NCBI RefSeq assembly: GCF_000719775.1
Contig: NZ_JOHR01000010.1
Coordinates: 182,953-246,952, forward strand
Reading direction: 5' to 3'
Source of the DNA: Streptomyces sp. NRRL F-5135
Lineage (GTDB): Bacteria > Actinomycetota > Actinomycetes > Streptomycetales > Streptomycetaceae
DNA length: 64,000 nucleotides
Shown here: positions 1 to 64,000 of the stretch, one piece after another
Numbering within the stretch: position 1 is the stretch's first letter
Layout of the letters: every line of letters begins with the position of its first letter
Notes under the pieces: model-generated
The model's input: only the letters and a program-made list of their open reading frames with translations
Told to the model about the DNA's origin: nothing
Databases searched by the model: none
Program-made: the position numbers and the translations under genes

Positions 1-204
1 GTCGCACTCGTAGATGCTGGCCAGCCGGCGCAGCCGATCCTCGCTGACGCCGAAGCGTCCGGCTTCGATGTTGGAGATCATCGTGCGGTCCGAGCCCAGT
101 AGTTCGGCCGCCGCCGGCCCGGACATGCCCGCCGCCTCGCGGAGTCTGCGAAGTTCCGCCCCGAATCGGCGCTGACGGATGGTCGGGGTCTGTCGGGGTG
201 CCAT
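1..204 (-). CDS. XRE-family HTH regulator, N-terminal fragment (WhiJ-like)
   Basis: The reading frame starts with ATG at 204 and runs off the left edge, so only 68 codons are visible. The visible part is a helix-turn-helix domain of the XRE/Cro type: an arginine-rich start (RQRRFGAELRRLREAAGMS), then AAELLGSDRTMISNIEAG as the turn and recognition helix. In Streptomyces this domain usually heads a protein of about 280 residues ending in a DUF5753 domain (WhiJ/AbaA-like); that half is outside the window, so this is inference. It diverges from an anti-sigma-like ATPase gene starting at 490, and such pairs commonly include a small DUF397 gene, which would lie to the left. Role is probably regulation of differentiation. 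Confidence 0.8.
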   Translation of the reverse strand, partial: MAPRQTPTIRQRRFGAELRRLREAAGMSGPAAAELLGSDRTMISNIEAGRFGVSEDRLRRLASIYECD

Positions 205-489
205 GTGTTCCTCTCCTCGTTCGCACACAGTCTGATGAGGAGTCCGCTGCGCAGGTCACCATAAGCAGGATTAAAACCCGTTTGAGTGAAGCGGGTAGCA
301 CGAGTTATAGATTCTGCCCTACTGTCAGCGGCGGACCGCTCACAGTACGTCAGCGGAAACCCGGCGAACGCGCCTGCCCACCCGGAACAGCAAGGCGCAC
401 ACCCGCGCTCCGCCAAGCCTGCGACGCCGACACACGTGTGCCGCGTCCGTCCGTCTCATGTCAAGAACTCGCGCCCCAGGAGGTGCATC

Positions 490-1152
490 GTGTGCACGAA
501 TCGACACGAGAAACCCGCCCCCGGCACTGACCCCGAACCGTCGCCCGCCCCGGACGGCGGCGGTGACCCCGCCTCGCGATCGCTTACGGAACCGGCCCCG
601 GGGCCGCACCCCGTTCCCATCCCCTTCGCTGAGCCCTGGCAGTACGAACTCCGGTTCCCGTGCGACCCTCGTGCGCCCCGTGTCGCCCGCACCACACTGA
701 GGGCCGTGCTCACCGCCCATGGCCTGGCCGAACTCGCCTACCGCGCCGAGTTACTGGCGTCGGAGCTGACCACCAACTCCGTCCGTCATACGAAGGGCCC
801 CGCGTCCGTCCGGCTGCACTGGCTGTTCCCCGTACTCCGCGTCAGTGTCTGGGACATGGGTCCCGATTTGCCCGAGCTTCGCCGCCCGCACGCGGAGGCA
901 GACGGCGGCCGAGGGCTGGCGATCCTCGATCTCGTCGCGGATCGGTGGGGCGGGTGCACCATAAGGGAAGGACCATACGGCCCTGGCGGTAAGACCATCT
1001 GGTTCGAACTCGCGCTCACCGCGGATCCTCCGCCTCCACTCGGCGACGGGCCTGAGCTTGCTGCCGGCCTTGCCGGTGTCGCCGGTCCTCACACCTGTCC
1101 CCGTCATACGCCTGACATCGGTCCGGGTGGCGGAGCGGCACTCGTCGCCTGA
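490..1152 (+). CDS. Anti-sigma-factor-like ATP-binding protein (HATPase_c)
   Basis: The 220-residue protein has the GHKL ATPase fold of RsbW/SpoIIAB-type regulators. The N box is E92-L-T-T-N96-S-V-R-H, the G1 box is VWDMGPDLPEL, and the G2 box is GGRGLAILDLVADRWG. The first 35 or so residues are Pro-rich and unordered. GTG at 490 is chosen because a perfect AGGAGG (478-483) lies 6 nt upstream; an open frame reaches back to 286 but has no ribosome site. Codon 88 is TTA (751-753), which in Streptomyces is read only by the bldA tRNA, so translation may be developmentally delayed. It pairs divergently with an XRE regulator, as at whiJ-type loci. The partner sigma factor or target is not visible. 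Confidence 0.85.
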   Translation: MCTNRHEKPAPGTDPEPSPAPDGGGDPASRSLTEPAPGPHPVPIPFAEPWQYELRFPCDPRAPRVARTTLRAVLTAHGLAELAYRAELLASELTTNSVRHTKGPASVRLHWLFPVLRVSVWDMGPDLPELRRPHAEADGGRGLAILDLVADRWGGCTIREGPYGPGGKTIWFELALTADPPPPLGDGPELAAGLAGVAGPHTCPRHTPDIGPGGGAALVA

Positions 1153-1167
1153 ACCGTGGACCGGTTG

Positions 1168-1728
1168 TCATCTCCTGGCCCGCCTCGTGGCTACCGCTCC
1201 CGGCTGCCGCCGCGTGGCCGTCGTCCGTCCTCCGCCGCACCCAACCCGCCCAGCTCGTCCCAAGGTAATCCGCGTCAGGAACGTACCGCCACGCCGACTG
1301 CCGCAGTACCAGATCAGCCACACCCGGTCGCCCTTGGCGGCGGTGGCGCAGCCCTTCAAGGGCGCGTCAGGAAGGCGACCTTCCGGTCACCAGATCGCTC
1401 CACCTTCGGTGCTCCAGCCGACGAGCCCGGCTGCCGGCTCCGGATGCCCTCCGTAGATGCCTTCATCCCCGTAAGCCGTCCAGATTGATCCGCCGTGATC
1501 GGTCACCAGAGAAGGGATGTCATCGCCGATGCAGAAGGTGGCCTCCTGCTCGCCGCTCTTCAGAGGCAACACCACAGCGTTCGGCTTCCACGAGCCCGTG
1601 TCCTCCTTGCCCGCGCGACCGCTTGCAATGAGGAGTCGGGAGTCCGGGAGAAGGGCGATGCGACTGGGCCGGACCTGTACGTCCTCGATCAGTCGTCGTT
1701 GAACTGACCCGTCAGCCTGGCGAATCAC
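1168..1728 (-). pseudogene. Decayed hypothetical gene with in-frame stop
   Basis: Two pieces of coding-quality sequence lie in the same minus-strand frame, separated by one TGA (1387-1389). The first (1728 down) reads IRQADGSVQRRLIEDVQVRP... and ends GWSTEGGAIW. After the stop the frame resumes as PEGRLPDAPLKGCATAAKGD and then VWLIWYCGSRRGGTFLTRI before coding character is lost near 1260. From memory this resembles a widespread Streptomyces hypothetical protein with beta-propeller-like repeats, in which the two halves are continuous. Upstream the frame stays open (RLRSAEADGVLV) into the terminator at 1769-1807 without a start codon, so the 5' end is also missing. A functional short protein starting at GTG 1728 cannot be excluded. 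The 1153-1816 interval holds nothing else coding. Confidence 0.55.
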
Positions 1729-1768
1729 CAGTACTCCATCGGCCTCGGCTGACCGGAGTCTGATGCGC

Positions 1769-1807
1769 GGATGCTCCCGCTGCCCCTATCGGGCGGCGGG
1801 AGCATCC
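1769..1807 (-). terminator. Rho-independent-type hairpin after the DUF4352 gene
   Basis: A 17-bp stem starting GGATGCTCCCGC with one G-U-type mismatch and a 5-nt loop (CTATC) lies 10 bp downstream of the stop of the minus-strand gene 1817-2425. There is no long T tract, which is usual for Streptomyces terminators. Confidence 0.75.
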
Positions 1808-1816
1808 CTGTGTCCG

Positions 1817-2425
1817 TCAGGAGACGTTGCCGCGAACGCCGTCGCTGAACAGGCCGTCGGTGTAGGTCACATACTTCGGGGTGAAATCGCCCTTGCCGGT
1901 GACGGTGCCGGTCAGGTTCTCGCCAGGCGCCAGGTCGACAGTGTCGATCTGGTTCTCGTCGGCGCCCAGTTCAGCAGTGTGTTTGCTGCCGTTGGTGTCG
2001 GTGATGGAGAAGTACAGCGGGTTGACGCTGATCTCCTTCTCACTGTCGTTGGTGATGGTGACCTGCACGCTGGTGAAGTTGGTGCCGTCGGCGATGATGC
2101 TCGCCTTGAACGCCGTCTTCTTGGCTGTGATCTTGACCGGGGCGTCCTCGGCCGGTTCTTCCTTCGGTTCGTCGGCCTTGCCGTCATCGGCCTTGTCGTC
2201 GGCCTTGTCAGGTTTCGACGGCTGAGTGGCCGCGGGATCGCTGTTGCCGGAGGCCGAGGAGGCGTCGTCGCCGCCTCCGCCGACGAGCGCGGCGAGGATA
2301 CCGATGAGGAGGAACAGGCCGACAATGCCGAGGCAGCTGAAACCGATGATTTTGCCGGCGCCCACCTTCTTCGGGGCAGGTGGCTGCTGGCCCCAATTGG
2401 GCTGATGCGGCTGTTGGTACGACAT
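1817..2425 (-). CDS. DUF4352-type membrane-anchored extracytoplasmic protein
   Basis: The 202-residue protein starts MSYQQPHQPNWGQQPPAPKK, a short Pro/Gln-rich cytoplasmic tail. One membrane helix follows (about residues 25-48, IIGFSCLGIVGLFLLIGILAA). Next comes a Gly/Asp/Lys-rich linker (about 50-95, with ADDKADDGKADEPKEEP) and a C-terminal beta-sandwich resembling DUF4352 (about 96-200, containing TSVQVTITNDSEKEISVNP and LAPGENLTGTVTG). The layout suggests an anchored surface domain of unknown ligand. A strong hairpin terminates it at 1769-1807. The gene stands alone; 2426-2615, upstream of it, shows no coding sequence. Confidence 0.75.
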   Translation of the reverse strand: MSYQQPHQPNWGQQPPAPKKVGAGKIIGFSCLGIVGLFLLIGILAALVGGGGDDASSASGNSDPAATQPSKPDKADDKADDGKADEPKEEPAEDAPVKITAKKTAFKASIIADGTNFTSVQVTITNDSEKEISVNPLYFSITDTNGSKHTAELGADENQIDTVDLAPGENLTGTVTGKGDFTPKYVTYTDGLFSDGVRGNVS

Positions 2426-2615
2426 GAGTCCCCCCGAGTGGTTTGTGGACGATGACCCTAACGAGGGAGTCGTGCGGTACGTGACGGGTGTGCGCGGGTA
2501 GTAATCATGTTGTGACTAAAACGTGGAGGTGTAATGGTTCTGCCGGTTGCGGCGGGGGATGGGCAGGTGTCTGCTTCGCCTCCAGACTCGGAGGCGCGTT
2601 CCCACGACCTACGCC

Positions 2616-3434
2616 TCACGCCGCGAAGAAATCCTCCAGCACCGGCGCCAGCACCTGCGGGGCCACCTCGTGCGTCTGGCCCGTCAGGGTGCGGTGACGG
2701 CCACGCGGGAGTGCCTCCGCCACCGCCTTCGCCGCCGAACGCAGGGGCGCGGGGCTGCATCCGCCCTCGGTGACCATCGCCCTGGTACGAGTCACCCGTA
2801 ACCGTTCCGTGGGGACCAGACCCGTCCCCATCACCGCGTCGTCGTACGCGAGGGTGTGTGCCAGGGCCGTCATGGCGTGCCACACCGGCGCCTGCCGCAT
2901 CACGGCGATCGTTTCGGGCGGGGTGCCCGCCCGGGACAGGAACAGTTCGACCGCGTCCCCCCTGCGGCCCGCCGCCAGCAACGCGGTCAGGCGCTCCCTG
3001 TACGCCCCGGCCGCCCCCAGGTCCGCGGCGTCGGACCCGTACGGCGGTTCGTACACCGCGAGCTGGCTGATCGGGAGGCCCGCGGCCGCCGCCTCCAGGG
3101 CCAGGGCCGCGCCCGACGAGACGCCGCACACCGACGCCGTGCCGCCCGCCTCGGCGATCAGCGCCGCCAGGTCCTCGATCTCCCGCTCCACCGCGTACGG
3201 CGCGGTGTCACCGCTGGCGCCGCGCCCGCGCCGGTCGTACGTGATGACGTCGAAGCGCCGGTCGAGCAGCCCGGCCAGGGTGGCCGACGACTCGGCGGTG
3301 CTGAACGCACCGCCCACCACGATCACCGGGCGGCCACGGCCCGACCGCCGGTAGGCGATCCGCGTGCCGTCCCGTGATGTCACCTTCGACTTCGACGCCT
3401 TCGACTCCGACCGCACCGCGCACATGTTGTCCAT
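2616..3434 (-). CDS. Alpha/beta-fold hydrolase
   Basis: The 272-residue protein has the alpha/beta hydrolase order. A strand precedes the oxyanion region (PVIVVGGAFST, about 36-46), TYDRRGRGASG matches the conserved DRRGxGxS loop, G104-V-S106-S-G108 is the nucleophile elbow, and TGQTHEVAP near the C terminus supplies the catalytic histidine. The substrate cannot be read from sequence; relatives are annotated as esterases or hydrolases. The start is uncertain: ATG 3434 has no clear ribosome site and the conserved part begins at about residue 18 (VTSRDGTRIAYRRSG). Codon 212 is TTA (complement of 2799-2801), so expression may need bldA. The 90-bp gap to the DUF427 gene stop at 3525 contains no obvious signal. 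Confidence 0.8.
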   Translation of the reverse strand: MDNMCAVRSESKASKSKVTSRDGTRIAYRRSGRGRPVIVVGGAFSTAESSATLAGLLDRRFDVITYDRRGRGASGDTAPYAVEREIEDLAALIAEAGGTASVCGVSSGAALALEAAAAGLPISQLAVYEPPYGSDAADLGAAGAYRERLTALLAAGRRGDAVELFLSRAGTPPETIAVMRQAPVWHAMTALAHTLAYDDAVMGTGLVPTERLRVTRTRAMVTEGGCSPAPLRSAAKAVAEALPRGRHRTLTGQTHEVAPQVLAPVLEDFFAA

Positions 3435-3524
3435 ACAGAGACGGACCGGCGCGGGCGCCTCAACTCATCGCTCCGGCGGGGAAGTTTTCCGGATCGCCGT
3501 GGCGTCACACGAACGTCGTCGCTG

Positions 3525-3854
3525 TCAGTCGTCGACGACCTCCGTGTCGTAGAAGCAGAAGTGCCCCTTGATCCCGGCGACTTCCGTCTTGGGCTCGGTG
3601 TAGGCCCACACGAGATCCGGGGCGTCGGGCAGCGACCAGTAGGAGGCGTCGCCCTTGAAGGGGCAGTGGGTGCTCGTGTCGGAGGGGATCAGCAGCTCGG
3701 TACGTACGTCCTCGGGCGGGAGGTAGTAGCGCACGGGGCAGCCCGTCTCGCGCAGCAGCAGCGGTCCGCGGCTGTCCGCCAGCACCTGGCCGTCGCGTAC
3801 GACGCGTACGTGCTCGGTGCCCTGCTCGACCGTGATGCGGTGTCCTTCGGTCAT
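3525..3854 (-). CDS. DUF427 domain protein
   Basis: This 109-residue protein is one DUF427 domain (Pfam NTP_transf_9 family). Recognisable stretches are VRVVRDGQVLADS, then LLLRETGCPVRYYLPPEDV, the HCPFKGDASYWSL loop, and DLVWAYTEPKTEVAGIKGHF with the terminal FYDTEV. The function of the family is not established; a nucleotide- or metabolite-related role is only suggested. ATG 3854 follows GAAAGGGACGAG and gives the normal family length; an open frame reaching 3932 lacks a ribosome site. It diverges from the LOG-family gene at 4063, and the 208 bp between them must hold both promoters. Confidence 0.85.
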   Translation of the reverse strand: MTEGHRITVEQGTEHVRVVRDGQVLADSRGPLLLRETGCPVRYYLPPEDVRTELLIPSDTSTHCPFKGDASYWSLPDAPDLVWAYTEPKTEVAGIKGHFCFYDTEVVDD

Positions 3855-4062
3855 CGTCGCTCGTCCCTTTCCGGTTTCAGGGGGGAGGTGGGGTGGCTCT
3901 CGGGCCCTGTCTCCCGGGCCACGGGCCCACACTCTTCAGCACCGGCGGGCCGTGTCCTCTTCCCGGGACGCGGCCACACCTACCGAACGTACCGCCACAC
4001 GCCGACAGGCCGCCCCGCAGTCGCCCGCTGTCCCGCGCCCGCCCGATGCGTACCGTTGCCCC

Positions 4063-4602
4063 ATGAATATCTGCGTCTTCCTCTCCGCCGCCGACCTCGA
4101 CGAGCGCTACACCCGCCCCGCCCGCGAATTCGCCGAGCTCATCGGCAAGGGCGGCCACACCCTCGTCTGGGGCGGCTCCGACAGCGGCCTGATGAAGGTC
4201 GTCGCCGACGGGGTCCAGAAGGCCGGCGGGCGGCTGGTCGGGGTGTCGGTGGACTTCCTCCGGGACGTGGCGCGGCCGGACGCCGACGAGATGCTGGTCG
4301 CCAAGGACCTCGCCGAGCGCAAGGCGCTGCTGCTCTCCCGGGCCGACGCCGTCGTGGTCATGGTCGGTGGCACGGGCACGCTGGACGAGGCCACCGAGAT
4401 CCTGGAGCTGAAGAAGCACTCCCTGCACACCAAGCCCGTCGTCCTGCTCAACACGGCCGGTTTCTACGACGGGCTCAAGGAGCAGTTCCGGCGGATGGAG
4501 GAGGAGGGGTTCCTGCCGATGCCCCTCACAGACCTGGTCTTCTTCGCCGAGGACGGGGTCGGCGTCCTCGCCTACCTCGAAGAGTCGGTGGGTGTTCGGT
4601 GA
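4063..4602 (+). CDS. LOG-family protein (TIGR00730-like)
   Basis: The 179-residue protein belongs to the LOG/lysine decarboxylase-like Rossmann family. Key features are the starting strand MNICVFLSA, VWGGSDSGLMKVVADG, the phosphate-binding loop VGGTGTLDEATEIL (family consensus PGGxGTxxE, with V replacing P here) and the C-terminal helix region. Family members hydrolyse N6-substituted or plain AMP to free base and ribose 5-phosphate; cytokinin activation is the best-studied case. ATG 4063 is the only start that gives the family N terminus. It is the first of a run of rightward genes, with 29 bp before the SDR gene. Confidence 0.85.
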   Translation: MNICVFLSAADLDERYTRPAREFAELIGKGGHTLVWGGSDSGLMKVVADGVQKAGGRLVGVSVDFLRDVARPDADEMLVAKDLAERKALLLSRADAVVVMVGGTGTLDEATEILELKKHSLHTKPVVLLNTAGFYDGLKEQFRRMEEEGFLPMPLTDLVFFAEDGVGVLAYLEESVGVR

Positions 4603-4631
4603 CCGCGCCGGGGTGATGCGACCATGACCGC

Positions 4632-5327
4632 ATGGCTACCCCTACCCACCTCATCACCGGAGCCGGTTCGGGCATCGGCGCCGCCGTCGCGCGCCGGCTG
4701 CACGCGCGCGGCGACGGCCTGTTGCTGCTCGCGCGCGACGCCGGCCGCGCGAAGGAACTCGCCGCCGCCTTCCCCGGCGCCCGTACCCTCGTCGGCGACC
4801 TCGGCAACCCCGACCGGCTCTCCTGGGCCCTGTCCCACCAGTCGCTGCCCGACCGGCTCGATTCGGTCCTGCACATCGCGGGCGTGGTCGACCTGGGGGC
4901 GGTCGGGGAGCTGACCACCAGGACCTGGCGCGCCCAGCTCGACGTGAACCTGATCGCCCCGGCCGAGCTGACCCGGCTCGTCCTGCCGCAGTTGAGGGTT
5001 TCCCAGGGACAGGTGGTGTTCGTCAACTCCGGCGCCGGGCTGTACGCGCACTCCGGATGGAGCGCCTACGCGGCGTCCAAGCACGGCCTGAAGGCCCTGG
5101 CGGACGCGCTGCGCCAGGAGGAGAAGCCCAACGGCGTGCGCGTGACCTCCGTCTATCCCGGCCGTACGGCGAGCCCGATGCAGGCCAAGGTGCACCAGCA
5201 GGAGGGCAAGGAGTACGACGCGTCCCGGTGGATCGACCCGGAATCGGTGGCGACGGCCGTGCTCACGGCGCTCGATCTGCCGCGCGACGCGCAGATCGAC
5301 GATCTGACCGTACGGCCGGGCCGATGA
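4632..5327 (+). CDS. Short-chain dehydrogenase/reductase
   Basis: The 231-residue protein is a classical SDR. The NAD(P)-binding motif is TGAGSGIGAAVA (about residues 9-20), NSGAG is near 134, and the catalytic Y-x-x-x-K is YAASKHG preceded by the catalytic Ser stretch. The C terminus contains VYPGRTASPMQ, also typical. The substrate is unknown. It overlaps the next gene by 4 bp (ATGA at 5324-5327), so the two are probably translationally coupled; the same pair lies beside ligA in other streptomycetes as I recall. Confidence 0.9.
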   Translation: MATPTHLITGAGSGIGAAVARRLHARGDGLLLLARDAGRAKELAAAFPGARTLVGDLGNPDRLSWALSHQSLPDRLDSVLHIAGVVDLGAVGELTTRTWRAQLDVNLIAPAELTRLVLPQLRVSQGQVVFVNSGAGLYAHSGWSAYAASKHGLKALADALRQEEKPNGVRVTSVYPGRTASPMQAKVHQQEGKEYDASRWIDPESVATAVLTALDLPRDAQIDDLTVRPGR

Positions 5328-6460
5328 GCGGCGCCCGTACTCCGGCCGGCACCCGCGCCGGCTCCGCCGGAGCCCCCGAGACCTCCGTCGCCTCCGCAGC
5401 CTCCGCGGGTGGTCCCCTCACCGTGCCCTGGGGTTCCGCCACCGGCGTCGGCTCGATGCCGGGCGGCGACGCGCGCGAGAGCGCCAGGACCGTCACCGGG
5501 ACCTTCGAGCGCTTCCCCTACCTGGCGGAACTGCCCGCGCGCGGCCCCGGCGCCGACATGATCGGGCGTACCGCGGGCCTCCTCGTCGAGGTCTACGCGC
5601 ACGTCGAGCCCAGCGGCTGGCGGATCAGTGACCGGCCCGGCCGGGACACCCGGCGGGCGCGGTCCTGGCTGGGGGAGGACCTCGACGCGCTGGAGGAGTT
5701 CACGCAAGGCTACGAGGGTCCGCTGAAGGTGCAGGTCACCGGCCCGTGGACGCTGGCTGCCGCGCTGGAGCTGAAGAACGGCGAGGCGGCGCTGAGCGAC
5801 CCCGGGGCGTGTCGGGATCTGACCGCCTCGCTGGTGGAGGGCGTGGGCGCGCACCTCGCGGAGGTGCGGCGGCGGGTGCCCGGGGCGGTACCGGTGCTGC
5901 AGCTGGACGAGCCGTCCCTGACCGCGGTCCTGCGCGGACAGGTCAGGACCGCCAGTGGCTACCGCACCCACCGGGCGGTGGACCGGCAGGTGGTGGAGGG
6001 GGTGCTGCGCGAGGTGCTGGCGGTCGTCGGCGCCGGCACGGACGCCGGCGTCACGGGCCGAGCGGCCGGGATCGCTCGCGCCGGCGCGACCGTGGTGCAC
6101 TCCTGCGCGCCCGACGTGCCGTTCGCCCTGCTGCGCCGGGCGGGCGCGGCGGCCGTTTCGTTCGATGCGGGGCTGCTCACGGAACGTGACGACGAGGCGA
6201 TCGGTGAGGCGGTTGAAGGCGGTACGAAACTGTTCGCCGGAATCGTGCCCGGCACGGACGGCCCGTTGTCGGACCCTGCCGGTAGCGTCATGGGTGTCAG
6301 GACGCTGTGGCGCAGGCTGGGGCTGAATCCGGGGACTCTGGCGGAGTCCGTGGTGCTCACCCCGGTGTGCGGGCTGGCGGGGGCCTCCCCCGCGTACGCC
6401 CGTGCCGCGCAGGCGCACTGCGTCAGGGCCGCGAGATCCCTCGCGGACAACCCTGAGTGA
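5324..6460 (+). CDS. Cobalamin-independent methionine synthase-like protein
   Basis: The 378-residue protein belongs to the UROD/MetE C-terminal superfamily and is usually annotated as vitamin-B12-independent methionine synthase. It is much shorter than MetE (about 750 residues) and corresponds only to the catalytic barrel. Visible motifs are LKVQVTGPWTLAAALEL, VLQLDEPSL (D and E typical of the barrel), VVHSCAPDVPFALLR with the metal-ligand-like H and C, and LTPVCGLAGASPAYA with a second Cys. True methionine synthesis is therefore possible but unproven; a different methyl-transfer substrate is equally likely. ATG 5324 overlaps the SDR stop. The N-terminal 35 residues are Ala/Gly-rich. Confidence 0.75.
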   Translation: MSGARTPAGTRAGSAGAPETSVASAASAGGPLTVPWGSATGVGSMPGGDARESARTVTGTFERFPYLAELPARGPGADMIGRTAGLLVEVYAHVEPSGWRISDRPGRDTRRARSWLGEDLDALEEFTQGYEGPLKVQVTGPWTLAAALELKNGEAALSDPGACRDLTASLVEGVGAHLAEVRRRVPGAVPVLQLDEPSLTAVLRGQVRTASGYRTHRAVDRQVVEGVLREVLAVVGAGTDAGVTGRAAGIARAGATVVHSCAPDVPFALLRRAGAAAVSFDAGLLTERDDEAIGEAVEGGTKLFAGIVPGTDGPLSDPAGSVMGVRTLWRRLGLNPGTLAESVVLTPVCGLAGASPAYARAAQAHCVRAARSLADNPE

Positions 6461-8722
<2,262 letters not shown>

Positions 8723-8921
8723 GGGAGGGGATCGTCGAATTCGCGCCGCACAGCTCACCCGTTCGGCGCATACCAGATGGTTAAGGATGGGCAGGCCGCA
8801 TTCGGGCAACAGCTGTAGAGCGCTGCCCGTCGACGCGTTCGGCAGCCTACTGTGGGGATGTGCGCCTGTCGTGCACGGCTGCATGGTCCGCGATCGGTCG
8901 TCATGCTCGGCCGTCAGGACA

Positions 8922-9005
8922 TGACGACGTGCCATCACATGGCAACGACCGCCGTCGCATGGCAACGAACGCCATCGCGCGGTGACGACGTGCCATCACC
9001 TGGCA
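8922..9005. repeat. Operator-like repeat array upstream of the GGDEF-EAL gene
   Basis: Between ligA and the GGDEF-EAL gene the 313-bp gap (8723-9035) holds a compact array. A 23-bp element beginning TGACGACGTGCCATCA occurs at 8922-8944 and 8983-9005 with one difference. Two adjacent 20-bp copies of CATGGCAACGA(C/A)CGCC(G/A)TCG lie between them (8938-8957, 8958-8977; 18 of 20 identical). Each 23-bp element contains the inverted pair TGCCA-N5-TGGCA, and the middle contains ATGGC-N7-GCCAT. It is probably a multi-site operator for an unknown regulator. The rest of the gap shows no gene. Confidence 0.7.
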
Positions 9006-9035
9006 TCGGCTACGCCGGCTGTGAGAGGGACGGGA

Positions 9036-11186
9036 ATGAAACCGACCGAGAGCGCTGCCCCGGTCTCACCCCCGCGCGGCTTCGCGGGGATCGCGGCCGC
9101 GGTGACCAGGCCCCCCGTACTGGTGGTGGGACTCGCCGCGGTCCTGCTGGTGACCGGGCTCGTCCGTACGGTCCAGGAGGGCCGCCAGTTCTTCCCCGGC
9201 GGCACGGCGGGCTGGGCCCTGGCGGTGCTGGCCGGTGTCATCGTCGGCCATCTGGTCGCCACCGGGCGCGACCGCTGGTGGGGCGGCACGGGGTCGGGCG
9301 CGGCCCTCACCCTCGCCGTGCTGCTGCTGTACGGCTGGGTGCCGGCCCTGCTGGTCAGCCTGGCCGTCCTGGGGGTGGTCGGCGCCGCCCGCCGCAACCG
9401 CTGGTGGCAGGGCGTGGTGAACGGCGCCGCCGACATGCTGGGCATCGGCGCCGCCGCGCTCGTCCTCGCGGCGTTCGGGGAGACGCCCAGTGTCGAGCGG
9501 CCGTGGCAGCCGCTCGACTGGGGCATCGCGAGCGTCCCGGACATCGTCCTGGCGGCCGGCGGCCATCTCGCCGTCTCCCGGCTGCTGCTGTGGTATGCGC
9601 TGACACCGCAGGGCGGCGGGCTGCCCAAGGTCGCCCGCACGGCCCTGTACCGGCAGGGGCTCGTGGCGGTCGCCTTACTCGGCATCGCTCCGCTGATCTG
9701 CGTGGTCGCCATGTCCGTACCGGTCCTGCTGCCCCTGTTCGCCATTCCGCTGATCGCCCTCGACTCGACCCTGCGGATCGCCCGCGCACGCGCCGAGGAG
9801 CAGCTGCGCGATCCGCTGACCAAACTGCCCAACCGGCAGTGGCTGCTGGAGCGCACCTGGTCGGCGCTGGAGGACGCGGAGGGCCTCGGCGCCCGGTCCG
9901 CCCTGGTCCTGATCGACCTCGACCGCTTCCGCTCGGTCAATGACACGCTGGGCCACCTCGCGGGGGACCGGCTGCTGTTGCAGATAGCCGAGCGGCTGCG
10001 GCTGGCCCTGCCGCGCGGTGCGGAGGCGGCCCGGCTCGGCGGCGACGAGTTCGCCGTACTGCTCCCGACGTGCGACTCGGCGACCAGTGCCCAGCGGGTG
10101 GCCCGCCATTTGGTGGGCCAGCTCTCCTCGCCGCTGGACCTGGACGGCCTCACGCTCGTCCTGGAGGCGAGCGCCGGTGTCGCCGTCTACCCGGAGCACG
10201 CGCTGGACGCCGAGGGGCTGCTGCGGCGCGCGGACGTCGCGATGTACCAGGCCAAGCGGGACCGGACGGGCGTCGAGGTCTACGAGTCCAAGCGGGACTC
10301 CAACACCCCGGACCGCCTCGGCCTGCTGGGCGACCTGCGGCGTGCCCTGGACGCGGGCGACGTGGAGCTGCACTACCAGCCGAAGGTCCGCTTCGACGGT
10401 CAGGTGGCCGGTCTGGAGGCGCTGGTGCGCTGGGTGCACCCCGAGCGCGGCCGGGTCCCGCCCGACGAGTTCATCGCGATCGCCGAGTCCTCGGGCCTGA
10501 TGCCCCACCTGACGGAGTACGTGCTGGAGACGGCGCTGGCCCAGGTGGCCCGCTGGCGGGCCCAGCAGCTGATGGTGCCCGTCGCGGTCAACGTCTCGCC
10601 GCGCGACGTCCACACCCCCGGCTTCGCGGGCGCGGTCGCCGCCCGGCTGGCACGCCACGGCGTGCCGGCCGGCTCGCTGCAGCTGGAGATAACGGAACAC
10701 GTCCTGCTGGAGGACCCGCAGCGGGCCGCCGACACCCTCGCCGGCCTGACCGGCCACGGGGTGAAGATGTCCCTGGACGACTTCGGTACGGGCTACTCCT
10801 CGCTGGTGCACCTGCGCCGCCTGCCGGTCAGCGAGCTGAAGATCGACCGCTCGTTCGTCGCCCGGCTCGCGGTGGACACCGAGGACGCGGAGATCGTCCG
10901 CTGCACCGTCGACCTGGCGCACTCGCTCGGTCTGCTGGTGGTCGCGGAGGGTGTCGAGGACGACGAGACGTGGGAGCGGCTGCGGGCCCTGGGCTGCGAC
11001 GCGGTGCAGGGCTGGCTGGTCGCCGCCGCGATGCCGCCGAACGAGACGACGGCCTGGCTGCGCGCCAGGGGAGAGCACGGCTGGCAGCGCCCGGCGGAGC
11101 TGGAAGCGGCCCGCGAGGCCCGTGCCGCCCGCGCGGCGCGGGAGCAGAGGGAGCAGCGGGAACAGTCGGGCCAGGTCGTGCAGTAG
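9036..11186 (+). CDS. rmdB: Membrane GGDEF-EAL c-di-GMP enzyme (RmdB-like)
   Basis: The 716-residue protein has about six or seven N-terminal membrane helices (residues 15-245), then GGDEF (about 255-420) and EAL (about 430-690). The GGDEF signature is intact (ARLGGDEFAVLL) but the upstream RxxD inhibitory site is absent. All EAL catalytic elements are present: GLEALVRW, VNVSPRD, EITEHVLL, LDDFGTG, LKIDRSF, AEGVED. It should hydrolyse c-di-GMP and might also make it. Position next to ligA matches what I recall of S. coelicolor RmdB (SCO5495). ATG 9036 follows GAGAGGGA. Codon 214 is TTA (9675-9677), implying bldA control. The repeat array upstream is a likely control region. Confidence 0.88.
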   Translation: MKPTESAAPVSPPRGFAGIAAAVTRPPVLVVGLAAVLLVTGLVRTVQEGRQFFPGGTAGWALAVLAGVIVGHLVATGRDRWWGGTGSGAALTLAVLLLYGWVPALLVSLAVLGVVGAARRNRWWQGVVNGAADMLGIGAAALVLAAFGETPSVERPWQPLDWGIASVPDIVLAAGGHLAVSRLLLWYALTPQGGGLPKVARTALYRQGLVAVALLGIAPLICVVAMSVPVLLPLFAIPLIALDSTLRIARARAEEQLRDPLTKLPNRQWLLERTWSALEDAEGLGARSALVLIDLDRFRSVNDTLGHLAGDRLLLQIAERLRLALPRGAEAARLGGDEFAVLLPTCDSATSAQRVARHLVGQLSSPLDLDGLTLVLEASAGVAVYPEHALDAEGLLRRADVAMYQAKRDRTGVEVYESKRDSNTPDRLGLLGDLRRALDAGDVELHYQPKVRFDGQVAGLEALVRWVHPERGRVPPDEFIAIAESSGLMPHLTEYVLETALAQVARWRAQQLMVPVAVNVSPRDVHTPGFAGAVAARLARHGVPAGSLQLEITEHVLLEDPQRAADTLAGLTGHGVKMSLDDFGTGYSSLVHLRRLPVSELKIDRSFVARLAVDTEDAEIVRCTVDLAHSLGLLVVAEGVEDDETWERLRALGCDAVQGWLVAAAMPPNETTAWLRARGEHGWQRPAELEAAREARAARAAREQREQREQSGQVVQ

Positions 11187-11377
11187 CCGCCGGTCGCGGG
11201 GCGTACGGCTCGCGCCGGGTGCGGCCGGGCGGCCGGGGCGAGCGTCGGCCGCTCCGTGACCGTGACCCGTCGCCCACACGCCCCGCGACCCGGCCCGGAC
11301 CGCCCGGCCGAGCGCTCCGATCCCCGCGCGAGCGGGAGGCCGGGGCAACCGTTTCGTGAGGAGGGGGTCCGGCCCCA

Positions 11378-11383
11378 TAGGAT
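11378..11383 (+). promoter_or_regulatory. Probable -10 box of the gatCAB operon
   Basis: TAGGAT at 11378-11383 fits the Streptomyces TAGRRT -10 pattern and would start a transcript about 33 nt before gatC. No good -35 element is seen. GGCCC/GGGCC repeats flank the box. Confidence 0.5.
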
Positions 11384-11422
11384 TGGGCCAAAACCAACAC
11401 ACTCACCCCTGAGGATCGCTGC

Positions 11423-11719
11423 ATGCCTGGCATCACGCGCGAGGAGGTCGCCCACCTCGCCCGGCTGGCGCGTCTGGAGCTGAAGGACGAAGAGCTCGAT
11501 CACTTCGCCGGTCAGCTCGACGACATCATCGGCGCGGTCGCCCGCGTATCCGAGGTCGCCGACCAAGACGTCCCGCCGACCTCCCACCCGCTGCCGCTGA
11601 CCAATGTCATGCGCGCGGACGAGGTCCGTCCGTCGCTCACCCCGGAGCAGGCGCTCTCCGGTGCCCCTGCCCAGGAGCAGCAGCGTTTCAAGGTGCCGCA
11701 GATCCTGGGGGAGGACTGA
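11423..11719 (+). CDS. gatC: Asp/Glu-tRNA amidotransferase subunit C
   Basis: GatC, 98 residues, stabilises the GatA-GatB amidotransferase that converts Glu-tRNA(Gln) and Asp-tRNA(Asn) to the amidated forms in the cytoplasm. The family N terminus [16 protein letters not shown] is followed by the belt region with [18 protein letters not shown] and the terminal FKVPQIL. ATG 11423 follows GAGGA. gatA begins 5 bp after the stop, so the genes are co-transcribed. Confidence 0.97.
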
Positions 11720-11724
11720 CCGTC

Positions 11725-13236
11725 ATGACGGACATCAACACCATCGAGAGCTGCGTCAGGCTCACCGCCGCCGAGATCGCCGAGAAGATCGCCTCGGGCG
11801 AGCTCACGGCCGTCCAGGTCACCGAGGCCCACCTCGCCCGGATCGAGGCCGTGGACGAGAAGGTCCACGCCTTCCTCCACGTCGACCGCGAGGGCGCGCT
11901 CGCGCAGGCCCGCGCCGTGGACGCCAAGCGCGCGGCGGGCGAGAAGCTCGGCCCGCTGGCGGGTGTGCCGCTCGCGCTCAAGGACATCTTCACCACCGAG
12001 GGCGTACCGACGACCGTCGGTTCCAAGATCCTCGAAGGCTGGCTGCCGCCCTATGACGCGACGCTCACCAAGAGGCTCAAGGACGCGGGCGTCGTCATCC
12101 TCGGCAAGACCAACATGGACGAGTTCGCCATGGGCTCCTCCACGGAGAACAGCGCGTACGGCCCCACCGGCAATCCCTGGGACCTGACCCGGATCCCCGG
12201 CGGCTCCGGCGGTGGCTCGTCCGCCTCCCTCGCCTCGTACCAGGCGCCCCTGGCCATCGGCACGGACACCGGCGGCTCCATCCGCCAGCCCGCCGCCGTC
12301 ACCGGCACGGTCGGTGTCAAGCCGACGTACGGCGGGGTGTCCCGGTACGGCATGGTGGCCTTCTCCTCCTCCCTCGACCAGGGCGGCCCCTGCGCCCGTA
12401 CGGTCCTGGACGCGGCCCTGCTGCACGAGGTGATCGCCGGACACGACCCGCTCGACTCGACGTCCATCGACGCCCCGGTCCCGCCGGTGGTCGAGGCCGC
12501 CCGCAACGGCTCGGTGGCCGGGATGCGCGTCGGTGTCGTGAGGCAGTTCCGCGGCGAGGGCTACCAGGCCGGCGTCGTCCAGCGCTTCGACGAGTCCGTG
12601 GAGCTCCTCAAGGAGCTCGGCGCCGAGGTGGTCGAGCTGGACTGCCCGTCCTTCGACCTGGCCCTCGCGGCGTACTACCTGATCGCGCCGTCCGAGTGCT
12701 CCTCGAACCTGGCCCGCTTCGACGCCATGCGCTACGGCCTGCGCGTCGGCGACGACGGTTCGCACTCCGCCGAGGACGTCACGGCCCTGACCCGCGAGGC
12801 GGGCTTCGGCGACGAGGTCAAGCGCCGCGTGATGCTCGGGACGTACGCGCTCAGCTCCGGCTACTACGACGCGTACTACGGCTCGGCGCAGAAGGTCCGC
12901 ACGCTCATCACGCGGGACTTCGAGAAGTCCTTCGAGCAGGTCGACGTGATCGTCTCCCCGACGACCCCGACCACCGCCTTCCCCATCGGCGAGCGCGCCG
13001 ACGACCCGATGGCGATGTACCTCGCGGACCTGTGCACCATCCCGACCAACCTGGCCGGCAACGCCGCCATGTCGCTGCCCTGCGGCCTGGCGCCGGAGGA
13101 CGGCCTGCCGGTCGGACTCCAGATCATCGCCCCGGCCATGAAGGACGACCGCCTGTACAAGGTCGGTGCCGCCGTCGAAGCGGCCTTCGTGGAAAGGTGG
13201 GGACACCCGCTTTTGGAGGAGGCACCGTCACTGTGA
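11725..13236 (+). CDS. gatA: Asp/Glu-tRNA amidotransferase subunit A
   Basis: GatA, 503 residues, is the glutaminase/amidase subunit that releases ammonia from glutamine for transamidation. It has the amidase-signature Ser-cisSer-Lys triad: Lys in [10 protein letters not shown], the Gly/Ser-rich [15 protein letters not shown], and the nucleophile in [33 protein letters not shown] is a GatA hallmark. The stop overlaps the GTG of the next small gene (13233-13236), which suggests translational coupling. Confidence 0.97.
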
Positions 13237-13472
13237 GCGCTATGGAGAAGGCGAAGGGCTTCAAGAAGTCCAAGGCCGGCACGTACCTGTCAATCGGCAC
13301 CACCGCGTTCGGCGCGTTCGGAGTCGCCAAGCAACTCAAGACCGCCCGCAAGGAGAACGACACCCTTCGGTTGGTGGACGCCGCGGTCTCCGCGGTCGCC
13401 ATCGTCACCTCGCTGGCACTGCTCGTACGCGAGCTGAAGCGGCTGGGCGACGACGACGTGCTGCTGGGCTGA
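13233..13472 (+). CDS. Small conserved protein inside the gat operon
   Basis: This 79-residue protein starts at GTG 13233, overlapping the gatA stop by 4 bp; GGAGGAGG (13215-13222) lies 10 nt upstream. ATG 13242 is an alternative with poorer spacing. It has a Lys-rich N terminus ([12 protein letters not shown]), two hydrophobic stretches ([16 protein letters not shown] and [19 protein letters not shown]) and a charged tail, so it may be a small membrane protein with the middle [11 protein letters not shown] segment exposed. I recall an uncharacterised gene in this place in S. coelicolor. No domain is recognised; the location implies expression with GatCAB but not necessarily a role in tRNA charging. 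Confidence 0.8.
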
Positions 13473-13545
13473 CGCGGCCCGGCCGGACCGGATCCCTGCC
13501 GGCCGGGCCCCGCGGGGTCCCGTCGGACCCCTTCCGGCCCGGCCG

Positions 13546-13577
13546 CCGGGCGGCCACCACCGTGGGCGGCCGCCCGG
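13546..13577 (+). promoter_or_regulatory. Hairpin in the gap before gatB
   Basis: A perfect 10-bp inverted repeat, CCGGGCGGCC (13546-13555) and GGCCGCCCGG (13568-13577), lies in the 239-bp gap between the small gene and gatB. It could be a partial terminator or a processing site that sets the GatB level relative to GatCA. A -10-like CATAGT follows at 13635, so gatB may also have its own promoter. Confidence 0.45.
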
Positions 13578-13711
13578 ACGCCGAGCCGGGTTCCGGCCGG
13601 CTGGGAAGTCCGTGTCCCTGACCCATGTCCTGACACATAGTGCGGCAGGTCCCGGCCGATGGCCGTCGGGTCTGACGATCTGAGAGCGGTAATGAAGGAG
13701 TTGCTTTTCCT

Positions 13712-15217
13712 GTGAGCGTCGTCGACCTGGTGTCGTACGAGGAGGCCCTGGCCACCTACGACCCCGTCATGGGCCTGGAGGTCCATGTCGAGCTCGGCAC
13801 CAAGACCAAGATGTTCTGCGGCTGCTCGACCGAGCTGGGCGCCGCGCCCAACTCGCAGACGTGCCCGACCTGCCTGGGCCTGCCCGGCTCGCTGCCGGTG
13901 GTCAACGCGACGGGTGTCGAGTCCGCCGTCAAGATCGGCCTCGCGCTCAACTGCGAGATCGCCGAGTGGTGCCGCTTCGCCCGGAAGAACTACTTCTATC
14001 CGGACATGCCGAAGAACTTCCAGACCTCGCAGTACGACGAGCCGATCGCCTACAACGGCTACCTGGACGTCCAGCTGGCGGACGGCGAGATCTTCCGGGT
14101 CGAGATCGAGCGCGCGCACATGGAGGAGGACACCGGCAAGTCGACGCACGTCGGCGGGGCCACGGGGCGCATCCACGGCGCGTCCCACTCGCTGCTGGAC
14201 TACAACCGCGCCGGTATCCCGCTGATCGAGATCGTCACCAAGCCCATCGTGGGCGCGGGCGGGCGCGCCCCCGAGGTCGCGAAGGCGTACGTCGCCGAGC
14301 TGCGCGAGCTGATCAAGGCGCTCCAGGTCTCCGAGGCCCGCATGGAGATGGGCCAGATGCGGTGTGACGTCAACCTCTCGCTGCGCCCGCACGGCCGGGA
14401 GAAGTTCGGCACCCGCTCCGAGACGAAGAACGTCAACTCGCTGCGCAGCGTCGAGCGCGCCGTGCGTTTCGAGGTCCAGCGCCACGCCGCGGTGCTGAAC
14501 TCGGGCGGCACGATCGTGCAGGAGACCCGGCACTTCCACGAGGAGGACGGGTCCACCACCTCCGGGCGGGTCAAGGAGGAGGCCGAGGACTACCGGTACT
14601 TCCCCGAGCCCGACCTCGTGCCCGTCGCTCCTTCCCGGCAGTGGGTCGAGGAGCTGCGGGCCGCGCTGCCCGAGCTGCCCCGCGTCCGCCGCAACCGGCT
14701 GCGCGAGGAGTGGGGGCTGTCCGAGCACGACATGCAGTCCATCCTGAACGCGGGCGCGATCGGCGCGATCGTCGCCACGATCGACGCGGGCGCCCCGGCC
14801 GACCAGGCCCGTAAGTGGTGGATGGGCGAGCTGGCCCGGCACGCCAACGAGTCGGCGACCCCGCTGGAGGAGCTGCCGATCACCCCCGAGCAGGTCGCCC
14901 GGGTCGCCGAGCTCGTCGCGGCCGGCGACCTCAACGACAAGCTGGCCCGGCAGGTCATCGAGGGCGTCCTGGCCGGCGAGGGCGGACCCGACGCGGTCGT
15001 GGAGCAGCGCGGGCTCAAGGTGGTCTCCGACGAGGGCGCGCTCGGCGCGGCCGTGGACGAGGCGATCGCCTCGAACGCCGCCATCGCGGACAAGATCCGC
15101 GGCGGCAAGGTCGCGGCCGCGGGCGCGCTGGTCGGCGCCGTCATGAAGGCCACGCGCGGGCAGGCGGACGCGGCGCGGGTACGGGAGCTGATCCTGGAGA
15201 AGCTCGGCGTCGGGTGA
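13712..15217 (+). CDS. gatB: Asp/Glu-tRNA amidotransferase subunit B
   Basis: GatB, 501 residues, phosphorylates the tRNA-bound Glu/Asp and carries the transamidation site. Recognisable stretches are [19 protein letters not shown], the Cys-rich zinc loop ([24 protein letters not shown]), the [11 protein letters not shown] helix, [11 protein letters not shown], and the C-terminal YqeY-like tRNA-binding tail ending [12 protein letters not shown] 13712 is preceded by GAAGGAG (13694-13700). Confidence 0.97.
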
Positions 15218-15263
15218 ACCGTCCCACGCGTACCGGTGAGGCCGCGGTGAGTGCTGTCGTCCG

Positions 15264-16520
15264 GTGAGTACCGCCGTGGCCGAGGCCGTCTCCGTCGTCC
15301 TGCTGCTGGGCGTCCTCGCGTTCGCCGTCGTACGCCCGCGGCGGCTGCCCGAGGCCGTCGCGGCCGTGCCCGCGGCGGCGCTGGTCGTCGGCCTCGGCGC
15401 GGTCTCGCCCGCCGAGGCATGGCGGCAGACGCACAGCCTGCTGCCGGTGGTCGGCTTCCTCGCGGCGGTTCTCGTCCTGGCCCAGCTCTGCGACGAGGAC
15501 GGGCTGTTCACCGCGGCGGGCGATCTGGTGGCGCGGGCCTGCGGGGGCAGGCCGCGCCGGCTGCTCGGCGGGGTGTTCGCCGTCGCAGCCGTGATCACCG
15601 CCGTCCTCAGCCTGGACGCGACGGTCGTCCTGCTCACGCCCGTGGTGTTCGCGACCGCCGCCCGGGTGGGCGCGCGTCCCCGGCCGCACGTCTACGCCAC
15701 CACCCACCTGGCGAACTCCGCGTCCCTGCTGCTGCCGGTCTCCAACCTCACCAACCTGCTGGCGTTCACCGCCAGCGGGCTGTCCTTCACCCGCTTCGCC
15801 GCGCTGATGGCGCTGCCGTGGGTGGCGGCGATCGCGGTCGAGTACGCGGTCTTCCGCCGGTGGTTCGCCGCCGATCTGGCCGCCGTGGCCCATGTTCCGG
15901 GGACGGACGAGCGGCGCCCGATGCCCGTGTTCACGGTGATGGTGCTGGGGCTGACCCTGGCCGGGTTCGTGGTCACCTCGTTCGCCGGGGTGGAACCGCT
16001 GTGGGCGGCGCTCGGCGGCGCGGCGGTCCTCGCCGTACGGGCCCTGTTCCGGCGGCGCACGACAGCCGGCGGGCTGGTGCGCGCCGCGTCCCCGCTGTTC
16101 TGCCTGTTCGTCCTGGCGCTCGGTGTGGTGGTCAAGGCGGTCGTCGACAACGGTCTGGGCGCCGGCATCGGCAGCCTGCTGCCGGACGGCTCCTCGTTGC
16201 CCGCTCTGCTGGCGGTCGCCGTCGTGGCGGCCGTACTGGCCAACCTGATCAACAACCTGCCCGCGATCCTCGCCCTGCTGCCGGTGGTGGCGTCGGCCGG
16301 CCCCGGCCCGGTGCTCGCCGCGCTGATCGGCGTGAACCTGGGGCCGAACCTGACGTACGTGGGCTCGCTCGCCACCCTGCTGTGGCGACGCATCCTGCAC
16401 GAACACGACACCGAGCCGGGACTCGGCCACTTCACCCGGCTCGGCCTGCTGACCGTGCCTGCCACGCTGGTCGCCTCTACCGTGGCGCTGTGGGGCACGT
16501 TGTGGCTGATCGGCGGCTGA
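15264..16520 (+). CDS. SLC13/ArsB-type ion transporter
   Basis: The 418-residue integral membrane protein has about 10-11 helices and belongs to the ArsB/NhaD (ion transporter) superfamily. The two re-entrant signatures are visible as TTHLANSASLLLPVSNLTNLL (about 150) and LANLINNLPAILALLPVV (about 325), each with the Asn-Leu/Pro-rich hairpin typical of the family. Members export arsenite or move Na+/dicarboxylates; there is no ars regulator or arsC nearby, so the substrate is unknown. GTG 15264 begins 46 bp after gatB. The next gene follows by 19 bp and encodes a Usp-like protein, so the two are probably co-transcribed. Confidence 0.85.
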   Translation: MSTAVAEAVSVVLLLGVLAFAVVRPRRLPEAVAAVPAAALVVGLGAVSPAEAWRQTHSLLPVVGFLAAVLVLAQLCDEDGLFTAAGDLVARACGGRPRRLLGGVFAVAAVITAVLSLDATVVLLTPVVFATAARVGARPRPHVYATTHLANSASLLLPVSNLTNLLAFTASGLSFTRFAALMALPWVAAIAVEYAVFRRWFAADLAAVAHVPGTDERRPMPVFTVMVLGLTLAGFVVTSFAGVEPLWAALGGAAVLAVRALFRRRTTAGGLVRAASPLFCLFVLALGVVVKAVVDNGLGAGIGSLLPDGSSLPALLAVAVVAAVLANLINNLPAILALLPVVASAGPGPVLAALIGVNLGPNLTYVGSLATLLWRRILHEHDTEPGLGHFTRLGLLTVPATLVASTVALWGTLWLIGG

Positions 16521-16539
16521 TGATCGGAGGCTGAGTCCG

Positions 16540-17196
16540 GTGCCCGGACCGACACCTGACCCGCCGTCCGGACCGACACCCGGCCCGGCCGCGAAGGTCG
16601 TCGTGTGGATCACCGAATCGACCTGGCCGGCCTGCGTCGACGCGGCGCGCGTCTGGGCCCCGCACGACGACATCGTGCTGCTGCACGTCAGCGATGACGA
16701 GGTGGCCGCCGCCGCGCACCACGCCTACGCGGGGCTCCTCGGGCGCGGCCACCGGCCGGAGCGCGATCCGGGCGCCCGGCTCGAAGCGCTCTCCGGCACG
16801 GCCGCCGCCGATCTGCTGGAGGCCGCCGCGCACCGGCTGGGCCGACCCTGCGAACTGCTGGACCACCACGGCCGCGTGGAGCGCCGGGTCGTCCGGGCGG
16901 CGGCCGGCGCGAAGCTGCTGATCTGCGCGCGGGACGGCGACCGTACCCGGCCCGGTCCGCACAGTCTGGGCCGGGCGACGCGCTTCGTGGTCGACCACGC
17001 GCGATGCCCGGTGCTGCTGGTCTGGCCGCGAGGACCGGAGGGGCCGGACGCCACGGAGTTCCCCGAGCCGGCCGATCTCCCCGAGCCGGCCGATCTCTCT
17101 GAGCCGCATGAGCCGCTTGAGCCGTTCGAGCCGCTTGAGGGCGAGGGATCTGACCCGCCCGCCCCACCTCGGCCCCACCGTCCGGGAGCCGTCTGA
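16540..17196 (+). CDS. Universal stress protein-like cytoplasmic protein
   Basis: The 218-residue protein has one Usp-like domain (about 20-160): VVVWITESTWPACVDAARVWA, IVLLHVSDDEV, and the C-terminal HSLGRATRFVVDHARCPVLLVWP, which matches the family end (G-x-x-x-x-x-x-h-x-h-x-CPVLVV). The usual ATP loop G-x2-G-x9-G(S/T) is only partly kept, so nucleotide binding is doubtful. Residues about 165-200 are an acidic repeat, EPADLPEPADLSEPHEPLEP, encoded by near-identical 18-21-bp DNA repeats. It follows the transporter by 19 bp and may serve it. Confidence 0.7.
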   Translation: MPGPTPDPPSGPTPGPAAKVVVWITESTWPACVDAARVWAPHDDIVLLHVSDDEVAAAAHHAYAGLLGRGHRPERDPGARLEALSGTAAADLLEAAAHRLGRPCELLDHHGRVERRVVRAAAGAKLLICARDGDRTRPGPHSLGRATRFVVDHARCPVLLVWPRGPEGPDATEFPEPADLPEPADLSEPHEPLEPFEPLEGEGSDPPAPPRPHRPGAV

Positions 17197-17289
17197 CCTG
17201 GGCGCGGGCCCCGGCGGCTCCGGGGACGTTCACCTCTTGGACGGCCCGGGGCCTTTCCCGTGCCACCCACCCTCGCTACCGTCCCCGCC

Positions 17290-19515
17290 ATGTCACCGGA
17301 AGTTTCGCGCAGAAGAATGCTCGCCCTCGGCGCGGGCACCCTCGGTACGGCCGCCGCCGGATCGTTCCTGCCGCCGTCGTTGCGGACCGCGCTGGCCGCC
17401 GAGCCGGCCGCCGGTGGAATGCGGGCGATCAAGCACGTGGTCGTCCTGATGCAGGAGAACCGTTCCTTCGACCACTACTTCGGCGCGTTGCGCGGCGTCC
17501 GGGGCTTCGGGGACCGCAACGCCATCGAGCTTCCCTCCGGGACCTCCGTCTTCGAACAGCCGCGTGACGACGCGACGCGCACCGGCGGGACGGACGGCGC
17601 GGACGGCACCGTCCTGCCCTTCTCCGTACGGGACGCCGCCACGACGCAGAAGAAGGACTCGCAGTACATCGGAGCGCTCGACCACTCCTGGGACGGCGGG
17701 GCCCGGGCCTGGCACGACGGCTGGATGGACCGCTGGATACCCGCCAAGTCCGCCGCCACGATGGCGTACTACGACCGGCGGGACATCCCGCTGCACTACG
17801 AGCTGGCGGACACGTTCACGGTCTGCGACGCGTACCACTCCTCGGTCCACACCTCGACCAGCCCGAACCGCAACCACCTGTGGAGCGGCTGGACCGGTTT
17901 CGAGGCCGACGGACGGCGGGCCGTCGGCAACGACGCGTACGACGAGGCCACCCACCCCGGCTACGCCTGGCCGACCTACGCCGAGCGGCTCCAGGACGCG
18001 GGCCGCAGCTGGCGCACGTACACCGAGTGGGAGAACTTCACCGACAACAACATCGAGTTCTTCACGGTCTTCAAGGACATCGCGCGCAAGGCGCTCGCGA
18101 AGGCGCGTGCCCTGCCCGGCGTGCCCGGCGCAGACGGCTTCACCTACATGGAGCGCTTCTACGCCGCCGTACGGGACACCCGGGACGCCGCCCTGCGCGC
18201 ACGGCTGCTCGGTGCCCTGGAGGAGGGCGTCGCCGCGCTGCCGGCCCGCGAGCGCTCGCTGTTCGAGCGCGGGCTGCGGCGGGTCGAGACGGGCACGCTG
18301 GCCGAGCGGTTCCGGGCCGACGTCGCCGCCGGAACGCTGCCCGAGGTCTCGTACCTGGTGCCCTCCGCTGCCGACTCGGAGCACCCCAGCGCCTCGTCGC
18401 CGGTCGCCAGCGCCACGCTCGTCTACCAGGTGCTGGACGCGCTCGGCGCCCATCCGGACGTCTGGCGGCACACTGTCCTGCTGATCAACTACGACGAGAA
18501 CGACGGCTTCTTCGACCACGTACCGCCGCCGGTGCCGCCCGTCGACGGCCCCGGCGCCGACGAGGAGCGCTGGCAGGGGCGGCCCACGGGCCTCGGTATC
18601 CGGGTCCCGCTGCTGGTCGTCTCGCCCTGGAGCGTCGGCGGCCACGTCTGTTCGCAGGTCTTCGACCACACGTCGGTCGTCCGCTTCCTGGAGAGGTGGA
18701 CCGGAGTGGCCGAGCCCAACATCACCCCGTGGCGGCGGGCCGTGGTGGGCGATCTGACGTCTGCCTTCGACTTCGAGCGGACCACCCGGCAGCCCGAGGT
18801 GACGCGGCCGGCCGCCGTACCGCCGTTCACCGGCCGCTGGCAGCCCGTACCGCCCGCCGAGCAGCGGATGCCCGTCCAGGAGAAGGGCACCCGTCCGGCC
18901 AGGCCGCTGCCGTACCAGACCGACGCGTACGGGCACGTGGCCGCGGACGGGCGGAACTTCCAGGTCACGCTGCGCAATACAGGGCGGGCGAGCGCGCACT
19001 TCGCGCTCTATCCGTACGCCGGGGAGTTCGAGATACCGCAGCACCGCGATGTAAGGGGCAGCGCGCAATGGAGCGTGCCCCTTACCGGCGTCACCGGTGA
19101 CGGCTACCGCTTCACGATCACCGGACCGAACGGCTTCCGCCGGGAGTTCGCCGGGCCCGTCTCCGGACTCGGCGCCGAGGTCTCCTCGAGGGTCGACCAC
19201 CACGACCGCGATCTGCACCTCACCCTGCGCAACGGCGGGGACCGGCCCGTCACCTTCACCGTACGGCCGCTGGGCTACGTGGACGAGGCCGACCTGGACG
19301 GCTGGAGCCGGCGGATCACGGTGAAGCCGGGCCGCGGCCGGACCGTCGTGCACTCCGCCGCCGACGCGCACGGCTGGTACGACATCGAGGTCACCGCGGA
19401 GGCCGGCACCGAGTCCGGTGACCGGCCCGGCGGAGGGCCGACGGAGCCCGGAACCCGCTTCCGCCGTCGGCTCATGGGGCACATCGAGAACGGGCGGGTG
19501 AGCGTCTCCGGCTGA
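17290..19515 (+). CDS. Secreted phosphocholine-specific phospholipase C
   Basis: The 741-residue enzyme belongs to the non-haemolytic PLC/acid phosphatase family that hydrolyses phosphatidylcholine outside the cell. A Tat signal (SRRRMLALGAGTLGTAAAG, residues 6-24) directs export of the folded protein. The catalytic domain has QENRSFDHYFG (about 55-65), TSPNRNHLWSGW, SEHPSASSP and DENDGFFDHV, all metal- or substrate-binding signatures of the family. The C-terminal 200 residues hold two beta domains (FQVTLRNTGRASAHFALYPY; LHLTLRNGGDRPVTFTV). ATG 17290 is selected so that the Tat motif is N-terminal; a frame reaching 17260 has no ribosome site. No TTA codon is present. Phosphate control is likely but no Pho box was confirmed. 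Confidence 0.93.
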   Translation: MSPEVSRRRMLALGAGTLGTAAAGSFLPPSLRTALAAEPAAGGMRAIKHVVVLMQENRSFDHYFGALRGVRGFGDRNAIELPSGTSVFEQPRDDATRTGGTDGADGTVLPFSVRDAATTQKKDSQYIGALDHSWDGGARAWHDGWMDRWIPAKSAATMAYYDRRDIPLHYELADTFTVCDAYHSSVHTSTSPNRNHLWSGWTGFEADGRRAVGNDAYDEATHPGYAWPTYAERLQDAGRSWRTYTEWENFTDNNIEFFTVFKDIARKALAKARALPGVPGADGFTYMERFYAAVRDTRDAALRARLLGALEEGVAALPARERSLFERGLRRVETGTLAERFRADVAAGTLPEVSYLVPSAADSEHPSASSPVASATLVYQVLDALGAHPDVWRHTVLLINYDENDGFFDHVPPPVPPVDGPGADEERWQGRPTGLGIRVPLLVVSPWSVGGHVCSQVFDHTSVVRFLERWTGVAEPNITPWRRAVVGDLTSAFDFERTTRQPEVTRPAAVPPFTGRWQPVPPAEQRMPVQEKGTRPARPLPYQTDAYGHVAADGRNFQVTLRNTGRASAHFALYPYAGEFEIPQHRDVRGSAQWSVPLTGVTGDGYRFTITGPNGFRREFAGPVSGLGAEVSSRVDHHDRDLHLTLRNGGDRPVTFTVRPLGYVDEADLDGWSRRITVKPGRGRTVVHSAADAHGWYDIEVTAEAGTESGDRPGGGPTEPGTRFRRRLMGHIENGRVSVSG

Positions 19516-19590
19516 CCGGGCGGGGCCATGACGTGCGAAAAGACGTGCGAAAATCCGTCCGAAACGCACATCTGTACGGAAGGGCCGCGC

Positions 19591-20163
19591 ATGTTCGCGA
19601 CATCGCTGGGGGACGGGGCCGAACTGCGCCCTCTGGAGCCGTGGCGGAGCGAGGAGTTCCTCGCTCACCTGGACCGGGCACGGGAGTTCGTCGACGAATT
19701 CATCCAGCTGGCCCGGGCCGCCACCGATCTGCCGTCCGCGCGGGCGCTGCTCACGTCGTACGCGGAGAAGCAGGCCGCGGACACCGGGCGGATCTACGGG
19801 ATCTGGGTGGACGGGACGCTCGTCGGCGGAGTCCTCTTCCGCGTCTTCGACACGGCGACGGAGACCTGCGAGGTGGGCTGCTGGCTGGAGCCCGCGGCGA
19901 CGGGGCGCGGGCTGGTCACGCGCGCCGCGCGGACGCTGATCGACTGGGCGGTGGAGGAGCGCGGGATGCACCGGGTGGAGTGGCGGGTCGCCGCCACGAA
20001 CGCCGCGAGCGTCCGGGTCGCGCGGCGGCTCGGCATGACGCGGGACGGCGTCCTGCGGGAGTCCTTTCCGTACCGGGGCGTCCGGCACGACATCGAGGTC
20101 TGGTCGGTGCTGGCATCCGAGTGGCGCCGGGGCCGGGGCCCGGGACCCGGCCCCCGTCACTGA
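19591..20163 (+). CDS. GNAT N-acetyltransferase, RimJ/RimL type
   Basis: The 190-residue protein has the GNAT fold: an N-terminal LRPLEPWRSEEFLAHLDRA, GIWVDGTLVGGVLFR strands, the acetyl-CoA loop (LEPAATGRGLVTRAAR, consensus Q/RxxGxG/A) and VAATNAASVRVARRLGM, which is characteristic of RimJ/RimL ribosomal-protein acetyltransferases. The substrate is unknown. ATG 19591 follows GGAAGGG at 7 nt; an upstream ATG at 19528 would add a Cys-rich leader (MTCEKTCENPSETHICTEGP) and lacks a good ribosome site, though it cannot be excluded. Confidence 0.85.
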   Translation: MFATSLGDGAELRPLEPWRSEEFLAHLDRAREFVDEFIQLARAATDLPSARALLTSYAEKQAADTGRIYGIWVDGTLVGGVLFRVFDTATETCEVGCWLEPAATGRGLVTRAARTLIDWAVEERGMHRVEWRVAATNAASVRVARRLGMTRDGVLRESFPYRGVRHDIEVWSVLASEWRRGRGPGPGPRH

Positions 20164-20270
20164 CCGGGCCCGGAGGCCGGGGCGCAGGGGCGTAGAGCCC
20201 TTGTCCCGCCGCGTCCGTACCGCTGTACGAGGGCGACCGCGGCTCTCAGGGAGTTCTCATACGGGGCCCC

Positions 20271-20276
20271 TAGCGT
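20271..20276 (+). promoter_or_regulatory. -10 box giving a probably leaderless mRNA
   Basis: TAGCGT at 20271-20276 ends 7 nt before ATG 20284. No ribosome site is seen, so the transcript probably starts at or next to the initiation codon. Confidence 0.5.
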
Positions 20277-20283
20277 GCGCCGT

Positions 20284-20934
20284 ATGACACCCACTCCCAA
20301 GACCCGGACCACCGAGCCGGAGACGACCGAGGCCACGGCGGACACCACGAAGGCCGGCACCGAGGCGACCGCGCCCGGGACCGGGTCCGCAGAGGCGAAG
20401 GAGACCACGAGCGAGGAATCGGAGGACACGGCGGCCGCGCGCCCCGCGGCGAAGGACGCGACCACCGGCGACCCGGCGGCGGGGGACTCGGCCACCGCCG
20501 ACGACGCGGCCACCGAGTACCCGGACGAGGACGACGACGTGTCCGCCGGGCACCGCCCGTCCGGCGTCGCCGCCGCCGCGGCGGCCGTCATCTCGGCCGC
20601 CCTCGGTATCGTCGCCCTCACGGGCACCTGGACCAGCCGGGTCATCGGCGAGCGGACCACTCTCGTGGGCCAGCTCACGACCGGTCAGACGGCCGGCCCG
20701 GAAGAGCAGATCTCCGCCCTGTACGGGGACGCCTGGCACGCCACGGCGGCCGTGAACGGCGTCGTGGCGCTGATCGCGCTCCTCGTCGGCGTGGTGGTGA
20801 TGACCCTGCCGCGGCGTACGGACTGGGCCCGCCCGGTCGCCGTCGCCGGGGCGGTCCTCGGCCTGCTGGGCCTGCTGGTCTCCTTCGGCATGTACTTCGA
20901 CCTGCTGGTCCCCCTGCCGACCCCGGGGACCTGA
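20284..20934 (+). CDS. Membrane protein with acidic Thr/Ala-rich N terminus
   Basis: The 216-residue protein has a low-complexity cytoplasmic region of about 90 residues rich in Thr, Glu and Ala (for example TTEPETTEATADTTKAGTEA), followed by three hydrophobic helices: AAAAAAVISAALGIVALTG, VVALIALLVGVVVMTL and VAGAVLGLLGLLVSFGMYF. No enzyme motif is visible and no family is recognised. A leaderless start at ATG 20284 is supported by the -10 box 7 nt upstream; GTG 20275 is the alternative. A strong hairpin at 20964-21000 ends the unit. Confidence 0.7.
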   Translation: MTPTPKTRTTEPETTEATADTTKAGTEATAPGTGSAEAKETTSEESEDTAAARPAAKDATTGDPAAGDSATADDAATEYPDEDDDVSAGHRPSGVAAAAAAVISAALGIVALTGTWTSRVIGERTTLVGQLTTGQTAGPEEQISALYGDAWHATAAVNGVVALIALLVGVVVMTLPRRTDWARPVAVAGAVLGLLGLLVSFGMYFDLLVPLPTPGT

Positions 20935-20963
20935 GCCCCACCGACCGGCCGCATAAGCGTGCG

Positions 20964-21000
20964 CCCTTGAGTTCCCGGCCCCCGGCCCGGGAACTTAGGG
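20964..21000 (+). terminator. Hairpin after the membrane protein gene
   Basis: AGTTCCCGG (20970-20978) pairs with CCGGGAACT (20987-20995), and flanking CCCT/AGGG extends the stem past a small internal loop. Confidence 0.7.
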
Positions 21001-21148
21001 GCGCACTTACGTCGGCCCCCTGCTTTCCCAGGACCTCTAAGGCCCCGAGGACGGCCAAGATGCGGCACTCTCCCGATGCGGCGGCACCTTCCGAGAACGG
21101 AAGGTGGAGGCGTCAGAACAGGCTGAACGCCGCACTTCCGGGGGACCG

Positions 21149-21289
21149 ATGTTCGAGTACGAACTCCACAAGATTCACGCCGCCGAGCTGATCCGCAGGG
21201 CCGAGCGCCACCGGCTGGCACGCGAGATCCGCCGCGCCCGCCGCGCTGCCCGCGACGCGAAGCGGGAGGAGGCGCCGCGGGGCACCTGA
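21149..21289 (+). CDS. Small basic protein, 46 residues
   Basis: ATG 21149 is preceded by GGGGGA at 4 nt. The product starts MFEYELHKIHAAELIRRAER, followed by an Arg/Ala-rich helix (HRLAREIRRARRAARDAKRE). I recall many Streptomyces proteins of this size with the same start (aromatic-x-Y-E-L/I-x-x-x-x-A-x-E-L-I-R-x-A), of unknown function. The pattern predicts one amphipathic basic helix, possibly nucleic acid- or membrane-binding. Third-position GC is consistent with coding. It lies 215 bp upstream of the likely LuxR-ATPase start. Confidence 0.6.
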   Translation: MFEYELHKIHAAELIRRAERHRLAREIRRARRAARDAKREEAPRGT

Positions 21290-21470
21290 TACACCCGGGA
21301 CGCCCACGTCCGCCGGGGGCCGCCTGGCGGGTGGTGCCCGCGACGTCCGGGGCGTCCCCGCCCACCGGCGGGTGGTCCGAGGGCCGGGGCGCCCGATACG
21401 TCCCGGGTGGCCACGTCCGCCGGCGGGTGAGCCGAAGGGGCGCGGCCGCTGTCGAAAGGGAGGCTGTGCT

Positions 21471-21535
21471 CGATGTGCGGCTCCGCCGCGTGGGCGGAGG
21501 TTTGTGAGGCAGTGTCGATGTGCGGCTCCGCCGCG
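21471..21535. repeat. Direct repeat at the LuxR-ATPase start
   Basis: CGATGTGCGGCTCCGCCGCG occurs at 21471-21490 and again at 21516-21535, 45 bp apart and in the same frame. The second copy lies inside the likely start of the regulator gene (residues 5-11) and the first just upstream. Looser repeats of CACGTCCGCCGG sit at about 21309 and 21414, so the 21290-21540 segment appears to have grown by local duplication. Confidence 0.7.
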
Positions 21536-24500
21536 CGGGCAAATCGTCGGTCGGACCGGCGAGCTCACCGCGCTCAGTGATGCGCTCGTCCGTTCCGCCG
21601 AGGGTGAGCCGCAGGCGTTGCTCGTCGGGGGCGAGGCCGGGGTCGGCAAGACCCGGCTCCTCGAGGAGCTGTGTGCGGCGGCCCGCGCGGAAGGGACCGT
21701 GGTCGCGATCGGCGGCTGTGTCGAGATCGGCGCGGACGGGCTGCCGTTCGCGCCCTTCTCCACCGCCCTGCGCTCCCTGCGCCGCCAGTTGCCCGGCGAG
21801 CTGGCCGCCGCGGCCGAGGGCCAGGAGGACGAACTGGCCCGGATCCTGCCCGAGCTGGGGCAGGCGGACCGGGGCGCGCTCGGCGAGGACGGCACGGCCC
21901 GGCTCTTCGAACTGACGGCCCGGCTGCTGGAGCGGCTCGCCGCGGACCGCACGATCCTGCTCGTCCTGGAGGACCTGCACTGGGCGGACGCGTCCACCCG
22001 CCATCTCCTGGCCTATCTCTTCCGGGCGTTGCGCCGGGGCCGGCTCGTCGTCGTCGGCACCTACCGCGCCGACGACATCCACCGCCGCCACCCGCTCCGT
22101 CCGCTCCTCGCCGAGCTGGACCGGCTGCGCTCCGTCCGCCGCATCGAGCTGGCCCGCTTCACCCGGGCCGAGGTCCGTCACCAGCTCGCCGGCATCCTGG
22201 CGGCCGACCCGGACCCGGCCGTGCTGGACGAGATCTTCGAACGCTCCGACGGGAACGCGTTCTTCGTGGAGGAGCTGGCCTGCTCCATCGGGTCCGGCTG
22301 TCGCCCCGGCCTCAGCGAGTCCCTGCGCGACCTGCTGCTCGTCCGGGTCGAGGCGCTGCCGGAGGACACCCAGCAGGTCGCCAGGATCGTCGCCGAGGGC
22401 GGCACCACCGTCGAGTACCGGCTGCTGCTGGCCGTCGGGCGGCTGACGGAGGACGACCTCATCGAGGCGCTGAGGGCCGCCGTCGACGCCAACATCCTGC
22501 TGCCCACGGCGGACGGCGACGGCTACCGCTTCCGCCACTCCCTCGTGCGGGAGGCGGTCAGCGACGACCTGCTGCCCGGCGAACGGTCCCGGCTCAACCG
22601 CCGCTACGCGCAGGTGCTGGAGGCCGATCCCTCGCTCGTCCGGGCCGATGAGCGCACCACCCGACTGGCCAGTCACTGGTACCACGCGCACGACGCGGCC
22701 AAGGCCCTCCCCGCCGTGCTGAGCGCCTCCGTCGAGGCCCGCCGTCGCTATGCCTACTCGGAGCAGCTGAGGCTGCTGGAGCGGGCCATGGAGCTGTGGG
22801 ACGACACGCCCCAGGAGGTACGGAGCACCCTGCGGCCCCCGGACGACGTCGAGGTCTATCCGCCCTGCGGGGGCGGCCGGCAGGCGGCGCCGCTGAGCTA
22901 CCTGGACCTGTTGGCGGAGGCCACGGTCGCGGCTCGCCTCGGCGGCGAGCGCGAGCGGGCCCTGGCGATCGCCAAGAAGGCCGTGCGCGGCCTGGAGGGG
23001 GAGGGCGACGCGCTGCGCGCCGCCTGGTTCTGGATCCAGCGCTCCCGGCTGACGCAGGACCTCACGCGGGGCGACGGCCGGCAGGAGCTGGCCACCGCCG
23101 AGGACCTGGTGCGCGGTCTCCAGCCCTCCGGCGTGCACGCGGAGGTGCTCGCCTCCGTGGCGAGCTGGGGCGCGCTGCACCAGCCGGGCCCTGACAGCCT
23201 GGCCGCCGCCGACCGCGCGGTGGAGTACGCCCGGCTGGTCGGCGCGGCCCACACCGAGCTGCACGCCCGCCTCACCCGGGGCTGGCTCGCCGCCGACGCG
23301 GGCGACCTGACCGGGGGCATCGCCGAGATGTACGCGGCGCGGGACCGGGCCGTCGAGCTGGGAGCCGTCGGCGTCCTGGGCCGGGCGAGCATCAACCTGC
23401 CCTCCACGCTGGAGAGCATGGGCCGCTCGGAGGAGGCGGTGACCACCGCCGAACAGGGCATCGAGTTCAGCCACCGGTACGGCCTCGCGGACACGGAGGC
23501 ATGGATCCGCACGAACCAGGCCCAGTCCTTGTTCTCACTCGGCCGCTGGGCCGAGGCGGACGCCGTCGTGGAGGCGGCCGCGGGCATCGCCCAGTCCCTC
23601 AAGGCGCGCGGCCTGGTCGCCGTCCGACGTGCCGAACTGGCCCTCGCGCGGGGCGACTACGCGGAGGCCGGGCGCCAGGTGGAGCTCAATCGCGGCTCCT
23701 TCGGCCGGCACGACTTCCAGCCCCAGCACTTCATCACCCCCGCGCGACTGGCGATGGTCCTGGCGGCCCGGAAGGGGAATCCGGAGCAGGCGCGGACGGA
23801 GTTCGAACAGACCCTCTCGCACGGGTTCCCGCTGGGCACCCATCGCTACGCGCTGCCGTTCCTCTGCACGGCGGCCTCGATCGAAGCCGACACGAGGGGG
23901 CTGCCGGGCGCGGAGGCCGGCCGGACGGACGTGCTCCGGGCCGTACGGGCCCATCTCAAGCGGCTGCCCACGCCGGTGCCCGTCTGGCGCGCGTACGGAC
24001 TGATGCTGGAGGCGGAGCTGGCCCGGGCGGAGGGCCGCCCGGCACCGGAGCTGTGGGCGCGGGCGGTCACCGCCTTCGAGGAGGTCGCGCGCCCCTACGA
24101 GCTGGCCCAGGCGCGCAGACGCCTCGCCGACGCCCTGCTGGAGACCCAGGGGGACCGCGCGGAGGCCACGGGCCTGCTGCTACGGGCCCGTACGACGGCC
24201 CTCGGGCTCGGCGCGCGCCCCTTGACGCAGGACATCGAACTGCTCGCCGGCCGGGCCAGGATCAGCCTCTCGACGACCGGCGGGGCGCGCACGGCCAAGG
24301 GCGCCCGAACGGGCCCGGGCACGGTCGGCGGGGGTGGGGCCGCGGGGACCGACGGGGCCGATCCCGCGGCCTCGCTCGGTCTGACCCCGCGCGAACGGGA
24401 CGTGCTGCGTCTGGTCGCCGCGGGCCACAGCAATCGCCGCATAGCCGAGGAGCTGTACATCTCGCCGAAGACCGCGAGCGTCCACGTCTCCAACATCCTC

Positions 24501-24572
24501 GGCAAACTGGAAGTTTCGGGCCGCACGGAAGCGGCGGCGCTGTCGCACCGGCTCAACCTCTTCGCCGATTAG
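21504..24572 (+). CDS. LuxR-family transcriptional regulator with AAA ATPase (LAL-type)
   Basis: The 1,022-residue protein is a large ATP-binding LuxR regulator. An N-terminal AAA module starts at IVGRTGELTAL and has Walker A GGEAGVGKTRLL (about residues 35-46) and Walker B ILLVLEDLHWAD. A long helical TPR-like middle follows (about 400-880), then a Gly/Ala linker and a C-terminal LuxR helix-turn-helix (TPRERDVLRLVAAGHSNRRI and SPKTASVHVSNILGKLEVS). Such proteins usually activate a linked pathway on ligand binding; no pathway is obvious here. GTG 21504 follows GGAGG with a short 3-nt spacer and is the last in-frame start before the ATPase. The upstream extension to 21372 has no coding quality. 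Confidence 0.88.
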   Translation: MRQCRCAAPPRGQIVGRTGELTALSDALVRSAEGEPQALLVGGEAGVGKTRLLEELCAAARAEGTVVAIGGCVEIGADGLPFAPFSTALRSLRRQLPGELAAAAEGQEDELARILPELGQADRGALGEDGTARLFELTARLLERLAADRTILLVLEDLHWADASTRHLLAYLFRALRRGRLVVVGTYRADDIHRRHPLRPLLAELDRLRSVRRIELARFTRAEVRHQLAGILAADPDPAVLDEIFERSDGNAFFVEELACSIGSGCRPGLSESLRDLLLVRVEALPEDTQQVARIVAEGGTTVEYRLLLAVGRLTEDDLIEALRAAVDANILLPTADGDGYRFRHSLVREAVSDDLLPGERSRLNRRYAQVLEADPSLVRADERTTRLASHWYHAHDAAKALPAVLSASVEARRRYAYSEQLRLLERAMELWDDTPQEVRSTLRPPDDVEVYPPCGGGRQAAPLSYLDLLAEATVAARLGGERERALAIAKKAVRGLEGEGDALRAAWFWIQRSRLTQDLTRGDGRQELATAEDLVRGLQPSGVHAEVLASVASWGALHQPGPDSLAAADRAVEYARLVGAAHTELHARLTRGWLAADAGDLTGGIAEMYAARDRAVELGAVGVLGRASINLPSTLESMGRSEEAVTTAEQGIEFSHRYGLADTEAWIRTNQAQSLFSLGRWAEADAVVEAAAGIAQSLKARGLVAVRRAELALARGDYAEAGRQVELNRGSFGRHDFQPQHFITPARLAMVLAARKGNPEQARTEFEQTLSHGFPLGTHRYALPFLCTAASIEADTRGLPGAEAGRTDVLRAVRAHLKRLPTPVPVWRAYGLMLEAELARAEGRPAPELWARAVTAFEEVARPYELAQARRRLADALLETQGDRAEATGLLLRARTTALGLGARPLTQDIELLAGRARISLSTTGGARTAKGARTGPGTVGGGGAAGTDGADPAASLGLTPRERDVLRLVAAGHSNRRIAEELYISPKTASVHVSNILGKLEVSGRTEAAALSHRLNLFAD

Positions 24573-24593
24573 GTCGATCAGCCGGACCGTGCG

Positions 24594-24631
24594 GCGAGGG
24601 CGAGGGCGAGGGCGAGGCGAAGGCGAAGGCA
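24594..24631. repeat. Hexanucleotide repeat GGCGAG/GGCGAA
   Basis: Four perfect GGCGAG units (24594-24617) run into GGCGAA units just after the LuxR stop. No function is suggested; the 146-bp gap (24573-24718) is otherwise featureless. Confidence 0.7.
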
Positions 24632-24718
24632 GTGTCGGCATCGGGCTCACAGAGGCGGCCCGCGGCCGATGCGGGGCCTCGGTCCCGCCGACGCGGTCCT
24701 GCCCCTGCCCGCGCGCGG

Positions 24719-25003
24719 TCAGTCCTCGCGTGGCCGCCCGACGTCCTCCCCGGGCTCGGCGGCCCTGCCGCACCCACCGGACTCCTCGGCCCGCCCTCCG
24801 GAGTTCTGGGCGGGCTCCGCGGGCTCCGCGGGCTCCGTCGGCTCCTCCGGCACCCGTATCGTCACCTTCCCCGACGCGAGGTCTATCGGCCCCCGCCCCG
24901 GGTCGTTGTCGCTGACGTCGTACCGGCTCAGCTCCAGCCTCTTGCGTTCGTCATGGGTGTGTTTGCGGCCCGGTGAGAAAAGCTCCTCGAACATGTTGAA
25001 CAC
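24719..25003 (-). CDS. DUF6191-like small protein
   Basis: The 94-residue protein starts at GTG 25003 behind AGAGGTGGG; ATG 24994 is an alternative. The N-terminal half, MFEELFSPGRKHTHDERKRL then DPGRGPIDLASGKVTIR, matches what I know as DUF6191 in actinobacteria. The C-terminal half is a low-complexity acidic Pro-Glu-Ala tail (EPTEPAEPAEPAQ). Function is unknown. It is convergent with the LuxR gene and 48 bp downstream of the PQQ-type dehydrogenase stop at 25052, so it could be co-transcribed from that gene. Confidence 0.7.
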   Translation of the reverse strand: MFNMFEELFSPGRKHTHDERKRLELSRYDVSDNDPGRGPIDLASGKVTIRVPEEPTEPAEPAEPAQNSGGRAEESGGCGRAAEPGEDVGRPRED

Positions 25004-25051
25004 AGACAGCCCACCTCTTCGTGCGCGTCGCCGCGGCCCCTGCGCGCGGCG

Positions 25052-26236
25052 CTACGAGATCTCCAGCTGAAGGATCCTGTCGTCCCCCGGCTTCGGCGTG
25101 CCCCGGCCGTCCGTGTTGCTGGTCACGAGCCACACCTTGGCGCCGCCGGCCGGCAGCACCGTCCGCAGGCGGCCGTACTTCTCCGTGAAGAACGCCTGCG
25201 GCTCCGCGGCGGATTCCCGGCCCGCCAGCGGAATCCGCCAGAGCCGTTCACCGCGCAGCGCCGCCATCCACAGGGAACCCTCCGCGAAGGCCAGGCCACT
25301 CGGCGAGGCGTCCTTCGGCCGCCATTCCTCCACCGGATTCACGAACCCCGGCTTGTCACTCCTGCCCTCCGCCTCCGGCCAGCCGTAGTTCCTGCCCGGC
25401 TCGATCAGATTCAGCTCGTCCCACTTGTCCTGACCGAACTCCGACGCCCACAGCTGTTTGCGGGAGTCCCAGGCGAGCCCCTGCACATCACGGAGCCCCA
25501 GGGCATAGACCACCGAATCCGCCCGGGGGTTGCCGTGCACGGGCTGTCCGTCCGGGGTCATCCGAAGGATCTTGCCGCCCAGCGACTTCTCGTCCTGGGC
25601 GAGTTCCTTGTTCCCGGCTTCGCCCGTGCCCGCGTACAGCATCCCGTCGGGCCCGAAGGCGATGCGCCCGCCGTTGTGGATCATGCCCTTCGGGATGCCG
25701 CGCAGCACCGTGTCCGGGGCGCCCAGCCGCTGCCCGGCCGGCTTCTTCTCGTCGTAGATCATGCGCGCGATGCGATTGTCCGACTCAGTGGTGAAGTACG
25801 CGTACACCAGGTGGTCCGAGCCGTAGGAGGGGGACAGCGCGATCCCCAGCAGCCCGCCCTCGCCCGCCGCCGCCACCCCGGGCACCGAGCCGACGACGGT
25901 CTTCTTCCCGGTCCTGGGGTCCACCCGGGTGATCGTGCCCTCGTCGCGGGAGGAGACCAGCAGGCCGCCGTCCGGCAGCTCGGCCAGCCCCCAGGGCGAG
26001 TTCAGCCCCTCCGCGGCCGTGGACAGTACCGTGGCCGATCCCTTGGCGGGCGGCGCGGACGGGCTCGGCGAGGGCGCGGCGGCCGAGGCGGCGGGGGAGG
26101 AGGCGGCGCGCGCGCCGCCCGGCAGGTCCGTGCCGTCGTCGGACGAGCACCCCGTGACCACGAGAAGCGCGGCGGCGGCCAGTACAGCGGTCACGTTCGA
26201 GCGTTGCACGGTCTTCGATCCCTTCGACGGCGGCAT
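25052..26236 (-). CDS. PQQ-dependent sugar dehydrogenase lipoprotein
   Basis: The 394-residue protein belongs to the soluble glucose/sorbosone (aldose sugar) dehydrogenase family. A lipoprotein signal is clear (LAAAALLVVTGCSSDD, lipobox Cys near residue 30), then a Ser/Pro/Ala linker (about 45-65). A six-bladed beta-propeller follows: GLNSPWGLAELPDGGLLVSS, EGGLLGIALSPSYGSDHLVYAY, GMIHNGGRIAFGPDGMLYAG, GLRDVQGLAWDSRKQLW, NYGWPEAEG. The family oxidises sugars at the cell surface; PQQ genes are not in the window, so PQQ use is inferred. The transcribed strand upstream is strongly purine-rich. Confidence 0.9.
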   Translation of the reverse strand: MPPSKGSKTVQRSNVTAVLAAAALLVVTGCSSDDGTDLPGGARAASSPAASAAAPSPSPSAPPAKGSATVLSTAAEGLNSPWGLAELPDGGLLVSSRDEGTITRVDPRTGKKTVVGSVPGVAAAGEGGLLGIALSPSYGSDHLVYAYFTTESDNRIARMIYDEKKPAGQRLGAPDTVLRGIPKGMIHNGGRIAFGPDGMLYAGTGEAGNKELAQDEKSLGGKILRMTPDGQPVHGNPRADSVVYALGLRDVQGLAWDSRKQLWASEFGQDKWDELNLIEPGRNYGWPEAEGRSDKPGFVNPVEEWRPKDASPSGLAFAEGSLWMAALRGERLWRIPLAGRESAAEPQAFFTEKYGRLRTVLPAGGAKVWLVTSNTDGRGTPKPGDDRILQLEIS

Positions 26237-26466
26237 TCCTGATCGATTCCCCGGCGGGGTCTCCTCATCGTTCCCCGCTTCCCCCGCTGATTTCTCCCGG
26301 CCTCGCCACTTCCCTCACGCTGATTTCCCCCGTTCTCCCGTTCCCCGGCTTCCCGGTTCTCCTCATGGTCTTCCCCGCGCCGTCTTCTCCCCTCTTCCCC
26401 CACACCCTCCCCGATTCCTCCACCGGATCCGGAAGCGAGGAGACCGGTAACGGTCACCCGGAGTGG

Positions 26467-27471
26467 TCAGTACCAGGAGTCCCGGGCCGGGGGGAGGGAG
26501 GCTATTTCGGCCAGATCTCGCGCCGTCAGCCGCAGTTCCGCGGCGCGCGCGTTCTCCACCGCCCACTGTTCGCGTTTGGTCCCCGGCAGCGGCACCACAT
26601 GGCGCCCGCGGCTCAGCACCCAGGCCAGCGCCACCTGCGCCGGGGTCGCGCGGTGCCGGTCCGCTATCCGGCGCAACCCGGCCACCAGCGGCTGGTTCGC
26701 CGCCATGATCTCCGCCGTGAACCGCGGATGCCGTGCCCGTACGTCATCGGGCTCGAAGCCCTGCCCGGGGGTCAGCGTGCCGGTCAGGAAGCCACTGCCC
26801 AGCGGCATCGCCGCCAGGAACCCGATCCCGCGCGCCTCGCACCAGGGCAGCAGCCGCCCCGTCGCCTCCGGTGACCAGACCGACAGCTCCGCCTCCACCG
26901 CGCTCACCGGGAAGACCTGCTGCACGCGCTCCAACTGCCGGATCGTCGCGTCGTGCGGATCGGCGCCGGGCTTGCGCCGGAGGGTTCGCGCCCCGCGTGC
27001 GCCCAGCGCGCACAGTCCCAGCGCCCGGACCTTCCCCGCCCGTACCAGCTCCGCCATCGCGCCCCACGTCTCCTCGACGGGTATCTCCGGGTCCGCGCGG
27101 TGCAACTGGTAGAGGTCGATCACGTCGGTCTGGAGCCGGCGCAGCGAGGCGTCGCAGGCCCGGCGCACATAGCCGGGTCTGCCGTTGGCGACGACGTGCT
27201 GGTCACCGACCAGCAGTCCGCACTTGGTGGCGACGAAGGCGTCCTTCCGCCGCCGGCCGAGGGCCCGGCCGAGCAGCAGCTCATTGGTGAACGGGCCGTA
27301 CATGTCGGCCGTGTCGAGCAGGGTCACGCCGGCGTCGAGTGCGGCGTGGACCGTCCGGAGCGAGCGGTCGCCGCGCTGCTCGGAGCTGGTGTAGGCCCAG
27401 TGCATCGGCATGCAGCCGAGCCCGATCGCACCCACGTCGAGTGCCGCCGCACCGATGGTCCTCCGCTCCAA
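26467..27471 (-). CDS. Aldo/keto reductase
   Basis: The 334-residue protein is an NADPH-dependent aldo/keto reductase barrel. The catalytic tetrad is visible: Asp and Tyr in LLDTADMYGPFTNE, Lys in FVATKCG, His in LYQLHRADP. The C terminus has the cofactor loop VPLPGTKREQWAVENARA. The likely start is TTG 27471 (LERRTIGAAALDVGAIGLG), because GAGGAGGGG lies about 9 nt upstream. A longer frame to 27558 would overlap the divergent dehydrogenase start at 27545. Substrate is unknown. It is divergent from the D-hydroxyacid dehydrogenase, sharing 73 bp. Confidence 0.85.
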   Translation of the reverse strand: MERRTIGAAALDVGAIGLGCMPMHWAYTSSEQRGDRSLRTVHAALDAGVTLLDTADMYGPFTNELLLGRALGRRRKDAFVATKCGLLVGDQHVVANGRPGYVRRACDASLRRLQTDVIDLYQLHRADPEIPVEETWGAMAELVRAGKVRALGLCALGARGARTLRRKPGADPHDATIRQLERVQQVFPVSAVEAELSVWSPEATGRLLPWCEARGIGFLAAMPLGSGFLTGTLTPGQGFEPDDVRARHPRFTAEIMAANQPLVAGLRRIADRHRATPAQVALAWVLSRGRHVVPLPGTKREQWAVENARAAELRLTARDLAEIASLPPARDSWY

Positions 27472-27544
27472 CTGCCGTACCCCTCCTCGTGCCGTCCACA
27501 AGCTAACCCCATCGGCCCCGAACGCTTCGCATAGCCTCGTGACC

Positions 27545-28513
27545 ATGACTTCAGACATCTGGCTGCCGTACCCCGCCGACGAGATCGAGGGGCTCCCCGA
27601 GGGGCTCGACTACCGGTACTGGGACGGACAGGACGACTTCCCCGCGGACCCGGCCGACTGCGCCTTCTACGTCGTCCCGTACCTGAAGGGGCCGAAGATC
27701 TCGGTCCGTCCGCTCGCCGGGATGACCTCCGTACGCGTCGTCCAGACCCTCTCCGCCGGGACCGACCACGTCGCGCCCGCGCTCGGCGGGCTGCCCGGCG
27801 GGGTGCGGCTGTGCAACGCCAAGGGGGTCCACGAGGCCAGCACGGCCGAGCTGGCCCTCGCCCTGGTCCTGGCCTCCCTGCGCGGCATACCCGGTTTCGT
27901 ACGGGGCCAGGAGCGGGAGGAGTGGCGCTCCGGCTTCTATCCGGCGCTCGCCGACAAGTCCGTCCTGATCGTCGGCCACGGCTCGATCGGTGCCGCCATC
28001 GAGGACCGGCTCGCGCCCTTCGAGTGCGCGCGGGTGGTGCGCGTCGCGCGCTCCGCCCGTACCACCGAGCGCGGGCCGGTGCACGCGCTCGCCGATCTCC
28101 CCGAACTGCTTCCCGAGGCCGATGTCGTCATCCTCTCCACCCCGCTCACCCCGGAGACGAAGGGCCTGGCGGGAGCCGATTTCCTGGCCCGGATGAAGGA
28201 CGGGGCGCTGCTGGTGAACGTCGCGCGCGGCGCCGTCGTGGACACCAAGGCCCTGCTCGCCGAGGTGGAAAGGGGAAGGATCACGGCAGCCCTGGATGTC
28301 ACCGACCCGGAACCGCTGCCGGCGGGGCATCCGCTCTGGCATGCTCCGGGTGTCCTCATCAGCCCTCACGTCGGCGGATCGACCTCGGCCTTCCTGCCGC
28401 GCGCCAAGCGGCTGCTGGCCCGTCAGCTCACCCGGTTCGCCGCCGGGGAAGAGCTGGACAATGTCGTACTCACGACCGAAGGGGGTACTCGCCCGGCAGG
28501 AGCGGGGGAGTAG
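27545..28513 (+). CDS. D-2-hydroxyacid dehydrogenase
   Basis: The 322-residue NAD-dependent dehydrogenase has the two-domain fold of the D-isomer-specific family. The nucleotide-binding motif is VLIVGHGSIGAAIEDRL (about 140-156), the ribose-site Arg is in VRVARSA, LVNVARGAVVDTKALLAEVE holds the catalytic Arg, and the catalytic His is in LISPHVGGST. The substrate is not determinable. ATG 27545 gives the normal length. Downstream, 28514-28855 (342 bp) has no gene but holds two tandem repeat blocks listed separately. Confidence 0.92.
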   Translation: MTSDIWLPYPADEIEGLPEGLDYRYWDGQDDFPADPADCAFYVVPYLKGPKISVRPLAGMTSVRVVQTLSAGTDHVAPALGGLPGGVRLCNAKGVHEASTAELALALVLASLRGIPGFVRGQEREEWRSGFYPALADKSVLIVGHGSIGAAIEDRLAPFECARVVRVARSARTTERGPVHALADLPELLPEADVVILSTPLTPETKGLAGADFLARMKDGALLVNVARGAVVDTKALLAEVERGRITAALDVTDPEPLPAGHPLWHAPGVLISPHVGGSTSAFLPRAKRLLARQLTRFAAGEELDNVVLTTEGGTRPAGAGE

Positions 28514-28591
28514 ACGCGGAGCAGCACGGACCCGTACGGAGCGGGATACGTACGAAGCAGACGCCGGACGGGCGCGCGGCGGGCGCCCGGA

Positions 28592-28635
28592 GCCGGTCGT
28601 ACGCCGTAGCCGGGCCGGTCGTACGCCGTAGCCGG
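28592..28635. repeat. Perfect 22-bp tandem duplication
   Basis: A 22-bp unit beginning GCCGGTCGTACGCCGTAG occurs twice back to back (28592-28613, 28614-28635) with no mismatch; a partial third copy (GCCGGTGGC) follows. It is in the intergenic region before the cdgE-like gene. Confidence 0.85.
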
Positions 28636-28682
28636 GAGCCGGTGGCGCCACCAGGGCGCCCTCGCGGCTGGGGAACGCGCCA

Positions 28683-28747
28683 GCGGAAGGCGTCCGCGGA
28701 AGGTGTCTTCGGAAAGCGCCCGCGGAAGGCGTCTGCGGAAGGTGTCG
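28683..28747. repeat. Five tandem 13-bp repeats upstream of the cdgE-like gene
   Basis: Five adjacent 13-bp units fit GCGGAAGG(C/T)GTC(C/T/G): copies start at 28683, 28696, 28709 (degenerate, TCGGAAAGCGCCC), 28722 and 28735. The block ends 108 bp before the likely start codon. It could be a multi-site operator or a slipped-strand expansion. Confidence 0.8.
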
Positions 28748-28855
28748 GCGGTGATTCACGGGAGGGTGGCCCAAGACCCACCGGCGGACACGCTCCGCAG
28801 TCGTCCGGATACGGGCGCGGCGTCGCCGCCGACGGTCACGGAGAGTAGAAGAACT

Positions 28856-31800
28856 ATGTCCCTGAGTGACGAGTCTGGTGTATCGTCCCGATCTGGGGGC
28901 TGCGCCACGTGTGGGGCGGCGCGGCGGAAAGATCAGAATCCGAGGGGGGCGACGGGCGATGCACGGCCAATGGACGAACGATCCGACGCGGCAGGTACGC
29001 CGACGCCGGCCTCCGGACACCCCGGCGCGCAGGCGGGGCCCGGCGGCGGTGACAGGGACCGGCAGCGGAGCGGTCCGGTGAGCGCGGACGGCCTGCTGGC
29101 GGGCAGGCGTCCGTTCGCCGGCGGGGGTACGGGCCTGCCGGCCCAGCTCCTCCTCGCGCTGATCTGCGGAGGCTACGCGGCGGGCGCGGCGCTCGGCTGG
29201 GGGTCGACCGAACTGGCACTGTTCATGGGCGACTTCGGGCTCAGTCTCGCCGCCGCGATCGCCGCCGTCTCCTGCTACTTCTACGGACGGGGCCACGGCC
29301 GCCCCTGTCGGCCCGCCTGGCTGCTGTTCTCGTTCTCCTCGGCCATGGCCTCGGCCGGGAACGCGGTGTGGGGGTGGTACGAGGTCGTGCTCGGCCGCCC
29401 CGTGCCCACCTTCTCCCTCGCCGACCTCTTCTTCCTCTGCTTCGCCCCGCCCGCCATCGTGGGCCTGCTGGTCCTCGCCAAGCGCCCGGTCAGCCGGGCC
29501 GGCTGGGTCTGTCTCGCGCTGGACTCCTGGCTGATCGGCGGTTCGCTGCTGACGCTCTCCTGGAGCCTGGCCCTCGCGCGCACCACCCGGTTCGAGGGGG
29601 AGAGCGTCACGCAGTCCGCGCTCGCGCTCGCCTACCCACTGCTGGACATCGTGCTGGTCAGCATGGTGCTGGCGCTGCACTTCCGGCGCGGTACGGGCAG
29701 CCGTTCGGCGGTGAACACGGCGATCGCCGCGCTCGCCCTGACCGTGCTGTGCGACGCCCTGTTCACCTCACCGCTGCTGCGCGACAGCTACCGCTCGGGA
29801 CAGCTGCTGGACGCGGGCTGGTTCGCGGGCTCGCTGCTCCTCGCGTACGCGCCCTGGGGCGTGCGCCGTCTCCCCGAGAGCGTTCCCGCCGTGCGCCAGA
29901 ACCGTCCCCCGGGCCGACCGCTCGTCGGCTCGCTCGCGGCGATCACGCCGTACCTGGCCGCCGCCGTGTGCACGCTCGGGATCCTCTACAACGTCATCGA
30001 GGGCCGCCGGGTCGACCGCGTGGTCGTCCTCACCGGCTGCACGGTCGTGCTCGCCCTGGTCGTCCGGCAGGGCATCATGCTCGTCGACAACATCGCGCTC
30101 ACCCATGAACTGGCCCAGAAGGAGAACCACTTCCGGTCCCTGGTCCAGGGCTCCAGCGACGTCATCATGATCGCCGCGCCCTCCGGCATACTCCGCTATG
30201 TCAGCCCCGCCGCCTCTGGCGTCTACGGGCGGGAGGCCGAGGACCTCGTCGGCGCCGAACTGGCCTCGATCATCCACCCCGACGACCTCGGCAGGGTCGT
30301 CCGCGAGGTGCGGCGCTTCCTCGCCGCGCCCCCTTCCGAGGAGCCCACCACCCGCATCGAATGCCGGTTCAGGTCCGGCACGGGCGACTGGCTGAACGTG
30401 GAGTCCACGGTCAACCGCCACCAGGGCGGCCTGATCTTCAACAGCCGGGACGTCACCGAACGGGTCAGGCTCCAGGCGCAGCTCCAGCACAACGCCGAGC
30501 ACGACCCGCTGACCGACCTGCCCAACCGCGCCCTGTTCACCGAGCGGGTCCGCCAGGCGCTCTCCGGGCGCCGTACGACCGACCCGGGCACCGCGGTGCT
30601 CTTCATCGACCTCGACGGCTTCAAGGCCGTCAACGACCGCCTCGGCCACCAGGTCGGGGACGAACTGCTGATCCTGGCCGCCCAGCGGCTCCAGGAGTCG
30701 GTCCGCGCCGGGGACACCGCCGCCCGGCTCGGCGGTGACGAGTTCGCGGCGATCGTCCTCGGCGACGGAGGCTCGGACCGCGAGGCCCGCGAGCACCAGG
30801 TCCACGAGATCGCCGACCGGCTGCGGCTCAGGCTCTCCCAGCCGTACCGCATCGACGGCCACGACGTCCGGGTGGCCGCCTCCATCGGCGTCGCCTTCGC
30901 CGAGCCCGGCACCAGCCCCGCCACCCTGATGCGCAACGCCGACCTCGCCATGTACCGCGCCAAGGCGGGCGGCAAGAACCGGGTCGAGATGTACGCGCCC
31001 CAGATGCAGATGCAGGCCGACGCCGTCCGGCGGACCGAACGGGCGGCCCGGGCGCGCACGGCGCCGCGCGACGGCGAGTTCGCGCTGCTCCACCAGCCGG
31101 TGGTCCAGCTGTCCACCGGCCGGATCACCGCTGTCTCCGCCCAGGCCCGCCGCCGCTCCGCGCCGGGCCTGCCGCTCACCCCGGCGGAGCTCCTGCGCGG
31201 CTCCGGCCGCGGGGCCGACGAGGGTGAGCGCGCCGCCGGACTCGGCCGCCGGCTGCTGGAGGAAGCCGTCGCCCAGGCCGCCGAGCGGTCCAGGAGCGGC
31301 CATCACGTGCCCGTGACCGTGCGGCTCCCGGCCCGTGGACTGCTCGCCGCCTCCCCGCCCCTCGGCTCCGTCGGCTCCCTCGGAGCCGTCGGCCCCGTAG
31401 AAGGGGTGCTGGCCCGCCATGGCCTGCCGCCGGGGGCCCTGACGATCGAGCTGGCCGACGGCGACGCACGCGGCTCCCTGGACGAGCTGGAGCACCGCCT
31501 CGTCGCGCTGCGCCGGCTCGGCGTACGGATCGCGCTCGACGGCTTCGGCAGCGGCCACGCGTCGATCAACGCGCTGCGCCGGCTCCCCGTGGACGTGGTG
31601 AAGCTCGACCGCTGCCTGGTGGAGGGCGTCGTGGAGTCCGCCAGGCTGCACAAGATCACCGCCGGACTGCTGCGGATCGCCGGCGACCTCGGCATGCAGT
31701 CCGTCGCCGAGGGGGTGGACCATCCCGAACAGGTCCTGGCCCTGCGCGCCATGGGCTGCACGCACGGCCAGGGAATGGCGTTCGCCGGGCCGCTCGACGA

Positions 31801-32209
31801 GTACCGGCTGCGCCGTGCCCTGGTGCGCGGCTCGTATCCACTGCCCACGTCGACGGCGCCGGGCCGGGCGGGGACGCCGCCGGCGCTGCCGGCGGGCGCG
31901 CGCTCAGGCGGCGGATCAGCGGGCGTCCACACGGGCCTCCACGGCGTCCACGGGGGGCTGGCCGGAAGTCTGCACGGCGGCGCCCACGCCTCCGTGCACG
32001 GCGGCGCGCACGGAGCCCCGGGCACGGGCCACGGCGGGGGCCGTGGCGGAGTTCCCGGGGAACGGGCCCTGCCCGTCCTCACGGCGAGCGCGACCGGCTC
32101 CCCCCGGGGCGGCGGCGGGGCCCTGCCCGGGCGCCCCGCCCGGAGCGGCGTCGCCGACCTGTCCTACGTGCCCGCCGACTTCCCGCCCGCCGCCGACCCG
32201 CTCACATAG
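28856..32209 (+). CDS. cdgE: Membrane PAS-GGDEF-degenerate EAL protein (CdgE-like)
   Basis: The protein is 1,117 residues from ATG 28856; ATG 28970 is an alternative, and neither has a strong ribosome site. About nine membrane helices (100-400) precede a PAS domain (about 425-540, HFRSLVQGSSDVIMIAAPSG), GGDEF (626-630 intact, with the RAGD inhibitory site five residues upstream) and an EAL-like domain (740-985). In the EAL domain EAL is replaced by SAQ, the EITE glutamate and the NVSP asparagine are lost, and DDFGTG is DGFGSG, so it should not hydrolyse c-di-GMP. It is probably a diguanylate cyclase with an EAL-fold sensor. A 120-residue Gly/His/Ala tail (VHTGLHGVHGGLAGSLHGG) ends the protein. 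Position before ilvB matches S. coelicolor CdgE (SCO5511) as I recall. Confidence 0.85.
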   Translation: MSLSDESGVSSRSGGCATCGAARRKDQNPRGATGDARPMDERSDAAGTPTPASGHPGAQAGPGGGDRDRQRSGPVSADGLLAGRRPFAGGGTGLPAQLLLALICGGYAAGAALGWGSTELALFMGDFGLSLAAAIAAVSCYFYGRGHGRPCRPAWLLFSFSSAMASAGNAVWGWYEVVLGRPVPTFSLADLFFLCFAPPAIVGLLVLAKRPVSRAGWVCLALDSWLIGGSLLTLSWSLALARTTRFEGESVTQSALALAYPLLDIVLVSMVLALHFRRGTGSRSAVNTAIAALALTVLCDALFTSPLLRDSYRSGQLLDAGWFAGSLLLAYAPWGVRRLPESVPAVRQNRPPGRPLVGSLAAITPYLAAAVCTLGILYNVIEGRRVDRVVVLTGCTVVLALVVRQGIMLVDNIALTHELAQKENHFRSLVQGSSDVIMIAAPSGILRYVSPAASGVYGREAEDLVGAELASIIHPDDLGRVVREVRRFLAAPPSEEPTTRIECRFRSGTGDWLNVESTVNRHQGGLIFNSRDVTERVRLQAQLQHNAEHDPLTDLPNRALFTERVRQALSGRRTTDPGTAVLFIDLDGFKAVNDRLGHQVGDELLILAAQRLQESVRAGDTAARLGGDEFAAIVLGDGGSDREAREHQVHEIADRLRLRLSQPYRIDGHDVRVAASIGVAFAEPGTSPATLMRNADLAMYRAKAGGKNRVEMYAPQMQMQADAVRRTERAARARTAPRDGEFALLHQPVVQLSTGRITAVSAQARRRSAPGLPLTPAELLRGSGRGADEGERAAGLGRRLLEEAVAQAAERSRSGHHVPVTVRLPARGLLAASPPLGSVGSLGAVGPVEGVLARHGLPPGALTIELADGDARGSLDELEHRLVALRRLGVRIALDGFGSGHASINALRRLPVDVVKLDRCLVEGVVESARLHKITAGLLRIAGDLGMQSVAEGVDHPEQVLALRAMGCTHGQGMAFAGPLDEYRLRRALVRGSYPLPTSTAPGRAGTPPALPAGARSGGGSAGVHTGLHGVHGGLAGSLHGGAHASVHGGAHGAPGTGHGGGRGGVPGERALPVLTASATGSPRGGGGALPGRPARSGVADLSYVPADFPPAADPLT

Positions 32210-32230
32210 TGAGACCCCCGTCCCACCCAC

Positions 32231-32260
32231 TTGACATGCGGGGTGCGCCGGGAGGATGGT
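32231..32260 (+). promoter_or_regulatory. Promoter of the ilvB leader
   Basis: TTGACA (32231-32236) is a perfect -35. With an 18-bp spacer the -10 would be GATGGT (32255-32260), placing the start of transcription at about 32267-32268, on the leader ATG. With a 15-bp spacer GAGGAT (32252-32257) is the alternative. Confidence 0.6.
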
Positions 32261-32267
32261 CAGTCCC

Positions 32268-32309
32268 ATGCGCACCGAAATTCTCGTACTTGGACAGCGC
32301 GTCGGCTGA
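32268..32309 (+). CDS. ilvB leader peptide (attenuator)
   Basis: ATG 32268 opens a 13-residue peptide, [13 protein letters not shown], with consecutive Ile-Leu-Val-Leu codons (32280-32291) and a TGA at 32307. This is the expected design of a branched-chain amino acid attenuator: ribosomes stalling at these codons would change folding of the RNA ahead of the terminator at 32351-32384. GGAGG lies 12 nt upstream, but the promoter position suggests a leaderless start. An in-frame ATG at 32256 would add MVSP. AGCGCGTCGG inside the leader (32296-32305) is perfectly complementary to CCGACGCGCT (32341-32350), next to the terminator. Actinobacterial ilvB leaders have been predicted before. Confidence 0.85.
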
Positions 32310-32350
32310 AGCAGAGCCCATGCCCGCTCTGTGGACCGTACCGACGCGCT

Positions 32351-32384
32351 CCCCTCGCTTGCCACTTGGCACGAGGGGTTTTTT
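32351..32384 (+). terminator. ilvB attenuator terminator
   Basis: CCCCTCG (32351-32357) pairs with CGAGGGG (32372-32378), with an inner TGCC/GGCA stem, followed by six T (32379-32384). A U tract is unusual for this GC-rich genome and marks an intrinsic terminator 57 bp before ilvB. A separate hairpin CAGAGC/GCTCTG (32312-32331) lies between the leader stop and the terminator. Confidence 0.9.
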
Positions 32385-32440
32385 GTTGCACCAGCACCGC
32401 CCAAACCCTCGCAAAACTCAGCTTCGAGAAGAGAATGCCG

Positions 32441-34291
32441 ATGACCGAGCAGGCCACCGGGGCCCACCATCCGCAGCCGCGGCCCCGCACCGGCGGATCG
32501 TCCACCGCGCCCGTCGAGCACGTCACGGGTGCGCAGTCCCTCATCCGTTCGCTCGAGGAAGTGGGGGCCGACACGGTATTCGGCATCCCAGGGGGCGCCA
32601 TCCTCCCCGCCTACGACCCGATGATGGACTCCACCCGGGTGCGCCACGTCCTCGTCCGGCACGAGCAGGGCGCGGGCCACGCGGCCACCGGTTACGCCCA
32701 GGCCACCGGCAAGGTCGGGGTCTGCATGGCCACCTCGGGCCCCGGCGCCACCAACCTGGTCACCCCGATCGCCGACGCGAACATGGACTCCGTGCCCCTG
32801 GTCGCGATCACCGGCCAGGTGGCGAGCGCGGCGATCGGCACGGACGCCTTCCAGGAGGCGGACATCTGCGGCATCACCATGCCGATCACGAAGCACAACT
32901 TCCTGGTCACCGACGCCAAGGACATCCCGCGGACCATCGCGGAGGCCTTCCACATCGCCTCCACCGGCCGCCCGGGGCCCGTCCTGGTCGACATCCCCAA
33001 GGACATCCTCCAGGCCCGTACGACCTTCTCCTGGCCGCCCGCCCAGGACCTGCCCGGCTACCGGCCGGTGACCAAGCCGCACGCCAAGCAGATCCGCGAG
33101 GCCGCCAAGCTGATCACCCAGTCCCGGCGGCCGGTCCTCTACGTCGGCGGCGGCGTCCTCAAGGCCGGGGCCACCGCCGAGCTGAAGGTGCTCGCGGAGC
33201 TGACCGGGGCGCCGGTCACCACCACGCTGATGGCGCTGGGCGCGTTCCCCGACAGCCATCCGCTGCACGTGGGCATGCCCGGCATGCACGGCTCGGTCAC
33301 GGCCGTCACCGCGCTCCAGAAGGCCGACCTGATCGTCGCCCTGGGCGCCCGGTTCGACGACCGCGTCACCGGCAAGCTGGACAGCTTCGCGCCGTACGCG
33401 AAGATCGTCCACGCCGACATCGACCCGGCGGAGATCGGCAAGAACCGTGCCGCCGACGTGCCGATCGTCGGCGACGCCCGCGAGGTGCTCGCCGACCTCG
33501 TCCAGGCCGTGCAGGCCGAGCACACCGACGGCCACGTGGGCGACTACACCGCCTGGTGGAAGGACCTCAACCGGTGGCGCGAGACCTACCCGCTCGGCTA
33601 CGACCAGCCGGCGGACGGCAGCCTCGCCCCCCAGCACGTCATCCAGCGCATCGGTGAGCTGGCCCCGGAGGGCACCGTCTTCGCGGCGGGCGTCGGCCAG
33701 CACCAGATGTGGGCGGCGCACTTCATCACCTACGACAAGCCCGCCACCTGGCTGAACTCGGGCGGCGCCGGGACCATGGGGTACGCCGTCCCCGCCGCCA
33801 TGGGGGCCAAGGCCGGGCAGCCGGACCGTACCGTCTGGGCGATCGACGGCGACGGCTGCTTCCAGATGACCAACCAGGAACTGACCACCTGCGCGCTCAA
33901 CAACATCCCGATCAAGGTCGCGATCATCAACAACGGCGCGCTCGGGATGGTCCGCCAGTGGCAGACCCTGTTCTACAACCAGCGCTACTCCAACACGGTG
34001 CTGCACGCCGGCCAGGAGCAGGCCGGCGCGGCGGGCAACGGCACCCGTGTCCCCGACTTCGTCAAGCTCGCCGAGGCCATGGGCTGTGTCGCCATGCGCT
34101 GCGAGTCCCCGGACGAGCTGGACGCGGTGATCGCCAAGGCCAACGCCATCAACGACCGCCCCGTCGTGGTCGACTTCATCGTGCACGAGGACGCCCAGGT
34201 GTGGCCGATGGTCGCCGCCGGCACCTCCAACGACACGGTGATGGCCGCACGGGGCGTCCGCCCCGACTTCGGCGACAGCGAAGACGACTGA
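32441..34291 (+). CDS. ilvB: Acetolactate synthase large subunit
   Basis: The 616-residue IlvB condenses two pyruvate (or pyruvate plus 2-oxobutyrate) in the first common step of Val/Leu/Ile synthesis using thiamine diphosphate. Landmarks are [15 protein letters not shown], the catalytic Glu in [32 protein letters not shown], and the ThDP/Mg motif [15 protein letters not shown] to [12 protein letters not shown]. The first 35 residues are a Pro/Gln-rich extension common in Streptomyces. ATG 32441 is chosen because GAGAAGA is 9 nt upstream; ATG 32435 is too close. Expression is gated by the leader peptide and terminator just upstream. ilvN starts 56 bp after the stop. Confidence 0.97.
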
Positions 34292-34347
34292 GCCGGCCGA
34301 CGAAGGACCCAGGAAGCACAGAGAGAAGAGACCGAGGCACCCGACCC

Positions 34348-34872
34348 ATGTCCAAGCACACGCTCTCCGTCCTGGTGGAGAACACGCCCGGCATCCTCGC
34401 CAGGATCGCCGCGCTGTTCTCCCGGCGCGGCTTCAACATCGACTCACTCGCCGTCGGTGTCACCGAACACCCCGACATCTCCCGCATCACCATTGTGGTC
34501 AATGTCGAGGAACTGCCTCTGGAGCAGGTGACGAAGCAGCTCAACAAGCTGGTGAACGTCCTGAAGATCGTCGAACTCGAGCCCGGCGCTGCGATCCAGC
34601 GCGAGCTCGTCCTGGTGAAGGTCCGGGCCGACAACGAGACCCGCTCCCAGATCGTCGAGATCGTCCAGCTGTTCCGCGCCAAGACCGTGGACGTCTCGCC
34701 CGAGGCGGTCACGATCGAGGCCACCGGTTCGAGCGACAAGCTCGAGGCGATGCTCCGGATGCTGGAGCCGTTCGGCATCAAGGAGCTCGTCCAGTCCGGG
34801 ACGATCGCCATAGGGCGCGGCGCGCGGTCCATCACGGACCGCAGCCTGCGGGCGCTCGACCGCAGCGCGTGA
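34348..34872 (+). CDS. ilvN: Acetolactate synthase small subunit
   Basis: The 174-residue regulatory subunit carries an N-terminal ACT domain (TLSVLVENTPGILARIAALF, then RRGFNIDSLAVG) that binds valine for feedback inhibition, and a C-terminal ALS_ss domain (IQRELVLVKVRADNETRSQI to the end). It binds and activates IlvB. It lies between ilvB and ilvC and is probably on the same transcript. Confidence 0.97.
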   Translation: MSKHTLSVLVENTPGILARIAALFSRRGFNIDSLAVGVTEHPDISRITIVVNVEELPLEQVTKQLNKLVNVLKIVELEPGAAIQRELVLVKVRADNETRSQIVEIVQLFRAKTVDVSPEAVTIEATGSSDKLEAMLRMLEPFGIKELVQSGTIAIGRGARSITDRSLRALDRSA

Positions 34873-34990
34873 GCGAAGCGGTCCGCACGGCCCCCGGGCC
34901 GTCCCGTGGCCCCGTGGCCCTCCCCACGGCCCCGTGACCACGGGCACGCCCGCCCGACTCGAGCGAGCTCATCGGCTGAATCGAATGTGA

Positions 34991-36112
<1,122 letters not shown>

Positions 36113-36119
36113 CGCCCGT

Positions 36120-36179
36120 GCGCGGCCGGTCCCGCCCCGCCCCCGTACCCCGGGAGGCCCGGGCCGGGACCGGCCGCGC
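36120..36179 (+). terminator. ilvBNC operon terminator
   Basis: GCGCGGCCGGTCCCG (36120-36134) pairs perfectly with CGGGACCGGCCGCGC (36165-36179), starting 7 bp after the ilvC stop. Confidence 0.75.
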
Positions 36180-36465
36180 GGCGCGCCCGCACCCGACCGC
36201 ACGACGACGCGTGAGCGCCTCTCCACATGCGGGTACGCGCACGTACGGGCGACGCGGGCGCGGCGGATACGGAAACGTGAACGCCAGATGGACCGCACGG
36301 AAGAGTGATCCCGCTGTTGGGCGTATCGAAGCGCGATGACAGCACTACACTGCACAGCACATACGCGTCAGGCCCACAGTGTCGTGCGTCTTCCACGCGG
36401 CCAGAACCCTCCACCGCATGCGGCCGTCGGGACGGCCGTCCGCAATGGGATTAGTGAGGACCCAC
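36180..36465 (+). promoter_or_regulatory. Upstream region of serA
   Basis: Together with the terminator this fills the 353-bp gap between ilvC and serA. I see no gene. A -10-like TACACT near 36350 sits in an AT-richer stretch (about 36315-36370), which is the probable promoter; no convincing -35 or leader peptide is seen. Confidence 0.4.
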
Positions 36466-38058
36466 GTGAGCTCGAAACCTGTCGTACTGATCGCTGAAGA
36501 GCTTTCCCCCGCCACCGTCGACGCGCTCGGTCCGGACTTCGAGATCCGGCACTGCAACGGAGCCGACCGCGGTGAGCTGCTGCCGGCCATCGCCGACGTG
36601 GACGCGATCCTGATTCGCTCCGCGACCAAGGTCGACGCCGAGGCCGTCGCGGCCGCGTCCAGGCTGAAGGTCGTCGCCCGGGCGGGCGTCGGTCTCGACA
36701 ACGTCGACGTCTCCGCCGCCACCAAGGCCGGTGTGATGGTCGTGAACGCGCCGACCTCCAACATCGTCACCGCCGCCGAGCTGGCGTGCGGCCTGCTGGT
36801 GGCCACCGCGCGCAACATTCCGCAGGCGAACGCGGCGCTGAAGAACGGCGAGTGGAAGCGCTCGAAGTACACGGGTGTCGAGCTGAGCGAGAAGACCCTC
36901 GGCGTCGTCGGCCTCGGCCGTATCGGCGTCCTGGTCGCCCAGCGCATGTCCGCCTTCGGGATGAAGGTCGTCGCGTACGACCCGTACGTGCAGCCGGCCC
37001 GCGCCGCCCAGATGGGCGTCAAGCTGCTGACGCTGGACGAGCTGCTGGAGGTGTCGGACTTCATCACCGTGCACCTGCCCAAGACCCCCGAGACGATCGG
37101 CCTGATCGGCGACGAGGCCCTGCACAAGGTCAAGCCGTCGGTACGGATCGTCAACGCCGCGCGCGGCGGGATCGTGGACGAGGAGGCGCTGGCCGCCGCC
37201 CTCAAGGAGGGCCGGGTCGCCGGCGCGGGCCTGGACGTGTACGCGAAGGAGCCCTGCACGGACTCCCCGCTGTTCGAGTTCGACCAGGTCGTCTGCACCC
37301 CGCACCTCGGCGCGTCCACCGACGAGGCGCAGGAGAAGGCGGGCATCGCGGTCGCCCGGTCCGTCCGCCTCGCGCTCGCCGGTGAGCTGGTCCCGGACGC
37401 GGTCAACGTCCAGGGCGGGGTCATCGCCGAGGAGGTCCGCCCCGGCCTGCCGCTCGCCGAGAAGCTCGGCCGGATCTTCACCGCGCTCGCGGGCGAGGTC
37501 GCGGTCCGGCTGGACGTCGAGGTGTACGGCGAGATCACCCGCCACGACGTGAAGGTGCTCGAACTGTCCGCGCTCAAGGGCGTGTTCGAGGATGTCGTCG
37601 CCGAGACCGTCAGCTATGTCAACGCGCCGCTGTTCGCGCAGGAGCGCGGTGTCGAGGTCCGCCTGACCACGTCGAGCGAGTCCCCGAACCACCGGAACGT
37701 GGTCACGGTGCGCGGCACGCTCGCCGACGGCGAGGAGGTCTCGGTCTCCGGCACGCTGGCGGGCCCCAAGCACCTCCAGAAGATCGTCGCGATCGGCGAC
37801 TACGACACCGACCTGGCGCTGGCCGACCACATGATCGTGCTGCGCTACGAGGACCGCCCCGGCGTGGTCGGCACGGTCGGCCGGATCCTCGGCGAGGCCG
37901 GGCTGAACATCGCGGGCATGCAGGTCTCCCGCGCGGAGGAGGGCGGCGAGGCGCTGGTCGTGCTCACCGTCGATGACACGGTCCCGACGCCGGTGCTCGC
38001 CGAGATCTCGGCGGAGATCGGCGCGGCGTCGGCACGCTCGGTGAACCTGACCGACTGA
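36466..38058 (+). CDS. serA: D-3-phosphoglycerate dehydrogenase
   Basis: The 530-residue enzyme starts serine synthesis by oxidising 3-phosphoglycerate with NAD+. It has the long actinobacterial form: substrate/NAD domains (GVVGLGRIGVLVAQRM, ARGGIVDEEALAAAL, and PHLGASTDEAQEKAG with the catalytic His), an intervening ASB domain (about 310-450) and a C-terminal ACT domain (MIVLRYEDRPGVVGTVGRIL) for serine feedback. GTG 36466 follows GAGGA and gives the family N terminus SSKPVVLIAEELSP; the frame extends upstream without coding character. A 12-bp hairpin at 38088-38117 terminates it. Confidence 0.96.
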   Translation: MSSKPVVLIAEELSPATVDALGPDFEIRHCNGADRGELLPAIADVDAILIRSATKVDAEAVAAASRLKVVARAGVGLDNVDVSAATKAGVMVVNAPTSNIVTAAELACGLLVATARNIPQANAALKNGEWKRSKYTGVELSEKTLGVVGLGRIGVLVAQRMSAFGMKVVAYDPYVQPARAAQMGVKLLTLDELLEVSDFITVHLPKTPETIGLIGDEALHKVKPSVRIVNAARGGIVDEEALAAALKEGRVAGAGLDVYAKEPCTDSPLFEFDQVVCTPHLGASTDEAQEKAGIAVARSVRLALAGELVPDAVNVQGGVIAEEVRPGLPLAEKLGRIFTALAGEVAVRLDVEVYGEITRHDVKVLELSALKGVFEDVVAETVSYVNAPLFAQERGVEVRLTTSSESPNHRNVVTVRGTLADGEEVSVSGTLAGPKHLQKIVAIGDYDTDLALADHMIVLRYEDRPGVVGTVGRILGEAGLNIAGMQVSRAEEGGEALVVLTVDDTVPTPVLAEISAEIGAASARSVNLTD

Positions 38059-38087
38059 TTCGGCCATATTCGGCCGCGAGCGCGGAA

Positions 38088-38117
38088 GAAGGGCCCGGTG
38101 GACATACCGGGCCCTTC
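38088..38117 (+). terminator. serA terminator
   Basis: GAAGGGCCCGGT pairs perfectly with ACCGGGCCCTTC around a 6-nt loop (GGACAT), 29 bp after the serA stop. It probably also serves the convergent regulator gene at 38188. Confidence 0.85.
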
Positions 38118-38187
38118 ACGCATATACGGCACGCATCGGGGCCGGATCAGCCCTGTGGTCAACGCACCGTAGTCGGCCCGGGGCCGG

Positions 38188-39582
38188 TCAGAGCCTGGCG
38201 GCCTTCAGCGCCATGTGGAGCAGCAGCCGGTCCTCGCCCTCGTCCAGGTCCAGGCCCGTGAGCTGTTCGATCCGGGAGAGGCGGTAGTAGAGCGTCTGGC
38301 GGTGGATCCCCAGCGCCGACGCCGTACGCCCCGCCTGGCCCGCGCGGTCGAGGAACACCTCGGCGGTGTGCGCCAGTTCCGCGTGGGCCGGGGTGAGCAG
38401 CGGGCGTACCGCGGGGTCCGGTCCGGGCGGCAGGGCCGTCAGCAGGCGGTACGGGCCGATCCCCGACCAGCGCGCGACCGGTCCGAGGCGGGGCTGGGCC
38501 ACGGACGCCCGGGCCGCCGCGACCGCCTCCCGCCAGGCGGCGGGCAGCTCGGCCAGGCCGCGGCGCGGGGCACCCGCACCGGCCGCCGCCGCGGGCCCCG
38601 CGTGCTCCCGCAGCCGGGTCACCGAGGCGAGCACCGGCTCCGGCGCGTCCGCCGAGCGGAGCCGGACGAGCAGGGCCAGGGCCCGGGCGCCGCCCGACGC
38701 CTCCGCGCGGCCCGGGCGACCGGCGCCGGCGCCGTCGGTGGACCCCGGGCGCCCGGGGTCCGTAGGGGGCGGGTACCGGGGCTCCGGCCCGGGACCGTAC
38801 GGCCAGGACTCCCGCGGTCCGGCCCGGTACGGCTCGGACCCGTCCGGGAGGGACCCGTACGGGACGGTGCACAGCGCCGCCGTTCCCGGTACCGCCCGCA
38901 GGCCCGGTTCCTCGTCGGTCCACGGCGACACGCACACCACCATGTGCGGTCCGTCCGCGCCCGGCCCCAGGGCCGTACGGAGCGTGGCCACCGCCATGTC
39001 CCGCCGCCAGCCCGGTTCCGCCGTCAGGACGGCGCGCAGTTCGCGGGAGAGGTCCGCGCCCGCCTTCACGTCCTCGGCGAGCAGATCGCCGATCCGGGAC
39101 GTCACCTCCATGGCGGCCGCGAGGCGCGCCCCGCTCGGTCCGGCGAACGGGGTCCCCGGCTCGAACCCGGGTTCCGCCGTTCCCTCGCCCGGCGCGGCGA
39201 CCTCCGGCATGCCGCCCCGCTCCGTGCCGCCGCCCCCCTCCGTGTCGTCCAGCAGCCAGACGTATCCGAGCACCATGCCCCGGTGCCGTACCGGCAGACA
39301 GATCCGCGCCCGGTGGACCCCCGCCTCCGGGGCCGCCGGGATCCTGACCGGTCCCGTGGCGCGCGTGATGCCGAACGCCTCGAACCACGCGCGCACGGAC
39401 GGCGTGGACCTCCGTGTCAGGATCGTGCGCGTCCTGACCGGGTCCGTCGCCGAGGCGTCCTCGCTGTCGTGCGCGCCGAAGGCGATCAGACCGAAGTCCC
39501 GGTTCTCCAGCGTCGCGGGCACGCCGAGCAGCGCCGAGATCTCGTCCACCAGGTCCTGGTAATCGCCGTATTCGCCCTTCAC
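38188..39582 (-). CDS. PucR-family regulator, probably of proline catabolism
   Basis: The 464-residue protein has a C-terminal PucR-type helix-turn-helix ([20 protein letters not shown], with [20 protein letters not shown]). The N-terminal half (residues 1-110: [40 protein letters not shown]) looks like a GAF-type sensor. The middle is rich in Gly/Pro/Tyr low complexity (about 235-280, [18 protein letters not shown]). It diverges from the proline dehydrogenase gene, so it is probably the activator that responds to proline; this is inference from position. A perfect palindrome at 39604-39619, only 21 bp from its start codon, is the likely binding site. Confidence 0.85.
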
Positions 39583-39603
39583 TCGGACATTCTCCCACCC
39601 CCT

Positions 39604-39619
39604 TCAGACATATGTCTGA
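39604..39619. promoter_or_regulatory. 16-bp perfect palindrome, candidate operator
   Basis: TCAGACATATGTCTGA is a perfect inverted repeat in the 186-bp divergent gap between the PucR-type regulator and proline dehydrogenase. A second perfect palindrome, GACAGCTGTC, is at 39640-39649. Confidence 0.7.
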
Positions 39620-39768
39620 GATCTGGGCCACGGATGCGTGACAGCTGTCGATGGCACCCCCGCGCGGCCGTCCATAGATTTCTCAGTGAACCGCCGCCAC
39701 GACCCGTGGTCCGCCCGCGCCGTCGGCCGGCCCCGCTCGTCGCACGAAACAGACGATGGAGGTACCCC

Positions 39769-40695
39769 GTGCTGGGTCCCGTGATCCTTGCCGCGTCCCG
39801 CAGCGACGCCCTGCGCCGGACCGTTTCGGCGGCCCCCGTCACCAAGCCCGTCGTGGACCGTTTCATCGCGGGTGAGTCGATCACGGAGACGACGCCCGTC
39901 GTACGGGCCGCGGCCGACCGCGGCCTGGAGGTGACGCTCGACGTCCTCGGCGAGGACGTCACCGACCCGGCCGAGGCGCTGCTCGCCCGCGACGCGTACC
40001 TGCGACTGGTCGACGCCCTCGCGCCGCTGGGACTCGGGCCGCGCGCCGAGATGTCCGTGAAGCTCTCCTCGTTCGGGCAGGCCCTCCCCGGCGGGCACGA
40101 CCTCGCGCTGAAGAACGCCACCGCCGTCGTCGAGGCGGCCGCCGCCATCGGCACCACCGTCACGCTCGACGCCGAGGACCACACCACCCTCGACTCGACC
40201 CTCGCCATCCACGGGGAGCTGCGGGAACGTTTCCCCGGGACGGGCGCCGTCGTCCAGTCGTACCTCTTCCGTACGGAGGAGGACTGCCGGGCCCTCGCCG
40301 CCGCCGGATCGCGCGTGCGCCTGGTCAAGGGCGCGTACAAGGAGCCCGCCTCCGTCGCGTACCAGGACAAGGGCGAGGTCGACAGGGCGTACATCCGCTG
40401 TCTGAAGATTCTCATGGCGGGAACGGGTTATCCGATGGTCGGAACGCACGATCCGCGGATTATCGCGATCGCCCAGGACCTCGCAAGCCGTGCCGGACGT
40501 AAAATCGACGCATACGAGTTCCAGATGCTGTACGGCATCCGGGCGGCCGAGCAGGACCGGCTGGCGGCGGAAGGCCACCGGATGCGCGTCTACATCGCCT
40601 ACGGAACCGACTGGTACGGATACTTCATGCGGCGGCTCGCCGAGCGCCCCGCCAACCTGGCGTTCTTCCTGCGTTCGCTGGTCACCCGTGGCTGA
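39769..40695 (+). CDS. Proline dehydrogenase (monofunctional)
   Basis: The 308-residue FAD enzyme oxidises proline to pyrroline-5-carboxylate. It is the one-domain actinobacterial type, not fused to the second enzyme. Barrel motifs include VTLDVLGEDVTDPAEA, MSVKLSSFGQ, TLDAEDHTTLDSTL, VQSYLFRTEEDC, VRLVKGAYKEPASVAY, and the C-terminal substrate helix YGTDWYGYFMRRLAERPAN with the conserved Arg pair. GTG 39769 follows GGAGG (39758-39762). pruA follows after 180 bp, and the pair degrades proline to glutamate. Confidence 0.95.
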   Translation: MLGPVILAASRSDALRRTVSAAPVTKPVVDRFIAGESITETTPVVRAAADRGLEVTLDVLGEDVTDPAEALLARDAYLRLVDALAPLGLGPRAEMSVKLSSFGQALPGGHDLALKNATAVVEAAAAIGTTVTLDAEDHTTLDSTLAIHGELRERFPGTGAVVQSYLFRTEEDCRALAAAGSRVRLVKGAYKEPASVAYQDKGEVDRAYIRCLKILMAGTGYPMVGTHDPRIIAIAQDLASRAGRKIDAYEFQMLYGIRAAEQDRLAAEGHRMRVYIAYGTDWYGYFMRRLAERPANLAFFLRSLVTRG

Positions 40696-40817
40696 ACCGC
40701 CCCGCCCCCGCCGTCGGCCCGCCCGGTGGGCGGCGCCGACCGACCGCCCCGGCAGACCGCACGGAGCACCGAGCCCGATCGCGGAGTGAAACGTCGCTCA
40801 GGTCGAGCGGACCGAGC

Positions 40818-40863
40818 AGATCAAGCAGATCGACCCAGATCAAGCAGATCAAGCAGATCAAGG
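40818..40863. repeat. Tandem AGATCAAGC repeats upstream of pruA
   Basis: Four AGATCAAG(C/G) units (40818, 40837, 40846, 40855) and one divergent 10-bp unit (AGATCGACCC, 40827) form an array. The last unit supplies the AAGGAGA ribosome site of pruA. The rest of the 180-bp gap holds no gene. Confidence 0.85.
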
Positions 40864-40875
40864 AGATTCGCCACC

Positions 40876-42507
<1,632 letters not shown>

Positions 42508-42849
42508 CGCCTGGGCGCCGGGCGCCCGGCCCCGGAGCCCCGACCCGATGAGGTGCTGCCGGGCCACCCCCGCCCCCGCCCCCGGACCGGTTCCCCCGAC
42601 CGGCCCGGGGGCGGCTCCATGTCCGGGGCCCGGACACCGGCCGGACAACGGGCCCGCCCCCGTCCCGCGTCCCACCAGGTGCTCAGCCGCGCCCGCGTCC
42701 CCGCAGGTCGGCGCGGTGCCCGTCCCGTACGGTCCCCTTCTCCGCCGAGCCGTGGCCCGGACGGCGCACGGACCGGCAGAGTCGGTGACGAACCGGCCGG
42801 ACCCCGGCCGGACCGACATCGACCGACAAACAGAACACAGGGGGATCCC
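42508..42849. other. Intergenic region, 342 bp, no gene seen
   Basis: The segment between pruA and the small secreted protein is Pro/Gly-codon-like GC-rich sequence in all frames with no supported start. A short GGGCGCC-type palindrome just after pruA (about 42511-42530) may terminate it. The promoter of the next gene must lie within the last 100 bp. Confidence 0.5.
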
Positions 42850-43254
42850 ATGAACGTACGCAAGCGTTGCGCCCTGCTCACCTCGGCGCTCGCCCTGACG
42901 ACCGTGGCCGCGGCGGCCCCGATGGCCTCCGCCGCACCCAGCGGCGCCGCGGAAGCCTGCACCGCGTGGCGGACCATCCAGGTCAACAACAACGCGGGCG
43001 CGGTCAAGTACCGCGAGTGCGACCGGTACAGCGGCTCCAACACACAGACCCGGGCCGAATTCTACATTTGGGACAACAAGCACGACGGCAAGGCCGCGCA
43101 GGTGTACACGGCGACCGGGTCGAACGTGAACGGCAGCTGGAAGCAGAGCTGGGAGAAGTACTACTACTGGAGCGACGAGAGCAAGCACAGCCCGAAGGTG
43201 AACACCGGCTGGCACAAGGGCCACGACGTGAAGGTGCTGCTCAAGCTCGTCTGA
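42850..43254 (+). CDS. Small secreted protein, unknown function
   Basis: The 134-residue protein has a clear Sec signal peptide (MNVRKRCALLTSALALTTVA, cleavage after ASA near residue 28). The mature part of about 105 residues is rich in aromatic and polar residues (AEFYIWDNKHDGKAAQVYTA; WKQSWEKYYYWSDESKHSPK) and has two Cys (EACTAW, RECDRY) that could form one disulfide near its N terminus. No family is recognised. GGGGGA precedes ATG 42850. Two GC-rich hairpins at 43262-43322 end the gene. Confidence 0.75.
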   Translation: MNVRKRCALLTSALALTTVAAAAPMASAAPSGAAEACTAWRTIQVNNNAGAVKYRECDRYSGSNTQTRAEFYIWDNKHDGKAAQVYTATGSNVNGSWKQSWEKYYYWSDESKHSPKVNTGWHKGHDVKVLLKLV

Positions 43255-43261
43255 GGCGCGT

Positions 43262-43322
43262 CCGGGTCCCGCCCGGACCCGGTGGGCCGGCCGGTCCTCC
43301 CGCCTGTGCGGGACGGCCGGCC
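43262..43322 (+). terminator. Double hairpin after the secreted protein gene
   Basis: CCGGGTCC/GGACCCGG (43262-43282) is followed by GGCCGGCCG/CGGCCGGCC (43285-43322). Confidence 0.65.
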
Positions 43323-43364
43323 GGCATCGCCGTACGTGTCGGACCCGGGTGACACAGTGGTCCC

Positions 43365-43913
43365 ATGACGGAACGTCCGCACACCGCGCACACATGCGAA
43401 CTCGGCCCGGCCGCCCTCGCGGAGATCCGTGCCTTCCTGGACGAGGTCTTCGAGGGGGACTTCTCGGACGACGACTGGGACCACAGCCTCGGCGGGGTGC
43501 ACGCGCTCGTACGGGACGAGGCGGGCGCGATCGTGGCGCACGGCAGTGTGGCGCAGCGGCGCGTCCTGCTCGGGGGCCGGTCCTACCGCGTCGGATACGT
43601 CGAGGCCGTCGCCGTACGGCCGGACCGCAGGCGGCAGGGGCTCGGCGGGCAGGTGATGGCGGCGCTGGAGGCGGTGATCGACGGGGCGTACACGGCCGGC
43701 GCCCTGTCCGCCTCCGACGAGGGCGAGTCGCTGTACCGGGCGCGCGGCTGGCGGCCCTGGCCGGGCCGGATCGAGGTGCTGGCCCCCGGCGGGGTGCGGC
43801 GGCTGCCGGACGAGGAGGGGAACACGTATCTGCGCCCGGCGGCCGGCCACGCCCTGCCCGGGCCCGAGGCGGGACCGCTGGTCTTCGACTGGCGGGACGG
43901 CGACGTGGTGTGA
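43365..43913 (+). CDS. Aminoglycoside 2'-N-acetyltransferase family (AAC(2')-I)
   Basis: The 182-residue GNAT protein matches the AAC(2')-I family along its whole length as I recall the mycobacterial enzymes: FEGDFSDDDWDHSLGGVHAL, GAIVAHGSVAQRRVL, YRVGYVEAVAVRPDRRRQGL (acetyl-CoA loop), GAYTAGALSASDEGESLYRA, RGWRPWPGRIEVLAPGGVRR and the ending FDWRDGDVV. Such enzymes acetylate the 2'-amino group of gentamicin, tobramycin and similar drugs; a housekeeping role has also been proposed in mycobacteria. No aminoglycoside cluster is nearby, so this is likely a chromosomal intrinsic copy. ATG 43365 gives the family start. Confidence 0.88.
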   Translation: MTERPHTAHTCELGPAALAEIRAFLDEVFEGDFSDDDWDHSLGGVHALVRDEAGAIVAHGSVAQRRVLLGGRSYRVGYVEAVAVRPDRRRQGLGGQVMAALEAVIDGAYTAGALSASDEGESLYRARGWRPWPGRIEVLAPGGVRRLPDEEGNTYLRPAAGHALPGPEAGPLVFDWRDGDVV

Positions 43914-44232
43914 GCCCGGGCGCGCTCGGGGCACGCCCATGTGTCCTCCGCGCCCCGCGTGCCCTGCTCGCTCGTGCGGGCGTGTCGGCGCAGGCCGCAG
44001 TGATCGTCGTCTCAGATAGTAGGAAGTCCGAGTAAATGGAGGACAGGAAGCCGCCACTCGCTTAGCGTGGAAATCGCCGAACGTATCGCTCCATCGAGCG
44101 AACGGCGGACGTGGGCCCGCGCCCCCACGCAGGCGATCCCTGCCGCGCACGCCCCCCGCCCCTTTCCGGCGCCTCGTGCACGTGTTCCGCGGTTCCGCCG
44201 CCGGGCTCACGATCCCAAGGAGTCGATCACCC
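43914..44232. other. Intergenic region, 319 bp
   Basis: No supported gene. A 9-codon frame, MEDRKPPLA, at 44036-44065 has AGGAAG upstream but no further support. The -10-like TAGCGT at 44063-44068 could drive the 47-residue protein gene at 44233. Confidence 0.4.
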
Positions 44233-44376
44233 ATGGCCGAGACGACCATCCGCCGCGTCCGTCACACCACCGCACGTACGAACGAGTCCACGGGCGAGTC
44301 CGAGCGCAAGAACGCCGCCGCGGCGCTCCAGCGCGCGCTCGACCGCAGGGACAACGGCGGCGCCACCGGCCACTGA
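44233..44376 (+). CDS. Small basic protein, 47 residues
   Basis: ATG 44233 lies 10 nt after AAGGAG (44217-44222). The product begins MAETTIRRVRHTTARTNEST and ends with a helix, AAAALQRALDRRDNGGATGH. It is hydrophilic with no membrane segment. I recall near-identical small proteins in other streptomycetes, especially the RALDRRDNGGATGH end, but no function. It is convergent with the phosphatase gene, 110 bp away. Confidence 0.7.
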   Translation: MAETTIRRVRHTTARTNESTGESERKNAAAALQRALDRRDNGGATGH

Positions 44377-44486
44377 GCCACCGGTCACTGAGCCGGAGCC
44401 CACTGGCCCGGTCGCGCCGGTCCGGAGCCGTCGGCCCGGATCCGCCGGGCCGGATGGGCGGGGCCGCGGCCGGGCGCCCGCCGCCG

Positions 44487-46082
44487 TCAGCGGGTCACCG
44501 TGAAGTGGTCCACCCGCTCGCCCGTCTCGGCGAGCGCGGTGACCCGCAGCTCCGGGCGGTTCCCCGTCGTCACCTCGACGGCCAGGAACGAGAAGCCGGT
44601 GTAGCGCACCCGCGACCACTCCACCTCCTCCGCGGCCTTCGCGCCGCCCTTCTCCCAGTGGTACGACGACACGCTCTCCAGGTCCGCGACATGCCCCTCG
44701 TGACTGTCCGGCACGGGGAAGTCGTACAGCGCCTTGCCGGCGCCGCCCGCCGTGACGTAGACGATGCCGTCATGCGTGGAGCTGACCGACTCGCCGGCCG
44801 GTACCCGCCGTCGCACCGCGCCGGCGCGCAGCGCGTCCGTGCGCTCGTAGACGTGGTTGTGGCCGTTCACCACCAGATCGACCCGGTGCTTGTCGAAGAG
44901 CGGCACCCACGCGTCCCGCACCCCGCCGTCCGACGCGTGCGCCTTCGTCGTCGAGAAGGCGCAGTGGTGGAAGAAGACCACGACGAAGTCGATGTCCTTC
45001 TCCGCCCGCAGTGCGCCCAGCCGCCGGTCCAGCCAGCGGGTCTGGGCGCCGCCGGTGTAGCCGGTGTTGGCGCGGATCTCGTAGGAGACGTCGTTGGCGT
45101 CCAGAGCCACCACGCCGACGTTGCCGTACCGGAAGGAGTACACCCCGGGCGACTTCTCCGGGTCGATCCCGTTGTCCGGCAGGGTCCAGCGCGCGCTCTG
45201 CCCGCCGTAGCCGTGCGGCGAGTACCACGCCTCCATGTCGTGGTTGCCGGTGGTCACCATCCACGGCACCCGCGAGGCCACCGTCTCGGTCTGGGCCAGG
45301 AACTGGTCCCACACCCGCGCGTCGTAGGTGTCCGAGGGCGACCCGTGACCGCTGCTGTCCGCGTAGCAGATGTCGCCCGCGTGCAGGTGGAACGCCGGGT
45401 TCTGGCCGAGGATCAGCTGGTCGTTGGCGAGCGCGTCGTACGAGACGCCCTGGTCGCCGAAGGCGGTGAAGACGAACCGCTCGGCGCCCGCCGGTGCCGT
45501 ACGGAAGGTGCCGACCGTGCCCAGGTTGCGGGCGTCCGCCGGGTCGAAGCCGTCGTGCCCGACGCCGTAGTAGTACGTCGTCCCCGGGCGCAGCCGCTCC
45601 AGCGAGGCGTGCAGGTAGTACTGGTCGACGGCGGGCAGCTTCGCGGTCAGCGACGGCGTGTGCAGGGGCCGTACCTCCGCCCCCACCTTCCGGCCGAGGT
45701 CCCACGGCTTCAGACCCACCCGCAGGTACGGGTTCCGCACCGGCAGCGGCACCTGCCAGGAGACCGTCATCCGTGTCCTGGGGTCCGAGCCGAACGCCAG
45801 ATGGCGGCCGAAGGGCGCCACCAGCGATCCGTTCACCCGGGTGGCGGAGGGGGACGGCAGGAATCCGGGTGCGGCGCCGCCCGTCCCGGCGGGGCTCGTC
45901 GTGGTGTCCGCGGTGGCGCCCCCGGAGCTGAGCAGTCCGGCGCCCGCCACGGTGCCGGCGGCGAGCGCCCCCACCCGCAGCAGCCGCCGCCGGCCGATCC
46001 GGTCACGCAGGTACTCGTGCTGCTCCGCCATGGTCATGCGGGAGGCGAGGTGGTCGGGGATTCCGACGCGCGGAGTATCCAT
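44487..46082 (-). CDS. Tat-exported purple acid phosphatase/metallophosphoesterase
   Basis: The 531-residue protein has a Tat signal placed about 30 residues in (IGRRRLLRVGALAAGTVAGAG), a Fn3-like N domain (about 90-200, ending YYYGVGHDGFDP) and the dinuclear metal phosphatase domain. All five purple acid phosphatase motifs are present: GDQG, GDICYAD, GNHDME, VVFFHH and GHNHVYER. The enzyme probably releases phosphate from organic esters outside the cell. A 128-bp gap separates it from the divergent leuB. ATG 46082 gives the longest form; ATG 46034 (MTMAEQHEYLRDRIGRRR) also precedes the Tat motif. Confidence 0.92.
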   Translation of the reverse strand: MDTPRVGIPDHLASRMTMAEQHEYLRDRIGRRRLLRVGALAAGTVAGAGLLSSGGATADTTTSPAGTGGAAPGFLPSPSATRVNGSLVAPFGRHLAFGSDPRTRMTVSWQVPLPVRNPYLRVGLKPWDLGRKVGAEVRPLHTPSLTAKLPAVDQYYLHASLERLRPGTTYYYGVGHDGFDPADARNLGTVGTFRTAPAGAERFVFTAFGDQGVSYDALANDQLILGQNPAFHLHAGDICYADSSGHGSPSDTYDARVWDQFLAQTETVASRVPWMVTTGNHDMEAWYSPHGYGGQSARWTLPDNGIDPEKSPGVYSFRYGNVGVVALDANDVSYEIRANTGYTGGAQTRWLDRRLGALRAEKDIDFVVVFFHHCAFSTTKAHASDGGVRDAWVPLFDKHRVDLVVNGHNHVYERTDALRAGAVRRRVPAGESVSSTHDGIVYVTAGGAGKALYDFPVPDSHEGHVADLESVSSYHWEKGGAKAAEEVEWSRVRYTGFSFLAVEVTTGNRPELRVTALAETGERVDHFTVTR

Positions 46083-46198
46083 GGCCCGACGGTCGCACCG
46101 CCGGGTGGCGCGGGCGTGGAGGCAGGGCGTACAACGGACGACCGAATGGCAATGTGTCCACAGGATGGACGCGCCATGTCAGGCAATGGGACGAGGAG

Positions 46199-46204
46199 TA
46201 GGGT
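46199..46204 (+). promoter_or_regulatory. -10 box of leuB, leaderless
   Basis: TAGGGT at 46199-46204 ends 7 nt before ATG 46211 and no ribosome site is present, so the leuB mRNA probably begins at the start codon. Confidence 0.6.
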
Positions 46205-46210
46205 ACCGGC

Positions 46211-47251
46211 ATGTCTCGCAGCATCAATCTCGCAGTGATCCCCGGTGACGGCATCGGCAAGGAAGTCGTGGCGCAGGGCCTGAAGGTCCTGAGCGCGGTC
46301 CTGCCGCAGGATGTGAAGCTGGAGACGAAGAACTACGACCTCGGCGCCGCCCGTTGGCACCGTACCGGAGAGACCCTCCCGGACGCGGAGCTGGAGGCGC
46401 TCAAGGGGCACGACGCGATCCTGCTGGGCGCCATCGGAGACCCGAGCGTGCCCTCCGGGGTGCTGGAGCGCGGGCTCCTGCTGAAGCTGCGGTTCGCCTT
46501 CGACCACTACGTGAACCTGCGTCCGTCGAAGCTCTTCCCGAACACGGACACCCCGCTGGCCGGCCGCCCCGACATCGACTTCGTCGTCGTGCGCGAGGGC
46601 ACCGAGGGTCCGTACACGGGCAACGGCGGTTCGCTGCGCACCGGCACGCCCGCCGAGGTGGCCACGGAGGTCAGCCTCAACACGGCGTACGGCGTGGAGC
46701 GTGTCGTGCGTGACGCGTACGAGCGGGCCGACTCCCGCCCGCGCAAGAAGCTGACGCTGGTCCACAAGAACAACGTCCTGGTCTACGCCGGTCACATGTG
46801 GAAGAACATCTTCGACCGCGTCGGCCGGGAGTACCCCGAGGTCACCACCGACTACCTGCACGTCGACGCCGCGACGATCTTCTTCGTCACCCAGCCCGAG
46901 CGCTTCGACGTGATCGTCACCGACAACCTCTTCGGTGACATCCTCACCGACCTGGCCGCTGCCGTGACCGGCGGCATCGGCCTCGCCGCGTCCGCGAACA
47001 TCAACCCGGACCGCACCTTCCCGTCCATGTTCGAGCCGGTCCACGGGTCCGCGCCGGACATCGCGGGCCAGGGGAAGGCCGACCCCACGGCCACCATCCT
47101 CTCCGTCGCCCTGCTGCTGCGGCACCTCGGCTTCGACGCCGAGGCCGGCCGTGTCGAGGAGGCCGTCGCGGCCGACCTCGCCGGGCGGAGCACCACGACG
47201 CGTACGACCGACGAGATCGGCGACGCGCTCGCCGTACGAGTAGCGGGCTGA
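46211..47251 (+). CDS. leuB: 3-isopropylmalate dehydrogenase
   Basis: The 346-residue enzyme oxidatively decarboxylates 3-isopropylmalate in leucine synthesis; in the citramalate route it would also act on 3-methylmalate. Motifs are [29 protein letters not shown], the metal-binding [16 protein letters not shown] and the NAD site [14 protein letters not shown]. leuA and leuCD are not in the window. It stands alone between a -10 box and a strong hairpin. Confidence 0.97.
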
Positions 47252-47269
47252 CCCGTCGGACTCCTGTGA

Positions 47270-47300
47270 GCAGCCGCCGGGTCTGGAGCCCGGCGGCTGC
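47270..47300 (+). terminator. leuB terminator
   Basis: GCAGCCGCCGGG pairs perfectly with CCCGGCGGCTGC around a 7-nt loop, 18 bp after the leuB stop. Confidence 0.85.
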
Positions 47301-47495
47301 GCTGTGCGCGGCCACCGGGCGCCTCACCCCCCGTACCGACAGCCCCTGACCGCGTTCATCCCGTTCACCCCGCTTCCTCCTGCCGTCCCCGCCGGGCGAT
47401 AATCGGCGTGGGCCGCGCCATGCGGGAATGCTCGGACGTCCTAGTAATGACGTGAACGCGGTCCGTCACACTCCAGACGTGAAGGACGAGTATTC

Positions 47496-48659
47496 ATGAC
47501 CACGACGACGCCCACGGCCACGCCCGCCACGGCGGCCGCCTCGCCCGGCTCGCCCGCGGCGACCACGCCCGCGGCGGCCCCCGCGATCGAGCTGAAGCCC
47601 TCCGCGCACCCGCTGTCCGCCGCGGAGCGGGAGGCGATCCTGGCCGATCCGGGCTTCGGCCGGCACTTCACCGACCACATGGTGACCATCCGGTGGACGG
47701 AGGGGCGCGGCTGGCACGACGCCGAACTCGTCCCCTACGGTCCGCTGTCGATCGACCCGGCCAACATGACCCTGCACTACGCGCAGGAGATCTTCGAGGG
47801 CCTCAAGGCGTACCGCCGCCCCGACGGCTCGGTCGCCACCTTCCGCCCGGACGCGAACGCGCGCCGGTTCCGGAGCTCGGCCCGTCGGCTCGCCATGCCG
47901 GAGCTGCCCGAGGAACTGTTCATCGCGGCCTGTGACGCGCTGGTCCAGCAGGACAAGGACTGGGTGCCGCCGCACGGTGGCGAGGAGTCGCTCTACCTGC
48001 GCCCGTTCATGTTCGCGACCGAGGTCGGCCTAGGGGTCCGCCCGGCGAACGCATACCTGTTCATGGTCATCGCCTCGCCCGCCGGGGCGTACTTCCCCGG
48101 CGGGGTCAAGCCGGTCTCGGTCTGGCTCTCGGAGAACTACGTCCGCGCCGTTCCCGGCGGCATGGGCTTCGCCAAGACCGGCGGCAACTACGCGGCGTCC
48201 CTGCTCGCCCAGGCCGAGGCGGCGGAGAAGGGCTGCGACCAGGTGGTCTGGCTGGACGCGCTGGAGCACCGCTGGGTCGAGGAGATGGGCGGGATGAATC
48301 TGTACTTCGTGTACGGGGACCGCATCGTCACCCCCGAGCTGACCGGCTCCCTGCTGGCGGGGGTCACGCGTGACTCCCTGCTGAAGCTGGCGGGCGACCT
48401 GGGCTACACCTCGGAGGAGGGCCGCGTCTCCACCGAACAGTGGCGCCGCGACACGGAGAACGGCACGCTCACCGAGGTCTTCGCCTGTGGCACGGCGGCG
48501 GTGATCACCCCGGTCGGGCTGGTCAAGACGGCGAACGGCGAGTGGACCCAGTCGGGCGGGCGGCCGGGCGAGGTCACGATGAAGCTGCGCAAGGCCCTGC
48601 TGGACATCCAGACGGGCGCGGTGGCGGACGAGCACGGCTGGATGCACGAACTGGGCTGA
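47496..48659 (+). CDS. ilvE: Branched-chain amino acid aminotransferase
   Basis: The 387-residue PLP enzyme (fold type IV) carries out the last step of Val/Leu/Ile synthesis and the first of their breakdown. Features are the aromatic substrate loop [29 protein letters not shown], the PLP Lys in [13 protein letters not shown], and [15 protein letters not shown], a class-IV signature. Residues 1-30 are an Ala/Thr/Pro low-complexity extension ([20 protein letters not shown]). ATG 47496 follows GAAGGACGAG. Possible -10 sites are GATAAT (47398-47403) and TAGTAA (about 47442). A hairpin at 48724-48748 ends the unit. Confidence 0.96.
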
Positions 48660-48723
48660 GGCGCGGGGCCTCGCGGGGCGTCCTGGTTTCCGGGCCGGTC
48701 CCACCGGGCTCGATGGGGCGACT

Positions 48724-48748
48724 GGGCCCGGTGGGGGCCACCGGGCCC
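48724..48748 (+). terminator. ilvE terminator
   Basis: GGGCCCGGTGG pairs perfectly with CCACCGGGCCC around a 3-nt loop. Confidence 0.7.
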
Positions 48749-48944
48749 GCGACCCGCCGGGGCGCGGGTCCCGGGCCCCGGGCCGGGACGCCCGGTGCGG
48801 GGCCCGGGCGATCGAGCGCTCCCCGCGGGTCTCGTAGCGCCCCGGCCCCAGGGGCCCCCTGCGGCACCTCACCCGGAGGGACCAGTTCCGCTCGTATCGT
48901 GAGACGCCTCTTCCTCCTCGCGCCGGGCATGCGAAAATCGGCCC

Positions 48945-48995
48945 GTGCTCTCGCTCGCCATGATTATCGGCAGCAAGCGCGCCGGTCCGCAGTGA
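48945..48995 (+). CDS. Putative cimA leader peptide (attenuator)
   Basis: A short frame from GTG 48945 encodes MLSLAMIIGSKRAGPQ, stop TGA 48993-48995; an internal ATG at 48960 gives MIIGSKRAGPQ. Two Leu (CTC) and two consecutive Ile codons (ATT ATC, 48963-48968) precede the cimA terminator by about 80 nt. A -10-like GAAAAT (48933-48938) ends 7 nt before the GTG, so the peptide would be leaderless. A hairpin CCGTAC/GTACGG (49001-49017) and then the T-tract terminator (49050-49075) follow, the same order as at ilvB. The product of cimA leads to isoleucine, so Ile-responsive attenuation fits. Evidence is positional; no expression data are available to me. Confidence 0.6.
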   Translation: MLSLAMIIGSKRAGPQ

Positions 48996-49049
48996 CCGCC
49001 CCGTACCACCCGTACGGCGTGGCCACCGTGCCCCAGACCCGCGCGCAGA

Positions 49050-49075
49050 CCTCTCGCACCCGCGAGGGGTTTTTT
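49050..49075 (+). terminator. cimA attenuator terminator
   Basis: CCTCTCGC (49050-49057) pairs with GCGAGGGG (49062-49069) with one G-U, followed by six T (49070-49075). The GCGAGGGGTTTTTT end is nearly the same as at the ilvB attenuator. It lies 97 bp before cimA and far from any upstream stop codon other than the leader; the 513-bp gap (48660-49172) holds no other gene. Confidence 0.85.
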
Positions 49076-49172
49076 CGTTTTCCGGCCCCCATCCCGGGCG
49101 GAACGCGGCGGCGCGCGATGATGGGGGCAAGTGGAGCCAGACATTCCACTCGACAGGAGCAGGACGGACACC

Positions 49173-50807
49173 ATGACCACTGAGTCCCCCGAGTCCACGG
49201 GAACCGACGACCGGTTCCGTGTCGACGACAGCTTCCACGTCTTCGACACGACCCTGCGCGACGGCGCGCAGCGCGAGGGCATCAACCTGACGGTCGCCGA
49301 CAAGCTGGCCATCGCGCGGCACCTGGACGGCTTCGGCGTGGGCTTCATCGAGGGCGGCTGGCCGGGTGCCAATCCGCGGGACACCGAGTTCTTCGCCCGC
49401 GCCCAGCAGGAGATCGACTTCCGGCACGCCCAGCTCGTCGCCTTCGGCTCCACCCGTCGCCCCGGCGCCAAGGCCTCGGAGGACCCGCAGGTCAAGGCGC
49501 TGGTCGAGTCCGGCGCGCCGGTGGTGACGCTGGTCGCCAAGTCCCATGACCGCCATGTCGAGCTGGCGCTGCGCACCACCCTCGACGAGAACGTGGCGAT
49601 GGTCCGCGACACCGTCTCCTACCTCCGCGAGCAGGGCAGACGCGTCTTCGTCGACTGCGAGCACTTCTTCGACGGCTACCGAGCCAATCCGGAGTACGCC
49701 AAGTCCGTCGTACGGGCCGCCACCGAGGCCGGCGCCGATGTGGTGGTCCTCTGTGACACCAACGGCGGCATGCTGCCGGCGCAGATCCAGGCCGTCGTCT
49801 CCACCGTGCTCGCCGACACCGGCGCCCGGCTCGGTGTCCACGCCCAGGACGACACCGGCTGCGCCGTCGCCAACACCCTCGCCGCCGTGGACGCGGGCGC
49901 CACCCATGTCCAGTGCACCGCCAACGGCTACGGCGAGCGCGTCGGCAACGCCAACCTCTTCCCGGTCGTCGCCGCGCTGGAGCTGAAGTACGGCAAGCGG
50001 GTCCTGCCGCCCGGCGCGCTCGCCGAGATGACCCGGATCTCGCACGCGATCGCCGAGATCGTCAATCTGGCGCCCTCCACGCATCAGCCGTACGTGGGAG
50101 TTTCCGCCTTCGCCCACAAGGGCGGCCTGCACGCCTCCGCGATCAAGGTCGACCCGGACCTGTACCAGCACATCGAGCCCGAGCTGGTCGGCAACAGCAT
50201 GCGGATGCTCGTCTCCGACATGGCGGGCCGCGCCTCCGTCGAGCTCAAGGGCAAGGAGCTGGGCATCGACCTGGGCGGCGACCGCGACCTGGTCGGCCGG
50301 GTCGTCAGCCGGGTCAAGGAGCGCGAGCTCGAGGGCTACTCGTACGAGGCCGCCGACGCGTCCTTCGAGCTGATGCTGCGCGAGGAGGTGGAGGGCCGGC
50401 CGCGCGGCTACTTCCGTACGGAGTCCTGGCGCGCGATCGTCGAGGACCGTCCGGACGGCTCGCACGCCAACGAGGCGACCGTGAAGCTGTGGGCCAAGGG
50501 CGAGCGCATCGTCGCCACGGCCGAGGGCAACGGCCCGGTCAACGCGCTGGACCGGGCCATGCGGTCCGGACTGGAGCGGATCTACCCGCAGCTGGCCAAG
50601 CTGGAGCTGGTCGACTACAAGGTCCGCATCCTGGAGGGCCGGCACGGCACCGGATCCACCACCCGGGTGCTGATCACCACGGCGGACGGGGCGGGCGACT
50701 GGGCCACGGTGGGGGTGGCGGACAACGTCATCGCGGCGTCCTGGCAGGCGCTTCAGGACGCGTACACCTACGGCCTGCTGAGGGCCGGCGTGGAACCGGC
50801 CGAGTAG
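49173..50807 (+). CDS. cimA: Citramalate synthase
   Basis: The 544-residue protein belongs to the isopropylmalate/citramalate synthase family (TIGR00977 type), which condenses pyruvate and acetyl-CoA to citramalate for threonine-independent isoleucine synthesis. The start DTTLRDGAQREGINLTVADK, GFIEGGWPGANPRD, VDCEHFFDGYRANPEY, the metal/active-site HAQDDTGCAVANTLAA and THVQCTANGYGERVGNANL are visible. A C-terminal LeuA-type allosteric domain spans about 410-530. Assignment over 2-isopropylmalate synthase rests on the REGINLTV and GGWPGAN signatures. ATG 49173 is preferred; GTG 49131 is an alternative. The upstream leader and terminator suggest attenuation. Confidence 0.9.
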   Translation: MTTESPESTGTDDRFRVDDSFHVFDTTLRDGAQREGINLTVADKLAIARHLDGFGVGFIEGGWPGANPRDTEFFARAQQEIDFRHAQLVAFGSTRRPGAKASEDPQVKALVESGAPVVTLVAKSHDRHVELALRTTLDENVAMVRDTVSYLREQGRRVFVDCEHFFDGYRANPEYAKSVVRAATEAGADVVVLCDTNGGMLPAQIQAVVSTVLADTGARLGVHAQDDTGCAVANTLAAVDAGATHVQCTANGYGERVGNANLFPVVAALELKYGKRVLPPGALAEMTRISHAIAEIVNLAPSTHQPYVGVSAFAHKGGLHASAIKVDPDLYQHIEPELVGNSMRMLVSDMAGRASVELKGKELGIDLGGDRDLVGRVVSRVKERELEGYSYEAADASFELMLREEVEGRPRGYFRTESWRAIVEDRPDGSHANEATVKLWAKGERIVATAEGNGPVNALDRAMRSGLERIYPQLAKLELVDYKVRILEGRHGTGSTTRVLITTADGAGDWATVGVADNVIAASWQALQDAYTYGLLRAGVEPAE

Positions 50808-50937
50808 CTCCCCGCGCATCCGCGCGCACCGGCCCCGGACGGCCCCGCTCCCCGCGGCGGCCGGCCCGGGGCCGACCCGTATCGGCGTCAAGATCGAGTA
50901 CCGCACTCCCGTTCGCACGGGATTGCCCCCGTTCGGG

Positions 50938-50943
50938 TAGCGT
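50938..50943 (+). promoter_or_regulatory. -10 box, probably leaderless transcript
   Basis: TAGCGT at 50938-50943 ends 8 nt before ATG 50952. Confidence 0.5.
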
Positions 50944-50951
50944 CAAGAGGT

Positions 50952-52445
50952 ATGAGAACGAGGCGTTCGAAGCTGACGGCGCGATCGCTCCGGTCAGGGC
51001 GGTCGGGGTGGCCGGGGCTTTCCTCCCTCCTGGCCGCGCTGCTGTTCGTCGTCGCCGCGGCCTTCTCGGTCACCGGGTTCGCGGCGCCGGACGCTCACGC
51101 GGCGAGCGGCCCCGCCACCGGCCCCGCGGCCGTCGGCGAGGCGCTGAAGAAGAGTCCCGTCTACGTGGATCCGCGGGCCTCGGACCAGTTGTCGTCGTCC
51201 GACGCGCGGGCGCTGGCGAAGAAGATCAAGGACGCCGACAAGCCGCTGTTCGTGGCGGTGCTGCCGAACTCGGCGGACTTCCCCGCGTCCAGTGTGCTGC
51301 GCACGGTACGGGCCGACACCGGCGTGACCGGGCTGTACGCGATACGCCTCGGCGACGGGTTCAACGCCGGGGCCGACTCCGCGGCGATGTCGCGCCAGGC
51401 CGTCCGCAACCTGGTCGACGCGGTCAAGGCCGGCGGTCCCGTCGACGCCTCGACCGAGCTGAACAACTTCGTCGACCAGGCCCTCCCGCAGGTGCGCGGC
51501 CATGCTCCGGCCTCCTGGGGCGACGGGCGGGGCTCCAACTCGGGGGACACGGGCGGCACGGGTGGCACGGGCGGCGTGGGCAGCTCCTCGACCGGCCTGA
51601 TCGTGCTCGGCTCGGTGGTCGTGCTGGGCGGCGCGGGCGCCTACGCGGCGATCCACCGCGGCCGTCGCGTCCAGGCGCGGCGCGAGCGCGAGGCCCTCGG
51701 CAAGCTGCGGGTCGTCGTGGACGAGGACATCACCGCCTTCGGCGAGGAACTGGACCGGCTGGACTTCCACCCCGCCGAGGCCGGGGCCGACGCCGCGATG
51801 CGCCAGGACTACGAGCACGCGCTGGACGCGTACGAACGGGCGAAGTCCCTGATGGCGGCGGCCGAACGGCCCGCCGACGTGCGGCCGGTGACACAGACGC
51901 TCCAGGACGGCCGGTTCTCGCTGGCCGTGCTCGACGCGCGCCGCCGGGGCGCCCCGCTGCCGGAGCGGCGCGCGCCGTGCTTCTTCGACCCGCGCCACGG
52001 CCCGTCGGTGGCGGACGCGGAATGGGCCCCGCCGGCCGGTGCCCCGCGCACCGTTCCGGTCTGCGCCGCCGACGCCGCCCGGCTGGCGGACGGCGACGAC
52101 CCGATGGTGCGCACGGTCCGGACGGAGCAGGGCCCGCGTCCGTACTGGGAGGCGGGACCGGCGTACGGGCCCTGGGCGGGCGGCTACTTCGGCGGCGGGT
52201 TGCTGCCGGGCCTGCTGGTGGGCACGGTGCTCGGCTCGATGCTGTCCTCACCGGCGTACGGCGCGGGCTTCGGCTACGGGGACGGCTTCGGGTACGGCGA
52301 CGGGGGCGGCGGCCTGGACGGGGGCCTCGGCGGGGGCGACTACTCGGGGTCCGACTTCGACCCGGGCGACTTCGGGGGCGGGGGCTTCGGCGGGGGAGGG
52401 GACTTCGGAGGCGGCGGAGGGTTCGACGGCGGGGGCGGCTTCTGA
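50952..52445 (+). CDS. Membrane protein with extracellular domain and Gly-rich tail
   Basis: The 497-residue protein has an N-terminal signal or anchor (about 22-48, LSSLLAALLFVVAAAFSVTG), an extracellular domain (about 55-190, resembling TPM-type domains: VYVDPRASDQLSSSDARALA, DKPLFVAVLPNSADFP), a Gly/Thr linker, a membrane helix (about 214-234, SSTGLIVLGSVVVLGGAGAY), a helical cytoplasmic domain (240-330) and a Gly/Tyr/Asp-rich tail (DFGGGGFGGGGDFGGGGGF). Short Gly-rich tails of this sort follow TPM domains in other bacteria. Function is unknown. The gene follows cimA by 144 bp with its own -10 box. Confidence 0.75.
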   Translation: MRTRRSKLTARSLRSGRSGWPGLSSLLAALLFVVAAAFSVTGFAAPDAHAASGPATGPAAVGEALKKSPVYVDPRASDQLSSSDARALAKKIKDADKPLFVAVLPNSADFPASSVLRTVRADTGVTGLYAIRLGDGFNAGADSAAMSRQAVRNLVDAVKAGGPVDASTELNNFVDQALPQVRGHAPASWGDGRGSNSGDTGGTGGTGGVGSSSTGLIVLGSVVVLGGAGAYAAIHRGRRVQARREREALGKLRVVVDEDITAFGEELDRLDFHPAEAGADAAMRQDYEHALDAYERAKSLMAAAERPADVRPVTQTLQDGRFSLAVLDARRRGAPLPERRAPCFFDPRHGPSVADAEWAPPAGAPRTVPVCAADAARLADGDDPMVRTVRTEQGPRPYWEAGPAYGPWAGGYFGGGLLPGLLVGTVLGSMLSSPAYGAGFGYGDGFGYGDGGGGLDGGLGGGDYSGSDFDPGDFGGGGFGGGGDFGGGGGFDGGGGF

Positions 52446-52608
52446 CGGCCGGCGGGGCGTTCCGGCACCGGGCAGGTAATTCAATGCTCAACAACGTCAT
52501 CCGATTGAGTTCGAGGGGCCCTGGCGGACGCGCGTAGACGTCGGGCACGATCGCGGCGTCGTGTCCCAACGGTTTCGTCCAACGGTTTCCACCAGGAGGC
52601 AACGCCCC

Positions 52609-53163
52609 ATGAGAATCCGCTCGGCTCTCACCGCTCTCGCCCTCACCGTCGGCGGGCTCTTCGCTCCCGGCTTCGGTGTCGTCGCCACGGCCACCGCCGC
52701 CGAGGCCGCCACGCAGGCCCCGTCCGTCACCCAGGCCCCGTCCGCCGTCGCGGTCACCAAGATCAGCCACGCCACGGCGACCTCGATGTTCCGCTCGTCC
52801 GGGATCACCTGGTCCTCGTCCGGCGGCTGCTCGGACCGCAACACGCCGACCTGTACGTCGTTCGACCAGCTCAACCTGGACACGGCCAAGGGCGCGCAGA
52901 CCCTCCGGAGCGCCAGCGGCTGCGCCATCAACATCACCGGGGGTACGGAGACCGGCCACGCGGGCGGTACGTACTCGCACTGGAACGGCTACAAGCTCGA
53001 CTTCGGCAAGGCGACCTGCCTGACCAACTACGTCAAGAACACCTTCACCTACATCGGCGTGCGCGGTGACGGCGCCCCGCAGTGGCAGTCCGGCGCCGGC
53101 AACGTCTACGCGGACGAGGGCAACCACTGGGACGTGACCTTCTACAACTGCGGCGGCTGCTGA
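52609..53163 (+). CDS. Secreted protein, possible LAS-type metallopeptidase-like
   Basis: The 184-residue protein starts at ATG 52609, 9 nt after AGGAGG. A Sec signal (MRIRSALTALALTVGGLFAP, cleavage near AEA at residue 32) precedes a mature domain with four or more Cys (GGCSDRNTPTCTS; SGCAINI; ATCLTNY; NCGGC). H-x2-G-x3-D in SHWNGYKLDF and E-x2-H in DEGNHWDVTF resemble the zinc sites of the D-Ala-D-Ala carboxypeptidase/hedgehog-like (LAS) superfamily. That reading is inference; the last HxH is only half kept. It could act on peptidoglycan or be a degenerate binding domain. Confidence 0.65.
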   Translation: MRIRSALTALALTVGGLFAPGFGVVATATAAEAATQAPSVTQAPSAVAVTKISHATATSMFRSSGITWSSSGGCSDRNTPTCTSFDQLNLDTAKGAQTLRSASGCAINITGGTETGHAGGTYSHWNGYKLDFGKATCLTNYVKNTFTYIGVRGDGAPQWQSGAGNVYADEGNHWDVTFYNCGGC

Positions 53164-53239
53164 GCTCTGCCCCGCTGAGCCTGCCCGCCGGGCCCGCTCG
53201 CCCGCGCCCACGCGTGCCGTAATGCCGTAGTGCCGTATG

Positions 53240-53287
53240 GCGGTGCCCCGCCCTCCCGTTCCGATCGCCGGGGGAGCGGGGCACCGC
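53240..53287. terminator. Bidirectional terminator between convergent genes
   Basis: GCGGTGCCCCGC (53240-53251) pairs perfectly with GCGGGGCACCGC (53276-53287). It lies between the + gene ending 53163 and the - gene ending 53314. Confidence 0.75.
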
Positions 53288-53313
53288 GCCGGGGCATCCC
53301 GGGCCGGGCGGGG

Positions 53314-54519
53314 TCAGGACCCGACCGACACCGTCCACCGTCGCGGGTTGCCGTCGTGCGCCGCCCCGGAGACGTCGGGCTGGCCGTCCGGCTGCACGTC
53401 GTCGTACGGGAACGCGTATCCGATGGGCGTGTGGGCGTGCAGGGCCCGCGCGTAGTGGTTGGTGACCGGGTCCTTGTAGTAGTCCGCCGCCGTGGCGCCG
53501 TTCGGCTGCTCGGGGTGGCTCAGGACGGTCGACCGGTTGAACGCCGCGGCCAGCCGCGCGAGCAGCCCCTTCTTGTCGTCGGAGTCGTTCGGGTTGTTGG
53601 CGAACGGCCCGCTGTTGCAGGTGAAGATGTCCATCGAGGTCGGCTTGGCGAACGTGTGGCCGCCGTTGAAGGTCAGCGTGTCCCCGCTGACCCGTCCGGT
53701 GAACACGCCCCGGCCGCCCTGGAGGTCGATGGTCAGGTCCGTCGTGCGGTACTTCTCCCAGACCTGGTCGACGTAGCTGTCGAAGACACTGCCGAAGGGT
53801 GTCTGGCCCGCCAGGTTCTGCGGCGAGATGATCCGCAGCACCTTGCCGTCCGGGGCTCGCAGGACCAGCTTGTCCCAGGGGTGACCGTCGACGGCGGCCT
53901 GCGCCGTCAGCTCCTCGGCGATCTTGTCCAGCGCGCCCTCGGGCAGCGGCGCCACCGTGTGCGTGGCGTCGCCCTCCAGCTTGATGCCGATCGGCAGGGC
54001 CGTCACCAGGTCGACATAGCTGATGTTGGAGTAGAGCTGGTCCGTGTTGAAGGTGAACTCGGCGAACGACCAGGTGCGGCCGTAATTGGGGTCCGCCTCG
54101 GTAGCGAAGGCGGGCTCCACGAGGGCGGGCCCCGGGTTGAGGAAGAAGTCGAGCTTGTCGTCCCGTACGAAGTAGACCCGCGCCCCGAACATCTGAGGCA
54201 GCGTCAGGACGACGGGTGCCGCTCCCGCCGCGTTCAGGGGGATCGCGCAGTCGACCGGCAGTGGCGTCTGCGGTGCTCCGGGCGACTCGGGCCGGTAGAC
54301 GCTCCCGTCGGCGCGCAGCAGCACCCAGCTGTTGGTGGTGGCGTCATGACCGGTGACGTACGCGTTCACCGATCCGGGCAGCGAGGTGTTCTGGAGGGCG
54401 ATCTCACAGGTCTCCGGCGCGGCCGATGCCTTGGGACTGAGCGCGCTGCCCCAGAAGGGATACGAGACCGCCGTCGCGGCAGCGGCCGTTCCGGTCAGAA
54501 ACAGTCTGCGGGATATCAC
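53314..54519 (-). CDS. GH64 beta-1,3-glucanase, secreted
   Basis: The 401-residue protein starts at GTG 54519 behind AGGAG and has a Tat-like signal (ISRRLFLTGTAAAATAVS). The mature enzyme is a glycoside hydrolase 64 (laminaripentaose-producing beta-1,3-glucanase) domain: ARVYFVRDDKLDFFLNPGPA, WSFAEFTFNTDQLYSNISYVDLV, where E and D are 16 residues apart as in the known catalytic pair, and the C-terminal AFPYDDVQPDGQPDVSG. It would attack fungal cell-wall glucan. A LacI-type operator palindrome and a promoter lie upstream, suggesting sugar induction. Confidence 0.9.
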   Translation of the reverse strand: MISRRLFLTGTAAAATAVSYPFWGSALSPKASAAPETCEIALQNTSLPGSVNAYVTGHDATTNSWVLLRADGSVYRPESPGAPQTPLPVDCAIPLNAAGAAPVVLTLPQMFGARVYFVRDDKLDFFLNPGPALVEPAFATEADPNYGRTWSFAEFTFNTDQLYSNISYVDLVTALPIGIKLEGDATHTVAPLPEGALDKIAEELTAQAAVDGHPWDKLVLRAPDGKVLRIISPQNLAGQTPFGSVFDSYVDQVWEKYRTTDLTIDLQGGRGVFTGRVSGDTLTFNGGHTFAKPTSMDIFTCNSGPFANNPNDSDDKKGLLARLAAAFNRSTVLSHPEQPNGATAADYYKDPVTNHYARALHAHTPIGYAFPYDDVQPDGQPDVSGAAHDGNPRRWTVSVGS

Positions 54520-54591
54520 GAAGGATCTCCTGTTGTGTGGGGGTACGCAGAGGTGCGCGATGTGTGGGGGGTCGCGCCTGCGATGGCCAAC

Positions 54592-54620
54592 ACTCTTGCG
54601 ATCTGTGCCGGACGCGTCAA
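54592..54620 (-). promoter_or_regulatory. Promoter of the GH64 gene
   Basis: Reading leftward, TTGACG (complement of 54615-54620), a 17-bp spacer and AAGAGT (complement of 54592-54597) form a promoter 73 bp from the start codon. Confidence 0.6.
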
Positions 54621-54631
54621 GAGTTGAGGCT

Positions 54632-54643
54632 GAGAGCGCTCTC
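54632..54643. promoter_or_regulatory. LacI/CebR-type operator
   Basis: GAGAGCGCTCTC is a perfect 12-bp palindrome close to the LacI-family operators of Streptomyces cellulose and beta-glucoside genes (core GAGCGCTC). It lies 11 bp upstream of the GH64 -35. Confidence 0.6.
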
Positions 54644-54739
54644 TGATGCGGGTGATGTTCACAACATGGCGTCATACGGGGGAGTTTGGGCCGCCGCTCC
54701 ACCCTGGCGGTGCCGGGGCCGCCACCCGGCGGTGGCGGG

Positions 54740-55468
54740 TCAGGAGAGCCAGTCGGTGTAGCGGGTGGGGGCGAGGTGGGCGTTCTCGTCGGTGAGGACG
54801 TCACCCTTGACCGCGGCGAACATGCCGGCGGTGGGGTCGGTGACGACCGTTCGGTTGTCGCCCTTGCGGGACAGGGTGATCCGGCCCAGCTCGTCCAGCG
54901 GGAGGACCTCGGGACCGGCGATGTTGCGGATGCCGTTCAGCGGGGTGCCCGCGGCGACCTCCGCCACCGCGGCGGCCACGTCCTTGGCGGCGATCGGCTG
55001 GACCGGCGTGGCGGGCAGCCGGACGGTGTCACCGTCCGCGGTCCACGACAGGGCCGCGTCCATGAACTCCATGAACTGCGTGGCCCGGACGATCGAGTAG
55101 GGGATCGGCCCGGCGGCGAGGATCGTCTCCTGGAGAGCCTTGGCACGGTAGTAGTCCAGCTCCGGAACGCGGTCCGTGCCGACGATCGAAAGGATGACGA
55201 AGTGGCCGGCACCGCCCGCCCGGGCCGCGGCCAGGAGGTTGTCCATCGAGGTCCGGAAGAAGGCGAGGGAGGCTTCGTCGAACGTCGGGGAGTTCGTCAG
55301 GTTGACGACGACGTCGGCTCCCGCCACCGCCTCGTCCAGTCCCTGACCGCTGATGACGTCGACCCCGGTGGACTTCGAGTGCGGTACCGCCTCGTGCCCG
55401 GCCGCGTTCAGATTCCTGACGACCTGCGACCCGATCAGACCGGTACCACCGATGACTGCGCACTTCAT
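54740..55468 (-). CDS. NAD(P)-binding atypical SDR (NmrA-like)
   Basis: The 242-residue protein has an N-terminal dinucleotide fold, MKCAVIGGTGLIGSQVVRNL (G-x-x-G-x-x-G), then VVVNLTNSPTFDEA, HFVILSIVGTDRVPELDYYRAKALQE, where Y-x-x-x-K is kept as YRAK, and PYSIVRATQFMEF. It belongs to the atypical SDRs related to NmrA and is used as a redox sensor or reductase in relatives. GGAAGG lies upstream of ATG 55468. It faces away from the repeat-protein gene at 55723. Confidence 0.85.
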   Translation of the reverse strand: MKCAVIGGTGLIGSQVVRNLNAAGHEAVPHSKSTGVDVISGQGLDEAVAGADVVVNLTNSPTFDEASLAFFRTSMDNLLAAARAGGAGHFVILSIVGTDRVPELDYYRAKALQETILAAGPIPYSIVRATQFMEFMDAALSWTADGDTVRLPATPVQPIAAKDVAAAVAEVAAGTPLNGIRNIAGPEVLPLDELGRITLSRKGDNRTVVTDPTAGMFAAVKGDVLTDENAHLAPTRYTDWLS

Positions 55469-55722
55469 GACATGCCTTCCGCTGAAAGTATGTTCGTGAA
55501 AATGGCGTATGCCCCACTATATGAGCGGCCTGTGCACCGCGCTCGTGCTCGGCCCGTCGCTGCCCGGGCTTCGGCGTCATTGACTCGCTTTGGCCTTTCC
55601 CCGCGGTACCCGGTGCGTGACGATTGCCCGGCCAGATCCCCAGTCGACGTGTACCGGAGTGAACCGGACCGGGAGCGGCACGCGCCCCGGCCCGCACACG
55701 TCCCCGACGCTTTGGAGGACCC

Positions 55723-56223
55723 ATGATCAAGAGACCCGTCTTACGTGGCGCGGCCGGCCTGACGGTGGCGGCACTGCTCGGACTCGGCGCATCGCCCGTG
55801 GCGAGCGCCGCCGACGCGCCGGCCCCCACGCACGGCACGTCCGCGCAGGTCAAGGGCGAACACCCGGAGCTCAACGGCTACCGCGTCAAGACGGTGAACA
55901 ACGCCGCCGTCTACCTGGTCCTCGACGGCAAGCGCCGCGGGATCCCCAACGAGGCCACGTACTTCAACCTGTTCCGCAGCTGGGACGGGATCCAGAACGT
56001 GATCGACATCGACCGCATCGACGACGGCGGCAACCTGTCGGACGGCGCCATGCTCGCCAAGACCCCGTCCTCCGCGACGGTCTACCTCGTCAGCAACGGC
56101 GTCAAGCGCGGGATCACCAGCGCCGCCGTGTTCGACAAGTACAGCTTCGACTGGGACAAGATCGTCACCGTGAGCGCCGTCGTGCTGGACGCCGTTCCCA
56201 ACGGTCCCGTCATCTCTTCCTGA
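55723..56223 (+). CDS. Secreted protein with two internal repeats
   Basis: The 166-residue protein has a Sec signal (IKRPVLRGAAGLTVAALLG, cleavage near SAADA at residue 30). The mature part holds two copies of a motif of about 45 residues: VYLVLDGKRRGIPNEATYFN and VYLVSNGVKRGITSAAVFDK, each followed by a W-D-x-I segment. The motif (V-Y-L-V-x-x-G-x-K/R-R-x-I) occurs in many secreted actinobacterial proteins without a known function. Codon 7 is TTA (55741-55743), so translation should need bldA tRNA. A 14-bp hairpin follows at 56234-56281. Confidence 0.8.
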   Translation: MIKRPVLRGAAGLTVAALLGLGASPVASAADAPAPTHGTSAQVKGEHPELNGYRVKTVNNAAVYLVLDGKRRGIPNEATYFNLFRSWDGIQNVIDIDRIDDGGNLSDGAMLAKTPSSATVYLVSNGVKRGITSAAVFDKYSFDWDKIVTVSAVVLDAVPNGPVISS

Positions 56224-56233
56224 CACGCGCGGC

Positions 56234-56281
56234 GGGCCCGCCCGGCCGGCGAGGCGCGGGTGAACGCGGCCGGGCGGGCCC
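56234..56281 (+). terminator. Hairpin after the repeat-protein gene
   Basis: GGGCCCGCCCGGCC (56234-56247) pairs perfectly with GGCCGGGCGGGCCC (56268-56281). Confidence 0.75.
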
Positions 56282-56428
56282 GGCGCCGATGTGGCCGGGA
56301 GTGGTGTACGCGATTCCGCGCCGGGTCGGACCGCCTGTCGCGCGTGCCCGACCACCGTTCGGTGGTACCTCTGGGCGCGGATCGAATTCAACAGGCATCC
56401 ACCCGTATGCCCGGCCCGGGAGTGCACC

Positions 56429-57889
56429 ATGAACCTGCCCGGCGGCGCGTTTCTCGCCGCGTCCGCGTCCGCGTCCGCGCACGACGCCTCGGCCTCGGCC
56501 GCATCGGTCCTGGCCGCCGTCTCCCCGGGGGACCTGGCCGCCGCACGGGCCCAGATGGGTTTCTCGCTCGCGTGGCACATCGTGGTGGCGTGCCTGGGAG
56601 TCGGCCTGCCGCTGCTCACCCTGATGGCCGAGTGGTACGGCATCCGTACCGGCAACCCCGCCTTCCGGCTGCTGGCCCGCCGCTGGGCCCGCGCCATGGG
56701 TGTGCTGTTCGCGGTGGGGGCGGTCTCCGGCACGATCCTGAGCTTCGAGATGGGGCTGCTGTGGCCGGGGCTGATGGGCACGTTCGGGCAGGTCATCGGC
56801 TTGCCGTTCGCCCTGGAGGGGTTCGCGTTCTTCATCGAGGCGATCTTCCTCGGGATCTACCTGTACGCCTGGGACCGGATGCCGCCCCGGCGCCACCTGC
56901 TGATGGGGGTCCCGATCGTCGTCGCCGGGATCGCCTCGGCGTTCTTCGTCGTGTGCGCCAACGCGTGGATGAACCAGCCGCGCGGCTACACACTGCGGGA
57001 CGGCAAGGTGGTGGACGTCGACCCGTGGGCGGCCATGATGAACCCGGCCAGTCCGCCGCAGACGGTCCATATGATCCTCGCCGCGCTGATGGTGGCGTCG
57101 TTCCTGACCGCGTCCGTGTACGCCGTGGCGCTGCTGCGCGGCCGTGACGACCCCTACCACCGGGCCGGTTTCGCCCTCCCCTTCGTCCTGGGAGCCGTCG
57201 TCACACCGTTCCAGATCGTCGTGGGGGACTGGGCGGCGCGCTTCCTGGCCACGTACCAGCCGGCCAAACTCGCCGCCATGGAAGGTGTGTTCCACACCGG
57301 TTCCCACGTCCCGCTCACCATCGGGGGCATCGCGACGAGCGACGACCGACTGCGGTACGGGCTGGAGATCCCCGACGGCCTGTCGCTGCTCGTCGGTTAC
57401 AGCCCCGACACCGTCATCAAGGGCCTCGACCAGGTGCCACGGAGCGACTGGCCCGCCGTGACCGGTGTCCACCTGTCCTTCGACATCATGGTCGCCGTCG
57501 GGTTCTTCCTCCTCGCGATGGGGATCTGGCTGCTGGCCGCGTGGTGGCACGCCCGCCGCACGGCCCGCCCGCTGGCGGCCGCGCGCTCCCCCTGGACCAG
57601 GCTCTTCCTGCTGCTCGCGGCGATCGCCGGGCCCGCCGCCGTCGTCGCCCTCGAATGCGGCTGGTGCGTCACGGAACTGGGCCGGCAGCCATGGGTCGTC
57701 TGGGGTGTGATGCGCGTGCGCGAGGCCGTGAACCCGGCGCCCGGCCTGATGGCGGGGCTCTGGCTGGTACTGATCGTCTACGCGGCGATGACGGCGGCCA
57801 CGGTGTACGTGCTCAGGCGACTGGTCCGCGCCACGCCGGTCCCGGTCGCGCCGCAGGAGAGCGATGTCGAGCGCTATCCGGTGGTGTGA
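56429..57889 (+). CDS. cydA: Cytochrome bd-type quinol oxidase subunit I (CIO-like)
   Basis: The 486-residue membrane subunit oxidises quinol and reduces O2 to water. Visible are the haem ligand His in FSLAWHIVVACLGVG, FALEGFAFFIEAIFLGIYLYA, VFHTGSHVPL in the Q-loop region, and the GRQPWVVWG signature. The Q loop is short, as in cyanide-insensitive (CioA) oxidases, and the length is about 35 residues less than E. coli CydA. ATG 56429 begins an N-terminal Ala/Ser-rich stretch before the first helix. cydB follows after 145 bp; cydC and cydD are absent from the window. Confidence 0.92.
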   Translation: MNLPGGAFLAASASASAHDASASAASVLAAVSPGDLAAARAQMGFSLAWHIVVACLGVGLPLLTLMAEWYGIRTGNPAFRLLARRWARAMGVLFAVGAVSGTILSFEMGLLWPGLMGTFGQVIGLPFALEGFAFFIEAIFLGIYLYAWDRMPPRRHLLMGVPIVVAGIASAFFVVCANAWMNQPRGYTLRDGKVVDVDPWAAMMNPASPPQTVHMILAALMVASFLTASVYAVALLRGRDDPYHRAGFALPFVLGAVVTPFQIVVGDWAARFLATYQPAKLAAMEGVFHTGSHVPLTIGGIATSDDRLRYGLEIPDGLSLLVGYSPDTVIKGLDQVPRSDWPAVTGVHLSFDIMVAVGFFLLAMGIWLLAAWWHARRTARPLAAARSPWTRLFLLLAAIAGPAAVVALECGWCVTELGRQPWVVWGVMRVREAVNPAPGLMAGLWLVLIVYAAMTAATVYVLRRLVRATPVPVAPQESDVERYPVV

Positions 57890-58034
57890 GCGTTCCGCAC
57901 CACCAATGCCACCCGCGCCACCAGCACCCGCGCCGCCCGGGCCACGCGGCCTTACCGGGATCGCCGGGTCCTGCCGTGCCCGCCGCGCCGACCGTACGCC
58001 GTAACGCGACCACCGACCCGAAAGGTGACCGACT

Positions 58035-59051
58035 GTGCTCGCCGACGTGATGCTGGCCGTGATGTGGGCCGGCCTGACCTGCTACGCGCTGTTCGGCGGG
58101 GCCGACTTCGGAGCCGGACTGTGGGACCTGCTCGCCGGACGGTCGCGGCGGGGGCTCCCGCAGCGGCGGCTGATCGAGCACAGTATCGGCCCGGTGTGGG
58201 AGGCCAACCACGTCTGGCTCATCTTCGTGCTCGTGCTGCTGTGGTCGGGTTTCTCGCCCGTCTTCGCCGCCGTACTGTCCACGCTCTACATCCCGTTGAC
58301 GCTCACGGCACTCGGCATCATCGCGCGCGGCGCGGCGTTCGCGTTCCGCAAGGCCAGTACGGAGCTGTGGCAGCAGCGGCTGTTCGGCGCGTGCTTCGCG
58401 GTGTCGTCGGTGGTCACGCCGTTCTTCCTGGGGACGGTGGCCGGGGGTGTCGCCTCCGGCCGGGTGCCGTCGGGCATCGCCAAGGGCGACGTCGTCACCG
58501 GCTGGGTCAACCCGACGTCCCTGCTGGGCGGTGTCCTCTCCGTGCTGACCTGCGCGCATCTGGCGGCGGTCTACCTGTGTGCCGACGCCGCGCGGGAGGG
58601 CGACCACGAACTGGTAGGCGGCTTCCGCCGCCGTGCGGTGACCAGCGGCCTGCTGAGCGGCCTGGTCGCCCTCGCCGGCATCGGCATCCTCCACCAGGAC
58701 GCGCCCGTCCTCTTCCACGGCCTCACCCACCGTGCCCTCGGTGTGGTGATCGTCAGCGCCGTGGCGGGCGTCGTGGGCCTGGGCCTGCTGCTGCGGCACC
58801 GCTACGTCCTCGCCCGCGCGGCGGCGGCGCTCGCGGTGGCCGCCATCATCTGGGCATGGGGCGTCGCCCAGTACCCGTACATGCTGGTCCCCGGCACCAC
58901 GGTCGCGGCCTCGGCGTCGGTCGACTCGGTGCTGGCGGCGTGCCTGATCGCCACGGCCGTGGGCGCCGTGCTCCTGATCCCCTCGCTCTGGCTCCTCTAC
59001 ACCACCTTCCAGCGCCCGGCGGACGAGGCGGCCCGGGACGGCCGGGCGTAG
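58035..59051 (+). CDS. cydB: Cytochrome bd-type quinol oxidase subunit II
   Basis: The 338-residue partner subunit has about eight helices. The family start is AVMWAGLTCYALFGGADFGA, GPVWEANHVWLIFVLVLLWS is the typical second helix, and FFLGTVAGGVASG plus WVNPTSLLGGVLSV follow. GTG 58035 sits 7 nt after AAAGGTGA. A frame from 58025 on the same strand would fuse through to the lyase gene but is a different, non-coding frame. Confidence 0.93.
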   Translation: MLADVMLAVMWAGLTCYALFGGADFGAGLWDLLAGRSRRGLPQRRLIEHSIGPVWEANHVWLIFVLVLLWSGFSPVFAAVLSTLYIPLTLTALGIIARGAAFAFRKASTELWQQRLFGACFAVSSVVTPFFLGTVAGGVASGRVPSGIAKGDVVTGWVNPTSLLGGVLSVLTCAHLAAVYLCADAAREGDHELVGGFRRRAVTSGLLSGLVALAGIGILHQDAPVLFHGLTHRALGVVIVSAVAGVVGLGLLLRHRYVLARAAAALAVAAIIWAWGVAQYPYMLVPGTTVAASASVDSVLAACLIATAVGAVLLIPSLWLLYTTFQRPADEAARDGRA

Positions 59052-59182
59052 CCGAGACTGCCCAGGGGCGCGGCGGGCGCGGGGAGGGAGCCGGCCGGAG
59101 GGGGCGTCCGGGCCCGTTGCCCGGTCCCGGGGGCCGTGCTAAACAAGCGTCAGCCGATCGACGCCCCGCCCGTGGAGGCCCC

Positions 59183-61654
59183 GTGTCGCCGTCGCCCGAC
59201 TGGTCCCGCCGTCTGTTCCTCCTCACCGGCGCGGCCGGGGGGCTCGCGTTCCCGGGACGTGCGGCGCACGGCGGCGGGGCGGAGGACGTCCACGACGCGT
59301 TACGGGCGCGCTGGGTGGACCTCCTGCTCGGCACCGGCTACGACCCGGAGGCGGAACCGTACGCCTCCCGCCTCGCCGAGACCGGCGCGCTCGCTTCCGG
59401 GTTCCGGACGTCGATGGCACCCGCCGCCGCTCACCTCTGGCCCGACCTGCCGTACGACCCGCCCAGCGGGATCACCCGCGGCTACGGCCGGCTGTGGACC
59501 ATGGCCCGGGCGTACGCGCAGCCCGGCACCGGGCTCACCGGGGACGCCGGTCTCCTCGCCGACGTCACGTGCGGCCTCGACCATCTCGCCGCGACCGTCT
59601 ACCGGCCCGGCACCACCCCCTACGGCAACTGGTGGGAGTGGCGGATCGGCAGCCCCCGCCTGCTGATGGACCTCGTCGCCGTCCTGTACGACCACCTCAC
59701 CGACGCGCAGCGCGCCGCGGCCTGCGCGGCCGTCGACCACTTCCTGCCCGACTCCCTGCTCACCGACTACTCGGGGGTGAGCACCGGCGCCAACCGCGTC
59801 GACCTCTGCCGTTCGGTCGCCCTGCGCGGCATCCTCGGCCGGGCGCCCGCGAAGGCCGCCCTCGCGCGGGACGGCCTGTCGCCCGTCTTCCCGTACGTCA
59901 CGAAGGGCGACGGACTCTACGCCGACGGTTCGTACGTGCAGCACACCTGGGTCGCGTACTCCGGCACCTACGGCCAGGTCCTGCTGGACGGCCTCGGCCG
60001 GCTGTTCAGCCTGCTCGCCGGGTCGGAGTGGGAGGTCACGGACCCGGCGCGGCAGAACATCCTCGACAGTGTCGAGCACGCCTACGCGCCGCTCATCCAC
60101 AACGGGCTGATGATGGACAGCGTCAACGGCCGTGCCGTCAGCCGCGGTCGTCTCCTCGGCGACGAGCGGCACGTCATGCGCGGCGACCACTTCCACGGTC
60201 AGGGGATCATCGCCGCCCTGCCGCTGCTGATGGGCGTGGCCTCGGCCGCCGAGCGCGAGCGCTGGACGGGGCTGGTCAAGGGCTGGATCGAGCGGAACAC
60301 CGTCTCCCCGGTCCTCGGCGCCCGGCAGTTCGACACCGCGGAACTGGCCCGGCTGCACGCCGTCGCCGCCTCCGACGTGCCCGCCGCTCCCGAGTCGGCC
60401 GGGCACCGGCTGTTCCCCGCGATGGGCCGGGCCGTGCACCGGGGACCGGGGGGCTGGGCCGCGAACATCGCCATGGCCTCCGACCGGATCGCGCACTACG
60501 AGTGCGGCAACGGCGAGAACCCGCGCGGCTGGCACACCGGCGCCGGAATGCTCTACTGGTGGGCCGCGCCGGAGCGGGACGACCAGTACACCGACTGGTT
60601 CTGGCCCACCGTCGACCCGTACCGGCTGCCCGGCACGACCGTCTCCACCCGCCGGCTCGCGGACGGGGCCGGTGGCGAGTGGGGGGAGCCCAAACCGGAC
60701 GTACGGTGGGTCGGCGGCACCACGGACGGCCGGTTCGCCGCCGTGGGCCAGCACCTCAAGGGACTCGGCTCCGGCCTGCGGGCCCACAAGTCCTGGTTCT
60801 GCGTGGACGACGCCGTGATCTGCCTGGGCGCCGGGATCTCCGCGACCGACGGCGTACCGGTGGAGACCGTCGTGGACAACCGCAACCTGGGGGAGCCGGC
60901 AGAGGGCGAGCGGGGCCCGGACGGCTTCACGCTCGACTCCCGGGCCGGGACCGGCCCCCGGGCCGGAGCCGGCCCCGGCCCCGACGACCTCGATCCCGGA
61001 GCCGAGGACGGTTCGAGACCCGAGGCCGGTTCCGGTGGCGGCCCCGGAGGACTGCCGCTGCCGCGCTGGGCCCACCTGGCCGGGCACGGCGGCTGGGTTT
61101 TCCCCGGTGGCGCACCCGTACGGACCCGCACCGAGGACCGCGCCGGCTCCTGGTCGGACATCAACACCGGCGGCACCCCCGAACGCCGCACCCGCCGCTA
61201 CCGCACCCTCTGGCTCGATCACGGCACCGACCCGGTGGACGCCTCCTACCTCTACCTCCTGATGCCCGGAGCCACCCGCGCCCGGGTCGCCGCCCGGGCC
61301 GCCGACCGCCACTGGCTCTCCGTCCTCGCCAACACCCCCGCCGTCCAGGCCGTGGCCGTGCCCTCCCTCGGCTGCGTCGCCGCGAACTTCTGGGAGCCCG
61401 GTACGGCCGGTCCGCTCACCGCGACCGCCCCCGCGAGCGTGCTCGCCGTCGTCCACGGCCGGACGGCCACACTCCGGGTGAGCGAGCCCACCCGTACCGG
61501 CCGGCCGCTGGAGATCGGCTGGGACCGCTCCGTGACCCGGGTGACCAGCCACGACCCGGGGGTCGAGGTGCTGACGGAGGGGCGTACGGTACGGCTACGG
61601 ATCACCCCGGGCACGGCCGGCGCCACCCACGGCTGCGCCATGACACTCCGCTGA
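59183..61654 (+). CDS. Polysaccharide lyase family 8, Tat-exported
   Basis: The 823-residue enzyme belongs to PL8 (hyaluronate, chondroitin or xanthan lyases). A Tat signal (DWSRRLFLLTGAAGGLAFPG) is followed by the alpha/alpha toroid with NWWEWRIGSPRLLMD, GANRVDLCRS (catalytic Asn) and DGSYVQHTWVAYSGTYGQVL (catalytic His and Tyr), and by C-terminal beta domains (GWAANIAMASDRIAHYECGN; YLYLLMPGA). A Gly/Pro/Ala/Asp low-complexity insert interrupts the beta domain at about residues 586-630 (AGTGPRAGAGPGPDDLDPGA). GTG 59183 follows GGAGG at 4 nt. Codon 40 is TTA (59300-59302), so bldA control is likely. The exact polysaccharide is not predictable. Confidence 0.9.
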   Translation: MSPSPDWSRRLFLLTGAAGGLAFPGRAAHGGGAEDVHDALRARWVDLLLGTGYDPEAEPYASRLAETGALASGFRTSMAPAAAHLWPDLPYDPPSGITRGYGRLWTMARAYAQPGTGLTGDAGLLADVTCGLDHLAATVYRPGTTPYGNWWEWRIGSPRLLMDLVAVLYDHLTDAQRAAACAAVDHFLPDSLLTDYSGVSTGANRVDLCRSVALRGILGRAPAKAALARDGLSPVFPYVTKGDGLYADGSYVQHTWVAYSGTYGQVLLDGLGRLFSLLAGSEWEVTDPARQNILDSVEHAYAPLIHNGLMMDSVNGRAVSRGRLLGDERHVMRGDHFHGQGIIAALPLLMGVASAAERERWTGLVKGWIERNTVSPVLGARQFDTAELARLHAVAASDVPAAPESAGHRLFPAMGRAVHRGPGGWAANIAMASDRIAHYECGNGENPRGWHTGAGMLYWWAAPERDDQYTDWFWPTVDPYRLPGTTVSTRRLADGAGGEWGEPKPDVRWVGGTTDGRFAAVGQHLKGLGSGLRAHKSWFCVDDAVICLGAGISATDGVPVETVVDNRNLGEPAEGERGPDGFTLDSRAGTGPRAGAGPGPDDLDPGAEDGSRPEAGSGGGPGGLPLPRWAHLAGHGGWVFPGGAPVRTRTEDRAGSWSDINTGGTPERRTRRYRTLWLDHGTDPVDASYLYLLMPGATRARVAARAADRHWLSVLANTPAVQAVAVPSLGCVAANFWEPGTAGPLTATAPASVLAVVHGRTATLRVSEPTRTGRPLEIGWDRSVTRVTSHDPGVEVLTEGRTVRLRITPGTAGATHGCAMTLR

Positions 61655-61837
61655 GCCGGCCTCCACTCGCCGCACGGCCGACGCCCGCGCACCACCCCAT
61701 CTGGGGGAACCCCACAAGTAGCAGGGGTACGTTCCTGTGCGGGCAGCCGGTGTACACCCCGGTTCTGTCAAGGCCCACCAGGAATACCGTCGGGAGACTG
61801 TGTGGAGTCGACGGCGTGTTTTCCTTCGTGTTGTTCG

Positions 61838-61843
61838 TAGGGT
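61838..61843 (+). promoter_or_regulatory. -10 box of accB, leaderless
   Basis: TAGGGT at 61838-61843 puts the transcript start 7 nt later, exactly on ATG 61850. No ribosome site is present. Confidence 0.6.
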
Positions 61844-61849
61844 TGGCAC

Positions 61850-63433
61850 ATGACCGTAGTGGACGAGACGACCGGCGAGCCCGCAGACACCAGGGGCCGC
61901 GTGGCCGAACTGCACGCCCTGCGCCAGCAGGCCCACCAAGGCCCCAGCGAGCGCGCGACCGAGGCCCAGCGCGCCAAGGGCAAGCTGACGGCCCGCGAGC
62001 GCGTGGAGCTGCTGCTCGACGAGGGGTCGTTCCGGGAGGTCGAGCAGCTCCGCAGGCACCGCGCCAGCGGCTTCGGCCTCGAGGCGAAGAAGCCGTACAC
62101 CGACGGAGTCGTCACCGGCTGGGGCACAGTCGAGGGCCGCACGGTCTTCGTGTACGCGCACGACTTCCGGATCTTCGGCGGCGCCCTCGGCGAGGCGCAC
62201 GCCACCAAGATCCACAAGATCATGGACATGGCCATCTCGGCCGGTGCCCCGCTGGTCTCGCTGAACGACGGCGCGGGCGCCCGTATCCAGGAGGGCGTCT
62301 CCGCGCTGGCCGGCTACGGCGGGATCTTCCAGCGCAACACCCGCGCCTCCGGTGTCATCCCGCAGATCAGCGTGATGCTCGGCCCGTGCGCGGGCGGCGC
62401 CGCCTACAGCCCGGCGCTCACGGACTTCGTCTTCATGGTCCGGGACACCTCGCAGATGTTCATCACGGGCCCCGACGTGGTGAAGGCCGTCACGGGTGAG
62501 GAGATCACCCAGAACGGTCTCGGCGGCGCCGATGTGCACGCGGAGACCTCCGGCGTCGCGCACTTCGCGTACGACGACGAGGAGACGTGCATCGCGGAGG
62601 TGCGCTACCTGCTCTCGCTGCTCCCGCAGAACAACCGGGAGAACCCGCCCTCGGTCCCCTCCGACGACCCCGCGGACCGCCGCTCCGAGGCGCTGCTCGA
62701 CCTCGTCCCGGCGGACGGCAACCGCCCGTACGACATGCACAAGGTGATCGAGGAGATCGTCGACGACGGCGACTACCTGGAGATCCACGAGCGCTGGGCC
62801 CGCAACATCATCTGCGCCCTGTCCCGGATCGACGGGCAGGTCGTCGGCATCGTCGCCAACCAGCCGCAGTCGCTGGCCGGGGTGCTGGACATCGAGGCGT
62901 CCGAGAAGGCCGCGCGCTTCGTCCAGATGTGCGACGCGTTCAACATCCCCATCGTCACCCTGCTGGACGTCCCGGGCTTCCTGCCGGGCGTCGACCAGGA
63001 GCACGGCGGCATCATCCGCCACGGCGCCAAGCTGCTGTACGCGTACTGCAACGCCACCGTGCCGCGGATCTCCCTCATCCTGCGCAAGGCCTACGGAGGC
63101 GCGTACATCGTCATGGACTCCCAGTCCATCGGCGCCGACCTCACCTACGCCTGGCCCACCAACGAGATCGCGGTGATGGGCGCAGAGGGCGCCGCCAACG
63201 TCATCTTCCGCAAGCAGATCGCCGAGGCCGAGGACTCCGACGCCATGCGGGCCCGCATGGTCAAGGAGTACAAGGCCGAGCTGATGCATCCCTACTACGC
63301 GGCGGAGCGCGGCCTGGTCGACGATGTGATCGACCCCGCCGAGACCCGGGAACTCCTCGCGGGCGCGCTCGCGATGCTCCGTACGAAGCACGCGGACCTG
63401 CCGTCCCGCAAGCACGGCAACCCGCCCCAGTAA
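61850..63433 (+). CDS. accB: Acyl-CoA carboxylase beta (carboxyltransferase) subunit
   Basis: The 527-residue subunit transfers CO2 from biotin on the alpha subunit to acetyl- or propionyl-CoA. The two carboxyltransferase halves are visible: LTARERVELLLDEGSFREVE, GGALGEAHATKIHKIMDMA, GPCAGGAAYSPALTDF, and LLDVPGFLPGVDQEHGGIIR with RKAYGGAYIVMDSQSIGADL. Residue 420 (ATC, 63107-63109) is Ile, as in S. coelicolor AccB; PccB has Asp there, and that position is known to control acetyl versus propionyl preference. The alpha subunit is not in the window. It supplies malonyl-/methylmalonyl-CoA for fatty acids and polyketides. The mRNA looks leaderless. Confidence 0.95.
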   Translation: MTVVDETTGEPADTRGRVAELHALRQQAHQGPSERATEAQRAKGKLTARERVELLLDEGSFREVEQLRRHRASGFGLEAKKPYTDGVVTGWGTVEGRTVFVYAHDFRIFGGALGEAHATKIHKIMDMAISAGAPLVSLNDGAGARIQEGVSALAGYGGIFQRNTRASGVIPQISVMLGPCAGGAAYSPALTDFVFMVRDTSQMFITGPDVVKAVTGEEITQNGLGGADVHAETSGVAHFAYDDEETCIAEVRYLLSLLPQNNRENPPSVPSDDPADRRSEALLDLVPADGNRPYDMHKVIEEIVDDGDYLEIHERWARNIICALSRIDGQVVGIVANQPQSLAGVLDIEASEKAARFVQMCDAFNIPIVTLLDVPGFLPGVDQEHGGIIRHGAKLLYAYCNATVPRISLILRKAYGGAYIVMDSQSIGADLTYAWPTNEIAVMGAEGAANVIFRKQIAEAEDSDAMRARMVKEYKAELMHPYYAAERGLVDDVIDPAETRELLAGALAMLRTKHADLPSRKHGNPPQ

Positions 63434-63546
63434 CCCCCTCGACGGCTCGTGTTCCCGGGGTCGCGCCGCGACTGTCCGCCTCACCCGCCCCGGGGCCCGT
63501 GCCGCCCGCCGCCAGCCTTCCGCCTTCCATATGGAGAAACACCGCC

Positions 63547-63759
63547 ATGAGTGACACCACCGACACGTCCCTGCTGCGCGTCGAGAAGGGGCAGGCCGGC
63601 CCCGAGGAACTCGCCGCCATCACCGCCGTCCTGATGGCGCGCGCCGCCGCCGTTCCGGCCGCCGCCCCCGGCGCCGTCCACCGGGGCCGTTCCACGGCCG
63701 GCTGGCGCCGCCTGGAGCGCACGCCCGGCTTCCGTGCCCCGCACAGCTGGCAGGGCTGA
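63547..63759 (+). CDS. accE: Acyl-CoA carboxylase epsilon subunit
   Basis: The 70-residue protein carries the AccE/PccE pattern: LLRVEKGQAGPEELAAITAVLMARAAA (helix) and the C-terminal STAGWRRLERTPGFRAPHSWQG ending with the conserved W. Epsilon subunits stabilise the alpha-beta complex in actinobacteria. ATG 63547 follows GGAGA, 113 bp after accB. Confidence 0.93.
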   Translation: MSDTTDTSLLRVEKGQAGPEELAAITAVLMARAAAVPAAAPGAVHRGRSTAGWRRLERTPGFRAPHSWQG

Positions 63760-63790
63760 CCCCGGCGGCACGGCCCCACGCGCACGCGTA

Positions 63791-63835
63791 CGCCGAACGG
63801 CCCCGCACTCCTTGTGAGTGCGGGGCCGTTCGGCG
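63791..63835. terminator. Bidirectional terminator between accE and cvnD
   Basis: CGCCGAACGGCCCCGCACTC (63791-63810) pairs perfectly with the 20 bases at 63816-63835 around CTTGT; further pairs extend it. This is the strongest hairpin in the window. Confidence 0.92.
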
Positions 63836-63854
63836 TGTACGGGCCGCCCGGTAC

Positions 63855-64000
63855 CTACCGGAGTCGTGCCATGAGGGCGTGTTCGACCAGGGTGATCAGG
63901 CCGCTTTTGGCGTCGGCGCGGTGGCGTGCGTCGGTGGTGATGATGGGGGTGTCGGGGCCGATCTGGAGTGCTTCGCGTACTTCGTCGGGGGTGTAGGGCT
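63855..64000 (-). CDS. cvnD: Conservon GTPase CvnD, C-terminal fragment
   Basis: About 48 C-terminal residues are visible, reading ...PYTPDEVREALQIGPD and DAKSGLITLVEHALMARLR, stop at 63855-63857. This ending is the highly conserved C terminus of the Ras-like small GTPase CvnD of Streptomyces conservons. The GTP-binding motifs lie outside the window. The position next to accB-accE agrees with cvnD1 (SCO5541) in S. coelicolor as I recall; cvnC, B and A would then lie to the right on the same strand. Confidence 0.85.
   Translation of the reverse strand, partial: PYTPDEVREALQIGPDTPIITTDARHRADAKSGLITLVEHALMARLR

Follow-up and report, generated by a model that had tools for sequence, protein, structure and literature searches.

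A conserved leader with tandem isoleucine codons upstream of cimA, a putative ribosome-mediated transcription attenuator in Streptomyces and related actinobacteria

Results

Layout of the region between ilvE and cimA

The citramalate synthase gene cimA occupies positions 49173..50807 on the plus strand of the window (the whole 64-kb stretch of DNA that was analysed), and its product scores 645.5 bits against the curated citramalate synthase model TIGR00977 (cut-off 450), in agreement with the gene assignment of an earlier interpretation made from the letters alone (hereafter the sequence-only reading). In S. coelicolor the corresponding locus tag is presumably SCO5529. The gene on the 5' side is ilvE (47496-48659), and between the two genes lies a leader, also on the plus strand, of which cimA is the putative regulated gene. 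The leader opens with the -10-like hexamer GAAAAT (48933..48938), a presumed promoter element that has an extended -10 look owing to the TG at 48930-48931. It is followed, 6 nt from its end, by a short open reading frame (48945..48995) with a GTG start, the product MLSLAMIIGSKRAGPQ and a TGA stop at 48993-48995, the transcript of which is predicted to be leaderless. The sequence-only reading had offered GTG 48945 or ATG 48960 as the start; the GTG is favoured since it stands 6 nt after the hexamer, a spacing common to 219 of the 258 leaders detected in this study, in which the hexamer itself is most often CAGACT (125/258).

Within the frame two tandem Ile codons, ATT ATC (48963..48968), are the candidate sensor codons. 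Fourteen nucleotides past the start of the ATT codon begins strand A of the proposed switch helix (GCGCGCCGGTC, 48977..48987), which was delimited by folding and alignment and lies within the end of the frame. Its partner, strand D (GACCCGCGCGC, 49036..49046), is placed by folding 48 nt after A, has one conserved C x C mismatch against A and ends exactly where the terminator starts. The inner arm enclosed by the two strands (48988..49030 in the minimum free energy fold) is variable in sequence and length among the leaders; in the window it contains a hairpin at 49001-49006/49012-49017, the small hairpin noted earlier, which according to the folding forms the tip of the larger A:D arm. The intrinsic terminator (49047..49075), predicted from sequence and folding, comprises a stem of 11 pairs (49047-49057/49062-49072), a loop at 49058-49061 and a T run at 49070-49075. 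It is the sole terminator-like site on both strands of 48400-49600 (one found, against a mean of 0.2 in shuffles), and the order of elements described earlier for 48945-49075 was confirmed in the sequence. Farther downstream, between the terminator and the ribosome site of cimA, the motif GTGGAGCC was seen at 49131-49138, within a predicted hairpin in the window; among the 202 loci of the same family, 110 carry it 3' of the terminator, most commonly 55-61 nt downstream.

The terminator end GAGGGGTTTTT has two occurrences in the 64-kb window, at 32373 and 49064 (mean of 0.00 in shuffles), the former belonging to a leader of ilvB (32268..32384, plus strand). The likeness between the two leaders, which had been noticed before from the order of elements and this terminator end, is real and goes deeper, since the ilvB leader follows the same A/D/terminator plan, with its frame at 32268-32309, A at 32296-32305, D at 32341-32350 and the terminator at 32351-32378 followed by a T run.

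Occurrence of the leader upstream of cimA genes

Regions upstream of cimA were collected from 80 contigs (78 labelled Streptomyces; L042 and L077 otherwise) and from family- and class-level genome samples. The match of the 80 contigs placed them in the family of the window, and their species may recur among the other sampled genomes; the resulting 202 family loci count one locus twice, as the window and as L081, and they yielded 191 distinct whole leaders, or 183 if counted from the start codon on, while 56 distinct leaders came from other families. The class sample does not take in G192, in which cimA lies at the edge of a contig, and two of its genomes (G133 and G140) are late additions. The detector applied to these regions looks for a start codon together with a -10-like element, for an Ile codon in the same frame that precedes one strand of a helix by 5-20 nt, and for the other strand of that helix beside a terminator.

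The element was found upstream of cimA in 202/202 family loci, which represent 191 distinct leaders, and in 56/81 other loci of the class, together in 258 of 283 regions; both late additions carry it too (2/2), which brings the class figure to 58/83. The remaining 25 of these 83 loci, in which the cimA element was not detected, include 7/7 of family f18 and 7/7 of family f25, cimA itself being present in both families; an ilvB leader was detected in three f18 genomes (L287, L293, L297). Four of the five listed cimA paralogues in the window's family, which are 59-63% identical to the cimA of the window, were examined and had no such leader (the fifth, in G034, lay outside this check). The detector had no match in the reverse complements of the same 283 regions (0/283), matched 4 of 1415 Markov shuffles, and found two matches, scoring 10.4 and 12.6, when run over the 824,859 bases of neighbouring sequence; on the minus strand of the window it gave one chance match, scoring 13.1. 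Scores were at least 14.0 in 202/202 family loci and in 53 of the 56 loci of other families; the three other accepted non-family leaders score 13.1-13.4, which is not above the best chance match (13.1). The element is thus commoner than chance and is conserved in most of the related genomes examined.

Sensor codons, frame and peptide tail

Tandem Ile codons are present in 174/191 distinct family leaders and in 48/56 distinct leaders of other families. When the detector was run for each amino acid in turn over the 81 non-family loci, tandem Ile was found in 48 and the next best, tandem Val, in 5, so that the leader residue is Ile and not another amino acid. The first Ile codon (Ile1) of the family leaders is ATT in 186/191 and ATC in 5/191; in the coding sequence of cimA (1,560 nt in each of the 80 contigs) 1466 of 1472 Ile codons are ATC and 6 are ATT. 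Two Ile codons are the usual number, but the second position is ATG (Met) in 11/191 family leaders, and 17/191 hold one Ile in all, which does not suit a simple picture.

In 252 of the 253 detected loci the Ile core shares its frame with the start that the -10-like element defines, and apart from the single out-of-frame locus the distances from start to Ile differ by whole codons; this count covers loci accepted by the detector, which itself demands an in-frame start and which lost no locus in the family and 25 of 81 outside it. The conservation of the Ile frame among relatives, which the sequence-only reading had named as a test of its proposal, was accordingly seen across the family and in most of the class sample.

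The peptide beyond the Ile codons behaves differently. Leaders whose A-strand RNA is identical translate it in three different frames (133, 16 and 6 leaders, respectively), and all retain the first Ile codon; the tails are GSRRAGPQ-like in the first group and GSSAPVRS-like (e.g. GSSAPVRSGH) in the second, and 5 of the 6 members of the third stop immediately after IIG. Selection accordingly keeps the Ile codon and the RNA, and not the peptide tail. Outside the family, 24 of the 56 distinct leaders encode just 8 residues (e.g. MTYSLIIS, MQSALIIT), and the stop codon of these short leaders sits directly before A. The stop is TAG in 38/56 distinct non-family leaders as against TGA in 172/183 family leaders. 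It was also observed in non-family leaders (L224, L231, L125, L131 and others) that the base just outside A:D is mostly a G opposite an A.

Geometry and covariation of helix A:D

Strand A follows the first Ile codon at a distance of 11-15 nt in 191/191 family leaders and in 51/56 others, and no nucleotide separates D from the terminator in 179/191 and 37/56, respectively. Other dimensions vary widely: relative to the start of A, the stop codon may end as early as 1 nt ahead of it or as late as 38 nt past it, and the loop between A and D measures 3 to 76 nt over the 258 leaders.

Covariation was assessed in two alignments. The family alignment (A1) holds 39 loci and the window, after hand exclusion of 9 of 48 leaders, mostly divergent ones (L175, L178, L188, L191, L200, L202, L208, L216, L219); the alignment of other families (A2) holds 32 of 44 selected leaders (L114, L130, L227, L234, L242, L253, L256, L261, L262, L264, L270 and L272 being excluded by hand). 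In A1 the ten counted A:D pairs all form in 40/40 leaders, and one of them is G-C in 31 and A-U in 9. None of 500 shuffles attained the covariation score or the number of cells with two-sided changes, whereas the number of pairs with changes on both sides (2) was reached by 35/500 and the number of pair types by 421/500. In A2 the stems of A:D and the terminator have 20 pairs, of which 11 are changed on both sides (6 of 10 in A:D), and 93.1% of the cells are paired (88.4% in A:D alone) against at most 54.3% in slid versions; the cells and the covariation score were again reached by 0/500 shuffles, the number of pair types by 155/500. Three A:D pairs are frequently open in A2, in 13, 11 and 8 of the 32 leaders. 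When A and D were exchanged between leaders, pairing dropped from 0.94 to 0.56, figures that are biased upward as the helices had been picked by the detector. On these alignments helix A:D covaries. The C x C mismatch at pair 7 of A:D is kept in 170/175 distinct family leaders; such a mismatch is also present in leader L120 (family f20), at pair 6.

Computed ribosome states

Leaders were folded under a ribosome mask ending 13 nt from the first nucleotide in the A site, an assumed value in line with the about 10 nt reported to be protected downstream of the A site (PMC4824070). With the ribosome at Ile1, the mean probability of A:D was 0.89 in the family and 0.77 in the others, and with the ribosome at the stop codon it was 0.00. 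The probability of the terminator hardly followed: 0.97 at Ile1 and 0.93 at the stop in the family, 0.90 and 0.89 in the others. Since the terminator is predicted in both ribosome states, antitermination is left unexplained by base pairing alone. A:D and the terminator stem share no nucleotide in 235 of 239 leaders (183/183 in the family, 52/56 in the others), two of the four exceptions (L262 and L272) being wrongly picked helices, and outward extension of A:D amounts to 0 bp in 233/239.

Before the 3' arm of the terminator is made, its 5' arm is paired to a mean of 0.07 in the family and 0.25 in the others in the stalled state, and to 0.55 and 0.43, respectively, with the ribosome at the stop; in the latter state pairing exceeds 0.5 in 133/183 family leaders and 20/56 others, with a median gain of 2.7 kcal/mol compared with -17.7 for the terminator. 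The same method applied to the thr, trp and leu leaders of E. coli as controls gave 5' arm pairing of 0.55-0.71 for a stall at the first control codon or at a middle one, and of 0.01-0.03 for a ribosome at the stop; for stalls at the last control codon the values were 0.05 (last Leu of leuL) and 0.45 (last Thr of thrL). The cimA leaders therefore go in the opposite direction to the three E. coli leaders, which pair the terminator 5' arm when the ribosome is stalled.

Six of the 56 non-family leaders (L225, L227, L242, L262, L264, L272) had terminator probabilities below 0.7 at Ile1. Refolding traced this to a wrong register of the detector, with bulges in the stems and, for L262 and L272, an incorrect choice of A and D, and a terminator hairpin beside the A:D arm was then predicted in both states. 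Two further pairings were considered and rejected. An alternative antiterminator, in which the terminator 5' arm pairs with upstream RNA in the stalled state, exceeded one half in 0/183 family leaders and 1/56 others, and the second pairing, between the CTCTCG of the frame and the 3' arm of the terminator, lacks conservation.

The same plan upstream of ilvB and other branched-chain genes

Among 29 ilvB upstream regions of the class sample (30 loci less L284, which could not be anchored) 22 showed the same plan, the window's included, by a relaxed detector run without a separate control. A covariance model trained only on the 32 non-family cimA leaders recovered, in the genome of the window, the cimA leader with an E-value of 2.2e-14 and the ilvB leader weakly (0.138), together with one further site (0.289), and at E 0.01 it matched 57 of 198 genomes of the phylum, these E-values being rough and calculated per genome.

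Among the matches listed, twenty loci belong to other classes. Eleven of them have ilvB downstream, at up to 0.65 kb; one has cimA, with the leader MSASIIIIA; one has leuA, with the leader MSQNLLLT; two have leuS, with MAAALLLSPPR and, before a gene just under the leuS cut-off, MRWNLLLR; two have leuB, with Val and Ile codons in the leader instead of Leu; and for one no gene was identified downstream. The Leu-Leu-Leu versions stand in L325, L327 and L340, on the same RNA frame before leuA and the two leuS genes. Matches were also seen before isocitrate lyase and prephenate dehydratase (L333 and L344), in which no leader was detected and which may be chance or real. The relaxed detector found a leader in 12/20 of these loci, and several of the remaining 8, located before ilvB, have by eye a VLIT- or VLIP-like frame end ahead of the A strand. 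That the sensor codons mostly match the downstream gene is a strong sign that the leader frame is a reused regulatory part.

Discussion

The leader upstream of cimA is best read as an isoleucine-specific, ribosome-mediated transcription attenuator, an interpretation drawn from conservation and from computed folding, to which we assign a probability of roughly 0.8. When charged tRNA-Ile is sufficient, the translating ribosome would reach the stop codon and cover A, so that no A:D could form and transcription would end near 49075. In isoleucine shortage the ribosome would stall at the Ile codons and leave A free, A:D would form and the polymerase would read through; cimA is thus probably turned up under isoleucine shortage. 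As A:D shares no bases with the terminator, we infer that its effect is steric: A:D and the stalled ribosome at its foot would press on the base of the terminator and keep its lowest pairs open at the exit channel of the RNA polymerase. The exit channel would have no room for a helix that lies flush with the base of the hairpin. With A:D folded, the RNA path between the terminator base and the A site of a ribosome stalled at Ile1 would measure 11-15 nt, and A:D would in this manner bring the stalled ribosome to the terminator. Repression of a terminator by a ribosome near its base has a precedent in E. coli: in the excerpts consulted of the work of Li et al. (PMC4824070), a stop codon moved to 5 bp before terminator tR2 lowered the efficiency from about 90% to under 10%, and full folding, as the authors argue, is possible once the A site and the hairpin base are separated by at least 10-15 nt of free RNA. 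Several observations weigh against the attenuator reading: the terminator is predicted in both ribosome states, its 5' arm is paired more at the stop than under stalling, two Ile codons are usually all that a leader has, 25 of 83 class loci outside the family lack a detected element, and the codon changes reported for the S. coelicolor ilvB leader left its regulation unaltered.

The same computed states can be turned round, such that A:D would favour the terminator, for the reason that free D pairs weakly with the terminator 5' arm when A is covered. The partial pairing that this arm shows at the stop codon ahead of 3' arm synthesis (mean 0.55, above one half in 133/183, in the family; 0.43 and 20/56 in the others) speaks for such a reversed polarity, but the pairing is worth a median of merely 2.7 kcal/mol against -17.7 for the terminator, and cimA would be switched on when isoleucine is plentiful, hence we regard it as improbable. 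Quite improbable, in our judgement, is that the terminator merely ends the transcription of ilvE, with the cimA promoter further down and the short frame incidental. A U-tract terminator does lie between ilvE and cimA; conserved along with it, however, and in distant families too, are the Ile codons, the covarying A:D and a -10-like element that in most cases ends 6 nt short of an in-frame start.

The frame could also encode a functional small protein, with the RNA structure of secondary importance, and a frame of this kind does occur in 202/202 family loci. Yet the same RNA past the Ile codons is read in three frames, giving unrelated tails or an immediate stop, and 24 of the 56 distinct non-family leaders have only 8 residues, which makes this very improbable. 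Least credible of all is direct sensing of isoleucine by a T-box or a metabolite-binding riboswitch: although T-boxes have been reported before ileS in several Actinobacteria (PMC1262725, in part), no Rfam family, T-box included, reached its gathering score in the window, the only matches at the site being two sub-threshold ones to unrelated families, and the translated frame is conserved.

The attenuator that we favour shares with the classical trp type a frame with codons of the end product, a U-tract terminator between frame and gene and, by computation, an upstream helix decided by the position of the ribosome (A:D 0.89/0.77 at Ile1 versus 0.00 at the stop). What it does not share is an antiterminator that has an RNA segment in common with the terminator, so that the two exclude each other by base pairing. 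Since the switch helix does not overlap the terminator, the cimA leader is not a textbook trp-type switch. On this evidence the sequence-only reading was right on what the element is and largely right on how it works, the switch differing from the textbook type in the respect tested.

Closer counterparts are found among actinobacteria, for which the comparisons below draw on excerpts of the cited papers. The Corynebacterium ilvB-II/ilvBNC attenuator (PMC10272879, PMC11857589) likewise has a branched-chain upstream frame, a switch hairpin whose base adjoins that of the terminator, and control codons near the switch strand. Its frame in C. glutamicum ilvBNC begins one nucleotide from the transcript start; the cimA leaders possess the branched-chain codons, and their transcript start would follow from the -10 spacing. 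The Corynebacterium hairpins reportedly share and compete for a boundary GCC, whereas the cimA leaders have no shared nucleotide in 235/239, and they also differ in sensing Ile alone and in the gene, cimA. In the Streptomyces ilvL attenuator (MRTRILVLGKRVG, PMC8079986, Table 4) a frame termed leaderless is followed by a terminator, and the ilvB leaders of the window and of L286 have A in the frame end and D directly against the terminator, as in cimA; ilvL differs in having mixed Ile, Leu and Val codons rather than Ile-Ile and in the sequence of A and D. The M. tuberculosis ilvB1 attenuator (PMC13236596) also has a short branched-chain upstream frame, abundant terminated RNA of about 120 nt, and a response reportedly abolished by codon replacement, but unlike cimA it concerns ilvB1, uses LVVI codons and has a mutually exclusive terminator and anti-terminator.

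No attenuator of cimA was found described in the open-licence literature searched, at least in the sections consulted, including those of PMC1262725 and PMC8079986, which agrees with the earlier suspicion that it might be undescribed. The excerpts of PMC1262725 (Seliverstov et al. 2005) describe ilvB leaders and a LEU element of leuA, a conserved pseudoknot upstream; the eight leader peptides and attenuators tabulated for S. lividans in the part of PMC8079986 at hand do not include cimA; and neither citramalate nor Streptomyces occurs in the consulted main text of Naville and Gautheret (PMC2965389). The Ile attenuator of cimA thus seems to be widely conserved and apparently undescribed.

A bolder extension would be that the Actinomycetota possess a phylum-wide attenuator chassis without base-pair competition, in which A:D loops out the RNA, a ribosome parked 11-15 nt from the terminator base blocks the hairpin, and the sensor is a swappable codon cassette (Ile-Ile for cimA, Leu-Leu-Leu for leuA and leuS, mixed for ilvB) on the same RNA frame. 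We put this forward tentatively and consider it rather doubtful at present.

If the reading proposed here is true, most of the sampled actinobacteria that carry cimA have an added feedback loop on isoleucine synthesis via citramalate. The citramalate route also supplies building blocks in antibiotic producers. Moreover, an open puzzle is sharpened: the branched-chain leaders of actinobacteria resemble attenuators, but the ilvB leader of S. coelicolor reportedly did not act like one after codon changes, as mutation of its codons had no effect on regulation (Craster 1999, as cited in the consulted part of PMC1262725). A switch helix that touches the terminator and does not overlap it, and whose distances to sensor codon and terminator are nearly fixed, offers a concrete possible reason why these leaders may work differently.
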